From Candidatus Cloacimonadota bacterium (GTDB lineage Bacteria; Cloacimonadota; Cloacimonadia; Cloacimonadales; Cloacimonadaceae), in the NCBI GenBank assembly GCA_030154085.1, contig JASKKR010000012.1:1-51853 (forward strand): DNA of 51,853 nt, read 5' to 3'. The position numbers and the translations under genes are program-made. The notes beneath the pieces were generated by a model. It worked only from the letters and a program-made list of their open reading frames with translations. It had not been told where the DNA came from and ran no database searches. Position 1 is the first letter of the stretch. Each line of letters opens with the position of its first letter. Of the stretch, positions 1 to 51,853 are shown in pieces.

Positions 1-159
1 GTGGAAATTTTTGAAGTAGGTGCCGTAGGGTGTGGGGGCTCCAGTTTCTGAGTTTACGTCTGTCCCTTCACCCAAAGTAACGGTTACCTGGGCATTAAGA
101 TTTGAGAATGCTCCAAAAGCTAAAGCTAGGAGCAAGATGATCAGCACAGAATGTTTCAT
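1..159 (-). CDS. Secreted/surface protein, N-terminal fragment cut by window edge
   Basis: The first 53 codons are visible; the rest lies outside the window. The ATG at 159-157 follows a GGAG at 171-168. The protein begins with a clear signal peptide (MKHSVLIILLLALAFGAFS, then a likely cut after NLNA), followed by a mature start rich in Thr, Gly and Ser with the stretch TPYGTYFKNFH. From memory, this kind of start (an xxGTxTN...PxPYGxYxxxxxxQ pattern) is common in large secreted repeat or fibronectin-type surface proteins of the FCB group, but too little is present to assign a family. It is the only gene whose function depends on sequence outside the left edge. The downstream HU gene ends in its own terminator, so this gene probably has its own promoter in 172-353. 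Confidence 0.75.
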   Translation of the reverse strand, partial: MKHSVLIILLLALAFGAFSNLNAQVTVTLGEGTDVNSETGAPTPYGTYFKNFH

Positions 160-353
160 CGCTGTATCTCCTATGAGTTTTAGAGGTTTTGGCTTTGATC
201 CCTTATGCCGATTTTGGCAAAGAGCTGATAATCACACATTCTGGTTTGTTGCTATACACATACCAAAAGCAATATGTATAGTTACTTAGATTTTGTAAAG
301 TAAAATCTCAGTTTCTCTTCATTTATATGATTATGGGATGCAAAAATCATGCC

Positions 354-387
354 AAAAAAGAAAGGCAGAGTTTGTAGCTCTGCCTTT
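354..387 (-). terminator. Rho-independent terminator of the HU gene
   Basis: A perfect 10-bp stem (AAAGGCAGAG at 361-370 pairs with CTCTGCCTTT at 378-387) has a 7-nt loop. On the minus strand it is followed by a run of six T (rc of 354-359). It lies 27 nt past the HU stop codon. Confidence 0.85.
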
Positions 388-413
388 ACATTAGGATGTC
401 AAACAAATATTAG

Positions 414-689
414 TTATTTTTTGACAGCGTCTTTCAATTTCTTGCCCGCTTTGAATACTGGAACCTTGCGTGCCGGAATATTCAACGGAGCTTTGGTCTT
501 GGGATTAATGCCTTGACGAGCTTTGCGCTGTGCAACGCTGAATGAACCAAAACCAACCAAAGATACCTTCCCGCCTTTCTTAAGAGTCGTTGTGATGGCT
601 TCAAGGACGGAATTGAGTGCAAGACCGGCTACTTTTTGTGAAACGCCGGCATCGGACGCGATCTTTTTTACTAATTCATCTCTGCTCAT
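414..689 (-). CDS. HU-family histone-like DNA-binding protein (91 aa)
   Basis: A small basic nucleoid protein that bends and packages DNA as a dimer. Visible features are the HU N-terminal helices, the KGGKVSLVGFGSF segment around residues 40-52, the basic arm with the RQGINPKTKAPLNIPA region that inserts proline into the DNA minor groove, and a C-terminal AGKKLKDAVKK tail. The length is typical of HU/IHF (about 90 aa). The reading frame stays open upstream of 689, but the ATG at 689 has a strong AGGAGG and begins where HU begins, so the longer version is rejected. A TATAAT at 786-781 (minus) could be its -10 box, with no convincing -35. It is transcribed divergently from the TPR lipoprotein gene. 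HU versus an IHF subunit cannot be decided from sequence alone, but HU is more likely. Confidence 0.95.
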   Translation of the reverse strand: MSRDELVKKIASDAGVSQKVAGLALNSVLEAITTTLKKGGKVSLVGFGSFSVAQRKARQGINPKTKAPLNIPARKVPVFKAGKKLKDAVKK

Positions 690-986
690 TTTACCTCCTA
701 TTGTAGTTTGGATAAGCGTTAGAGATACTTCTATGTAAAGGAAAAGCAGGCTTGTGAAATCTGTCAATAAAAAAAAACGAATTATACATTTATTTTTCAA
801 GGGGTTCGGTAAAAAAAGAGGCAATATATGTGGGCATTGTGTTATATGATATATATATAGGCTTTGTTTAATATTTTACACTATTTATAACATAAACTTA
901 GCCATCAGACTTTGCAAGACTTTTTTCAGTTGACAAAATCAGCTATATTTTCAAGGTGTATTAAGATCATAAAAATGGAGGATCCG
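690..986. promoter_or_regulatory. Divergent HU / TPR-lipoprotein intergenic region
   Basis: This AT-rich spacer holds the promoters of two divergent genes. For HU (minus) there is a consensus-like TATAAT at 786-781. For the lipoprotein gene (plus) there is TTGACA at 930-935 with TATATT at 944-949, but that 8-bp spacing is too short for a sigma-70 promoter. An alternating AT stretch (850-860) lies between them. Exact promoters are not resolved. Confidence 0.3.
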
Positions 987-2168
987 ATGCCGAAATACAG
1001 ATTAATGACGTTATTAACACTCATATTAATCGTTATAATATCAGCATGCTCATCAAACCAGCAGATTGAGGTCGAAACTGAACCAGTCCGCAATCCCCTA
1101 GTTTTGGCGCATGAAGCAGCATCTGAAGGTGCTGATTTATATAAAGATGGTCAGTTTGATCAAGCTTTAGCAGCATTCACACGTGCTAAAGAGCTTTTTG
1201 AAGAAGCTGCGCCCATGGCGACGGAGCAAGATTCCATAGCTCTGAACTTGGAAAGAATGCAACTCAATGTTGCCAAGACCCATGTTGATTTGGCCATGGA
1301 GAGCATCGAGTATGGTATGTATAATGAAGCTATTGAGCACTATGAATCAGCTTTGAATATTTATCTTAATCACGAACCAGTTAGCATTACACAGCAAGAA
1401 CTGGATGATTATATCCGCGGGACATATAATAATCTTGCTATCACTGCTCGTGAATCTGGAGACTATGAAAAAGCAATCGAATATTATGATGATTTGCTAG
1501 CTTTGGAACCCGACAATGCTGACATTCTAAATGCGAAGTACTTTATTCTTAATGATTATATGCATGACACCGAGCGTGCTCTCCAAGTTTTGGAAGATTA
1601 TGCTGCTGCCTCTTCTGATGCTGCTGCCTATATTATGTTAGCTGAAGGTCATGCACAAGCCGGGAATTATGAAAAAGCAGAAGCTGCTTACCTAAAGGCG
1701 GAAGAGCTGCGCCCGAATGCTGACACTTTTACGCGCATCGGTAATTTCTATCGGGCAAACGGTCAATGGGGAAAAGCCAATGAATATCTCCAGAAGCTTG
1801 CTGATACAAACCCTCCGGCAGCAACCTTGGCAGTAGTTTATGCTCAGATGGGTCAAAACTATTCTCAGATGGGGAATACCGCAAAGATGGTAGAATTTAT
1901 TGAAAAATCAGTAGCCATCGAGCCAGATCCCAGACTTGCACTCACTCTTGCTAGCCATTACAACAGCAATCGTAACTGGGCAAAAGTCGTGACATACAGC
2001 ACTATGGTGCTCCAGCAGGACCCAAATAACTCTGCAGCGCGCATGCTTCGCGGAGTCGCATATTATCAACAAAAAAATATGAATGCTGCCAAAGCAGATC
2101 TTGAACGCTTGGTAAATGATCCCACTTATGGTGCACAAGCTCAGAACATTTTAAAAGCTATTAAATAA
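987..2168 (+). CDS. TPR-repeat lipoprotein (393 aa)
   Basis: A probable envelope lipoprotein that acts as a protein-protein scaffold. The ATG at 987 follows GGAGG with a 5-nt gap; an upstream in-frame start at 912 lacks a ribosome-binding site and would bury the signal. The protein starts MPKYRLMTLLTLILIVIISAC, a type II signal peptide with lipobox ISAC and acylated Cys21. The rest is tetratricopeptide-like helical repeats with spacing near 34 residues, for example NLAITARESGDYEKAIEYYDDLLALEPDN cut in shorter pieces, and AEGHAQAGNYEKAEAAYLKA. The family does not define a partner. It stands alone in its transcription unit, closed by the terminator at 2187-2222. A role in envelope assembly is a guess. 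Confidence 0.85.
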   Translation: MPKYRLMTLLTLILIVIISACSSNQQIEVETEPVRNPLVLAHEAASEGADLYKDGQFDQALAAFTRAKELFEEAAPMATEQDSIALNLERMQLNVAKTHVDLAMESIEYGMYNEAIEHYESALNIYLNHEPVSITQQELDDYIRGTYNNLAITARESGDYEKAIEYYDDLLALEPDNADILNAKYFILNDYMHDTERALQVLEDYAAASSDAAAYIMLAEGHAQAGNYEKAEAAYLKAEELRPNADTFTRIGNFYRANGQWGKANEYLQKLADTNPPAATLAVVYAQMGQNYSQMGNTAKMVEFIEKSVAIEPDPRLALTLASHYNSNRNWAKVVTYSTMVLQQDPNNSAARMLRGVAYYQQKNMNAAKADLERLVNDPTYGAQAQNILKAIK

Positions 2169-2186
2169 GATATTGTTATTTAAGGT

Positions 2187-2222
2187 GGCGGGCGGAGCAT
2201 TATATCTGTCCGCCGTTTTTTT
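2187..2222 (+). terminator. Terminator between TPR lipoprotein gene and umuD-like gene
   Basis: GGCGGA (2191-2196) pairs with TCCGCC (2209-2214) and is followed by G and seven T (2216-2222). An alternative GGCGG register at 2187-2191 also pairs with the same right arm. The hairpin begins 18 nt after the lipoprotein stop and its T-tract ends only 4 nt before the next start codon. Confidence 0.75.
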
Positions 2223-2226
2223 GATT

Positions 2227-2673
2227 ATGAAGAAGTTTCGTACAGACGGTTCCATAAAGACGATCTACAAAGCCTCTGTGGGCGAGAAGGTAATGCGCCC
2301 GCTTTTTGTTACAAAAGTGCCTGCGGGTTTTCCCTCACCTGCCACTGATTATACTGAAAAAGAATTAGACCTAAATGAACGGTTGCTTGTGCATAAAAAG
2401 CACACTTATTTCATGGAGGTTGATGGCTATTCAATGGTTGGAGCAGGAATCTTCCCTGGCGATCTAGCAATCGTTGATAGGGCATTGGAGCCTGCAACCA
2501 AAAACGTAGTAGTTGCTTTGGTGGATGGCGAATTTATGATCAAACGCTTAGTAATTGAAAAGGGGGAATATTGGCTAGTTCCTGAAAATGAAGAGTTTCA
2601 GCCCATTAAGATAACGGAAGAGGCAGATTTCATCATTTGGGGAGTGGTTACTTACGTAATCCATCGTGTCTGA
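2227..2673 (+). CDS. UmuD-like S24 self-cleaving peptidase (148 aa)
   Basis: A LexA/UmuD-type serine-lysine peptidase, normally activated by RecA filaments in the SOS response. Visible features are the Ala33-Gly34 cleavage dyad in VPAGFPSP, a UmuD-like DYTEKELDLNERL segment, the nucleophile Ser69 in GYSM (usually GDSM), and Lys106 in VDGEFMIKRL, followed by the typical GVVTYVIH ending. There is no N-terminal helix-turn-helix, so it is UmuD-like rather than LexA. The ATG at 2227 gives a normal UmuD length but has no clear ribosome-binding site because a terminator lies directly upstream; 2293 is an alternative start. No umuC polymerase lies nearby. Its stop codon overlaps the next gene's ATG by one base, suggesting coupled translation. 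Confidence 0.85.
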   Translation: MKKFRTDGSIKTIYKASVGEKVMRPLFVTKVPAGFPSPATDYTEKELDLNERLLVHKKHTYFMEVDGYSMVGAGIFPGDLAIVDRALEPATKNVVVALVDGEFMIKRLVIEKGEYWLVPENEEFQPIKITEEADFIIWGVVTYVIHRV

Positions 2674-5600
2674 TGACGCGTGTTGCTTTCCTGATTACGA
2701 TATTCTTAGGTTTAGGCATCTGTCTTTCTGCCGAAAGATATGTGATTGATGAGAACATATCGCTTGAGCCTGGCAGAGATGAATATCAGCTTGCTCATCA
2801 GAATATAATTGTTCATTCGGAGAGCGTCTATAGTGATACTTTACTTCTAGTTGCGGGACGAGATTATCATCTGGACTATCGACATGGTCGGCTTAAACTT
2901 CTTTTCTCGCCCCAAAGTTCCACCCTTAGAATCAGCTATTTGAGAATACCTGAACAATATACTAAGAGCATAGCACTATATGAAAGGACAAAACTTGCAG
3001 ATAGCATACGGGTAGTTCCGCGTCCGCGATCTGCAGATTGGTTCAATCAGGGATCAAATATCAATATCAGTGGCAGCAAGACCTTTGCCCTGAGTTTTTC
3101 GGAATCAGGGGAGACTGACCTCTTGCAATCCCTATATGTAAATCTAAGTGGTGAATTAACCTCCAAAGTGAGTATAGAGGCGCAGCTATCAGACAGCCAG
3201 AGCAAATTGAGTCCAGAAGGGGATTCTAAAGAGCTTTCTAGTTTGGATCAGGTATTCATTCGGGTATATGGAAAATCATGGGAATTGGGAATGGGAGATT
3301 TGGATTTTGCTTTTGAACAAAGCCGCTACCTTAAATATCAGACCAAGCTAGAAGGAATAGCGCTTCGCTATGATGGTTCTCATCATATACAGGCTGCTTT
3401 TAGTGCCGGAAGTGGAAAACGTGCACAGATGCAGATTCAGATCATTGATGGCAAGCAGGGACCTTACTATTTGAATGCGGGCGGAACCCAACGTAGTTAT
3501 ATTATAGTAGCTGGCACTGAGGAGATCTATCTTGATGGACAGCTATTGCAAAGAGGAACAGATTATTACATAGATTATGCTGATGGCTCTGTTATGTTTA
3601 GAAGAATGGTAAATTCTACAAATCTCATAAATGCATGGTTTCAGTATTCGGATGAAAACTATAGTCAATCTACTTTCTTCACCAGCAACAAATCTCCGAT
3701 TACGGATAGACTAAGTCTGCATCATCATTTTATCTATCAGAATGATAACAAGAATAATCCGTTACTTTTTGACTTTAGTGATGCTGATCTGGATAGCCTT
3801 GCCCATGCTGGGGATTCAATTGTTTATAGTGATGGCGTGGAGGAAACCGAATTTGGTGATTATCGGCAAATAACAGATAATGAAGGCAATATATACTATG
3901 AATATGCTCCGGCTGATTCTGCTGCTATATATCACATTGTTTTTAGCTATGTCGGTCCTGGCAATGGTGATTATGAAGAGTTTTCGGTAGGTAAGTTCCG
4001 TTGGGTAGGCATTGGAAATGGTTCCTGGCTTCCTGTTAAAAAGTTGATTGCACCCGCTACACGTAGCAATCTAGAGATAGGTATGCTATATGAAGGGGAT
4101 GTTTGGCAAAGCGGTGTGGATGGCATGTACTCATTTAATGACCAAAACACTTTTTCCTCTCTGGATAATGATGATAATTCATCAGCTATTTTTTCTTTCT
4201 GGCTAGAGCATAATAATCTTGAAAGCCCATACATAGCAAAGTTGGATGCTCAGTATCGATTTGCAGATATCTATCGCTTTGGCACGGACGGAGCACCAGA
4301 ATATGATTTTGCTGCAATAAATCCAGCTGATTCACTGGCTATGGGTAATCTCGACTTTAGTTTCGGCTACAATTCTGATTTTTGGAAGCCGCAAATTCTT
4401 CTTCGTTTTAGGGATGTTGAAGATCTCTATACTCAAAAAGCAGTGCGGATAAGCTCAGAAAATAAGGCGAAAGGGATCTTGCCTGCAACTCGTCTTCAAC
4501 ACAGCATCTCCGACCAAAGCGGGAAGCAAAATACATTTTTGCAGCATCATAGCGCCGAGATGTCTTGGGCATATTGGATTTTGGGGCTCAAGTTGACCGG
4601 ACTGTTTTCCGAACTTGATGATAATGATCCAGCCATCTTTGGTAGCCGTTTTTTCAGATGGCAACCTCAATTATCCATCAATACTGAGCATGGACAATCG
4701 TCAGTTGCATACACTCGTGAAAAGAGTAGCACAAAACAGTTTTCATGGCAAACACAGAGTGTGAGTGATACTTATACATTGAAGCATTTTAGCAGCTTTG
4801 AGGATCATCACGTTGATCTTGATTTTAGTCACCGTAGAATAGAGAATCCTCATTCGGATTCCACACCCAAAACATCCTATGAATTGCTTAGTTTACGAAG
4901 TAGCCATAATCTATTCAATAGTGCACTATCTGTTCATAATAACTATGAGCTAAACCAGACCGAGTTTTTTCCTCGTATTCGCGAGCTTTTATATGTCGGA
5001 GCTGGACAGGGAGTTTATGACAGTACTGGGGTCGTCGTCGATGATGGCGAATATATTTGGGAATATATTACATCCGATGAAGGCAGATTATCATCGGATG
5101 TCTCAGCTATGTCAAGCATCTATTTCAAACCTGGATTGATCTGGGAAGATCCTCTCTGGGGTAGGATCCAAACCGATCTATCACTTAGTGCTACAGAACA
5201 AAGTGATGCGTCAAGGTCTTGGCAGAGCTATCTTTTTTTACCTGATTATAGCTTTGACAGTCAAAGTATTTATGGTCGCCAAAGTTACCTGCAAAATCTT
5301 TGGATGGATCTCTACGAAAGCAGGATCATTGGGAATTTATCGATTGATTTTCTGCGTAGCCTCGACAATAGATATCAAAGTTCTGAAAGACTCTATGAAA
5401 GCCGTGAACATTTGCAAGTCGACTTGCGTGGTTTTATGGGGTTAAACACTCGCCTGCGACTGGAAAATGAGTATTCAAAAGAAAGCCGATATACTTCCAA
5501 AGTTAACACGCAGAGCATAAGCAGCAATTTCGAAAAAGTTCTCAGTCCTCAAAATACTATCATGGTTGAGCTCAGAGGATCTATAGAAGAAGGCGAAAGA

Positions 5601-5900
5601 CAGAGTGGGGAAGATAAATATAAGCTACAAAGCATTTCTGCCTCGCCCCAGATTCGTAGTGTGTTGATGCAAAAATACAGGATTTCAGCAAGATTTGGGG
5701 TGAGCTATAATCAGCGTGAGGGCTCAAATTATCTAATTTTCCTACCACAAAAGCGGCAAGGATTTAATGCAGACGGAAATTTCTCAGCTATTTATCGTAT
5801 GAATAGCTATAGTTCATTTACCATTGAATATCGTTTTAACAAATATCCAGATGATAAAGCTAAACACAATCTCAAAATAGAGTTTAAGGCGGAATTGTAA
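2673..5900 (+). CDS. Large outer-membrane beta-barrel-like protein (1075 aa), unknown function
   Basis: The start ATG at 2673 shares its A with the upstream TGA stop. The protein begins with a signal peptide (MTRVAFLITIFLGLGICLSA, cut near residue 20) and is otherwise rich in alternating polar/aromatic strands, aspartate and serine, as in outer-membrane barrels. A SprA-like motif is seen in the pieces EEIYLDGQLLQRGTDYYIDY and DGSVMFRR, and a similar LLLVAGRDYHLDYRHGRLKL near the N-terminus; this VYLDG...G.DY.IDY..G.I.F pattern recurs in large FCB outer-membrane proteins. The N-terminal third (signal to about residue 350) looks like strand-rich periplasmic modules and the rest like barrel hairpins. 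It sits between umuD-like and tauE-like genes with no spacing. I do not recognise a specific family. Confidence 0.7.
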   Translation: MTRVAFLITIFLGLGICLSAERYVIDENISLEPGRDEYQLAHQNIIVHSESVYSDTLLLVAGRDYHLDYRHGRLKLLFSPQSSTLRISYLRIPEQYTKSIALYERTKLADSIRVVPRPRSADWFNQGSNINISGSKTFALSFSESGETDLLQSLYVNLSGELTSKVSIEAQLSDSQSKLSPEGDSKELSSLDQVFIRVYGKSWELGMGDLDFAFEQSRYLKYQTKLEGIALRYDGSHHIQAAFSAGSGKRAQMQIQIIDGKQGPYYLNAGGTQRSYIIVAGTEEIYLDGQLLQRGTDYYIDYADGSVMFRRMVNSTNLINAWFQYSDENYSQSTFFTSNKSPITDRLSLHHHFIYQNDNKNNPLLFDFSDADLDSLAHAGDSIVYSDGVEETEFGDYRQITDNEGNIYYEYAPADSAAIYHIVFSYVGPGNGDYEEFSVGKFRWVGIGNGSWLPVKKLIAPATRSNLEIGMLYEGDVWQSGVDGMYSFNDQNTFSSLDNDDNSSAIFSFWLEHNNLESPYIAKLDAQYRFADIYRFGTDGAPEYDFAAINPADSLAMGNLDFSFGYNSDFWKPQILLRFRDVEDLYTQKAVRISSENKAKGILPATRLQHSISDQSGKQNTFLQHHSAEMSWAYWILGLKLTGLFSELDDNDPAIFGSRFFRWQPQLSINTEHGQSSVAYTREKSSTKQFSWQTQSVSDTYTLKHFSSFEDHHVDLDFSHRRIENPHSDSTPKTSYELLSLRSSHNLFNSALSVHNNYELNQTEFFPRIRELLYVGAGQGVYDSTGVVVDDGEYIWEYITSDEGRLSSDVSAMSSIYFKPGLIWEDPLWGRIQTDLSLSATEQSDASRSWQSYLFLPDYSFDSQSIYGRQSYLQNLWMDLYESRIIGNLSIDFLRSLDNRYQSSERLYESREHLQVDLRGFMGLNTRLRLENEYSKESRYTSKVNTQSISSNFEKVLSPQNTIMVELRGSIEEGERQSGEDKYKLQSISASPQIRSVLMQKYRISARFGVSYNQREGSNYLIFLPQKRQGFNADGNFSAIYRMNSYSSFTIEYRFNKYPDDKAKHNLKIEFKAEL

Positions 5901-6674
5901 ATGCTGTTTTCATTGACTCCAATTGACTTTATAATCATCCTGCCATTCATTTTTCTGGCAGGTTTTTTGGATGCTATAGCTGGTGGCGGAGGGCTCATCT
6001 CCCTACCTGCATATTGGAGTGCCGGTATCCCAGCTCATATGGCTTTGGGGACAAATAAATTTTCTTCATCTTTCGGAACCGTATTTTCAACTGGGCGCTA
6101 CTTTCGGGCTGGGATGATAGACGTTCCGGTCGCAGTGATAGGGGCTGCGATGGCGCTTTTGGGGTCATGGCTGGGAGCTTCGACGGCAATGATCACTTCC
6201 GCAAATTTTCTAAATTATCTACTTATCATCCTTATTCCGGCGATCACTGTCCTCACATTGCTTAGGCGTAAATTTGGGTTTACTGACAGCGCTAATCTTC
6301 TAAAGTTGGGTTACAGGCTAACTTTGGGAGCGCTTGCCGGATTAGTAATTGGATTTTATGATGGATTCTTTGGTCCTGGAACAGGGACTTTCTTGATTTT
6401 GATCTATTCTGGTTTGCTACACTATGATTTTGTCAGAGCAAATGGGAATAGTAAGGTTGTGAATATGGCATCAAATGTGGCTGCCATGGTCACGTTTGCT
6501 GTCCATGGACAGATCTTATACGCTCTTGCCATTCCTGCTGCAGTTTGTGGAATCGCCGGAAATATGGTCGGTTCAAAGATGGTTGTCCTGCGAGGCAACA
6601 AGCTGATTCACAAAGTATTAGTGCTGGCGATGATCTTACTTTTGGCGCGAGTAATATATAACGCGATTCTTTAG
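5901..6674 (+). CDS. TauE/SafE (YfcA-like) membrane permease (257 aa)
   Basis: A polytopic inner-membrane protein of the sulfite exporter TauE/SafE family, members of which are thought to move sulfur-containing or other organic anions; the substrate here is unknown. Hallmarks are the two inverted half-repeats: FLAGFLDAIAGGGGLISLP near residue 15 and GLVIGFYDGFFGPGTGTFL near residue 150, each followed by an ALGTNK- or ANGNSK-type segment (TNKFSSSFGT; NSKVVNMASN). About eight hydrophobic helices are visible. The ATG directly follows the previous stop codon (TAAATG), and the ribosome-binding site AAGGCGG lies inside the upstream gene, so it is probably co-translated with it. A dispersed repeat element begins 61 nt after the stop. 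Confidence 0.88.
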   Translation: MLFSLTPIDFIIILPFIFLAGFLDAIAGGGGLISLPAYWSAGIPAHMALGTNKFSSSFGTVFSTGRYFRAGMIDVPVAVIGAAMALLGSWLGASTAMITSANFLNYLLIILIPAITVLTLLRRKFGFTDSANLLKLGYRLTLGALAGLVIGFYDGFFGPGTGTFLILIYSGLLHYDFVRANGNSKVVNMASNVAAMVTFAVHGQILYALAIPAAVCGIAGNMVGSKMVVLRGNKLIHKVLVLAMILLLARVIYNAIL

Positions 6675-6735
6675 CAGTCTATCTTTAGTGTGCGCAAAAT
6701 TTCCGCTTAGTTTACACATTTTGGTAGGATATGGT

Positions 6736-6825
6736 TAACTCCTTATTTTCTCGTTTCTTGCCCATTGCTCAAATGAACGAGAAACGAGGGAGGCATTGTG
6801 AAGCCTGCAAAATAAATAGTTAGAG
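6736..6825 (+). repeat. Dispersed inverted-repeat element, copy 1
   Basis: A 90-bp element running from TAACTCC to AGTTAGAG. It contains an inner inverted repeat CTCGTTTCT / AGAAACGAG with a loop of about 20 nt, and outer TAACT / AGTTA ends. It matches copies at 19296-19385 (opposite orientation) and 29874-29962 in sequence, length and layout. Here it lies between convergent tauE-like and uvrB genes. No coding capacity is evident. Confidence 0.75.
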
Positions 6826-6933
6826 TGCTGATTATCGATGAAGATTCGCAGCCTAATTCGCTTGTCTAAATGGCTGGAGATCATTATTTAAATTGATGAT
6901 TGCCTGGCTTGCAAGCGATTATAAAAAAGGTGT

Positions 6934-8958
6934 CTAATCATCTTTCAGTATTTGTTGACCAGGATTTTCTAGTTCCCAAATCCTATCTCTTAGTTCGGCA
7001 GCTCTTTCAAAATTCAAATCTGCTGCTGCTTTTTTCATTTCTTTCTTGAGGAGTTCTATGACTTTGTTTACAGAGTCTAACTCGAGATATTCAGCAAAGT
7101 CTTGTTTTTGTTGTTTATGATCTTCCTTTTGCGGCTTGTCTCCATACCCTTCAGCAATCGATGTTGCTTGCATAATTTGCTCAACGGTCTTCATGATTGT
7201 TTTGGGTGTAATACCGTGTTCACGGTTGTAAGCAAGTTGTTTTTCTCTGCGACGATTAGTCTCCTCTACAGTTTGCTTAATGGCATCGGTGATGACATCG
7301 GCATAGAAGATCACTTTGCCTTCCACATTTCTAGCAGCGCGTCCTGAGATCTGGATCAAACTGCGTGAGGAACGTAAAAAGCCAGTCTTATCAGCGTCAA
7401 GGATTGCCACTAAAGATACTTCGGGAAGATCTAGACCTTCTCTCAAAAGGTTGACTCCCACGAGCACGTCAAATTCTCCCAAGCGAAATTCTCGGATTAG
7501 TTTGGCACGTTCGATACTATCGATATCGCTATGGAGATATTTGCTTTTTATTCCGGCATTTACGAGATAAGTGGTTAGATCTTCTGCCATTCTTTTGGTG
7601 AGTGTCATCACCAGGACTTTGTGTCCTTTGGCGACTCGTTCCTTAGCTTGAGTGATAAGATCATCAACCTGGTATTTAATGGGCTTGATTTCGATTTGAG
7701 GATCAACAAGCCCAGTTGGACGGATTATTTGTTCAACGACCTCGCCCTGGGTCTTTTCCAACTCATATGCTGCTGGAGTGGCTGAAACAAAGATAACAGT
7801 CTTGAGATATTTTTCAAATTCCTCAAATCTAAGGGGTCGATTGTCAAAAGCGGAGGGTAGGCGAAAGCCATACTCGACGAGGTTTTTCTTCCGAGTATAG
7901 TCGCCGCCATACATAGCATGTACTTGTGGTATAGAGACATGGGACTCGTCGATGATGAATAGGAAGTCTTCGGGGAAGTAGTCCAATAGGCAATTTGGGG
8001 GTTCACCCGGAGCAAATCCGGTGAGGTGGCGGCTATAGTTTTCGATGCCACTACAATAACCCAATTCGCGAAGCATCTCCAAGTCGAACATAGTTCTTTG
8101 CTTGATGCGTTCTGCTTCTAAATAACGGTTGTGATCCAGATAATATTTAACTCTTTCATTAAGTTCAGCTTCGATGGAATGTAGCGCAGCGGACATCTTC
8201 TCTTCACTCATAATAAAGTGGATGGCAGGATATACAGGATATTCTTCCACCGCTCCTAAACTATGGTATGAGATGGGGTGGAGTTTCTCCAAGTTTACGA
8301 TTTCATCACCAAAAAATTCTACTCGAAGGCAATGTTCAAGATAAGCTGGATATATGTCCACTGTGTCTCCGCGAACGCGAAAAGCTCCACGTTCGAAAGC
8401 AATATCATTTCTGGAGTAGTGCGCAGCTACAAGTTTTTTAAGCAATTCGTCCCTTTCCATATGCATACCTACTTTCAAGCGGATGAGAGCTTCACGATAT
8501 TCTTCAGGAACACCCAAGCCATAAATACACGAGACCGAAGCTACGATGATCACATCCCTTCTTTCCATCAGGCTCATGGTGGCACGAAGGCGCAGTTTCT
8601 CAATTTGTTCATTGATGTCCGAGTCTTTTTCTATGTATATATCTTTTCCAGGGATGTAAGCTTCAGGTTGGTAATAATCATAATAGGAGATAAAGTATTC
8701 CACAGCATTGTGTGGGAAAAGCTGCTTGAGCTCACCATAGAGTTGGGCAGCAAGAGTTTTATTATGTGAGAGCACTAAAGTGGGGCGGTTTAGTCTTTGG
8801 ATGACATTAGCAATCGTGAAAGTCTTGCCACTACCGGTAACTCCTAAGAGTACTTGAAAGCGCTTGCCTTCTTCGACTCCACGGCATAAAGCATCTATGG
8901 CTTGAGGTTGATCCCCACTTGGTTCATATTCGGTAATCAGATTAAATTTGTTAGACAT
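6934..8958 (-). CDS. uvrB: Excinuclease ABC subunit B (674 aa)
   Basis: The damage-verification helicase of nucleotide excision repair. It is loaded by UvrA, checks strands with its beta-hairpin and recruits UvrC for incision. Visible features are Walker A GVTGSGKT (39-46), the tyrosine-rich beta-hairpin [15 protein letters not shown] (92-106), a DESH helicase box near residue 335, helicase motifs [16 protein letters not shown] and QISGRAARN, and a C-terminal UVR domain ([17 protein letters not shown]) that binds UvrC. The length is typical (about 670 aa). The start ATG at 8958 follows a GGGGGA ribosome-binding site. It stands alone on the minus strand, and neither uvrA nor uvrC is in the window. 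Confidence 0.98.
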
Positions 8959-9084
8959 TAATCCCCCTGCTGATGCGGTTTGAAGAAATTCTTCTTGACT
9001 GTTTACAGCTCAATTTCAATTTGGATACCAATAACACGGCAGATGAGTATTTGTCGAGAAAAATAAATTCGGGAGCTTACTAAG

Positions 9085-9411
9085 ATGCTGAACAATCAAG
9101 AGTTACAGATTAATTTCGAAAGCCTGCTGAAGCTTGGCTATGCTGTCATAGACGTCAGATACAAAGAATATGATCTTTGCAGTGATGCCCCCAAACTAGT
9201 TATAGCACGCGTAGATTCAGATCGTGACGATTTTTATCAAGATATGCTAAAGCTTTATACCGGTTTAGAATTCAAAACTCAAGAGATCTATGATATTTGG
9301 ACTGAGATTCTCATGCATAAAATCAAAATGAGCAAAGTCCTGGGTCGTGACCTGGCTATCAAAGTAGCCTCTTTGGATTATATCGAGACAATCTATAATC
9401 ATAAATCATAG
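9085..9411 (+). CDS. Small protein of unknown function upstream of ndk (108 aa)
   Basis: I do not recognise this gene. It encodes a soluble, acidic, mostly helical protein without signal peptide or membrane segment. Its most conserved-looking part is the C-terminal stretch HKIKMSKVLGRDLAIKVASL followed by DYIE, resembling a helix-turn motif. The ATG at 9085 follows GGGAG at 9071-9075 with a 9-nt gap. Its TAG stop touches the ndk ATG directly, so the two genes are probably one operon. Base composition resembles the neighbours. Being a real gene is supported by the ribosome-binding site and tight coupling to ndk, not by homology. Confidence 0.65.
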   Translation: MLNNQELQINFESLLKLGYAVIDVRYKEYDLCSDAPKLVIARVDSDRDDFYQDMLKLYTGLEFKTQEIYDIWTEILMHKIKMSKVLGRDLAIKVASLDYIETIYNHKS

Positions 9412-9822
9412 ATGATCGAGCAAAGTCTTTTTTTGATCAAACCCAATGCGGTAGCAGAAGGGCATGTTGGGGAAATCATCACAATGTTGGAAAAAGTCGG
9501 TTTCAAAATCAAAGCCATGCGCATGTTTCGCTTTGATAAAGAGCTTTCCGCTTTGTTTTATAAGGATCATTTAGATAAGGAGTTTTATCCCCGGCTGGAG
9601 CGTTTCATGTGCTCAGGAGATACTATCGCTATGGTCCTGGAAAAAGAGAACGCAATTCATGATCTCCGTGAGCTAATTGGGGATGTTATTCCAGAAAAAC
9701 GCAAAGCAGGAACGATCCGAGCCCTGTATGGTAACGGGATCACAGACAATGGAGCGCACGCATCGGATAGTGCTAAGAGCGCTTTGCGAGAAATTAGCAT
9801 CCTATTTGGCGACAATAAATAG
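9412..9822 (+). CDS. ndk: Nucleoside diphosphate kinase (136 aa)
   Basis: Balances (d)NTP pools by moving the gamma-phosphate from ATP to (d)NDPs through a phosphohistidine. Visible features are the N-terminal SLFLIKPNAV with Lys10, the kinase core around FYKDHLDKEFYPRL, the RALYG nucleotide-binding segment near 104, and the active-site loop NGAHASDS with His116. The usual motif is N-x-x-H-G-S-D-S, so Ala replaces Gly after the catalytic His; this is conservative and probably tolerated. Length is normal. It is the second gene of a two-gene unit with the unknown 108-aa protein. No terminator was recognised after it. Confidence 0.96.
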   Translation: MIEQSLFLIKPNAVAEGHVGEIITMLEKVGFKIKAMRMFRFDKELSALFYKDHLDKEFYPRLERFMCSGDTIAMVLEKENAIHDLRELIGDVIPEKRKAGTIRALYGNGITDNGAHASDSAKSALREISILFGDNK

Positions 9823-10173
9823 CAAGTCCATTTCTGAAGATCTGTAATAGCCTCAAGCTTTGTCTATCGCTATCCAGGATGTTAGATATGTCAAAGTTCT
9901 TATTTTAAACAACTCTGGAAGATTCTGGATACTCATTATTTCAACTCTTATAAAAAGCGTTCCGGTGGATTGCGCATGACTTTTCCCAGGAGCATTACTA
10001 CTTTAGTTTCCAGTGAATTATCTAGTACGTTAAAAAACTGCTTGCCAAGCTTTGGTCTAAAATTTAAGATGCGCAAAAGATGGGTTTTGCGTGAGTACGT
10101 TTCGAGTAGTAGTTCATAAAGTAAATACCTCTGCTCATCTGCATAGTTTTATCAGCACTAGAGAGGAAAGATC
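9823..10173. other. 351-bp intergenic region without a recognised gene
   Basis: No ORF, tRNA or known RNA was recognised. One perfect hairpin stands out: CGCAAAA (10072-10078) with TTTTGCG (10085-10091) around a 6-nt loop GATGGG; it lacks a T-tract, so it is not a standard terminator. A weak promoter candidate for the next gene is TTTCGA at 10100-10105 and TAAATA at 10122-10127 (16-bp spacing). The ribosome-binding site GAGAGGAAAG of the next gene lies at the right end. Confidence 0.4.
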
Positions 10174-11028
10174 ATGTCAGAAGAAATGAAGAACAATCAA
10201 ATTCGGATAAAGAAAGCCTCCGGAGACCTAGAAGTATTTGACCCTCAGAAATTAAAGGCTTCTCTCAAAAATGCTGGGGCTCAAGAAGACGCTATTTCTG
10301 AGATTGTGAATGACATTGAAGAATGGGTTTATGACGGTGTTAGCACACATAAACTATATTCCAGAGCTTACAGTTTACTCAATCGAATCAGCAAATCCGG
10401 GGCAATGCTGTACAAACTTAAAAAAGCGATTATTGAACTTGGTCCTAGTGGTTATCCATTTGAACGCTTTATTGGAGAGATCTTTCGGCATAGAGGCTAT
10501 GAGGTGGAAGTGGGGAAGATAGTGCAAGGCGCATCTGTTAGCCATGAAATGGATGTACTCGCTTTGCGAGATAATGTGCAGATCTTGGCAGAGTGCAAGT
10601 TTTCTGTGAAGCAAGGTCATAGCGTGAGCATCCAAGTTCCCCTCTATGTCAATTCTCGAGTTCAAGACATTGCGGAAAAATGGCGTGAAGATGAACGTTA
10701 TCGTGATATTCAGTTTGAAGCATGGGTAGTAACTAATTCTCGTTTTTCGCCCGACTCGATCCAATATAGCAATAAAAAAGGGATCCGTTTGATGGGCTGG
10801 GATTATCCCGGAGAAGAAGCCTTGAAGCGAGTTATAGAAAAGGAAAAGATATATCCGATCACTATCCTAAGCAAACTCAATAAGAGCGAGAAACGCGACT
10901 TAATTAATGCCTCAGTAGTTACATGTGGACAGTTGCTTGATGAAATAGATATATTAGCTAAAATTGGAGTTCCTATCAGCAAAAGACGGCAAGTTCAGAA
11001 AGAACTGGAAACCCTAGCTGAAGTATAA
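10174..11028 (+). CDS. ATP-cone / Mrr-type (PD-(D/E)XK) nuclease-like protein (284 aa)
   Basis: A two-domain protein. Residues 9-92 form an ATP-cone, a nucleotide-sensing domain best known as the dATP/ATP switch of ribonucleotide reductase and NrdR (IRIKKASGDLEVFDPQKL, then a helical bundle ending KLKKAIIELGPSGYPFERF). Residues 93-220 form a restriction endonuclease/Mrr_cat-like domain with the catalytic pattern HEMDV (Asp127) and ECKF (Glu140, Lys142). The C-terminal 60 residues look like a helix-hairpin-helix-like DNA-contact region. I recall this architecture as a conserved, poorly studied family in Bacteroidetes. The ATG at 10174 follows GAGGAAAG. It leads a co-directional run into dnaN and recF. 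The nuclease activity and its nucleotide control are inferred. Confidence 0.85.
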   Translation: MSEEMKNNQIRIKKASGDLEVFDPQKLKASLKNAGAQEDAISEIVNDIEEWVYDGVSTHKLYSRAYSLLNRISKSGAMLYKLKKAIIELGPSGYPFERFIGEIFRHRGYEVEVGKIVQGASVSHEMDVLALRDNVQILAECKFSVKQGHSVSIQVPLYVNSRVQDIAEKWREDERYRDIQFEAWVVTNSRFSPDSIQYSNKKGIRLMGWDYPGEEALKRVIEKEKIYPITILSKLNKSEKRDLINASVVTCGQLLDEIDILAKIGVPISKRRQVQKELETLAEV

Positions 11029-11037
11029 GAGAGGATA

Positions 11038-11103
11038 TTGGCAAAAAAATCATTGACGGAATCTGAAAACAAAAAAATCTTGAAAGAAATATTAGACGTA
11101 TAG
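11038..11103 (+). CDS. Possible 21-codon small ORF before dnaN
   Basis: A TTG at 11038 opens a frame reading MAKKSLTESENKK... with a TAG at 11101, just before the dnaN ribosome-binding region. GAGAGG lies 3 nt upstream, closer than ideal. The predicted peptide is lysine-rich and helical. It fills the whole gap between the nuclease gene and dnaN. It could be a leader peptide, a chance frame, or a non-coding spacer. Confidence 0.25.
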   Translation: MAKKSLTESENKKILKEILDV

Positions 11104-11111
11104 GGGTTATC

Positions 11112-12284
11112 ATGAGATTTGCCATAGAAAAGAAAGAACTTTTATCAAGCGTTCAACATTTGGTGAGCGTAGCACCTGCCAAAAATGCCTCTCCCATACT
11201 TACAAATTATCTGATTCATGCCAATCAGGAAACGGGCATGGTCTCCATCACAACATCCGACTTGGAGATTACGGTAGTGGTAGAATTTTCTGCTGCCGTG
11301 AGTGAAAGTGGCACAATCGCAGTGTCTGCTCGTCATTTTAATGAGATTATTAACTATATGCCTGATGCAATGATCAGCTTTTGGCGGCATGATGAATTAC
11401 TCATGATCCAGTGCCAAAAGATAGATTTTAATCTGCTGATAGCTGACTATACCCTTTTCCCAGTAGTGCCGGAAGTCAAATTGGATAAAGCCTTGAAGGT
11501 GGATGCTCAGCTTTTTGAACGGATGATTTCCAAGACTATCTTTGCTGTCTCAACCGATGTCAATCGTGCTGTGCTTACCGGGGTTTGCTGGAAAATCTAT
11601 GAAGATATGCATCTAATGGCAGCTACTGATGGTCGCAAAGTGGCAGAAATTAAGATCAAAGAAAGCATTATTAAAAGTGAACAAGGCGATGTGGAAACTT
11701 TTTCTGAGCTTCCTTTGGATAAAGAAGCGACAGAACTTCCTATAGAAAAGATCATCCCCGTGAAGACTCTTTCCTTTTTGCAAAAAATCTTAGATAACAG
11801 TTCTCATGACTTACAAATCCTTATTGAACATAGCAAGGTTATCTTCGTATATGGTAAATACTTGGTCATATCCCAAATTATAGAACACAAATATCCAGAA
11901 TATCAGAAAGCATTTGTTACTAACTTGCAAAACCAATTTGTTATTGATAAAGAGACCCTAAAAAATGCAATCCGGCGTGTTGCACTGGTTGCACCAGATG
12001 AAAATCTCAGGATTCATTTTGAGCTCGATAGTGAAAGTTTTGAAGTAACCACTTCAAATAGAGACACCGGAGATGCCAAGGAAAACCTCGAAGATTATAA
12101 CTTCCAGGGCAGCCACACTGGAGTATCATTTAATTACCGCTATATGCTCAGCATCATTGAAGCAATAGATACGGAAAAGGTAGTCATCAAACTTGGTACA
12201 TCCAAGGATCCGTTGATGATATTCAATGAGAAGAATCGAGAAAATGAAGAGATAACATTCCTGCTGATGCCTCTTCGCTCGTAA
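11112..12284 (+). CDS. dnaN: DNA polymerase III beta subunit, sliding clamp (390 aa)
   Basis: The ring-shaped processivity clamp of the replicative polymerase, also the docking platform for many repair proteins. Visible are the three clamp domains of about 125 residues each: the N-terminal MRFAIEKKELLSSVQHL with TSDLEITV, the middle domain with AATDGRKVA, and the C-terminal domain ending in the canonical FLLMPLRS, which lines the peptide-binding pocket. The length is slightly longer than the usual 370 because of an acidic linker around residues 200-220. A GGGG precedes ATG 11112. recF follows after 9 nt. dnaA is not adjacent, so this need not be the replication origin. Confidence 0.97.
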   Translation: MRFAIEKKELLSSVQHLVSVAPAKNASPILTNYLIHANQETGMVSITTSDLEITVVVEFSAAVSESGTIAVSARHFNEIINYMPDAMISFWRHDELLMIQCQKIDFNLLIADYTLFPVVPEVKLDKALKVDAQLFERMISKTIFAVSTDVNRAVLTGVCWKIYEDMHLMAATDGRKVAEIKIKESIIKSEQGDVETFSELPLDKEATELPIEKIIPVKTLSFLQKILDNSSHDLQILIEHSKVIFVYGKYLVISQIIEHKYPEYQKAFVTNLQNQFVIDKETLKNAIRRVALVAPDENLRIHFELDSESFEVTTSNRDTGDAKENLEDYNFQGSHTGVSFNYRYMLSIIEAIDTEKVVIKLGTSKDPLMIFNEKNRENEEITFLLMPLRS

Positions 12285-12293
12285 AGCACAAAT

Positions 12294-13367
12294 TTGAAGC
12301 TAAACAGCATCGAGCTGCGCAATTTCCGTTCTTATACAAAACGCAGCTTTGATTTTGATCAAACGGGAAACCTGCTTATAGGAGCCAATGGTAGTGGTAA
12401 GACCAATCTATTGGAAGCTATAGCCTATACTTCCATCGGCAAATCCATCCGCTACCATTCTGATCATGATTTAGTGCAGATCGGTGCATCAGCTTTTGCT
12501 TTGACCGGAGAATATCAGACAGATCTTATGACCAATCTCAAGGTGTACCTTTCCTATGATTCCAAACATAAGATCTTGAAGATAAACGATGAACTTATGA
12601 AGCAGTTGAGTGATCTGTTTGCTCGGGTCAAAGTGATATATTGTGCTCCAGATGATATAGGATTGATCAACGGTTCTCCGAGAGTGCGGCGTCAATACTT
12701 TGATATGGCAATTTCCCAGATCTTTCCCGCCTATCTTGGAATCCTGAGGAATTATCTGCACATAGTTGAGCAACGAAATCGGCTTTTAAAGACAACCTGC
12801 CAAAAAGCGGAAAAAAGGGTTTGGGATCACCGGTTTGTCGAGACACTCTATGCGCTTTATCCCTATCGGAAGCATTATCTCGAAATGCTCAACTCCCAAC
12901 TTGCACATTCGTTTGCGCATTTGTCGGGTGATTTTTCAGAAGTTCAGGTACGCTATGTGGGAGTTATTCGCGATGCCCTCAACCAAAAGTTTGATTCCCT
13001 TAAAGCACATGTGGAAGCTATGGATAATAAGGAGATTCTCTGCCAGCGCTGCCTTTATGGAGCTCATTTGGATGATTTTGTGTTTGATATGGATGGTAAT
13101 AATATGCGATCATTTGCCTCGCAAGGACAGAAGCGTATTGCAGTCATCATTTTGAAATTGATCCAAGCAGGTTTGGTCACCAGTCAAACCGGGATCAAAC
13201 CGATCCTGCTCTATGACGATATCTTTGCCGAACTTGATAGTAGGCATAGTGAACGCATCAGAGATCTCAGCTCGAAGGATTATCAGATCTTCGTAGCAAG
13301 TCCCAAAGAAGATATTATGGATATCTGGGGGTCAATGAAAGTCATTAGATTAGGTGACGACGCATGA
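12294..13367 (+). CDS. recF: DNA replication and repair protein RecF (357 aa)
   Basis: An SMC-like ATPase that helps RecR/RecO load RecA on gapped DNA. Visible features are Walker A GANGSGKT (30-37), the ABC-type signature SQGQKR near residue 275, and Walker B ILLYDDIFAELD near 303-315 with a DDIFAELD acidic pair. Length is normal (about 360). The start is TTG at 12294 (TTGAAGCTAAACAGC), the only position giving the complete N-terminal KLNSIELRNFRSY; no strong ribosome-binding site is visible, so it may depend on coupling to dnaN. Its last codons overlap the next gene (ATGA), and the usual gyrB or DUF721 neighbour is absent. Confidence 0.95.
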   Translation: MKLNSIELRNFRSYTKRSFDFDQTGNLLIGANGSGKTNLLEAIAYTSIGKSIRYHSDHDLVQIGASAFALTGEYQTDLMTNLKVYLSYDSKHKILKINDELMKQLSDLFARVKVIYCAPDDIGLINGSPRVRRQYFDMAISQIFPAYLGILRNYLHIVEQRNRLLKTTCQKAEKRVWDHRFVETLYALYPYRKHYLEMLNSQLAHSFAHLSGDFSEVQVRYVGVIRDALNQKFDSLKAHVEAMDNKEILCQRCLYGAHLDDFVFDMDGNNMRSFASQGQKRIAVIILKLIQAGLVTSQTGIKPILLYDDIFAELDSRHSERIRDLSSKDYQIFVASPKEDIMDIWGSMKVIRLGDDA

Positions 13368-14608
13368 AACTAAGTAAACAGATCATGGGCTGGATGATGT
13401 ATGACTTTGCAAATTCTGCTTTCACGACCATCATAGTGACTGTGGTTTATAGCGTGTACTTTGTCAATACTGTCGTGGGAGGAGAGGCCGGCTTGGGCGA
13501 AATGCTCTGGGGAAGAGCAATAGGCATCTCAATGACAATGGTTGCCCTCACAGCTCCGATCTTTGGTGCAGTGGCAGATTATTCTCGTTCCAAAAAGAAG
13601 TTTCTCTTTATCAATTGCTATCTTACAGTCATCTTTACTGCCCTGCTTTTCTTTGTAAGAGAAGGGCAGGTTTTTCGGGGGCTACTTTTTTTTATAATTG
13701 CAAATTTTGGGTTTAACAGCGCAAATGTCTTTTATGATGCATTTCTGCCGGAGATTACGACGCATGAAAACATTGGGAAGGTTTCAGGATTTGGTTGGGC
13801 TCTGGGCTATATGGGAGGGCTTTTATCTCTGGTGATTTCACTTGTGATCATCAACAATACTGATGTGCGTTGGGTTTTCCCCATGATATCATTTCATTTC
13901 TTTGTTTTTAGTCTCTTTACATTTTTCTGGCTTAAGGAAGTGCAGCTCCCCTCAAAAAGGACAAACTATTTCAAGACAGCATACCGTAGAGTATATAGTT
14001 CTTTGGTCAATATCAAACATTATCCCCAACTATTGAAGTTTTTGCTGAGTTATTTCGTGTATAATGATGCCATAACCACTGTGATAGTTTTTGCTTCGAT
14101 CTATGGAATCCAGCGCTTTGGGATGACTACTCAGGATATGCTTGTATACTTCATCCTGGCGCAGGTAACATCAATTTTGGGAGCAGCTGTATTTGGATGG
14201 CTTACAGATAAAAAAGGGGTCAAAGTCTCTTTGTCCATTTCGCTAATAATATGGATGATAGTAGTTTTCTGGGCATATTTCTGTGGATCTGCATATGAGT
14301 ATTATTTTGTAGGATTGACAGCGGGACTTGCCATCGGGAGCAGCCAATCAAATAGTCGCACGATGCTTTCCATGCTTACTCCGATTGATCGGCAAGCGGA
14401 GTTTTTTGGATTTTATACCTTGACAGGTAGACTGTCTGCTATAATTGGACCAATATTATATGGATGGATAGCGCATAAAACTGGCAATATCCGTTACTCG
14501 ATTTTATCATTATTTGTGTTCTTTTTGGCGGGTTGGATCGCTCTGCGATTTGTTAATCCCCAAAAAGGAATTACAGATGCAGCAAGAACTATCTCTTGCA
14601 ATACTTGA
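13364..14608 (+). CDS. UMF1/Atg22-like MFS transporter (414 aa)
   Basis: An inner-membrane transporter with about 12 helices belonging to the MFS branch that includes Atg22-like vacuolar effluxers and bacterial YxiO. Diagnostic start: MGWMMYDFANSAFTTII, the conserved WxxYDxANSxF motif of the family, followed by VADYSRSKKK in the loop between helices 2 and 3 and DAFLPEI in the next conserved segment. The substrate is unknown for most members; some fungal members export amino acids. The start overlaps the recF stop by 4 bp. A PotD-like lipoprotein gene follows after 11 nt, but that family does not normally partner with MFS proteins. Confidence 0.85.
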   Translation: MKLSKQIMGWMMYDFANSAFTTIIVTVVYSVYFVNTVVGGEAGLGEMLWGRAIGISMTMVALTAPIFGAVADYSRSKKKFLFINCYLTVIFTALLFFVREGQVFRGLLFFIIANFGFNSANVFYDAFLPEITTHENIGKVSGFGWALGYMGGLLSLVISLVIINNTDVRWVFPMISFHFFVFSLFTFFWLKEVQLPSKRTNYFKTAYRRVYSSLVNIKHYPQLLKFLLSYFVYNDAITTVIVFASIYGIQRFGMTTQDMLVYFILAQVTSILGAAVFGWLTDKKGVKVSLSISLIIWMIVVFWAYFCGSAYEYYFVGLTAGLAIGSSQSNSRTMLSMLTPIDRQAEFFGFYTLTGRLSAIIGPILYGWIAHKTGNIRYSILSLFVFFLAGWIALRFVNPQKGITDAARTISCNT

Positions 14609-14619
14609 TGGAGGAAACC

Positions 14620-15681
14620 ATGAAAAGATCCCTTATGATCGTATTTGTTATAGTTGCCCTTGGCACAGTATTATTAATTAGTGGCTGTGGCAAGAAAAAG
14701 CCTACTCTTTATATTTTTAACTGGAGCGATTACATAGATCCTGATTTACTCAAAGAATTTGAGCTAGATAACAATTGTCGGATTCGATATAGTACTTTTG
14801 ATTCCAATGAGAACATGCTCACTAAAGTAAAGAGTTCCACTCAATCCTTTGATATCCTTTTTCCAAGTGGAGATCATGTGACCATTCTTAATGAACTAGG
14901 ACTTTTGGAGGAGCTGGACAAGTCTAAACTGACAAACTATACCAATCTCGATGCAAACCTGTTGAAGATGGCTACATCCTTTGATCCTGATAATCGTTAT
15001 GCCATACCCTACGCATGGGGACTCACTGGCCTTTTGTATAATAAGCAATACGTTCCTGAGGAGATAGTTGCTTCTGGCGGGTGGAATATCCTGGGAGATT
15101 CTTTCTTTAATGGTATTAACAAAATCACCATGTTAGACGATGCTCGGGAAGTTGTTGGTGCGGCTCTAATCTATAGCGGATATTCAGTAAATGATACCTC
15201 CCCGGAAGCCTTAGCTGCTGCCCACAACGTCTTGAAGGTCTGGGATCGCAATATCACACAGTTTGACAGCGATTCTTACAAAAACGAAGTTCAGGATGGC
15301 ACCACTTGGCTTGCTCAGGCATATAATGGTGACGCAGTACAGCTCATGCAGACCAATCCTGATCTCCAATTTATTCTTCCCAAGGAAGGCGCTTCCATGT
15401 GGATGGACAATATGGTGATACTCAAATCTGCACAGGAAAAAGAACTGGCATACAAGTTCATCGATTTTCTTCTTGATGCGGAAGTTTCAATGCGTAATTC
15501 AGAATATATTATGTATCCCACTCCAAATAAAGCAGCAATGGAGATGATGGGCGAAGCATTTATTCAAAACAAAATCATTAATCCCGATGAAGAATATCTT
15601 GATAAGTGCTATATGATTGAATATTTGGGTGATGCTGTGCGCAGTATCGACCAGATTTATGAAAGTATAAAAATGAACTAA
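14620..15681 (+). CDS. PotD/PotF-like polyamine-binding lipoprotein (353 aa)
   Basis: A predicted periplasmic substrate-binding lipoprotein of the spermidine/putrescine ABC family. It begins MKRSLMIVFVIVALGTVLLISGC, a type II signal peptide with lipobox LISGC and acylated Cys24. The mature part opens LYIFNWSDYIDPDLLKEFE, the classic PotD beginning, with DILFPSGDHV and AIPYAWGLTGLLYNK further on, all conserved in the family. The start at 14620 follows GGAGG; an upstream in-frame ATG at 14596 would lie inside the previous gene. No potA, potB or potC lies in the window, so the transporter core must be elsewhere or the protein acts otherwise. Specificity among polyamines cannot be read from the sequence. 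Confidence 0.88.
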   Translation: MKRSLMIVFVIVALGTVLLISGCGKKKPTLYIFNWSDYIDPDLLKEFELDNNCRIRYSTFDSNENMLTKVKSSTQSFDILFPSGDHVTILNELGLLEELDKSKLTNYTNLDANLLKMATSFDPDNRYAIPYAWGLTGLLYNKQYVPEEIVASGGWNILGDSFFNGINKITMLDDAREVVGAALIYSGYSVNDTSPEALAAAHNVLKVWDRNITQFDSDSYKNEVQDGTTWLAQAYNGDAVQLMQTNPDLQFILPKEGASMWMDNMVILKSAQEKELAYKFIDFLLDAEVSMRNSEYIMYPTPNKAAMEMMGEAFIQNKIINPDEEYLDKCYMIEYLGDAVRSIDQIYESIKMN

Positions 15682-15691
15682 AGGATAATAA

Positions 15692-17470
15692 ATGGACAAT
15701 CTTGGCTCTTTGGCACGCAGCCACTACAGCACAGATTTAAGTGCATCAGATCTTAATACTACTGTCACTGTGATGGGATGGGTACACCGTCGTAGGGACT
15801 TAGGTGGTTTGATCTTCATAGATCTCAGGGATGTAAAAGGTATCATCCAGATTGTAATACATCCTGAGGAAAAGGGAGTCTTCGCTATTGCGGAACAGGT
15901 TCGTAATGAGTATGTTATCGCCGTAACAGGCATCCTATCAGAGAGAACGGAAGGTAATGTCAACAAAACCATGCCCACAGGCAAATGGGAAATCATAGCG
16001 AGAAACTTTTATCTCCTCAATGATACTCAGCCACTCCCTATTCAGATAGATGGCACAGCTATGGCAGATGAAGATCTTCGGCTGAGATATAGGTATCTTG
16101 ATCTCAGACGTCCCCGTCTTCAGAACATCATTATTACACGTGCCAAAGTTAATTCTTTGATGCGCCGATTCTTGGATGCAGAAGGGTTCTATGAGATAGA
16201 AACTCCTATTCTTATGAAGAGCACTCCTGAAGGTGCTCGAGATTATCTGGTACCGAGCAGAGTACATCCCGGCAAATTCTATGCTTTGCCTCAGAGTCCC
16301 CAAATCTTTAAGCAACTTCTCATGATTTCCGGCTTTGATCGATATTATCAGATTGCACGCTGTTTTCGTGATGAGGATCTCAGGGCAGACCGTCAGCCCG
16401 AATTTACTCAACTGGACATAGAGCTTTCATTTGCAACTCAAGAGCAGATCTTCGACCTTTTAGAACGGTTGATGAAGACCATATTCGCGGAAATCAAGGG
16501 CATAGAACTTTCAGTGCCTTTCCCCAGATTGTCTTATAATGAAGCCATGAATCGTTTTGGATGTGATAAACCGGACTTAAGGTTCTCTTTGGAACTCATA
16601 GATCTTTCGCAGATTCTAAAGGAAAGTGAATTTCAGGTTTTCAAAGGCTGTCTTGCCGGTGGCGGGGTGATCAAAGCGCTATGTGTCCCTCAAGCAGCGA
16701 GTCTTTCCCGCAAGCAACAAGATGCTTTGGTAGAATTTGCCAAGCATCTTGGGGGTAAGGGAGTTGCCTTTGCGAAAGTGGGGGATAGTGGGCTGGAAGC
16801 AGGAATCTCTAAGTTTCTCACCAAAACTGAAGCTACAGCCATTATTACTGCTTCAAATGCTGTCCCTGGTGATCTTTTGGCGATTGTTGCAGACGATTAT
16901 GAAACCGCCTCCAAAGTCTTAGCTGGTCTCAGAAATCATCTCGCTGCAGAATTGAAACTCTATGACCCAGGTGAACTTGCCTTTTGTTGGATCGTGGATT
17001 TCCCACTCTTTAAGAAGAGTGAGGATGGAAATGGATGGGAGCCTGCACATCATATGTTTAGTTTACCCAAAGAAGAGCACATTCCATGGCTGGATAATTC
17101 GGAAAAAATAGGTGAGATTAAGGGACAGCTCTATGACTTGGTAGTTAACGGAATGGAGTTATCCAGCGGTAGCATTCGTTGTCATCGGTATGACATTCAA
17201 AAGAAGATTTTCGATGTGCTTGGCTTTTCCGAAGATGAGCTTGAAAAGAGATTTGGATTTTTTTTAGAGGCCTTAAAGTATGGCACTCCGCCGCACGGAG
17301 GCATTGCTCCGGGTTTAGATCGTTTGATTATGATTCTCTGCGAAGCCGATTCTATTCGTGACGTAATTGCTTTTCCAAAGACCCTTAAAGCAACCGATCT
17401 CATGAATCAAGCTCCTTCTGAAATTGATGAGGAACAATGGAAAGAACTTCACCTCAAAAGAAGCGAATAA
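15692..17470 (+). CDS. aspS: Aspartyl-tRNA synthetase (592 aa)
   Basis: Charges tRNA-Asp with aspartate for translation. It is a class II enzyme of bacterial type: N-terminal OB-fold ([20 protein letters not shown]), motif 2 region [20 protein letters not shown], bacterial GAD insertion around residues 290-400, and motif 3 [14 protein letters not shown]. Length is typical. In the OB-fold, Leu follows RRRD (RRRDLGG); enzymes that also charge tRNA-Asn often have His there, so this looks Asp-specific, a cautious inference. AAGGATAAT precedes the ATG at 15692. The end overlaps purN by 34 bp. Confidence 0.97.
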
Positions 17471-18039
17471 TCACTTTGAGCAGCGGAAAATCGCGAGGTT
17501 CAAACCTCATGGCAATTTACCGCTATTTTAGAGACAATAATATTCCGATAGATATTGTTACTGCAGTATTTACAAATGATAAATCCCCTGCTTATCAGAA
17601 CTGTATTGACCTCAATATCCCATGCTTAGTTATCCCTGCCAAGGACATGAAGTTATTTGAAACTCGGCTTAAACAGTTGATATATTCAGAAAAAGTTGAT
17701 CTTATAGCATTGTGTGGCTTTATGCGCTTACTAAGTGAAGACTTTTTGAGGTCTGTAGATATTCCTGTGCTAAACATTCATCCAGCCTTATTACCCAAAT
17801 ATGGAGGCAGAAAGATGTATGGTATGGCTGTACATGAAGCAGTATTCAAAGCAGCTGAAAAAATATCCGGAGCTACGATTCATCGTGTGGATGGTATCTA
17901 TGACCATGGTGAGATATTGTGCAAAAAAGAAGTGAATATTGCCCACTGTTCTTCTCCAGAGGAAATCGCCGAGGAAGTGCTCAAGGTTGAGCATGAGATC
18001 TATGCAAAAACTATCGCAGATTTACTCCAAAAAAATTAA
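17437..18039 (+). CDS. purN: Phosphoribosylglycinamide formyltransferase (200 aa)
   Basis: Transfers the formyl group of 10-formyl-tetrahydrofolate to GAR in de novo purine synthesis. Visible features are the N-terminal phosphate-binding loop (SGKSRGSNL), CGFMRLLS (93-100), the catalytic NIHPALLP motif with Asn113 and His115, GATIHRVD, and Asp156 in the YDHG loop. The loop after SSG has three extra residues compared with the usual SGxGSNL, a mild oddity. The ATG at 17437 lies inside aspS and follows GAGGAAC, so translation is probably coupled. No other purine genes are adjacent except guaB further on. Confidence 0.92.
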
Positions 18040-19288
18040 ACTTGCCATTGCCACTCTTGGTTGCAAGACCAATTTTTATGATTCGGCTAGCATCATTCAA
18101 GGCTTTGAGGATGTCGAATTAGTTGACTTCAAAGACGATGCAGATATATATATCATCAATAGCTGCACCGTAACAAATCGTACAGACTATAAAAGCAGGA
18201 ACCTGATTCGCAAGGCATTAGCTAAAAAAGAGCTGAATCCCGATGTAAAGGTTGTCGTCACAGGATGCTTTGCCCAAAGGTCACGGGACGATATTGCTCG
18301 TATGGGTGATATAGACTTCATTATTGACAATCAGGCAAAACTAGATATTGCCGAGATCATCAGCGGGAAAGAATACGATTTTTGTGATATTATGGAAGCT
18401 GATAGTTTCGCTTTCAAACCGGTCAGAAATATGTTGGATCACACTAGAGCCTTCCAAAAGATACAGGATGGATGCGATTTCTATTGTAAATATTGCGCTG
18501 TACCCTATGCTCGAGGGCACAGCCGTTCTGCTAAGTTCGAGGACGTGGTTACTCAAGCGCAGATATTTGTAGACCAAGGCTTTAGGGAAATAGTTTTGGG
18601 AGGTGTCAATCTTGGCTTGTATCATGACGGAGACAAGGGACTAGGAGAAGTAGTTGCTGCAATGTCCGAGATTGATGGACTTGATCTGATTCGGATATCA
18701 TCGATCGAGCCTCAGTTGCTCAGCGAAGAGCTGCTACATAATTTAGTAAAATATCCCAAGCTTTGCCCTCATTTTCATATTCCTTTGCAGAGTGGTAACG
18801 ACACAATCCTCAATCTCATGGGAAGGCACTATGATACTGCTCTGGTGAGGAAGCTCGTTGATGAGATTCTCAGACTTATCCCGCATGCTGCAATCGGCTT
18901 TGATGTTATTTGTGGATTTCCTGGGGAGTCGGAAGAGCATTTTGAAGATACCTATAACTTTTTGGAATCTTTGCCGATATCTTATCTACATGTATTTGCC
19001 TATTCACCTCGAAAAGGCACCCCAGCTGCGTCTATGCAGCAACAAGTCTCAAACCAGGAAAAATCCCGCAGATCCTCAATTCTAACTGCACTCTCGGAAC
19101 AAAAAAAGAAGACTTATGTAGATCATCTATACGCTCTTAATCCGATTTTACGTGGTGTGATAGAAAATATTGACAATGATCAGAGCGATAGTCTTAGTGA
19201 TCACTACTTGAGAGTCAAGATTGATGCATCTTTGCCCAGAGGGGCGGTGTTTGAACTTCCTGCTTCAGAGTGCCATTTTGTGCTCTAA
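17993..19288 (+). CDS. mtaB: MtaB-like tRNA methylthiotransferase, radical SAM (431 aa)
   Basis: Adds a methylthio group to t6A37 of ANN-decoding tRNAs. Visible features are the N-terminal UPF0004 domain with three cysteines (Cys24 in LGCKTN, Cys58 in NSCTVT, Cys92 in TGCFAQ), the radical SAM cluster DGCDFYCKYC (Cys161, Cys165, Cys168), the HIPLQSGND segment, and a C-terminal TRAM-like region. These motifs fit the MtaB branch rather than MiaB or RimO. The start is uncertain: ATG 17993 has AAGG six nt upstream and overlaps purN by 47 bp; ATG 18002 is also possible. A dispersed repeat begins 8 nt after the stop. Confidence 0.9.
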   Translation: MRSMQKLSQIYSKKIKLAIATLGCKTNFYDSASIIQGFEDVELVDFKDDADIYIINSCTVTNRTDYKSRNLIRKALAKKELNPDVKVVVTGCFAQRSRDDIARMGDIDFIIDNQAKLDIAEIISGKEYDFCDIMEADSFAFKPVRNMLDHTRAFQKIQDGCDFYCKYCAVPYARGHSRSAKFEDVVTQAQIFVDQGFREIVLGGVNLGLYHDGDKGLGEVVAAMSEIDGLDLIRISSIEPQLLSEELLHNLVKYPKLCPHFHIPLQSGNDTILNLMGRHYDTALVRKLVDEILRLIPHAAIGFDVICGFPGESEEHFEDTYNFLESLPISYLHVFAYSPRKGTPAASMQQQVSNQEKSRRSSILTALSEQKKKTYVDHLYALNPILRGVIENIDNDQSDSLSDHYLRVKIDASLPRGAVFELPASECHFVL

Positions 19289-19295
19289 AGCAATG

Positions 19296-19385
19296 CTCTA
19301 ACTCTTTGTCTGCCAGAAGCCTTGACTTCTCACCCGTTTCTCCCCCCTTTGATCTATGAGCAAGAAACGAGATATCAATGAGTTA
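19296..19385 (-). repeat. Dispersed inverted-repeat element, copy 3 (reverse orientation)
   Basis: Read on the minus strand it runs TAACTC (rc of 19380-19385) to AGTTAGAG (rc of 19296-19303), with TCTCGTTTCTTGCTCA and AGAAACGGG between. Thirteen further bases (19386-19398) match copy 2, giving a shared GTTCACAAAGCTGTAACTC. The element lies 8 nt past the mtaB stop. Confidence 0.72.
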
Positions 19386-19398
19386 CAGCTTTGTGAAC

Positions 19399-19618
19399 TC
19401 CATTTGGGACTAGAATATGAATCACGAAGTAAATCATGGTTTAGCGCAGTAATTATTTCAAACAGCCAGAACTTTCAGATATCTGCATTTGCAAGAGTAA
19501 CCAGGTAAACCAGCATTCATGCTGAGAGTCATATTCTTTATTAGATAAGTATTCCGCTTTTTTGCCTTGACATCTAATGCCTCCCATTTTGTTTTACTCA
19601 GGGATAAGGGAGAAACAG
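19399..19618. other. Intergenic spacer upstream of the DUF4175-like gene
   Basis: No gene is seen. TTGACA at 19567-19572 is a possible -35 box, but no good -10 follows at 16-18 bp. AAGGGAGAAACAG directly before 19619 is the ribosome-binding site of the next gene. Confidence 0.35.
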
Positions 19619-22600
19619 ATGCATGAATTAATCGCCTTGTTCAGAGGATATCTAAACCGGATTAATCTGGGAATAATCATAAGAACCATCGTCCATAGTG
19701 CTTTGCTCTTTGGCTGCGCTTTGCATCTGTATTTCGTATTATGGCTGATTTTAGGGGCTCATTCTCCCACCTTACTTTATGCAAACATCGCTATACGTGT
19801 GGCTTTAGCCCTGGTAATCATATATGTGGTATGGCAGGGATTTAAAGATATTTGGGATTATCACAAACTGACCAGATATTTAGATTTATCGCATGGTGCA
19901 GGTGATGATCTCTACCAAAATACGTTGGAGCTTTTTCACAAGGATCCTCATAGCCAGATCAGTAAAGCCTTGGTTGCTGAATCTATCAAACGTCTTTCCG
20001 AGAACAAATATCCAATACCCAAAGCTTTTTCGCGCTTCCATGTTATTAGTATATTGTTGTTGTGTTTTGCTCTGACCAGCTTTTGGTATTTATTCCGTGT
20101 GGATTTCAAAGATGCCTTTAAACAGTTTTACAGTAATCGTGCCCCGCAAATTGAATATAAAGAAGATGTTCGTTTGATTCCTGGTAATCTTACGATTGGT
20201 AAGAATCAAGAAGTTACAATCAGGGTTGATGATCCTGATCCAAGGTTGGAATATCGTCTTTATTATCGGATTGGCGAGAACTGGCGAGAGCTGGGATTAG
20301 TTGACAATAGTTATACTTTTGATAGGCTGCAGAATAGTATCGAATACTATGCGGAAAACTCCTTTGATCAGAGTCCAATATATCAGATCAGAGTTCTAGA
20401 TGAACCGATCGTGAAGAAATGGGAGATCAGCTATCTATATCCTGCTTATACAGGGATGAAAACATATACAGATAGCATGAGTTATGGCAATATTGAAGCG
20501 TATTCCGGTACGCAGGTGACCCTGAGAATCCGCAGCAATGTAGCTCTTGAAAGTGCTGCTATGGTTTTTAGCGACGCCAGTCAGCGGGAGCTTACAAAAA
20601 TAGAGGATACAGATTTTGTAACGCAGTTTATTATAACAGAGCCTGGACAATGGCACATGAGATTAGTAGATGTCCTGGGGCGCAATTCCCGCCCGGAGCC
20701 CAAAAGCATTCGCATATTACCGGATGAGGCTCCGCGGATTAGTATTCCATTCCCCGGTGAAGATACGACTTTAAATCAGAACTTGATCTTACCACTGATC
20801 ATATCAGCAGATGACGATTTTGGTTTGGCAAACGCAAGCTTGCATTTTGCAATTAATCAAAAAGAAAGCCAATCTATAGAGATTAGTAGCATCATTCCCA
20901 ATAGAATATTCAATACCGACTATCTTTGGGATTTGCAATCACTCGATCTCTTTCCTGGGGATGTAGTCACATATTGGGCAGAAATCTATGACAATGCCCC
21001 AACTCCGCAGAAGGGACAAAGTATCCGCTATCATGCTCGCTTTCCCTCTATAGAAGAGATCTATGCTGAGATCGAAAGCCAAGAAGATCAACGCAAAGAA
21101 GATCTTGCCGAGAATCTGGATAAAAGCAGAAAGCTCCAAGAAGAATTCGAAAAAAAACGCAGGGAACTTCTCAAGAATCCGGAGCTGGATTGGGAAGATC
21201 AAAAGCATCTTGAAAATATTCTGCAACAACAGGAGAATCTAGCACAAGATGTAGAAAATATAGCTGACAACTATCAGGAACTCATTTCCAAGATGCAAGC
21301 AAACAGCGCTCTCTCTCGAGATACACTGGAAAAGATGATGAAAATCCAAGAGCTTATGCAGGAGATTGCCAATGACGAGCTATATGATGCCCTGCGCAAG
21401 ATGGAAGATGCCATGAAAAATGTGGATGCTGAAGAATTGCGCAAAGCGATGGAAAACTTCCAGTTTTCTATGGAAGATTTTGCCCAAAAGATCGAACAGA
21501 CCCTTGCACTTTTGGAAAGCATTAAAAATGAACAGGCAATACAAAAGGCATTGCAGATATCTGAAGAAATTGAAAAGATGCAGCATGCCCTCAGCAAAAA
21601 AACACCAGAGGCTGAAAACAATCATCTCAAGCTGGCAGATGAACAGGGACAGATTTATGACAAATACAAAAATCTTGAAGAAGAATTGCAAGCTTTGAAA
21701 GATCAACTCGAGGGAGATCCCAATGCAAAACGTAGCCTGGAAGAACTACTACAAGAGATGCAGAAAAGTTCTGTAGATGAAGATATGCAGAGCAGTCAGA
21801 AAGCACTTCAAGCAAACGACCGTTCATCTTCGTCTCAAGCTCAAGAAGAAGCGATGAAAAAGCTGCGGAAATTCACACTTAAGCTAGGAGAGATGAAAGA
21901 ATCCATGAGCTCTGGATCACAATCGGATATGATGAATGCTGTGGAACGGGCAATCCGAGAATTGCTCATTTTTTCTAAGAACCATGAAGAGACTAAAGCA
22001 CGTTATGAAAATGATCCATACCCGATTCTTCCTGATCTCATCGCATCCTATGAGGGGATACAGATTTCTTTGAACAACCTTTTTAGTAAGCCTCAAGTTA
22101 GCATGATCTTGCCACCAAAATTCTACACTGATACTAGCGATACTCAAAGACACTATCGTGAGATTTTTACCGGCCTTGGACAAAATATTCAACCCAGGAT
22201 AGATCAAGAGCTGGATGGAATTCAAAGCGGATTGAACCTGATGGCATATGATCTGATGCTGGCGATGCAAAATACATCTTCTGGTGGAGGTGGTGGAGGG
22301 GGCATGCAATCCCTGATGCAAATGCTCGAACAGATGGGGCAAGAGCAGATGGCGATGAATATGCTCGCCGAACAGCTGATGATGCAGATGCAAGCCCAAG
22401 GTGGGAAAATGGACGCCGAAATGCAAAAACAGATTCAAAAGCTTGCCACTGATCAAGAACGCCTAGCCGAGAATCTCAAACGTGCTCTGCAAAATGATCC
22501 CGAAGCTCAGAAACAGGGAAACACCCTTAAACAGATTATCGAAGAAGCTGAAGCAGTTGCCAGAAATCTACGCCAGAACCAATTTACTCCGGAGTTGATG

Positions 22601-22843
22601 AAGCAGCAGGAACATATCCTCAGCAGGCTTCTTGATGCTCAACGATCTATCACCAAACGGGATACCAGCGAACGCCGCCGTGCTCAGACTGGATCTGGTT
22701 TGCCTTCTGATGCTCAAGCTACAGGAGTGGATTATGATAGTCTGCGCCGAGCTATGATGAGAGACGAAGACTTCAGAAATTATCCCCGGGAATATCAGCA
22801 ATTGATAATGGAATACCTTAAGCTATTGCAGGAAGGAGAATAA
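19619..22843 (+). CDS. DUF4175-like membrane protein with long coiled coil (1074 aa)
   Basis: A large envelope protein of unknown function resembling DUF4175 proteins. Residues 1-170 hold three hydrophobic helices (near 20-45, 60-85 and 140-160). Residues about 180-470 are beta-rich, Ig-like periplasmic modules. Residues about 475-760 are a long, charged Glu/Gln/Lys-rich coiled coil, and the C-terminal part (880-1074) is Met/Gln-rich with a seven-glycine linker near 888. The start at 19619 follows GGGAG; an in-frame start at 19577 has no ribosome-binding site. A TPR protein follows 2 nt downstream. In other FCB genomes this family is often found near MoxR/Bat genes, but none is here. Confidence 0.75.
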   Translation: MHELIALFRGYLNRINLGIIIRTIVHSALLFGCALHLYFVLWLILGAHSPTLLYANIAIRVALALVIIYVVWQGFKDIWDYHKLTRYLDLSHGAGDDLYQNTLELFHKDPHSQISKALVAESIKRLSENKYPIPKAFSRFHVISILLLCFALTSFWYLFRVDFKDAFKQFYSNRAPQIEYKEDVRLIPGNLTIGKNQEVTIRVDDPDPRLEYRLYYRIGENWRELGLVDNSYTFDRLQNSIEYYAENSFDQSPIYQIRVLDEPIVKKWEISYLYPAYTGMKTYTDSMSYGNIEAYSGTQVTLRIRSNVALESAAMVFSDASQRELTKIEDTDFVTQFIITEPGQWHMRLVDVLGRNSRPEPKSIRILPDEAPRISIPFPGEDTTLNQNLILPLIISADDDFGLANASLHFAINQKESQSIEISSIIPNRIFNTDYLWDLQSLDLFPGDVVTYWAEIYDNAPTPQKGQSIRYHARFPSIEEIYAEIESQEDQRKEDLAENLDKSRKLQEEFEKKRRELLKNPELDWEDQKHLENILQQQENLAQDVENIADNYQELISKMQANSALSRDTLEKMMKIQELMQEIANDELYDALRKMEDAMKNVDAEELRKAMENFQFSMEDFAQKIEQTLALLESIKNEQAIQKALQISEEIEKMQHALSKKTPEAENNHLKLADEQGQIYDKYKNLEEELQALKDQLEGDPNAKRSLEELLQEMQKSSVDEDMQSSQKALQANDRSSSSQAQEEAMKKLRKFTLKLGEMKESMSSGSQSDMMNAVERAIRELLIFSKNHEETKARYENDPYPILPDLIASYEGIQISLNNLFSKPQVSMILPPKFYTDTSDTQRHYREIFTGLGQNIQPRIDQELDGIQSGLNLMAYDLMLAMQNTSSGGGGGGGMQSLMQMLEQMGQEQMAMNMLAEQLMMQMQAQGGKMDAEMQKQIQKLATDQERLAENLKRALQNDPEAQKQGNTLKQIIEEAEAVARNLRQNQFTPELMKQQEHILSRLLDAQRSITKRDTSERRRAQTGSGLPSDAQATGVDYDSLRRAMMRDEDFRNYPREYQQLIMEYLKLLQEGE

Positions 22844-22845
22844 GC

Positions 22846-26921
<4,076 letters not shown>

Positions 26922-26965
26922 AGGCAGGAATAATTAAAAATTGTATAAGTATAGGAGATGATATA

Positions 26966-27952
26966 ATGAAAGTAAGAGTGATAATTATGATCTTAGTAGG
27001 GATTTTTACGCTCAGTGCTTGTGGCAGATCCCAAGATAATAAGGACAAAATATCGATTACTTTGGATTGGACGCCAAATACAAATCACACTGGAATCTAT
27101 GTAGCCAAGGAATTAGGTTTCTTTGCTGACGAAGGTCTCGATGTTCAAATTCTTCAACCTGGACAGGGTATAACTGATCAAATTGTTGCTACCGGAAGAA
27201 GCCAATTTGGAGTAAGCTACCAAGAGAATGTAATTCGTGCTCGTAGTGAAGGTATCCCCTTGGTATCGATTGCCGCTGTGATCCAACACAATACATCAGG
27301 TTTTGCTTCTCTAAAAGAGGACAACATAACCACTCCAAAAGACTTTGAGGGGAAGCGTTATGGCAGCTGGGATAGTCCTTCAGAGATGGCTATCTTGGAA
27401 AATGTGATGAAGACACATGGCGCTAATATTGATAAAGTAGAAATTATTTCAGGGGTATACGACTTCTTCTCCACGATTGGCAAAGATGCTGATTTTGAAT
27501 GGATTTATTATGGCTGGGATGGTGTGATAGCTGAAAGTAGGGGGATTGAGTTAAATTATATTCCCCTCAGAGATCTTAATCCCATTTTTGATTATTATAC
27601 TCCAGTGATTATAAGCAGTGATGATTTCCTAAAAGATAATCCTGAGATTAGCAGGCGTTTTATGACAGCACTCAGAAAAGGATATAACTATTGCATTGCA
27701 GAGCCCCAAAAAGCTGCAGAGATTCTTTTAAAACATGTGCCAGAATTAGATGCAGATCAAGTCTATGCCAGCATGATATATCTCAAAGATGAATATCAAG
27801 CCGATGCGGAATACTGGGGACAGCAGGATGCTAGCGTTTGGTTTAGCTTTGCAAATTGGATGAGTGATGAGGGATTAATTCCCCAAGGAATCGAAGTAGA
27901 TAAAGCTTTTACAAATATCTATATTGAGCCTGATGCAGATCCTCAGATGTGA
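26966..27952 (+). CDS. ThiY/NMT1-like ABC substrate-binding lipoprotein (328 aa)
   Basis: A predicted periplasmic binding lipoprotein of the ThiY/SsuA/NMT1 fold. The ATG at 26966 follows AGGAGATGATATA and gives MKVRVIIMILVGIFTLSAC, a lipoprotein signal with acylated Cys19. The mature part opens DWTPNTNHTGIYVAKELGFF, typical of pyrimidine (thiamin precursor) or riboflavin-type uptake binding proteins, and has FEGKRYGSWDSP as a second ligand-loop segment. It lacks the yeast CCCFC iron motif of thiamin-synthesising THI5. The ABC ATPase gene overlaps it by 20 bp, but no permease is present. The ligand could be a pyrimidine precursor or riboflavin. Confidence 0.82.
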   Translation: MKVRVIIMILVGIFTLSACGRSQDNKDKISITLDWTPNTNHTGIYVAKELGFFADEGLDVQILQPGQGITDQIVATGRSQFGVSYQENVIRARSEGIPLVSIAAVIQHNTSGFASLKEDNITTPKDFEGKRYGSWDSPSEMAILENVMKTHGANIDKVEIISGVYDFFSTIGKDADFEWIYYGWDGVIAESRGIELNYIPLRDLNPIFDYYTPVIISSDDFLKDNPEISRRFMTALRKGYNYCIAEPQKAAEILLKHVPELDADQVYASMIYLKDEYQADAEYWGQQDASVWFSFANWMSDEGLIPQGIEVDKAFTNIYIEPDADPQM

Positions 27953-28652
27953 ATCGATTAAGAAATCATTTCTCTTCAAGAATAAATTATCTACTATTCT
28001 TGAGAAAATTGATCTTACCCTGGAAGAAGGTGAATTTGTCAGCATAGTTGGGTCAAGTGGATGTGGCAAAACTACTCTCTTAGAGTTGCTGGCAGGGATA
28101 ACGCAACCGGATAGCGGGGACATCTTCTATTTTAACGAACTTATAACCGGTAAGACTGGAATCTTAGGTTATATGCCACAGAATGACTTGCTTTTCCCTT
28201 GGCTGAAAGCTATTGATAATATCCTATTACCGTGCCGCATCAAAGGGGAAGACATCAAGCTGGCTCGCAAGAAAGCTCTCAGTTTGCTTCCAGTTTTTGG
28301 CTTAGAAAATCACGCAGATTACTTACCATGGCAGCTTTCCGGGGGATTGCGCCAGAGAGTGGCTTTGGCCAGAACTTATATGACAGGCAGTAAGGTCTGG
28401 CTATTGGACGAACCGCTTGCTAATCTAGATGCGCTCACGCGGAATTCTCTGCAGGGCTGGTTGCAAGATATAGTACCCAAACTTGGGCTTAGTGTGATTT
28501 TGGTAACTCACGACATAGACGAAGCAATTCGTCTCTCAGATAGAGTCAAAGTAATGAAACAGGGGCGCTTTGAAGGGGGGATTGAGATTCCAGATAATAT
28601 AGATGAAACCTTGCAGATTGCTTTACGGAATAAGATCAGACAGATGCTCTAA
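27933..28652 (+). CDS. ABC transporter ATPase, SsuB/ThiZ-like (239 aa)
   Basis: The energising subunit of an import ABC transporter. Visible features are Walker A GSSGCGKT (40-47), the Q-loop MPQNDLLFPWLKAIDN, the signature LSGGLRQR near residue 135, Walker B KVWLLDEPLANLD, and the switch VTHDIDEA. The Q-loop and LSGG resemble nitrate/sulfonate/taurine and pyrimidine transporter ATPases. The ATG at 27933 lies inside the upstream binding-protein gene; a TTG at 27924 is also in frame. No membrane subunit lies in the window, which is unusual for this transporter class. Confidence 0.9.
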   Translation: MQILRCESIKKSFLFKNKLSTILEKIDLTLEEGEFVSIVGSSGCGKTTLLELLAGITQPDSGDIFYFNELITGKTGILGYMPQNDLLFPWLKAIDNILLPCRIKGEDIKLARKKALSLLPVFGLENHADYLPWQLSGGLRQRVALARTYMTGSKVWLLDEPLANLDALTRNSLQGWLQDIVPKLGLSVILVTHDIDEAIRLSDRVKVMKQGRFEGGIEIPDNIDETLQIALRNKIRQML

Positions 28653-28695
28653 ACATTCATAAGTTACAAGCAAAGTTTAAGTTTTGTTATTAAAT

Positions 28696-28731
28696 GCAGC
28701 GGGGGTACTTGTGACACGTGCCCCACGCTGC
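28696..28731. terminator. Shared hairpin terminator between convergent genes
   Basis: GCAGCG (28696-28701) pairs with CGCTGC (28726-28731); GGGG pairs with CCCC with an A bulge, and three more pairs (one U-G) close a 9-nt loop. A TTCTTTATCTTT tract follows on plus and an AT-rich tract follows on minus, so it may serve both the ABC ATPase gene and the convergent lipoprotein gene. Confidence 0.72.
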
Positions 28732-28750
28732 TTCTTTATCTTTGAATTAG

Positions 28751-29623
28751 TTAGTCTTCTATTAGTTCTCCGCTTTCCATATCTGCAGTAAAGCTTTCTG
28801 GCCCAATTTCAATTTCTGCTCTGCCAGAGCCGATCACAATATCAATATCTCGGTCAATTATATGTTCATTATATGATTCTCCGTGAGTAAAAGTCATCTC
28901 AGCATGAAAATGCCCGGTTATATGCCCACTTATGGCGTTTAGCAAGGAAGGCTGTCCACCTCTTGGTACAGACATATCCGAGATATTCAGTTGCAGATTG
29001 TGATCCGAAGTGCGCGTGCGATTCCAAGTGCGGATGGTATCGATAGCAGCTCGATTATAATTTCCATCGATGATTAAATAATCTTGGTTAGCATTGGTAA
29101 CTATCCATTCTGCATTTAGTTCGTTCAATTGCTGCGAAAGTCTTCGAGTTTTATGCTCACCCGTACCTTGGATTACGTTAAATTGAATTGTGCGTGCTGT
29201 ATCAGCATCTACAACATAATACTGCTGGGGCTGATCCAGAGAATTCATATATTTCAGAGTATAATCCCGGCTTATAAAAGCATAGGGAATTGAGTCAATG
29301 CTACCCCGTTCACGCTCAATATGTATGCTCCATTCTCCATTTTCTGGATCGTAGGTCTTGGAAATATCAAAGTGAGTATCTGGATACTTTGCATCAAGTT
29401 CATCCATTCCGTTTACAGTAGCAAAAGCACTTAGATCCATCAGTTGATCCAAAGTCCCACCTGTGGAATAGGCTAAATCTCCAGCGAGGGATTCGGCAGC
29501 GTCGCTGGTAACAGTTGGTGTAGTTTGCGGATCCGTTGTAGAGTCACTGCAAGCGCTAAGCAATAACATCATGGTAAAACCACACAATGTTGCAATAAGT
29601 ATTATAGAAAATAGTTTGTTCAT
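28751..29623 (-). CDS. Unknown lipoprotein (290 aa)
   Basis: An envelope lipoprotein I do not recognise. The ATG at 29623 follows GGAGTGATC and gives a lipoprotein signal (MNKLFSIILIATLCGFTMML, then LLSAC with the lipidated Cys). The mature part has a Thr/Ser/Pro-rich linker of about 20 residues, then a strand-rich domain with many Asp, Thr and His residues (for example SGHITGHFHAEMTFTHGES). It ends IEIGPESFTADMESGELIED. An upstream in-frame start at 29704 would bury the signal and is rejected. It stands alone between two terminator-like structures. Confidence 0.75.
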   Translation of the reverse strand: MNKLFSIILIATLCGFTMMLLLSACSDSTTDPQTTPTVTSDAAESLAGDLAYSTGGTLDQLMDLSAFATVNGMDELDAKYPDTHFDISKTYDPENGEWSIHIERERGSIDSIPYAFISRDYTLKYMNSLDQPQQYYVVDADTARTIQFNVIQGTGEHKTRRLSQQLNELNAEWIVTNANQDYLIIDGNYNRAAIDTIRTWNRTRTSDHNLQLNISDMSVPRGGQPSLLNAISGHITGHFHAEMTFTHGESYNEHIIDRDIDIVIGSGRAEIEIGPESFTADMESGELIED

Positions 29624-29860
29624 GATCACTCCTATAGGACTGTTTTTTAGAATAACAATTATTTTAATGTTGAGTCCCAATCGTTGATGTAAATTCCAAC
29701 ACATTGTTTCTCTGGTTGTTTGAGGGCACCCGATATCACTTATTACTCACAATCAATGTAAATTCATAATCAGGATCATAATTTTATATAGAAAAATATG
29801 AGTCAAGTTTTTTGTTAGTAGCTGTGATTTTAATTTATTGAATTTCAATACAAGAATGCA
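29624..29860 (-). other. Leader and promoter region of the unknown lipoprotein gene
   Basis: No gene is seen. On minus, TTGACT (29806-29801) is a possible -35, with AT-rich candidates downstream (TATAAA, TATGAT) but none at ideal spacing. A 13-nt odd palindrome ATTGAA-T-TTCAAT lies at 29837-29849, next to repeat copy 2. Confidence 0.3.
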
Positions 29861-29873
29861 GTTCACAAAGCTG

Positions 29874-29962
29874 TAACTCCTTATTTTCTCGTTTCTTGCT
29901 CACTTCTTAAATGAGGAAGAAACGGGGGAGACCTCAAGGCGACATACTTTCCAAACAGTTAG
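29874..29962 (+). repeat. Dispersed inverted-repeat element, copy 2
   Basis: Runs from TAACTCC to AGTTAG, 89 bp, with TTTTCTCGTTTCTTGC and AAGAAACGGGGGAG between. Thirteen bases just left of it (29861-29873) also match copy 3. It lies 23 nt past the ABC-F stop, before the lipoprotein promoter region. Confidence 0.75.
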
Positions 29963-29984
29963 CTACAGTAATTTCCTGGGGAAA

Positions 29985-31757
29985 TTAGTTTTTTTGACTT
30001 TTATCGCTGAGTTCAATCCATCGAGATAAGGCAATCTCGTGTTGCTCATTAAGTTTTTCAATTTTTTCCGCCAATGCTGCATATTCATCATGAGAAAGAT
30101 GAGCTTGAGCTAGCTTGTTTTCACATTCAGCCAAGTCATGTTCCAATTTCTCGATCTGGTCACCGAGAAAGGAAAATTCACGCTGTTCGTTATAATTGAG
30201 CCCTTTGGAGTTTGGTTTAGCACGACCGATATTCTTCGGAGGCTTTTGCAGCTTATCTTTTTCTTCTGCTTCATATTTCTTAACCAATAAATAGTCAGAA
30301 TAATTACCGGCAAATTTGCGTATTTTGCCATTCTCGAAGATAAAGAGGTAGTCAATGGTGCGATCCAGGAAAAAGCGATCATGAGAGACCACCAGGAGGC
30401 ATCCTTTGAAGGCATCAAGGTAATCTTCCAAAATTTCCAATGTTTGGATATCAAGGTCGTTTGTCGGCTCATCTAGAATGATAAAGTTTGCACCAAACAT
30501 AAGAGATTTTAGTAGATATAGTCTTTTACGTTCACCGCCAGACAGAGATGAAAGTTTCATCTGCTGCATTTTGCCATCGAAGAGAAAACGAGATAGCATC
30601 TCAGTAGCGGTCACTTTGGAGCCATCGGCAGTGCGGATAGTATCGGCATATTGACTAATATATTCATGGACGCTCAGCTTTGGATCGTAGCTATTTTCTT
30701 CTTGCTTATAGTACGCGAAGTGAGTGTTTATACCGACACGGATGCTACCCGAATCAGGCTTTTCATCGCCTACAATCATGCGCAAAAGGGTAGTCTTGCC
30801 ACATCCGTTTGGTCCGATAATACCAATACGTTCCATAGCTTGAAAATTGTGGTCAAAGTCTTCAAATAGAGTTACCCCAGAATAGGTTTTTTTCAGTTTG
30901 TGTAATTCAAGGATTGTCCTGCCCAATCGATCAGTCTGAAAAGATATGTCAAGATCCTGTTCATTGATGAGATAGCTTTTGCTAAGCAATTCTTTGACTC
31001 TGTCTACATGATATTTTGGCTTAGAAGCTCGCGCTTTTGCACCTCTAGCAAGCCAATTTAATTCTTTGGATAGTTGAGCTTGGCGTCGTGTTTCTTTGCG
31101 AAGATTATCTTGTTCGCGAAGCATCTTACCTTTGATGTATTCGCTGTAGTTGCCATCATAAAAAAAGAGTTTACCGTGTTCTATATTGAGAATTTTGTTG
31201 CAGATAGAATCTAGAAAGTAACGATCGTGAGTCACAAAAATTAGAGTAGTTTTACTTTGGATTAGATAGTCTTGCAACCATTCTACGCTATCAAGATCCA
31301 GATGGTTGGTAGGTTCATCCATGATCAAGAGGTCTGGTTCAGCAGCTAGTACTTTTGCCAAAGACGTTTTTCGCTTTTGCCCACCAGAGAGAAGACCCAT
31401 AGGTGTATCATAGAACTCCATTCCCAATTTGCTAAGGACAGCCTTATAATGGTAGATTTCTTTGCGTTGTGCCGGGTCTTCGGGGATCACGTGTTGCAAA
31501 ACGGTCTGGTTGGGATCAAACTCAGGGTTTTGACGCAAGTAGGCAAGTTTTAGGTCGTTGCGATATGTGATGTGCCCGGAAGAGGGGATTATAGCAGAAC
31601 CAAGTACGTTTAAAAGAGTGGTCTTTCCACAACCGTTAACACCGACGATGCCAAGCTTATCTCCGGCATGGATGCCAAAGGAGGCATCGGAGATGATAGT
31701 TTTATCACCAAATGCAACGGTGACATTTTCAGCTGTAAGGATTACTTCGTTTGCCAT
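29985..31757 (-). CDS. ABC-F family ATPase, Uup-like (590 aa)
   Basis: A soluble protein with two ATP-binding cassettes and no membrane helices. ABC-F proteins act on the ribosomal E-site; Uup-like members help rescue or remodel ribosomes. Visible features are two Walker A (GVNGCGKT near 39 and GPNGCGKT near 315), two signatures (LSGGQKRK, LSGGERKR), two MDEPTNHLD / LDEPTNDLD Walker B motifs, and the inter-domain linker ARGAKARASKPK. The C-terminal coiled coil (about 515-585) matches Uup. The ATG at 31757 follows TTG; no clear ribosome-binding site is seen. It begins 19 nt below tRNA-Arg, so it may be expressed from the same promoter. A 7-bp hairpin AATTTCC/GGAAATT overlaps its stop. Confidence 0.92.
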   Translation of the reverse strand: MANEVILTAENVTVAFGDKTIISDASFGIHAGDKLGIVGVNGCGKTTLLNVLGSAIIPSSGHITYRNDLKLAYLRQNPEFDPNQTVLQHVIPEDPAQRKEIYHYKAVLSKLGMEFYDTPMGLLSGGQKRKTSLAKVLAAEPDLLIMDEPTNHLDLDSVEWLQDYLIQSKTTLIFVTHDRYFLDSICNKILNIEHGKLFFYDGNYSEYIKGKMLREQDNLRKETRRQAQLSKELNWLARGAKARASKPKYHVDRVKELLSKSYLINEQDLDISFQTDRLGRTILELHKLKKTYSGVTLFEDFDHNFQAMERIGIIGPNGCGKTTLLRMIVGDEKPDSGSIRVGINTHFAYYKQEENSYDPKLSVHEYISQYADTIRTADGSKVTATEMLSRFLFDGKMQQMKLSSLSGGERKRLYLLKSLMFGANFIILDEPTNDLDIQTLEILEDYLDAFKGCLLVVSHDRFFLDRTIDYLFIFENGKIRKFAGNYSDYLLVKKYEAEEKDKLQKPPKNIGRAKPNSKGLNYNEQREFSFLGDQIEKLEHDLAECENKLAQAHLSHDEYAALAEKIEKLNEQHEIALSRWIELSDKSQKN

Positions 31758-31776
31758 CAATCAAAGATAATGATAG

Positions 31777-31853
31777 TGGCGTCCCTGAGGCGATTCGAAC
31801 GCCTGACCTTCACCTTCGGAGGGTGCCACTCTATCCAGCTGAGCTACAGGGAC
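31777..31853 (-). tRNA. tRNA-Arg (anticodon CCG)
   Basis: A 77-nt cloverleaf read on the minus strand. The acceptor stem GTCCCTG pairs with CAGGGAC, D-arm is GCTC...GAGT, anticodon loop CTCCGAA gives CCG (reads CGG, Arg), T-arm AGGCG TTCGAAT CGCCT. Discriminator G73 and encoded CCA follow. The anticodon stem has a G27-A43 mismatch. Confidence 0.95.
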
Positions 31854-31866
31854 GCAATCTGTGTTC

Positions 31867-31895
31867 ATAGATTTTCCATGATGGTAATCTGTCAA
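31867..31895 (-). promoter_or_regulatory. Putative promoter for tRNA-Arg (and ABC-F)
   Basis: TTGACA (31895-31890) is followed after 17 bp by ATCTAT (31872-31867), placing transcription start near 31860, a few bases before the tRNA. The TTGACA contains the thyX stop codon TGA. The -35 is good; the -10 is weak. Confidence 0.4.
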
Positions 31896-33310
31896 TAGAT
31901 TTGCTTGAATTCGCTTTTGCCACAGAGCAAACGAGCAGCATTTGGAGCTAGATTTGTAACGGTGTTGCAAATATCTTTTGAGAGCTCGCGGATCTCCCAT
32001 TGAGCATGGCTATCGCTGCGAAGACGTACAAAATGATATATTTCCCTGAGGTTCATTTTAGCGTATATTCTACAAAGATTTGCATTTAACTTTAGATAAC
32101 CACGAATGTGGCTGATCTTGTTAGGAATGGCATCCGATAGGCAATCAATATCATGTTGAAGTCCTTTCCAGATGTCAGCCCTATTGATCTCCTCTATCGC
32201 AGAAGGGATGTTCATATAATTTGACTCTCCACCTTTTTTGAGGAGAGTACACATTCTATGTCGTTTAAATTGTGCCCAGCAAGATTCACTCATGATCAAC
32301 TCAAATTCAAATTCTGCTAATTCAAAAGCGCGAGGGCATTTGTCCCAAACTTTCATTCCTCTAAAGATCTGTTGCCAGAGCTGTTCTTTGGCGATTTTTT
32401 GTAAACGTGAGACGGCCTCAAGATTACTGTCCCAAGCCAGTTCACCTTGGCTGTAGATAATTCCTGCAAGGATCTTATCATCAGCGTTTTTGGTGTATGA
32501 GATAAGGTGGACTTTAGTCTGTAGGTCAAGTTCAGCCACCCAAGGAAAATCTTGTTGCAAGAAGCTACTAAGACCAACAGTTTGGATGTCTATTTTACCA
32601 GTGAATTCATCCTTTTCTGTATATTTTACTAAGGATGGAGCTATTGGTTTGACGGCATGTATGATTTTCTTTTTGATTTCCTGAGCTTCAGATATTGGGC
32701 TTTTACTCAAGCGCTGCAGGAGGTTTTCTAAATTGCGAGCATTCATGGTCATACCCATTTGCGTTTTTGTGGCAAGAGGTAAGATATAGCGTGCATCTTC
32801 CTTAGCACGAGATTCTCTATCACGGGTTTTGAGTTCAGGAAATTCAGTTGCATACTTTTGGCTTAAGACTGATACGCATTGGGAATATTCATCAAATAGA
32901 GCTTGTACTAGCTCATTGTAAGCTTTTTTAAGTTTTGCTCGGTTTTTTAATTCTGATGGCACTACCCAGCTTTGCTTGAAGGTTACATACCTTTGAGATT
33001 TTTCAGTAAAAGAAGCAAGTCGGCTGCGTTGGATTTGCTCAGTGATTAGTCTTGAAACATCAATGATATCAAAATTGAATACAGCATGCTCTGCAACAGA
33101 AGCATGTCCCATATCAAAGATAATCTTTTGGTTTGTTTCCCGGGCTTTTGCAACTTCCGTGAGAGCTTCTTGGCGGAGCTGATCAACCCGTTTTTGACTT
33201 CTGCTTATTCTCGCATATGCAGCGGAAATCACTTCAGGAGTTGCACTTTGACTGTCAAGTTTATTTATTAGACTGCTATCTATATTATATCCGGCTAGAA
33301 GGATTTTCAT
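31892..33310 (-). CDS. Two-domain ThyX-like flavin-dependent thymidylate synthase (472 aa)
   Basis: ThyX makes dTMP from dUMP using FAD, NAD(P)H and methylene-tetrahydrofolate. The usual enzyme is 220-250 aa; here two ThyX-like units are joined. Unit 1 (about 1-230) has GHASVAEHAVFNF and the motif at 95-108 RSRLASFTEKSQRY, matching RHRxxSxNExSxRY except Ser for His and Thr for Asn, plus TMNARNLENLLQRL. Unit 2 (about 255-472) has PRAFELAEFEFEL, RHRM at about 350-353 (His kept) but loses the SxNExSxR part, and LREIYHFVRLRSDSHAQWEI. Each half thus keeps what the other lost. It overlaps deoC by 4 bp (ATGA). Whether the protein is catalytically active is uncertain. Confidence 0.85.
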   Translation of the reverse strand: MKILLAGYNIDSSLINKLDSQSATPEVISAAYARISRSQKRVDQLRQEALTEVAKARETNQKIIFDMGHASVAEHAVFNFDIIDVSRLITEQIQRSRLASFTEKSQRYVTFKQSWVVPSELKNRAKLKKAYNELVQALFDEYSQCVSVLSQKYATEFPELKTRDRESRAKEDARYILPLATKTQMGMTMNARNLENLLQRLSKSPISEAQEIKKKIIHAVKPIAPSLVKYTEKDEFTGKIDIQTVGLSSFLQQDFPWVAELDLQTKVHLISYTKNADDKILAGIIYSQGELAWDSNLEAVSRLQKIAKEQLWQQIFRGMKVWDKCPRAFELAEFEFELIMSESCWAQFKRHRMCTLLKKGGESNYMNIPSAIEEINRADIWKGLQHDIDCLSDAIPNKISHIRGYLKLNANLCRIYAKMNLREIYHFVRLRSDSHAQWEIRELSKDICNTVTNLAPNAARLLCGKSEFKQIY

Positions 33311-34095
33311 GATGTTTTGACCGTTAGGAGAGCTTCCACACTGCTAGCTCCAATTCGGCTAGCTCCTGCTTCCAACATGGCTTTAGCGCTCTGAGCATCT
33401 CGGATTCCGCCGCTTGCCTTGACTCCAAATTTGGGACCTACTACTTCCCGCATCACTACTATGTCTTCCACTCTGGCTCCTGCACTGCCAAATCCAGTGG
33501 AAGTTTTCACATACTTAGCTCCAGCTTTCTTTGCAATAAGGCAGGAAAGAATGATTTCATCACGATTTAGATAACAGGTTTCAAGGATTACTTTTAGTAA
33601 TTTCTTGTATTCGATACATTGGATGGCTACAGCCTTTATGGTTTCAATGACCATATCCCAATCCTTGCTTTTGAAAGCGGCGAGGTTTTGGACCATATCT
33701 ACTTCATCTACTCCGGCTTCCAAGACTGCTCTGGCTTCTTTCTTGACGGCTAATCTGCTTCCCGCACCTAGAGGAAAATTGACTACAGTGCAGCTTTTTA
33801 TACTTTCATCAAGCTCATTTTTGATCTGAGGGATATAGTATGAATTGATGCATACGGAAGCAGTTTGATATTTGTTTGCTGTATGACACAAAGCGCTGAC
33901 ATCAGAATGGGCTGCTTCTGCTTTGAGCAAAGTGGCATCTATATGTGCTGCGATGCCCTTGGCTTCATCAAAGAGTTCGTCATTTTCATCAGCACGGCAT
34001 TTTGCGCAGTGCAGACATATGGTGTGTCCACCTCCACAACGGGCAAGATCTTCACCTCCAAAAAAATCACGGGCGATTATTTCGATATCTTTCAT
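33307..34095 (-). CDS. deoC: Deoxyribose-phosphate aldolase with N-terminal Cys cluster (262 aa)
   Basis: Splits 2-deoxyribose-5-phosphate to acetaldehyde and glyceraldehyde-3-phosphate in deoxynucleoside salvage. Visible features are IDATLL near residue 53, Asp in EVDMVQN, the Schiff-base lysine in LKVILETCYL, and the second lysine in VKTSTGFG, followed by KASGGIR. The core is typical, but the first 50 residues are an extension with cysteines at 20, 27, 30 and 33 (CGGGHTICLHCAKC), spacing that could bind metal. The start is ATG 34095, with AAGGA 8 nt upstream; an in-frame start at 34167 would lie inside rlmN. It follows rlmN after 4 nt and overlaps thyX. Confidence 0.93.
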   Translation of the reverse strand: MKDIEIIARDFFGGEDLARCGGGHTICLHCAKCRADENDELFDEAKGIAAHIDATLLKAEAAHSDVSALCHTANKYQTASVCINSYYIPQIKNELDESIKSCTVVNFPLGAGSRLAVKKEARAVLEAGVDEVDMVQNLAAFKSKDWDMVIETIKAVAIQCIEYKKLLKVILETCYLNRDEIILSCLIAKKAGAKYVKTSTGFGSAGARVEDIVVMREVVGPKFGVKASGGIRDAQSAKAMLEAGASRIGASSVEALLTVKTS

Positions 34096-34099
34096 AACT

Positions 34100-35152
34100 T
34101 CAATCCTTAAGAGTATTTGTTTTATTGAGTGACTGGTGAGATGTCGAAAGCTGCCCACAAGCTCCACATACTTCGGCTCCTCGGCTTCGTCTGAGGGTTA
34201 TTGCTTGATTAATGGATTGGGCAGTCTTCAAAAAACTCTCAATTTCAACCTCGGTAGGGCTGCGATAGGGAAGAGTTGGCACTTCATTGTAGGGGATAAA
34301 ATTTAACTTACATGAAAGATCCCCTACAAATCGTTTCAGAGCTTTGATATCCAAAGGGTCCATATTGATCTCAGGGATAAGGATGTATTCGAAGGTTACC
34401 CTAAAACTACTTTTTCTTAAGTAATATAAGATTGCTTGTTTAAGCTGGGATAAGGTATATTTTTGGTTGATTGGCATCAAGAGATTTCGTTTTTCATCAA
34501 TCGCAGAATTGAGTGAGACAGCTAACTTGGCTTTTATTCCGCTATCAGCTAGGCTAATGATGCCAGAGGGAACGCCACATGTAGAAATTGTTGTTCGTCG
34601 TGGACTAAAGCTCAGGGTTTCTTCATCTTGGATTATTTGGAGGCTTTGGATGAGATTGGCGAGATTGTCCATTGGCTCTCCCATCCCCATAAAGACCAAG
34701 TTTGTAAGGCGCGCGGGTGCAACAATCTGAGCAGCGAGCAAGATCTGTCCTATAATCTCATGAACATTAAGATTCCTTTCGAGACCCATCTTCCCGGTGG
34801 CACAAAAGATGCAGGCTCTGGCGCATCCTACTTGAGATGAAATACAAAGGGTCTGCTTTTTCCCATCAGGGATTAAAACCATTTCGATGATTGATCCATC
34901 TGCCAACCCCAGCACATACTTTGTAGTTTGATCTTTTGCCGTGCGGGTAGTAATGATCTTGGGCAGGGCAAAATCAAAGCGTCCTCTGAGATAGTCCTTT
35001 AAATCATTTGGTAGGTCAGTCATTTGATCGGGATCAAAGACAAACTTCTCATATAACCATTTCATCAGTTGGCGATAACGGTAACCGGGAAAAGTTTTAG
35101 CAAGATCCTTTTTGATCTCTTCTGGTCTTTTCGAGAAGATACTGTCTAGCAT
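34100..35152 (-). CDS. rlmN: RlmN, rRNA/tRNA adenine C2-methyltransferase (350 aa)
   Basis: A radical SAM enzyme that methylates A2503 of 23S rRNA and A37 of some tRNAs. Visible features are the N-terminal helical domain, the radical SAM motif CARACIFC (Cys110, 114, 117), the GMGEPM segment, TISTCGVPSGI, AVSLNSA, and the C-terminal GAEVCGACGQL that carries the mechanistic methyl-shuttle cysteine. The absence of Cfr-type features points to RlmN. The ATG at 35152 overlaps the end of ricT by 7 bp, so expression is linked. Confidence 0.96.
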   Translation of the reverse strand: MLDSIFSKRPEEIKKDLAKTFPGYRYRQLMKWLYEKFVFDPDQMTDLPNDLKDYLRGRFDFALPKIITTRTAKDQTTKYVLGLADGSIIEMVLIPDGKKQTLCISSQVGCARACIFCATGKMGLERNLNVHEIIGQILLAAQIVAPARLTNLVFMGMGEPMDNLANLIQSLQIIQDEETLSFSPRRTTISTCGVPSGIISLADSGIKAKLAVSLNSAIDEKRNLLMPINQKYTLSQLKQAILYYLRKSSFRVTFEYILIPEINMDPLDIKALKRFVGDLSCKLNFIPYNEVPTLPYRSPTEVEIESFLKTAQSINQAITLRRSRGAEVCGACGQLSTSHQSLNKTNTLKD

Positions 35153-35985
35153 TGTTCCAGATCAGGGATACTGATTACCTCGAGCTTAGCAAATTGATCA
35201 AGACTCATCTCTACTATAGAGCGATCGTCATGGGCAAGATAAATTTTCTGTGCCAAGACATCAATCCGAAAGACCATTGCTTTTTGATCATTGTGAAGAA
35301 CGCACGTTCCGATCAAGGGGTAATCCTTTCCAGCTTCGACATAAAAATCTTCTTCAAAATTGAGGCAGCAGAGCAATCTCCCGCATGGACCTGAAATCTT
35401 GGAGAGGTTCCCGGCAAGGTTCTGATCTTTTGCCATTCTTATGGTCACTTGATTAAACTTCTTTATGAAACTGCTGCAGCAATATTGATTTCCACACATA
35501 CCGAAGCCACCAAGCCTTTTAGCTTCGTCGCGTCCCGTGGTCTGATGAAGTTCGATCCTAGTTTTGAAGATGGTTGCGAGTTCACGGACAAAAGTTCGGA
35601 AGTCAATCCTACCTTCGGCTGTGAAGAAGAAAGTTAACTTGTTCCCATCAAATTGATAAACGGTTTCGATCAGTTTCATGACAAATGGGTAGCGACTCAA
35701 AACATCGTTAAAGGTTTTGCTGGCTTTTTCTTCTTCGGTTCCAATGTTGCGAAGTTTATCGAGGTCAGTTTCATTTGCCAAACGACGGATTTTATATTCT
35801 TTGAGAGGTATATCATTGTGGTCTGTTTGTTCGCGAGTGACAGCCATGTGCACGATCTGAGCAATGTCTTCACCTCGTTCTACTTCCACTATGATGAGGT
35901 CCTCAGGTTGGATCGGAAGATTATCTGGGTTTTTATAATATCCCATCCTTCCGGTTCGAAATTCAACTTCTATATATTCTTGCAT
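35146..35985 (-). CDS. RicT/PSP1-domain protein (279 aa)
   Basis: PSP1 family proteins (YaaT/RicT in Bacillus) form a complex that affects mRNA processing by RNase Y and cell development; the family binds iron-sulfur clusters. The conserved core is visible: RIDFRTFVRELATIFKTRIE near 125, then GRDEAKRLGGFGMCGNQYCC and SGPCGRLLCCLNFE with six cysteines in three pairs. The N-terminal part has the PSP1 GRMGYY and EVERGEDIAQIV segments. No ricA or ricF partner is in the window. It is adjacent (0 nt) to the GlmU-like gene upstream. Confidence 0.9.
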   Translation of the reverse strand: MQEYIEVEFRTGRMGYYKNPDNLPIQPEDLIIVEVERGEDIAQIVHMAVTREQTDHNDIPLKEYKIRRLANETDLDKLRNIGTEEEKASKTFNDVLSRYPFVMKLIETVYQFDGNKLTFFFTAEGRIDFRTFVRELATIFKTRIELHQTTGRDEAKRLGGFGMCGNQYCCSSFIKKFNQVTIRMAKDQNLAGNLSKISGPCGRLLCCLNFEEDFYVEAGKDYPLIGTCVLHNDQKAMVFRIDVLAQKIYLAHDDRSIVEMSLDQFAKLEVISIPDLEQC

Positions 35986-37176
35986 TTATTCTCCAGTGAT
36001 TGTTTTTAATAGCTTCTTCTCCGTTTCAGAAAAGGTAAGTCCTCTGCGATTTTTAACGAGTTCTACTGTCTGGCAAAATTCATTGAAGCGATATTTTGTC
36101 AAGTGTTCAGCTTCTCCCCAAGAAAAATCTGGGATAAATCCACAAAAGAGCTTGCTGCCAAAGATATTCGACCCTGTCCCTACTACCAATCCCGTATTTA
36201 GGCTCACATTAATGCCTGTCTTTGTGTGATCGCCCAAAACGCAGCCCATGAATTGGCTCCCACAATCAACAAAGGTATTCTTTGCATAATCATAAGTACG
36301 CACATTTTTGTAAGTGTTTTTTAGATCACTGTTGTTTGTATCAGCACCTATATTTACCCATTCACCAACATAAGAGTGCCCTAAGAATCCATCATGTTGC
36401 TTATTAGAATAAGCTTGGATTATGCTACCTTCGATCTCTCCACCTACTTTGCACACTGGTCCTATGCTGGTTCCTCCGTAGATTTTTGCTCCGATCTTTA
36501 CAAGAGATTTCTTTCCTATATAGGTAGGTCCCAAGATCACTGTATTTGCCATGATTCTGACTCCAGAGTCGATTACGATTGGTCCATCTGAAGCATCCAG
36601 AACAACGTTTGGAGAGATCCTAACATCCTCCGCTATCCAGACATTATAGGGATTTAGAACGCTCACCCCAGTCTCAGTTTCAAAGAAATTATCCTCTTCA
36701 TAGAAGATCTGATCAAAGTCCCAAGAGATGAGTCGCGGATTGTCATGGATTATATCACTGAAGTTTTGATATAAGGGAATGTGGCATTGCTTTACTTCAA
36801 GTCGATGTTTGCCGTTGAGACAGCTATCAAGATCAGCATGACTTCTGATTGCAACAAAGTCATCGCGCTGCATCAAAGATTGATCTCTTTCCAAATTTTT
36901 TATCAGTTTTATAGTTTCATTATCAACTTTTATACGCGAGTTTAGATATAGTTTATCGCCTTCTGGGCATTGATTGATCTGCCATTCTGGATGGCGCTCT
37001 TGGTATAATGGCATGAGACGAGGGTCAATGTGCACAATAGTATCCTCTGCTCCAAAGGCATATTCAAGACGTTGTCTAAGCTTCAATATTCCTACTCTCA
37101 GATCGCCAATACTGCGAGTTTGAGAAATGGGGTAGAATGACTTGTTATGTGTATCATCAAAGATCACTATATGCAT
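35986..37176 (-). CDS. GlmU-like nucleotidyltransferase/acyltransferase family protein (396 aa)
   Basis: A left-handed beta-helix protein related to GlmU, of the Bacteroidetes-type family annotated as UDP-N-acetylglucosamine diphosphorylase/glucosamine-1-phosphate N-acetyltransferase. The N-terminal half (MHIVIFDDTHNKSFYPISQ; TRSIGDLRVGILKLRQRL) is a nucleotidyltransferase-like fold, and from about residue 180 there are hexapeptide repeats with IMANTVILGPTYIG, CKVGGEIEGS and GDHTKTGINVSLNTGLVVG. The family is thought to replace GlmU in peptidoglycan or lipopolysaccharide sugar supply, but biochemical proof is thin. Overlaps the glycosyltransferase gene upstream by 20 bp. Confidence 0.85.
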   Translation of the reverse strand: MHIVIFDDTHNKSFYPISQTRSIGDLRVGILKLRQRLEYAFGAEDTIVHIDPRLMPLYQERHPEWQINQCPEGDKLYLNSRIKVDNETIKLIKNLERDQSLMQRDDFVAIRSHADLDSCLNGKHRLEVKQCHIPLYQNFSDIIHDNPRLISWDFDQIFYEEDNFFETETGVSVLNPYNVWIAEDVRISPNVVLDASDGPIVIDSGVRIMANTVILGPTYIGKKSLVKIGAKIYGGTSIGPVCKVGGEIEGSIIQAYSNKQHDGFLGHSYVGEWVNIGADTNNSDLKNTYKNVRTYDYAKNTFVDCGSQFMGCVLGDHTKTGINVSLNTGLVVGTGSNIFGSKLFCGFIPDFSWGEAEHLTKYRFNEFCQTVELVKNRRGLTFSETEKKLLKTITGE

Positions 37177-38326
37177 TTTTTACTCCTTTAGGAGGGCGTT
37201 TACCGTGCCATACGAAAAAGCCCAATTGACCCATAATCATCGTAAAGACAAGCATGAAAGTTTGAATTATAAGCCAAATAGGATAAAAACGGAGCATACG
37301 ATTGCTGACCTCAAAATGTTTGTGAGAATATGAGATCATGACCAGCTCAATTAATATTCTATAGGCGAAAATTATTAATCCAAGTTTGAGATTAAAAAAC
37401 ATCAATATTATGCTGCCCCAATAAAGGCAGGCCATGGAAAAAAGAATGAAGAAGAACTCAGGATTTAATCGAAGCTGATGTTTCATGTTTGATGCCCAAC
37501 GGCTGCGTTGATTGATAAACTGCTTCCAGCTTTTTATGGGATAAGTGTAAGCAAAAGATGCTGGAGAAAAGTTGAAGATAATCTTGTGTCCTTTTCTGCG
37601 CATGAGTTGCAGGAGATTCACGTCATCCCCCGAGATAAAGTGCATGATCTTGGAAAAACCACCCACATCCTGCCAAGCGCTCTTTCGATAAGCAAGGTTT
37701 TGCCCAATACAAGCCCAGCTTTTCCCTATTGTATATCCTCCGCCTAAAACCATATAGGTTAGAGCAAAATCAAGATGTTCATATTTCTGAAGGATAGTGG
37801 CTTTGCTCCATTCGGGAATCAAGGTTCGGGAGTAACCAGCTACCATACTAACGTCATCAGCAAAAGCAGCCACCATGCTAGAAATCCATGTGACGGGCAC
37901 GATGCAATCAGCATCAGTAGTGAGGATGATATCTCCGTTTGCCGCTTCGATAGCTCTGCTTAGTGCTAGTTTCTTGGGAGATATGACCTTTCCCCTCCCC
38001 AAGGACTTGATATAGTGAATATTATGCCCTTGGGAAATATAGCTTTGGATGATGGCCTCAGTGTTATCTTCGGAATCGTCATCCCCAAAAACTATTTCAT
38101 AAAGATCTTTGGGGTAATCTTGCGATAAAAGGCAAGTCATAAGCCGTGGTAAATGCTGGGCCTCATTTCTGGCTACTACAACAATAGATACCCGATGCTT
38201 TTTAAAATTTAGTTTGGGACTATAATGTTTCCATCCGAAATAAAAGCGGATAACAAAAGTGATATATGTCAAAGCCCCAGATGCTATGAGAACTAAGAGA
38301 GTATAGTAAATAATTTTATATAGCAC
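37157..38326 (-). CDS. Membrane-anchored family 2 glycosyltransferase (389 aa)
   Basis: A GT2 inverting glycosyltransferase with one N-terminal helix (1-28) and three or four C-terminal helices, like enzymes that extend envelope glycans or glycolipids. Visible catalytic parts are IVVVARNEA near 48, the nucleotide-binding GDDDSEDNT (81-89), the metal-binding DAD at 138-140, the acceptor loop ISGDDVNLL, and QRSRW near 270 typical of processive or ceramide-type GT2. The acceptor cannot be predicted. The gene begins 6 nt below the PBP1a stop and overlaps the GlmU-like gene, suggesting a cell-wall or surface-glycan task. Confidence 0.9.
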   Translation of the reverse strand: MLYKIIYYTLLVLIASGALTYITFVIRFYFGWKHYSPKLNFKKHRVSIVVVARNEAQHLPRLMTCLLSQDYPKDLYEIVFGDDDSEDNTEAIIQSYISQGHNIHYIKSLGRGKVISPKKLALSRAIEAANGDIILTTDADCIVPVTWISSMVAAFADDVSMVAGYSRTLIPEWSKATILQKYEHLDFALTYMVLGGGYTIGKSWACIGQNLAYRKSAWQDVGGFSKIMHFISGDDVNLLQLMRRKGHKIIFNFSPASFAYTYPIKSWKQFINQRSRWASNMKHQLRLNPEFFFILFSMACLYWGSIILMFFNLKLGLIIFAYRILIELVMISYSHKHFEVSNRMLRFYPIWLIIQTFMLVFTMIMGQLGFFVWHGKRPPKGVKNAYSDL

Positions 38327-38332
38327 GGGACT

Positions 38333-40396
38333 CTAAAACTCCAATTCATCGTTATAACCCCAGCGGGTTGGATAAAAGTTAAAATGCAATGTGTCAGCCA
38401 TCACTGGCGGAACATTATCTTCGATAAAAACTTCTTCTATTCCACCGGATTCAGTTTGAAAACCAGTCCTAGGATGTATCATGCGAGTTACAATTTTATC
38501 TGGTCTATCAAAACTGTAGCGTTGATCATCCGCGCGAGGGATTTTCCCACCATTATCCAAGCGGATGCATTCTGTCATGATCTTTCCCCAAATAGGTGCG
38601 CATACTGCACTAGCTGATATATTAGCATTGCTATCAAATCCATTCCAGATGCCCAGGGTAAACATTTTGTTGAAGCCAATAAACCAAGCATCACGATGAT
38701 CGCTGGATGTGCCAGTTTTGCCGGCTACCTGCCAGTAGTAATTGTTTCTGGCAGCGGTTCCAGTACCAGAGGTAGTCACGCTCTGCATCATACTCGTCAT
38801 TATGTATGCAACTTCGGGAGATGTCACTCGGGTCTTACTCGTAATACCACGTTCTAAGATTCGCCCGTTTGTATCTTCTACCCTGGTGATGAATACGGGG
38901 CTCACTCTTGTTCCTTGATTTGGGAACGTAGTGTATGCTGTAATGAGATTCATAGGCACAACTTCATATGCCCCAAGGGCAGCAGCATAGTCAGTGACTC
39001 GGCGCGGAATGCCAAAACGGTAAAAAGCATCCGTCATAGCATCAAAACCAATGTCAATTGCAGCTTTTACAGCCCAAAGGTTATATGAGTGCGCCAAAGC
39101 GGTTCGCATTCTAGAAAAACCGTAGTACTTGTGAGAATAATTTGTAGGGCTCCAGACTTTCCCATTTCCAGCTACCAGGGATATTGGTCCATCGTTGATA
39201 ACTGTTGCAGGAGTATAGCCTTTTTCGACAGCAGCCGTATAGTAAATTGGTTTAATTGCGCTACCTGGTTGACGGCGAGCTTGGGTCATACGGTTGAACT
39301 TGCTATGAGCAAAATTTCTCCCTCCGATCATGGCCCGTACTTGTCCAGTGTCATTATCAATCAACACCAATCCACCTTGTAAGTAGCGGGTATTGATGTT
39401 GTAGGTATTGGGTTCGATGTCTTTTAATTTGTGTGGATAATTATAGCGGTTCTCAATCTCAGTAAGATAGTTGTTGAGCACAGAGTCTGCAAAGACAGTA
39501 AGATCTTGATCGAGTGTTGTATAGATCCGTAGTCCTCCTTCAAATAGGCGATCTGTTCCATATTTACGTTCCAGATAAATTCTGATATGTTCGATAAAAT
39601 AATCTGATGCAGCTTGGCGCATGGAACTGTTCCCGCTTATCAAAGGGGCTGCTAATGCCTGCTCATAGCTTTCCTTATTAATCTTGCCTTCTTCATACAT
39701 TTTTTCCAAAACGAGGTTCCGACGAGCAGTAGTACGTTCTGGATATTTAATGGGATTGAAGTAGTTTGGACGTTGGATCATTCCAACCAAGGTGGCTGAT
39801 TCAGCCAAGTTGAGCTCACTAGCGTGTTTGCCATAATAATGTAGAGCAGCTGCTTCAACTCCCAGGAGCTGTCCACCCCAGAAAATTTTATTAAAATAGA
39901 TTTCCAGGATTTCATCTTTGCTAAATTCTTGTTCGATGCGAAAAGCTAGGATGATCTCTTTCATTTTTCTGGATATTCTCTTATCTAAGGACAGGAACAT
40001 ATTCCTTGCCATTTGTTGGGTTATAGTGCTCGCCCCCTGAGAGAAATCCATACGAAGGATATCTATAGCAAGAGCTCGGATATTGCCCATAATATCAACA
40101 CCAGAATGCCGGTAAAAATTCTTATCCTCAGTGACTATGAGAGCATCTATGAGATGGGGTGGAAGTTCTTTGAGAGATACTAGCTTGCGTTGCTCAAATG
40201 CGAAAAGATGGATCATATTCCCATTGCGATCATAAACCTCTGATCCACTTCGCATAGTAAAATTGCGCAGCTCTTCTGTAGGTGGTAATGTATCGGAGTA
40301 AAACCAGATAGTTCCCAAGACTATTCCGAGCAAAAAGCAAGCTCCAATTGCTATAAAGCCCAGTATCTTGGGCATAATCTTTCTTTTATTTATCAT
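38333..40396 (-). CDS. Penicillin-binding protein 1A-type, bifunctional (687 aa)
   Basis: A class A PBP that polymerises lipid II and cross-links peptidoglycan at the outer face of the inner membrane. An N-terminal anchor helix (9-32) is followed by the GT51 domain with catalytic Glu90 in EDKNFYRHSGVD and GASTITQQMARN (121-132), then the transpeptidase domain with Ser379 in QPGSAIKP, SYN (SxN) and KTGT near 560. All catalytic motifs are present. The ATG at 40396 overlaps the upstream gene by 4 bp and has AAAGG nearby. The C-terminal about 70 residues are an extra polar tail. Confidence 0.95.
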   Translation of the reverse strand: MINKRKIMPKILGFIAIGACFLLGIVLGTIWFYSDTLPPTEELRNFTMRSGSEVYDRNGNMIHLFAFEQRKLVSLKELPPHLIDALIVTEDKNFYRHSGVDIMGNIRALAIDILRMDFSQGASTITQQMARNMFLSLDKRISRKMKEIILAFRIEQEFSKDEILEIYFNKIFWGGQLLGVEAAALHYYGKHASELNLAESATLVGMIQRPNYFNPIKYPERTTARRNLVLEKMYEEGKINKESYEQALAAPLISGNSSMRQAASDYFIEHIRIYLERKYGTDRLFEGGLRIYTTLDQDLTVFADSVLNNYLTEIENRYNYPHKLKDIEPNTYNINTRYLQGGLVLIDNDTGQVRAMIGGRNFAHSKFNRMTQARRQPGSAIKPIYYTAAVEKGYTPATVINDGPISLVAGNGKVWSPTNYSHKYYGFSRMRTALAHSYNLWAVKAAIDIGFDAMTDAFYRFGIPRRVTDYAAALGAYEVVPMNLITAYTTFPNQGTRVSPVFITRVEDTNGRILERGITSKTRVTSPEVAYIMTSMMQSVTTSGTGTAARNNYYWQVAGKTGTSSDHRDAWFIGFNKMFTLGIWNGFDSNANISASAVCAPIWGKIMTECIRLDNGGKIPRADDQRYSFDRPDKIVTRMIHPRTGFQTESGGIEEVFIEDNVPPVMADTLHFNFYPTRWGYNDELEF

Positions 40397-40905
40397 ATAT
40401 GAGCCTTTAATGCAGGAATTTTATTCTCCAAGTAGTAACAAATATACGCGGTTATTATCCCGCTAATCAACGCTAATAAAAGCAGTATTGGTGTCAATAC
40501 AAAAAGACTGTCATTTGTAATGATAAAAAGTCGTGCCATGCATAATTGAGTAAGATTGTGCGAGATAGCCCCAATAATACTAATCCCGATAAGGCTAAAT
40601 CTTGGTCTGACTAATAGAGCCAAGCTCATCATTACCACAGCGACCATGCCTCCAGATAAGGATAGGAGAATAGCGGGGCTCAAAAGAGTAAGGGTCACTA
40701 CTCCGCCTATGATGGATTTAACGATGGCTACTATAAAGGCAGATACTATTTGCTTGTTCCATACAAGATACAAGACTACAATATTGGATAGCCCCAAGCG
40801 GATAAAAGGAATTGGAACTGCTCTGAAGATAAGACTTTCCACTATGTGCATTACGGATGCAGTTGCGGTAAGAAAAGCAAGGAAGCTTAGGTTTTTTTGC
40901 GTCAT
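40393..40905 (-). CDS. Gx transporter / Hpre_diP_synt_I family membrane protein (170 aa)
   Basis: A small polytopic membrane protein (about five helices) of the family once called heptaprenyl diphosphate synthase component I, now annotated Gx transporter. It has the family beginning FLTATASVMHIVESLI, then IPFIRLGLSNIVVLYLVW (RLGLxN motif), a KSIIGG segment and GAISHNLTQL. Despite the name it carries no prenyltransferase motif, so transport is more likely than synthesis. Its start shares one base with the stop of the upstream ABC ATPase gene, and its stop overlaps PBP1a, so it is expressed with both. Confidence 0.82.
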   Translation of the reverse strand: MTQKNLSFLAFLTATASVMHIVESLIFRAVPIPFIRLGLSNIVVLYLVWNKQIVSAFIVAIVKSIIGGVVTLTLLSPAILLSLSGGMVAVVMMSLALLVRPRFSLIGISIIGAISHNLTQLCMARLFIITNDSLFVLTPILLLLALISGIITAYICYYLENKIPALKAHI

Positions 40906-41621
40906 TAGGAAAAATACTTGCGAATAGTCTCATTATTGCTTTGCAGAAGACCTTGATATGAACCGTAATATAGCTGCTCACCATTATCAATGAAGAGAAC
41001 TTTCTGCCCCAGCTTCTCGATGCTTGAGATTTCATGCGTGATAGTAATCACAGTGGCGCTATTGTTCTTTATAATTTGGGTCATGTAATACAGGGTTTCT
41101 TCAGCTGTAATGGGATCTAATCCTGATACAGGTTCATCAAAGATCAGGTAGTCAGGTTTATAGACCAACGCCCTAGCGATTCCAATCCGCTTTCTCATAC
41201 CTCCGCTGAGCTCTGCAGGATATTTATTCAAAGTATCCTCGAGCCCAACCAATCTAAGACATTCAAGTACACGTTCTAGAATGTAGTCTTCATTTTTTTC
41301 ACCTCGCTCATATAGAGGTAGAGCGATATTCTGATAAATCGTAAAGGAATCCAAAAGAGCAGCATGCTGAAAGACCATTGCAAATCTTTTCTTTAGTGCA
41401 TCAAGCTCTTTCCGATTTGAATCATGTAAATCGTGACCATCGATTATGATGCTGCCTTCATCTGGTGGGTAAATTCCCAAGATACTCTTGATCAAGACTG
41501 TTTTCCCGGAGCCACTTTTCCCGAGGATCACGAGATTTTCGTTGAATGGCAAAACGAAATTGATCCCTTTGAGAATCTCTTGACCTGCTAAACTAATTCG
41601 CAGACCTTTTATGGCAATCAT
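40905..41621 (-). CDS. MlaF/Ttg2A-like ABC ATPase (238 aa)
   Basis: The ATPase of phospholipid or sterol-trafficking MCE transporters (Mla). Visible are Walker A GKSGSGKT (34-41), the Q-loop AMVFQHAALLDSFTIYQNIALPL, typical of Mla/Ttg2A ATPases, signature LSGGMRKR, Walker B DYLIFDEPVSGLD and switch ITHE. No mlaE permease or mlaD MCE protein is adjacent, which normally follow in this family. The start overlaps the vanZ-like gene by 4 bp. If it works with Mla components elsewhere, it would help keep outer-membrane lipid asymmetry. Confidence 0.88.
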   Translation of the reverse strand: MIAIKGLRISLAGQEILKGINFVLPFNENLVILGKSGSGKTVLIKSILGIYPPDEGSIIIDGHDLHDSNRKELDALKKRFAMVFQHAALLDSFTIYQNIALPLYERGEKNEDYILERVLECLRLVGLEDTLNKYPAELSGGMRKRIGIARALVYKPDYLIFDEPVSGLDPITAEETLYYMTQIIKNNSATVITITHEISSIEKLGQKVLFIDNGEQLYYGSYQGLLQSNNETIRKYFS

Positions 41622-41986
41622 TGGAGTTCCCTTCTCCTTCTTAGGTAGAGACGATATCCCAGATATGCAATACTAAGTCCTGCCCAATTTGCTAAAAGAT
41701 CTCCAAAATAGACTTGCCTACCAGGGATAAAGTGCTGATGATATTCATCTAAAGCTGCCAGCAGTAACATTATGACGACGATAACTACAGTATGACCAGT
41801 TTTAGTTCCTCGTTTCAAGAAATAAAGCGATGCCCAGACACCCCACATAAAATAAATACCAAAATGAGCAAACTTATCTGCCCCCAGTTTGTTGAGATCT
41901 GGAATACCACTTCCAGGGATTGAGGATAAGATCCATATTAGTACCATCCATCCCCAAAAAAGCAATTGGTAGTGTTTAATTTTCAT
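41618..41986 (-). CDS. VanZ-like membrane protein (122 aa)
   Basis: A small four-helix membrane protein of the VanZ-like family, named after a teicoplanin-resistance accessory protein, though most members have no link to resistance. Diagnostic pieces are ILSSIPGSGIPD near residue 20, DKFAHFGIYFMWG near 37, and DEYHQHFIPGRQVYFGDLLANWAG near 80, the conserved D-E-x-x-Q...PGR...D...N pattern (here in two pieces: DEYHQHFIPGR and GDLLANWAG). Tight overlap with neighbours on both sides. The exact role is unknown. Confidence 0.88.
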   Translation of the reverse strand: MKIKHYQLLFWGWMVLIWILSSIPGSGIPDLNKLGADKFAHFGIYFMWGVWASLYFLKRGTKTGHTVVIVVIMLLLAALDEYHQHFIPGRQVYFGDLLANWAGLSIAYLGYRLYLRRRRELQ

Positions 41987-42681
41987 TAGTCGATTCCTAT
42001 AATTTCCCAGTTCATACCAATAAAGTTCTTTTTCAAATGAGCTTTGAGGGGGACTCCATTATCTGATATCCAGATTGTTACTTTGATATCCTCATCAAAA
42101 AAGTTATGAGTCAACATATCCACATATGGATGTTCCTGATCATTAAGAGGCTCAAGCTGAATCTCTAGGCAGCGTGCGTAAATGTTCCCTACTTCTGTAT
42201 GAATGCGTTGGCGTTCTTTAGCCCTTACGTATGCACGCCATTGTCTACCATCCTCGTCAAGGATATAGCTGTTAGATGGGCTCGGGTTTTCGCATAGAGT
42301 ATACAGGAAGCTAAAAAAATCTCTGCTATTATTGGATATTTTATATTTCAGAGATTGTCCCGTACTTTGTCGATACATAACAGCTTTGGGATGATTGTAA
42401 ATTGTCTGGACGGAGTCGCGTAGTTCGCCCTGATGGATAATCCTTTGATAGCTTGTGGGCAAAGACATTTCATTCATTTGGACACAGTAGATATTATTCA
42501 GGTGTGGAAAGATGCTGAGTCGACCCTGGTTTTGGACTCTAACTTCAATCGTTCTAGGTCCCATATCAATCACCAGATCTGCCACCTTCAATGACATAGA
42601 GCTCACCTTGTAGTTCAATTTTTGAGCAGGTAAAACTGAAATTGCAAGCAGCATTGATAAGCTCAGCAAAATTCTTAGCAT
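41986..42681 (-). CDS. DUF3108-like periplasmic protein (231 aa)
   Basis: A secreted beta-rich protein. It starts with a signal peptide (MLRILLSLSMLLAISVLPAQ) and ends with a DUF3108-like strand pair, IKVTIWISDNGVPLKAHLKK followed by NFIGMNWEI, the recognisable WISxD...PxxxxxxxxxG pattern of that family. Members are predicted lipid-related or envelope proteins of unknown function. The start is 42681, one base below the corC-like gene's stop codon. With mlaF-like and vanZ-like genes next to it, an envelope role is plausible. Confidence 0.72.
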   Translation of the reverse strand: MLRILLSLSMLLAISVLPAQKLNYKVSSMSLKVADLVIDMGPRTIEVRVQNQGRLSIFPHLNNIYCVQMNEMSLPTSYQRIIHQGELRDSVQTIYNHPKAVMYRQSTGQSLKYKISNNSRDFFSFLYTLCENPSPSNSYILDEDGRQWRAYVRAKERQRIHTEVGNIYARCLEIQLEPLNDQEHPYVDMLTHNFFDEDIKVTIWISDNGVPLKAHLKKNFIGMNWEIIGID

Positions 42682-42682
42682 G

Positions 42683-43933
42683 TTATAGATAACACCTTAC
42701 TCTGATCTTTTTGATACTGCGTTCATCACTATCTAATATTTCCAGTTTAAGATTTTCGTCAAGGCTATATTCTTCCCCGACTTCAGGAACGTGGTTGAAT
42801 TGGGCTAGAAGAAATTCTGCCATATTGTCGTATTCTTCGACCGAGATCTCTCGCGAAAATTCTTGATTAAACTGACGTACACTAAAGTTCCCGCTGATTT
42901 CATAGATTTCATCGCTGATTTTGGTAAATTCAGGGATCTCATCTGAATCATACTCATCCTGGATTTCGCCCACTATCTCTTCCAAAATATCTTCCAATGA
43001 AATGATTCCTGATGTGCCTCCATATTCATCAACTACGATGGCTACCTGCAGTTTTTTAAGCTTAAATTGATTTAACAGACTCTGTACTTTCATGTTTTCA
43101 GTGATAAACCATGCCGGGCGCATGAGTTCAGTCAAGCTCTTTTTTTCGGGATACAACAACAGATCTTTGACATATATAATTCCAATGATATTGTCAATAG
43201 TGTCTCTATAAACTGGGATGCGAGAATATCCACTGGATATAGCAAGAGCTTTAAGCTCTTCAAGACTTTGATTTTCCTCAATAGCCGTGATTTTTACCCT
43301 AGGAACGTAGATCTCGCTAATTTCAGCTTCGCGGAAACGGAAAAGACCAACTAACATACGTTTTTCATGCTCTTCTAATGAGCCAGATGTACTTTCACTT
43401 TGAATTAAATTATTAAATTCCTCATGGGTGAATCTTTGGTTTACATGAGGATCGATACTCCCCTTACGAGAAATAGCAACACTTAGTTTCTCAAAAATCC
43501 ATACTACAGGCGTAAGGATAAATTGAATAATGTGTAGGGGATAGGCAATCCACAGAGAGATCTCATTGGCCAATGATAATGCTATTAGTTTAGGAACTAT
43601 CTCGCCAAAGATCAAGATCACGGTCGTCACCAAAATGATCTGAATCGTGATCGTATATGAGATATTCCATCCATATACTTCTGCCAGGTGAAGGGCTAAG
43701 AGAGTACTAAAGGATGATATTGCCATATTAACAAAAGTATTGCAGAGTAGTAAGGTCACTAAGAGCCGTTTAGGACGTGTTAATAGCCGGATCACCATTT
43801 TCCCGCTCTTGCTACCACTGTTTTCTAATTTCTTTAAATAGACTCGCGAAAGTGAAAACATAGTTGTTTCACTTCCTGAAAAAAAGGCCGAGAGAAGAAC
43901 GAATAATAGCAAATATAAGGCTTTAGAATCCAC
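42683..43933 (-). CDS. CNNM/CorC-type protein with CBS domains (416 aa)
   Basis: A membrane protein of the CorB/HlyC-like family. The N-terminal CNNM domain (about 1-180) has three to four helices (LLLFVLLSAFFSGSETTMFSLSR is the family start; here quoted as AFFSGSETTMFSLSR). The CBS pair (about 200-320) shows VPRVKITAIEENQSL and GIIYVKDLL, and the CorC_HlyC domain ends the protein. CNNM proteins are linked to Mg2+/Co2+ transport; hemolysin is a historical name. Its 3' end is 1 nt from the DUF3108-like start and its start overlaps ybeY by one base, matching the known ybeY-ybeX pairing. Confidence 0.92.
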   Translation of the reverse strand: MDSKALYLLLFVLLSAFFSGSETTMFSLSRVYLKKLENSGSKSGKMVIRLLTRPKRLLVTLLLCNTFVNMAISSFSTLLALHLAEVYGWNISYTITIQIILVTTVILIFGEIVPKLIALSLANEISLWIAYPLHIIQFILTPVVWIFEKLSVAISRKGSIDPHVNQRFTHEEFNNLIQSESTSGSLEEHEKRMLVGLFRFREAEISEIYVPRVKITAIEENQSLEELKALAISSGYSRIPVYRDTIDNIIGIIYVKDLLLYPEKKSLTELMRPAWFITENMKVQSLLNQFKLKKLQVAIVVDEYGGTSGIISLEDILEEIVGEIQDEYDSDEIPEFTKISDEIYEISGNFSVRQFNQEFSREISVEEYDNMAEFLLAQFNHVPEVGEEYSLDENLKLEILDSDERSIKKIRVRCYL

Positions 43934-44370
43934 TATTCTAACTCTCTCGGAATCTGCTTTCGGTAATTAGCTTCTGCGTCTTCCATCTTTTTTTTGTCTG
44001 CAGGTCTGATATGATCATAGCCGGCTAGGTGTAGCAAAGCATGGACCAAAACCTGACAAAATTCCTCTTTGTAAGTGTTTTCACCCTTTTGTTTAAATAC
44101 TTGATTTATGTCAATGATAATATCGCACATCTTCATACAACCCATGCCCAGATCAAGACATTCACTCTCAAAGCTGAGCACGTCTGTGGGCGAATCTACT
44201 CCCCTATAGCGGAGATTGTATTCTCGCATGGATTCACTATTGGTCAATAGCAGAGATATCTCAAAGTTCGTTTCCGGAGCTTCTTGAGTAAGGATATATT
44301 TAGCAAAGCCTTCTAGGACGTCTTTCGATATCCCAGGAGGTAGCTCACCCTGAATGTTTAGACTCGTCAT
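43933..44370 (-). CDS. ybeY: Endoribonuclease YbeY (145 aa)
   Basis: A zinc-dependent RNase involved in 16S rRNA 3' maturation and ribosome quality control. The metal triad is visible in HALLHLAGYDH (His110, His114, His120), after the conserved RYRGVDSPTDVLSFE (family RxxDxPTDVLSF). Length is typical. The start at 44370 lies inside pgpH (26 bp overlap). The pgpH-ybeY order is common in bacteria, but phoH, often upstream, is missing here. Confidence 0.96.
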   Translation of the reverse strand: MTSLNIQGELPPGISKDVLEGFAKYILTQEAPETNFEISLLLTNSESMREYNLRYRGVDSPTDVLSFESECLDLGMGCMKMCDIIIDINQVFKQKGENTYKEEFCQVLVHALLHLAGYDHIRPADKKKMEDAEANYRKQIPRELE

Positions 44371-46450
44371 CTTCGTCTGGATAGTCCAATCTTTTGCGGT
44401 ATATGCTTCCCAAGACCGGGAGCATAGCCTCCTTGATTAAAGTCAGATCTTTCATGGTGATTGGAGCCTCATTTAATTGCTCATCGCGGATGAGACGAGA
44501 AATGGTATCATCGATGATCTTTGCAATGTCCTGCTCACTAGTGATGTTCTTTGCTTTAGTTGTGCTTTCGACTATGTCAGCGATCATTACCAAAGCTGCT
44601 TCCTTAGTCTGCGGTCTAGGTCCAGGATATTGATATATCTTGCTATCCAGGGGCAGTTGCATTTTTTCTGCACGATCATAAAAATAACGGATTGTAGTGT
44701 TACCATGATGTTGCATAATGATGTCAATCACAGGTTGCGGGATCTTATACTTCTTTGCTAGCGCAATCCCTTCCGAGACATGGTTCTTGATCAGTGCTGC
44801 ACTTTTATCAGGTGTGAGATCATCGTGTATTTCTGATGATTCTTCATTGTTTTCTGTAAAGATCTCAGTATTGATGGTCTTTCCAATATCATGGTAATAG
44901 CTTCCAACCCGCGCCAACAATGGATTTGCCCCGATTGCTTCTGCGGCTCGCTCAGTGAGATTTCCCACGATAAGGCTATGGTGGTATGTGCCCACTGCAG
45001 AAGTCGCCATCTTCTTGAGTAGGGGGTGATTAAAGTCCAAAAGTTCTAATAGGGTCTGTTTCGTCGCCCTATTCCACTTCTTCTCATAGTATGGTACGAT
45101 CATGATGATCCCCATGATACTAAGTGAACTTGATATAATCAAAAAACCAATATTCTGAAATAAATTTGCAATGGGGTCATTATTGTATATCGAAAGCGAT
45201 AAGCTAATCACCGAATAACTTATCAATAAGTAAAACCATATTGTCAAATACTCATGTTGAGCTTTTTGGCGTTTTATTAGCACTAGAGTTATGATAGTTC
45301 CCAAGATGAATATTACCAGAGGGTGACTGTCCCAATTGATAAAGGGGGAGAGCAGCATACCAGAGCATACAGAGTAGAGGATACCATAGTCCACGGTTAC
45401 TAGGATTGTGGCCGCAACTGTAGTCAGAGCAAAAGGGATTACTAGATTGTTTAAGTTTAGTAGATGATTCGAAATCAACGCGCATAGTATTAGCAGGATA
45501 AAACCCAAATTTACTGGGAGATAATCCATAGTCTCATTTTGCTCTTTAGAGTGAGTAGCTCCATAATAATGATTTGCCAAGAGCAAGACAGTGAAGATGT
45601 AAATTAATAGTCCAAATGACATAAGCATTTGCTGTAAAGGCGTTCTTTGGACATTTCGTGATTGATATGCTGATTGTAAAGAAGCTAGCTTATCGATATC
45701 TTCTTGGGTAACTCGGGTGTTTTTCCTAACAATCACTTCATTTTGCAATACCATGCCCTGAGTCTGTGGAATCTCATTTAGGATGTTTTGACTCAGTTCG
45801 GCATATTTTTCTTGATCAGTTTGAATATTGGTTACAACCAGCTTTGGAGCTAAAGCTTTTAAGAATCCTTCAGCTTCTTCTAGATCAGTGAATAAAGAAT
45901 CCCGCGCTGCAGAAAGTTCCAAGAAAGTTTCTTTAGGAAGCCTTTTTTCTTCCCCTGCTTGCCACAAGCTGATCTCAGATTCGGTGATATTTTGATAGAT
46001 CCCGCGAGCATATAGCGCATTGAGCCTATTGCGTAAATTCTCATACAGAGCATCCCGTTTTTCAGAATCTTTAGCAAATTCCAATACTGTAGGATCGACT
46101 CGTATGTCCAGTTTCTGAAGCTCAGTACTCAAGGTCTCGGGATCACTGCCTTCATTTGAATAGAAAACTGCCCATATCCTATCTAAGAGACTAAGTGCCT
46201 CAAATAGGGGCTCGTCATTCATGCGATAAGGCATAGCTATCGATTTGAGACGTTCTTCTTGCTCGGCACTAAGCTGCTCTGGCGATTTAATTATAGGGAA
46301 GTCAAACGGAGCTATAATCTCCTTCTCAGACACTTGTCCCACGCGGAGCCTAAACTCCGGATAACTATATCGCCCTACAGCAAATAAGTGAAATAGACCA
46401 ACGATCACAAGGGCCGTCAATATGATAATCAACATATTTTTCGAATTCAT
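44345..46450 (-). CDS. PgpH-like 7TM-HD phosphodiesterase (701 aa)
   Basis: A membrane phosphodiesterase of the 7TM-HD family; studied members hydrolyse cyclic di-AMP, which controls osmotic and wall homeostasis. The N-terminal helix (about 8-28) is followed by a large extracytoplasmic domain (about 30-265), seven helices (about 270-460), and a cytosolic HD domain with YHHSLIVGNLTERAA near 487 and YYHDIGK near 518. The ATG at 46450 follows AGGGAAC. It is the first gene of a long minus-strand run. No diadenylate cyclase (disA/cdaA) is in the window, so the substrate is inferred from family. Confidence 0.93.
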   Translation of the reverse strand: MNSKNMLIIILTALVIVGLFHLFAVGRYSYPEFRLRVGQVSEKEIIAPFDFPIIKSPEQLSAEQEERLKSIAMPYRMNDEPLFEALSLLDRIWAVFYSNEGSDPETLSTELQKLDIRVDPTVLEFAKDSEKRDALYENLRNRLNALYARGIYQNITESEISLWQAGEEKRLPKETFLELSAARDSLFTDLEEAEGFLKALAPKLVVTNIQTDQEKYAELSQNILNEIPQTQGMVLQNEVIVRKNTRVTQEDIDKLASLQSAYQSRNVQRTPLQQMLMSFGLLIYIFTVLLLANHYYGATHSKEQNETMDYLPVNLGFILLILCALISNHLLNLNNLVIPFALTTVAATILVTVDYGILYSVCSGMLLSPFINWDSHPLVIFILGTIITLVLIKRQKAQHEYLTIWFYLLISYSVISLSLSIYNNDPIANLFQNIGFLIISSSLSIMGIIMIVPYYEKKWNRATKQTLLELLDFNHPLLKKMATSAVGTYHHSLIVGNLTERAAEAIGANPLLARVGSYYHDIGKTINTEIFTENNEESSEIHDDLTPDKSAALIKNHVSEGIALAKKYKIPQPVIDIIMQHHGNTTIRYFYDRAEKMQLPLDSKIYQYPGPRPQTKEAALVMIADIVESTTKAKNITSEQDIAKIIDDTISRLIRDEQLNEAPITMKDLTLIKEAMLPVLGSIYRKRLDYPDEDDESKHSG

Positions 46451-46660
46451 GTTCCCTATTTAAAGGCAAGCGCATACTTGTCAAGTTTGTTCTTACAACG
46501 TTTTTCTGAAAATGAACTAGTAGTTGCTATTGCAATAAAAGATTCTATATTACATTCTGGCAATTTTAGTCATATACCATTAATAAGCATTTGCTTATCT
46601 GATTGAAGTAAACACTCTTTATAGGCAATTCTTATTTTATGTTCAGACGTAAAAATAGCT

Positions 46661-46688
46661 AGAAGTAAGAAATAAGAAATAAGAAGTA
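46661..46688. repeat. Four tandem 7-bp repeats (AGAARTA)
   Basis: AGAAGTA, AGAAATA, AGAAATA, AGAAGTA follow each other without gaps. They may be a slippage-prone microsatellite or a set of regulator half-sites; nothing in the sequence decides. Confidence 0.6.
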
Positions 46689-46870
46689 AGGATTTACACT
46701 GATGGGAACTGCGTATTAGGTCTATAACGGTACTTTTTCTAAATTATTCAGTATATTAGTCTCCGTGAATTGTTTAGATGGTGGGAAATTCTATGTTATC
46801 TGTATACCTACCTTTCTCTTGTAATGTAGGTTCTGTGACATTTACAATCTGAAGCTTCAATACGTTTTGA

Positions 46871-46897
46871 TTGACATAATTTCCAGTTCTGTAATTT
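46871..46897 (+). promoter_or_regulatory. Putative secA promoter
   Basis: TTGACA (46871-46876) and TAATTT (46892-46897) are 15 bp apart; TAATTTG also resembles the Bacteroidetes -7 box TAnnTTTG, with TTG about 18 bp upstream. It lies about 70 nt before the secA start. Confidence 0.4.
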
Positions 46898-46968
46898 GTG
46901 GAGTCTAGGGAAAAAATGGGTGCCCAGTGGGTTTTTGCCGTGAATTGGGAACCTGAAGGATGTAAACA

Positions 46969-49900
46969 ATGCTCGAAAAAATTCTTAAGAAACTATTCGG
47001 TGATAAAAATACCAAAGATCTCAAACGCTATGAACCGCGTGTGATTGAAATAAATAATATATACGAAGGATTGCATCAATATGATGACGATCAGCTTAGA
47101 GAACGCATAGCTGAGATCAAACAGGAGATTGCAGACAAATTAGCGCCAACACGCAAAGAATTGGAAGACCTGCAACAAGAATACCGCGAAAGCTCAGATG
47201 ATAGCGATCGCAACCGTATTGACAATCAAATAGACATTGTCACAAAAAAGCTTAAACAGCTTAACAAGGATACTTTAGACGACTATTTACCAGAAGTTTA
47301 TGCCATCGTAAAAGACACTTGTCGCCGGCTCTTAGGAAAGGAGTTTGAGGTAAAAGGTCATATGCAAAAGTGGGATATGGTACCCTTTGATGTCCAATTG
47401 ATTGGTGCGATGGCTCTCCATGACGGAACTATTGCTGAAATGGCTACTGGAGAAGGTAAAACATTGGTGGCAACTATGCCTCTTTTTTTGAATGCCCTCT
47501 TAGGGCGAGGTGCACACTTGGTGACCGTAAACGACTATCTGGCCAGCCGTGATGCAGAATGGATGAGTCCCATCTTCAATTTTTACGGGATGCGCGTAGG
47601 TTGCATCACAACCGGTATGGATTTTGCTGCTCGTAAAGAAGCTTACGAGGCAGATGTAACCTATGGAATGAATAGCGAATTTGGTTTTGACTATCTTAGA
47701 GACAATATGGCGACCAGTCCTAATCAACTTGTCCAACGCGACTTTTATTATGCGATTGTGGATGAGGTTGACTCTATCCTTATTGATGAAGCAAGAACGC
47801 CTCTCATAATCAGTGGTCCCATTGCCCAAGATAAAAATTTCTATCACGAATTGCGACCAGCAATTGCTTCATTGGTGCAAGCTCAGAATGCTCTCATTTC
47901 TCGCTATCTTTCTGAGATTCGCGAAGACCTAAATAAAAATAAAGACAACACTTTTTCTACGGATAGCCGACTAGCAAAGAACCTCTTGTTAGTTCAACGG
48001 GGAGCTCCTAAAAACAAAGCATTCACAAAGCTGATGCAGGATGCTTCTCTCAAACGTTTGGTACAAGATACAGAGGGCGTCTATCTACGAGATAAGAAAA
48101 TGCATGAGCTGGATGAAGAACTCTTTTTCGTAACTGATGAGAGGCAAAATAGCGTAGATTTATGTGATAAGGGAAGAGACATGCTGTCGCGCAAGGATCC
48201 TGATCTATTTGTGGTTAGGAGCTTAGATGAGATCATCCAGGAAATCGACGAGAATCCTGATATTAGTGATGAAGCCAAAATGCAAGAAAAAGAGAGAGCA
48301 ACTAGTAACTTTATGGACAAAAGCGAAAAACTGCACAATATCAAACAGCTTCTCAAGGCTTTCACACTCTTCGAAAACAACCAAGAATATGTCGTCATTG
48401 ACAACAAAGTAATAATTGTGGATGAATTTACTGGTCGTCAGATGCCCGGTCGACGATTCTCAGATGGGTTACACCAAGCTCTTGAAGCAAAAGAAAATGT
48501 AGCAATTGAGGCCGGTACTCAGACCTTTGCGACAATAACCCTGCAGAATTACTTTCGTATGTATGAAAAACTTGCTGGTATGACTGGTACTGCTGTAACA
48601 GAAGAAGGCGAATTTATGGAGATCTACGGGCTTCCGGTGATAGTCATACCGACAAATAAACCTGTAACCCGTATTGACCACGATGATGAAATATATCTTA
48701 CCAAAAATGAAAAATACCAAGCTATTATCGATGAAGTAATTTACTGGCACAAACTCAAAAAACCGGTACTAGTCGGAACAGTTAGTGTCGAAGTTTCTGA
48801 GGTACTCTCGCGATTACTGAGACGCCATGGGATTCCGCACAATGTCCTCAATGCTCGTCAGCATCAAAGAGAAGCAGAGATTATCGCCAATGCTGGAGAA
48901 CCCGGCGCAGTGACGATTGCTACCAATATGGCAGGTCGTGGAACAGATATCAAGCTCGGCAAAGGTGTCGTAACTCAACCTATAGAAAGCTATCTTGGAC
49001 TTAGCAAACAGCGCACTGAGGAATATTACTATGGCTTACCTTTGGATGGTCTCCATATCATTGGTAGTGAACGTCATGAAAGCAGACGTATCGATCGCCA
49101 ATTACGTGGACGCGCTGGACGTCAAGGAGATCCTGGGACATCAAGGTTCTACCTCTCTTTGGAAGATGACCTAATGCGGCTATTTGGCTCAGATCGCATG
49201 GCACCACTCATGCAAAGAATTGGGCTTAAACCAGGCGAAGCAATCCGCCACCCCATGATGACAAGAGCTGTGGAAAGAGCACAAAAAAGAGTGGAAGAAC
49301 ACAATTTCGAGATTCGTAAAAATCTCATTAAATATGATGAAGTGATGAATCAACAGCGCGAAGTCATTTACAGCTATCGCCGCAGTGTGTTAAAGGGATA
49401 TGAAATCAAGAATGAGATTAAGGAGATGATTTCAGATAGTATCTCACGTTTAGCACACCAGATTTCAATGCAATCCAAATATGCAGAAGAATGGGATTTG
49501 GGAATAGCGATAGATTTTTTCAAAGGACTCAATATCATCATTCATGAGGAAGATCTTCAGAGCGATCATCTCAATGAAGAGTTGTTGTATAATTCTCTCA
49601 TTGAGATTGCAGATAAAGCCTATGAACGCAGGGAAAAGCAATTGGGCAGTGATGTGCTCAGAGACATAGAACGTCGTTCTCTTCTAGAAGTGGTTGACAA
49701 TGAATGGAGAGATCACTTACATGAGATGGATCTTCTTAAAGAAGGTGTATTCCTGAGATCCTACGCAAATAAAGATCCGCTAATCGAATATAAAAAAGAA
49801 AGTTATTCCCTGTTTGAGGGATTAATTGCACGGATTCAGGATAACGTTACAAAAAGAGTATATACTACCTTTATATTAACCAGAGAGCAGCTTAACAATA

Positions 49901-50145
49901 TGCAAGAAATGCTCAAAGGAACCAATATGACACATGAAGCCATTAGCTCCTTTGTGAACTCACAGGAACAAGCATATCAAAGTTCTGCTACGCAAGCTCC
50001 ACAATATAACAATTCTAATAACAGTTCAACCCCCAAAGTACGACCAGTGCAAGTTGGGGAGAAAGTAGGTCGCAATGATCCTTGCCCGTGTGGAAGTGGA
50101 AAGAAATACAAAAAATGCTGTGGTATGCATGAAGGTGAGGAGTAA
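46969..50145 (+). CDS. secA: Preprotein translocase ATPase SecA (1058 aa)
   Basis: The motor that pushes unfolded preproteins through SecYEG. Visible features are Walker A MATGEGKT (158-165), VDEVDSILIDEARTP near 264, the DEFTGRQMPGRRFSDG segment near 485, the second helicase half with ATNMAGRGTD and RQLRGRAGRQGDPG, and the C-terminal zinc-binding SEC-C motif CPCGSGKKYKKCCG near 1037-1050. It is about 150 residues longer than E. coli SecA (901): about 55 extra before Walker A and about 70 between ISGP and the EYVVIDNKV segment, a pattern I associate with FCB SecA. GAAGGA precedes ATG 46969. topA starts 5 nt after its stop. Confidence 0.97.
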   Translation: MLEKILKKLFGDKNTKDLKRYEPRVIEINNIYEGLHQYDDDQLRERIAEIKQEIADKLAPTRKELEDLQQEYRESSDDSDRNRIDNQIDIVTKKLKQLNKDTLDDYLPEVYAIVKDTCRRLLGKEFEVKGHMQKWDMVPFDVQLIGAMALHDGTIAEMATGEGKTLVATMPLFLNALLGRGAHLVTVNDYLASRDAEWMSPIFNFYGMRVGCITTGMDFAARKEAYEADVTYGMNSEFGFDYLRDNMATSPNQLVQRDFYYAIVDEVDSILIDEARTPLIISGPIAQDKNFYHELRPAIASLVQAQNALISRYLSEIREDLNKNKDNTFSTDSRLAKNLLLVQRGAPKNKAFTKLMQDASLKRLVQDTEGVYLRDKKMHELDEELFFVTDERQNSVDLCDKGRDMLSRKDPDLFVVRSLDEIIQEIDENPDISDEAKMQEKERATSNFMDKSEKLHNIKQLLKAFTLFENNQEYVVIDNKVIIVDEFTGRQMPGRRFSDGLHQALEAKENVAIEAGTQTFATITLQNYFRMYEKLAGMTGTAVTEEGEFMEIYGLPVIVIPTNKPVTRIDHDDEIYLTKNEKYQAIIDEVIYWHKLKKPVLVGTVSVEVSEVLSRLLRRHGIPHNVLNARQHQREAEIIANAGEPGAVTIATNMAGRGTDIKLGKGVVTQPIESYLGLSKQRTEEYYYGLPLDGLHIIGSERHESRRIDRQLRGRAGRQGDPGTSRFYLSLEDDLMRLFGSDRMAPLMQRIGLKPGEAIRHPMMTRAVERAQKRVEEHNFEIRKNLIKYDEVMNQQREVIYSYRRSVLKGYEIKNEIKEMISDSISRLAHQISMQSKYAEEWDLGIAIDFFKGLNIIIHEEDLQSDHLNEELLYNSLIEIADKAYERREKQLGSDVLRDIERRSLLEVVDNEWRDHLHEMDLLKEGVFLRSYANKDPLIEYKKESYSLFEGLIARIQDNVTKRVYTTFILTREQLNNMQEMLKGTNMTHEAISSFVNSQEQAYQSSATQAPQYNNSNNSSTPKVRPVQVGEKVGRNDPCPCGSGKKYKKCCGMHEGEE

Positions 50146-50150
50146 TAATA

Positions 50151-51853
50151 ATGGCAAAAGGACTGATAATAGTAGAATCACCCGCCAAAGCGCATACGAT
50201 TACAAAGTTTCTCAAAAACCAATACATAGTCAAGGCTTCGATGGGGCATATCAGAGATTTGCCTCAACATGATTTGGGCGTTGATGTAGAAAATAATTTT
50301 GACCCTAAGTATGTGACTGACAAAAAGAAAAGCAAGATCATAGCAGAATTACGTGAAGCCGCCAAAGCTGCCGATGCTATCTATCTGGCTAGTGACCATG
50401 ACCGAGAAGGTGAAGCTATTGCTTGGCATCTTAGCAAGGTGCTGGAAAAAGAAATCAAGGATAAGCCCTTGTATCGGATAGTCTTCAATGAAATCACTGC
50501 AAAAGCAATCAATTCTGCTATTTCCCAACCCGGCAAGATAGATATGCAAAAAGTAGATGCTCAACAAGCGCGCCGCATACTCGATAGAGTTGTGGGCTAT
50601 AGCATCTCACCGCTTTTATGGAAGGTTATTGCCAAGGATCTCTCCGCAGGAAGAGTCCAATCAGTCGCCTTACGCTTAATATGTGAGCGGGAAGACGAAA
50701 TCAAAGCTTTTGTACCTAAAGAGTTTTGGAAGATAGAGACAGAATTTTGGAAAGACGATCTCCCAAAATTTAAAGCTGTCATAGAGCGCTATCAAGGGAA
50801 AAAGGTTGAGATTAAAAGCGAAAAGGAAGCTATTCAGATAAGTGACGATCTCAAAACTAAGCAGGCCATTCTTGCTGATATAAAGCGGACTACTCGTTCA
50901 GTTGAGCCTCCAGCACCTTTTATCACTAGTACTTTGCAGCAAGAAGCATCAAAAATTCTATCCTTTCAAGCTCAACGCACCATGAGCATCGCACAACAGC
51001 TCTATGAGGGAGTGGATATCGGAGGTGAAAGTACAGGTCTTATCACCTATATGCGTACTGATAGTACTAGAATTGCATCTGAGGCGATAGATAATTGCAA
51101 AAAGCTAATCTCAGAGCGCTTTGGAAATGATTTAGTGAATGATTCTACTAGACTTTATAAAAACAAACAAAGCGCCCAAGATGCCCATGAAGCAATTCGT
51201 CCCACCGATGCTTTTCGCACTCCCGAAAGTATTAGCCCCTTTCTTTCCAAAGAACAGCTCAAACTATATACTCTCATTTGGCAAAGATTTGTTGCTACTC
51301 AAATGAAACCAGCCAAAGTGCAAACGAGCACGGCTAAAATCGAGATTGGAGATGCTGTCTTTGCTGCCAGTGGAAATCAAATTACCTTTGAAGGATTCCT
51401 TAAATGCTATCCACACGTGAATATTCAACTCGGTGAAAATATCGATAAGGGATATCGGAAAGCGGATGTCCTCGAACATGATGCTCTAAGAAAAAGTCAA
51501 CACTTCACCTCACCTCCATCTCGCTTTACTGAAGCATCTTTAATCAAAGAGCTCGAGGCAAAAGGTATTGGCCGTCCTTCAACATATGCAACAATCTTGA
51601 GTACAATCAGAAATAGAAAGTATGTAGTCTTAGAGAAAAAAAATTTTAAACCTACGCCATTGGGGATGGATGTTAATACTTTCTTGGTAGATAAGTTTGA
51701 TAGCCTATTTAATGTCAAATTTACTGCTAAGATGGAAGCTCAACTTGATGAAGTTGAATATGGCAAAGTAATATGGCACAAACTTGTTAAAGGATATTAC
51801 GAAGATATGATGGGACTTATTTCAAAAGTGGACGTAAAAAAAGAAAAAAATAA
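50151..51853 (+). CDS. topA: DNA topoisomerase I, 5' part (567 codons, continues past window)
   Basis: A type IA topoisomerase that relaxes negative supercoils. Visible features are the TOPRIM domain with LIIVESPAKA (residues 5-14) and SDHDREGEAIAWH (81-93), the catalytic GLITYMRTDSTRI with Tyr300, and the DAHEAIRPTD segment. The frame is still open at the last base: the final TAA of the window is not in frame, so the zinc-finger or C-terminal part lies outside. ATG 50151 is 5 nt after the secA stop, so the two form an operon. Confidence 0.95.
   Translation, partial: MAKGLIIVESPAKAHTITKFLKNQYIVKASMGHIRDLPQHDLGVDVENNFDPKYVTDKKKSKIIAELREAAKAADAIYLASDHDREGEAIAWHLSKVLEKEIKDKPLYRIVFNEITAKAINSAISQPGKIDMQKVDAQQARRILDRVVGYSISPLLWKVIAKDLSAGRVQSVALRLICEREDEIKAFVPKEFWKIETEFWKDDLPKFKAVIERYQGKKVEIKSEKEAIQISDDLKTKQAILADIKRTTRSVEPPAPFITSTLQQEASKILSFQAQRTMSIAQQLYEGVDIGGESTGLITYMRTDSTRIASEAIDNCKKLISERFGNDLVNDSTRLYKNKQSAQDAHEAIRPTDAFRTPESISPFLSKEQLKLYTLIWQRFVATQMKPAKVQTSTAKIEIGDAVFAASGNQITFEGFLKCYPHVNIQLGENIDKGYRKADVLEHDALRKSQHFTSPPSRFTEASLIKELEAKGIGRPSTYATILSTIRNRKYVVLEKKNFKPTPLGMDVNTFLVDKFDSLFNVKFTAKMEAQLDEVEYGKVIWHKLVKGYYEDMMGLISKVDVKKEKN

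Follow-up and report, generated by a model that had tools for sequence, protein, structure and literature searches.

The locus considered here raises the question of whether a protein composed of two ThyX-like units, each of which has lost a different part of the ThyX signature, can still be a thymidylate synthase and, if so, how its active sites are built. The gene lies in a window of 51,853 nucleotides (the whole stretch of DNA that was analysed) of contig JASKKR010000012.1 from a Candidatus Cloacimonadota bacterium. A preliminary description made from the letters of this DNA had proposed either a pseudo-dimer with one hybrid site per two units or a protein that had lost its activity or gained a new one.

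Gene and Two-Unit Architecture

The tandem ThyX gene occupies positions 31892..33310, precisely the reading frame given in the preliminary description; its strand is minus, with the ATG at 33310 and the stop codon at 31892-31894, and the product is a protein of 472 aa (P0001). All coordinates given below for parts of the gene refer to the minus strand. The presence of two ThyX-like units in this single protein, claimed earlier from motifs, is borne out by profiles and by the fold of both halves. The Pfam profile Thy1 (PF02511) matches the protein in two stretches (E 2e-62, 210.7 bits, cut-off 24.8), TIGR02170 gives 159.2 bits (cut-off 87.9), and in the Thy1 search of the genome the N-terminal unit scored 144 bits and the C-terminal one 74 bits, each above the cut-off of 24.8. 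Unit 1 (residues 1-230, positions 32621..33310), with the Thy1 match at residues 22-226, and unit 2 (residues 261-472, positions 31895..32530), with the 74-bit match, both have the ThyX fold and are joined by a linker (residues 231-260, positions 32531..32620) whose pLDDT is below 50.

In the AF2 model of the full protein (nine sequences), both halves are confident (pLDDT 80.5, pTM 0.74), and all of the best matches listed by Foldseek for the whole model against the PDB are ThyX crystal structures. As for the C-terminal half, whose structure had been proposed as a check of the two-unit claim, residues 262-472 modelled separately (pLDDT 84.8) do adopt the ThyX fold, and only ThyX was found among the Foldseek matches listed for this model (TM 0.62-0.70, query-normalised). 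When the two halves of the query were aligned directly with each other, the score was 49, near chance, shuffled sequences reaching 50 at most; the repeat is thus established by profiles and fold and not by pairwise identity.

Published Subunit Roles

The ThyX site is formed by three subunits, as reviewed for the structures from Mycobacterium tuberculosis (Mtb) and Helicobacter pylori (PMC6514825). According to this review, in site 1 subunit A provides the RHR motif (Mtb 95-97) and Arg199, subunit B provides Ser71 and Arg190, and subunit C provides Arg87, Ser105, Arg107, the Tyr108 lid and the flavin contact of residue 103 (all in Mtb numbering). In the ThyX of PBCV-1, one monomer contributes Gln75 and Arg182 (equivalent to Arg174 of Thermotoga maritima, Tm), and Ser88 and Gln89 belong to a different monomer (PMC3498832). 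A third monomer supplies His53 in T. maritima, where this residue contacts Tyr91 as well as the flavin or the folate (PMC11940539). According to docking, the phosphate of dUMP is bound by Arg172 of Mtb (Tm 147; PMC9571937). In the T. maritima numbering, which is used below and was checked against 1KQ4 (with one C-terminal mismatch, outside the region used), role A comprises RHR and Arg174, role B comprises His53, Ser55 and Arg165, and role C comprises the dUMP loop with Ser88, Arg90 and Tyr91; this assignment is carried over from homologs at about 20-25% identity, and for R147 and S30 the donor subunit is unstated in the cited structural texts.

Distribution of the Active-Site Residues

In unit 1 of the query the residues of role B are kept in the stretch G68-H69-A-S71-V-A-E74-H75 (33086..33109; H53 and T55 of Tm, H69 and S71 of Mtb). 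Those of role C are kept as Arg87 (33050..33052), equivalent to the dUMP phosphate-binding Arg87 of Mtb, and as the dUMP/active-site loop SFTEKSQRY (S100-Y108, positions 32987..33013; E86, S88, R90 and Y91 of Tm). The query Arg174 (32789..32791), equivalent to the dUMP phosphate-binding residue Tm R147/Mtb R172, is kept as well. Role A is lost: the RHR motif is degenerate, R95-S96-R97 (33020..33028), with Ser for His, and in the late motif TMNARNLENLLQRL (residues 188-201, positions 32708..32749) the N163 and R165 equivalents are kept and Leu stands at the position of Tm R174. Unit 2, for its part, keeps role A both in Q347-F-K-R350-H351-R352 (32255..32272; Q75, R78, H79 and R80 of Tm) and in NLREIYHFVRLRSDSHAQWEIR (31988..32053; N163, R165, R174 and H178 of Tm). 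There K349-R350-H351-R352-M353 is followed by CTLLKKGGESN, with no SxNExSxRY, and HAQWEIR occupies residues 435-441. The motifs quoted in the preliminary description were all found where it had put them. The signature RHRx7S is absent as one continuous stretch, unit 1 having RSR with the Ser loop and unit 2 having RHR without the loop; when the whole chain is counted, every element of it is present.

Our screening yielded 102 tandem proteins. Group I, the query's type, includes 93 of them (85 phylum species with the query's among them, two Aminicenantes and six viral contigs); group II consists of three (Parabacteroides and Euzebya plasmids and one viral contig), group III of five (Bacillus and Paenibacillus plasmids and one viral contig), and group IV of the single sequence L098. 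Per-protein scoring revealed the complete set of RHR and R174 in unit 2 of all 102 proteins and in unit 1 of none, and the complete set of S88, R90, Y91 and R147 in unit 1 of all 102 and in unit 2 of none. Recurring in 102 of 102 proteins, the complementary losses are not peculiar to the query sequence.

Within group I, unit 1 invariably (93/93) has R28, S30, H53, E58, H59, the equivalent of Mtb Arg87, R80, E86, S88, R90, Y91, R147 and R165, and Ser55 is present in 92 of the 93. His79 is lost, histidine not being among the six commonest letters at this position (n=93); the first Arg of RHR is retained in 49/93 and the third in 93/93, and Gln75 is lost save in a few sequences, the query's included. 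In the MAFFT alignment the R174 column of unit 1 contained an Arg, at the cost of a gap at L173; the ungapped count from N163 gives L, M or F at position N163+11 and never Arg, and R174 was for this reason scored as lost in unit 1 of the group. An Arg one residue ahead of the R174 position is found in 75 of the 93 sequences. Unit 2 of the same proteins has R78, H79, R80, N163, R165, R174 and Q180 in 93/93 and Q75 in 92/93; it has lost the S88/R90/Y91 loop, R147, the H53/S55 motif, the stretch of which is a gap without counterpart, and Arg87 (0/93). R80 and R165 are retained by both units. His178 was dropped as a marker, as it is also absent from the ThyX of H. pylori and from several single-domain ThyX proteins. 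In group II, the role assignment is less clean, because His53 is changed to Asp, Arg165 to Gln and Arg87 to Asn.

To judge from the aligned proteins, the residues missing from each unit are those of the role that the other unit would perform. One might nevertheless suppose that unit 1 works by itself as a normal ThyX with complete sites of its own, unit 2 being a structural or regulatory appendage. Such a supposition would agree with the higher Thy1 score of unit 1 and with its retained dUMP loop; moreover, a single-domain viral ThyX (L111, IMGVR_UViG_3300033153_007861) has RSR for RHR and retains the other motif residues, so that Ser96 alone need not kill a site. However, the RHR and R174 set is complete in unit 1 of none of the 102 proteins, the first Arg of RHR is also missing from unit 1 in group III and in several viral members, and no reason would be left for the retention of Q75, R78, H79, R80 and R174 by unit 2 in 92-93 of the 93 group I proteins. 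We consider this explanation quite unlikely.

Proposed Shared Site

The residue set that contacts flavin and dUMP in one site is full only when both units are combined. We propose, with a probability of about four in five, that the protein is a working ThyX, the only recognisable de novo source of dTMP in its genome, organized as a fused pseudo-heterotetramer with hybrid sites. Through an ancient duplication and fusion, the homotetramer would have given way to a pseudo-heterotetramer in which two chains provide four units. Each working site would receive RHR, Gln75 and Arg174 from a unit 2, for the binding of the flavin phosphate and ribityl and the activation of uracil; the dUMP loop Ser88/Arg90/Tyr91, together with Arg87 (Mtb), from one unit 1; and, for the side of the flavin and the folate, His53, Ser55 and Arg165 from a unit 1.

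As to the geometry, in a tetramer of 222 symmetry FAD-A would use subunits A, B and C, FAD-B would use B, A and D, FAD-C would use C, D and A, and FAD-D would use D, C and B. Since H53 and S55 occur only in unit 1 (group I), the B role should belong to unit 1; with the A role assigned to unit 2 and the B and C roles to unit 1, subunits A and D would be unit 2 and subunits B and C unit 1. Sites A and D would then be complete, and in sites B and C the residues specific to each of the three roles would be missing. The arrangement in which A and B are both unit 2 was discarded, as the sites having the A and C roles would be without H53/S55. The single fitting 222 arrangement thus predicts two full and two dead sites per two chains, that is, one working site per chain. 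Partial function of the remaining sites B and C is possible, given the neighbouring Arg in most group I unit 1 sequences and the first RHR Arg in about half of them. We accordingly favor the pseudo-dimer of the preliminary description, in which two units together make one hybrid site, as the residues match the published roles and the genome has no other recognisable synthase.

Thymidylate Supply in the Genome and the Phylum

The assembly has a completeness of 99.75% and a contamination of 0.39%. Profile searches of this genome found no ThyX besides the two tandem units, which are the sole Thy1 matches, no ThyA and no thymidine kinase (PF00265); DHFR is present. The separate thyA or single-domain thyX, for which a search had been suggested, is therefore represented by neither gene in the genome.

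Among the 125 phylum species, ThyX is present in 105 (68 of the 71 good genomes), and tandem thyX is near-universal in the phylum. ThyA is present in 7/125 genomes, five of the matches being strong; three of these genomes (G060, G105 and G106) have strong ThyA and no ThyX. One more genome with strong ThyA, G059, encodes an aberrant single-domain ThyX-like protein of 209 aa (L007, L034), and no tandem ThyX was found in it, which looks like a replacement of the tandem gene. Neither ThyX nor ThyA matches were obtained in G040 and G073 (99% and 94% complete), which may reflect either assembly gaps or further replacement.

The loss of thymidylate synthase activity, in which case the protein would be a pseudoenzyme or a regulator and dTMP would come from elsewhere, could be suspected from the fact that each half is without motif residues usually held necessary in one chain. 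Against this stand the absence of ThyA, other ThyX and thymidine kinase from the searched genome, the intactness and near-universality of the gene in the phylum together with the occurrence of ThyA in three of the species without ThyX, and the invariant catalytic residues distributed between the units. The lost activity considered in the preliminary description is thus disfavored, the protein being the sole recognisable thymidylate synthase in this genome and in nearly all of the phylum, and we regard it as highly improbable.

Directly upstream of thyX, on the same minus strand, lies a deoC-like gene (33307..34167; named from motifs), which overlaps thyX by the four bases ATGA and likely forms an operon with it. 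The deoC-like motif was found in the upstream flank, on the same strand, in 26 of the 26 phylum loci with flanks. Just downstream of thyX there is a tRNA-Arg (CCG) gene (31777-31853, minus strand), and beyond it a gene of an ABC-F-like protein (29985-31760).

This context also bears on a possible change of substrate, i.e., on whether the protein could be a flavin-dependent C5-methylase acting on, for instance, UMP instead of dUMP. A precedent may be seen in PolB, an unusual methylase reported to act on C-5 of UMP (PMC5003785), and the active site is rebuilt in the tandem protein. In that case, however, the genome would have no source of dTMP; besides, the dUMP contacts R78, R87 (Mtb), S88, R90, R147 and R174 are all retained, once each, and the conserved neighbor is deoC-like (in L098, tmk-like). 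Such a change of substrate seems hardly probable at all, and we return to the dUMP-methylating enzyme with shared sites.

History of the Duplication

The tree was computed after removal of the role residues and should be read with some caution, given its 132-column alignment and long branches. In it, the unit 1 sequences of groups I-III fall into a single clade (bootstrap 99, SH-aLRT 95) and their unit 2 sequences into another (91/94). A separate duplication within any one of these three groups was rejected by the AU test (p 0.017, 0.0014 and 0.007). The unit-wise clades and this rejection indicate one ancient split, which preceded the spread of the tandem gene to the phylum, other bacteria, plasmids and large phages.

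The large-phage contigs with tandem ThyX are of 340-470 kb. Three IMG/VR contigs classed as viral (L105, L106 and L107; 340, 372 and 470 kb) carry a full-length group I tandem ThyX and no ThyA, which is due either to acquisition by phages or to misclassification of host DNA. The ~200 kb non-mobilizable plasmids of Bacillus and Paenibacillus (L099-L101 and L103), in which helicase, toprim and DUF1257 genes flank the group III tandem ThyX, look like phage-plasmids; in their ThyX proteins the RHR of unit 1 is wholly gone.

The only group IV sequence, L098 (MT835736.1, 15506-18789), shows the same polarity of losses. Its record was deposited as an unverified phage; the neighboring genes, thymidylate kinase-like and YgjP-type metallopeptidase-like, suggest that it probably derives from the chromosome of a gut bacterium. 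A search for viral relatives of it found none. As L098 shows the same polarity and yet could not be placed in the tree, a second, convergent origin is possible.

Taken together, we think it probable that the tandem proteins constitute a distinct ancient class of thymidylate synthases, in which the site of a homotetramer would be divided between two fused units, leaving one site per chain and half of the original sites dead, with an identical split in at least one bacterial phylum, in Aminicenantes, in plasmids of Bacillota, Bacteroidota and Actinomycetota, and in large phages.

Significance

Tandem ThyX offers a natural separation-of-function experiment in an enzyme that is essential and, elsewhere, serves as a drug target. 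As both units are on one chain, residues of the A and C roles could be mutated independently, which is impossible in a homotetramer, and such mutations of single units could settle the subunit to which each residue belongs, the interdependence of the four sites and the NADPH site. The protein also clearly exemplifies a complementary loss of residues in duplicated subunits, which became fixed early and has persisted across very large distances. As for annotation, pipelines label the tandem proteins as plain ThyX, and a motif check would mark each half as defective.

Comparison with Known Systems

Chlamydia ThyX is reportedly unusually long and biochemically active. Domain-duplicated ThyX proteins were noted in Chloroflexi and "a few other species" and called uncharacterised (Valas and Bourne, 2009, PMC3224940), which is the only mention of tandem or two-domain ThyX that we found in the open-access literature. 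The Chloroflexi proteins, likened here by description only, have the same architecture and are the sole synthase in most of those genomes. The query shares the features by which they were recognized, namely two ThyX domains in one chain and no other ThyX or ThyA. Unlike the present analysis, that work contains no residue analysis or mechanism, and no description of complementary losses or divided roles in ThyX was found in the open-access literature searched. The two-domain architecture was already known, and the divided-role reading appears to be new.

Thy1 of Thermus thermophilus with an extra C-terminal domain (6j61) has the ThyX fold, and among the listed structures it matches the unit 2 model best; in contrast to tandem ThyX, its chain of about 240-270 residues is too short for a second ThyX unit. 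The single-domain ThyX/FDTS (T. maritima TM0449, M. tuberculosis ThyX; PF02511, TIGR02170) resembles the tandem protein in the fold, the set of site residues and the expected reaction, and its site lies at the junction of three subunits, as we assume for tandem ThyX. In the single-domain enzyme, however, every subunit performs all roles and the four sites are equal, whereas in the tandem one the roles would be divided and only two of the four sites could be completed.
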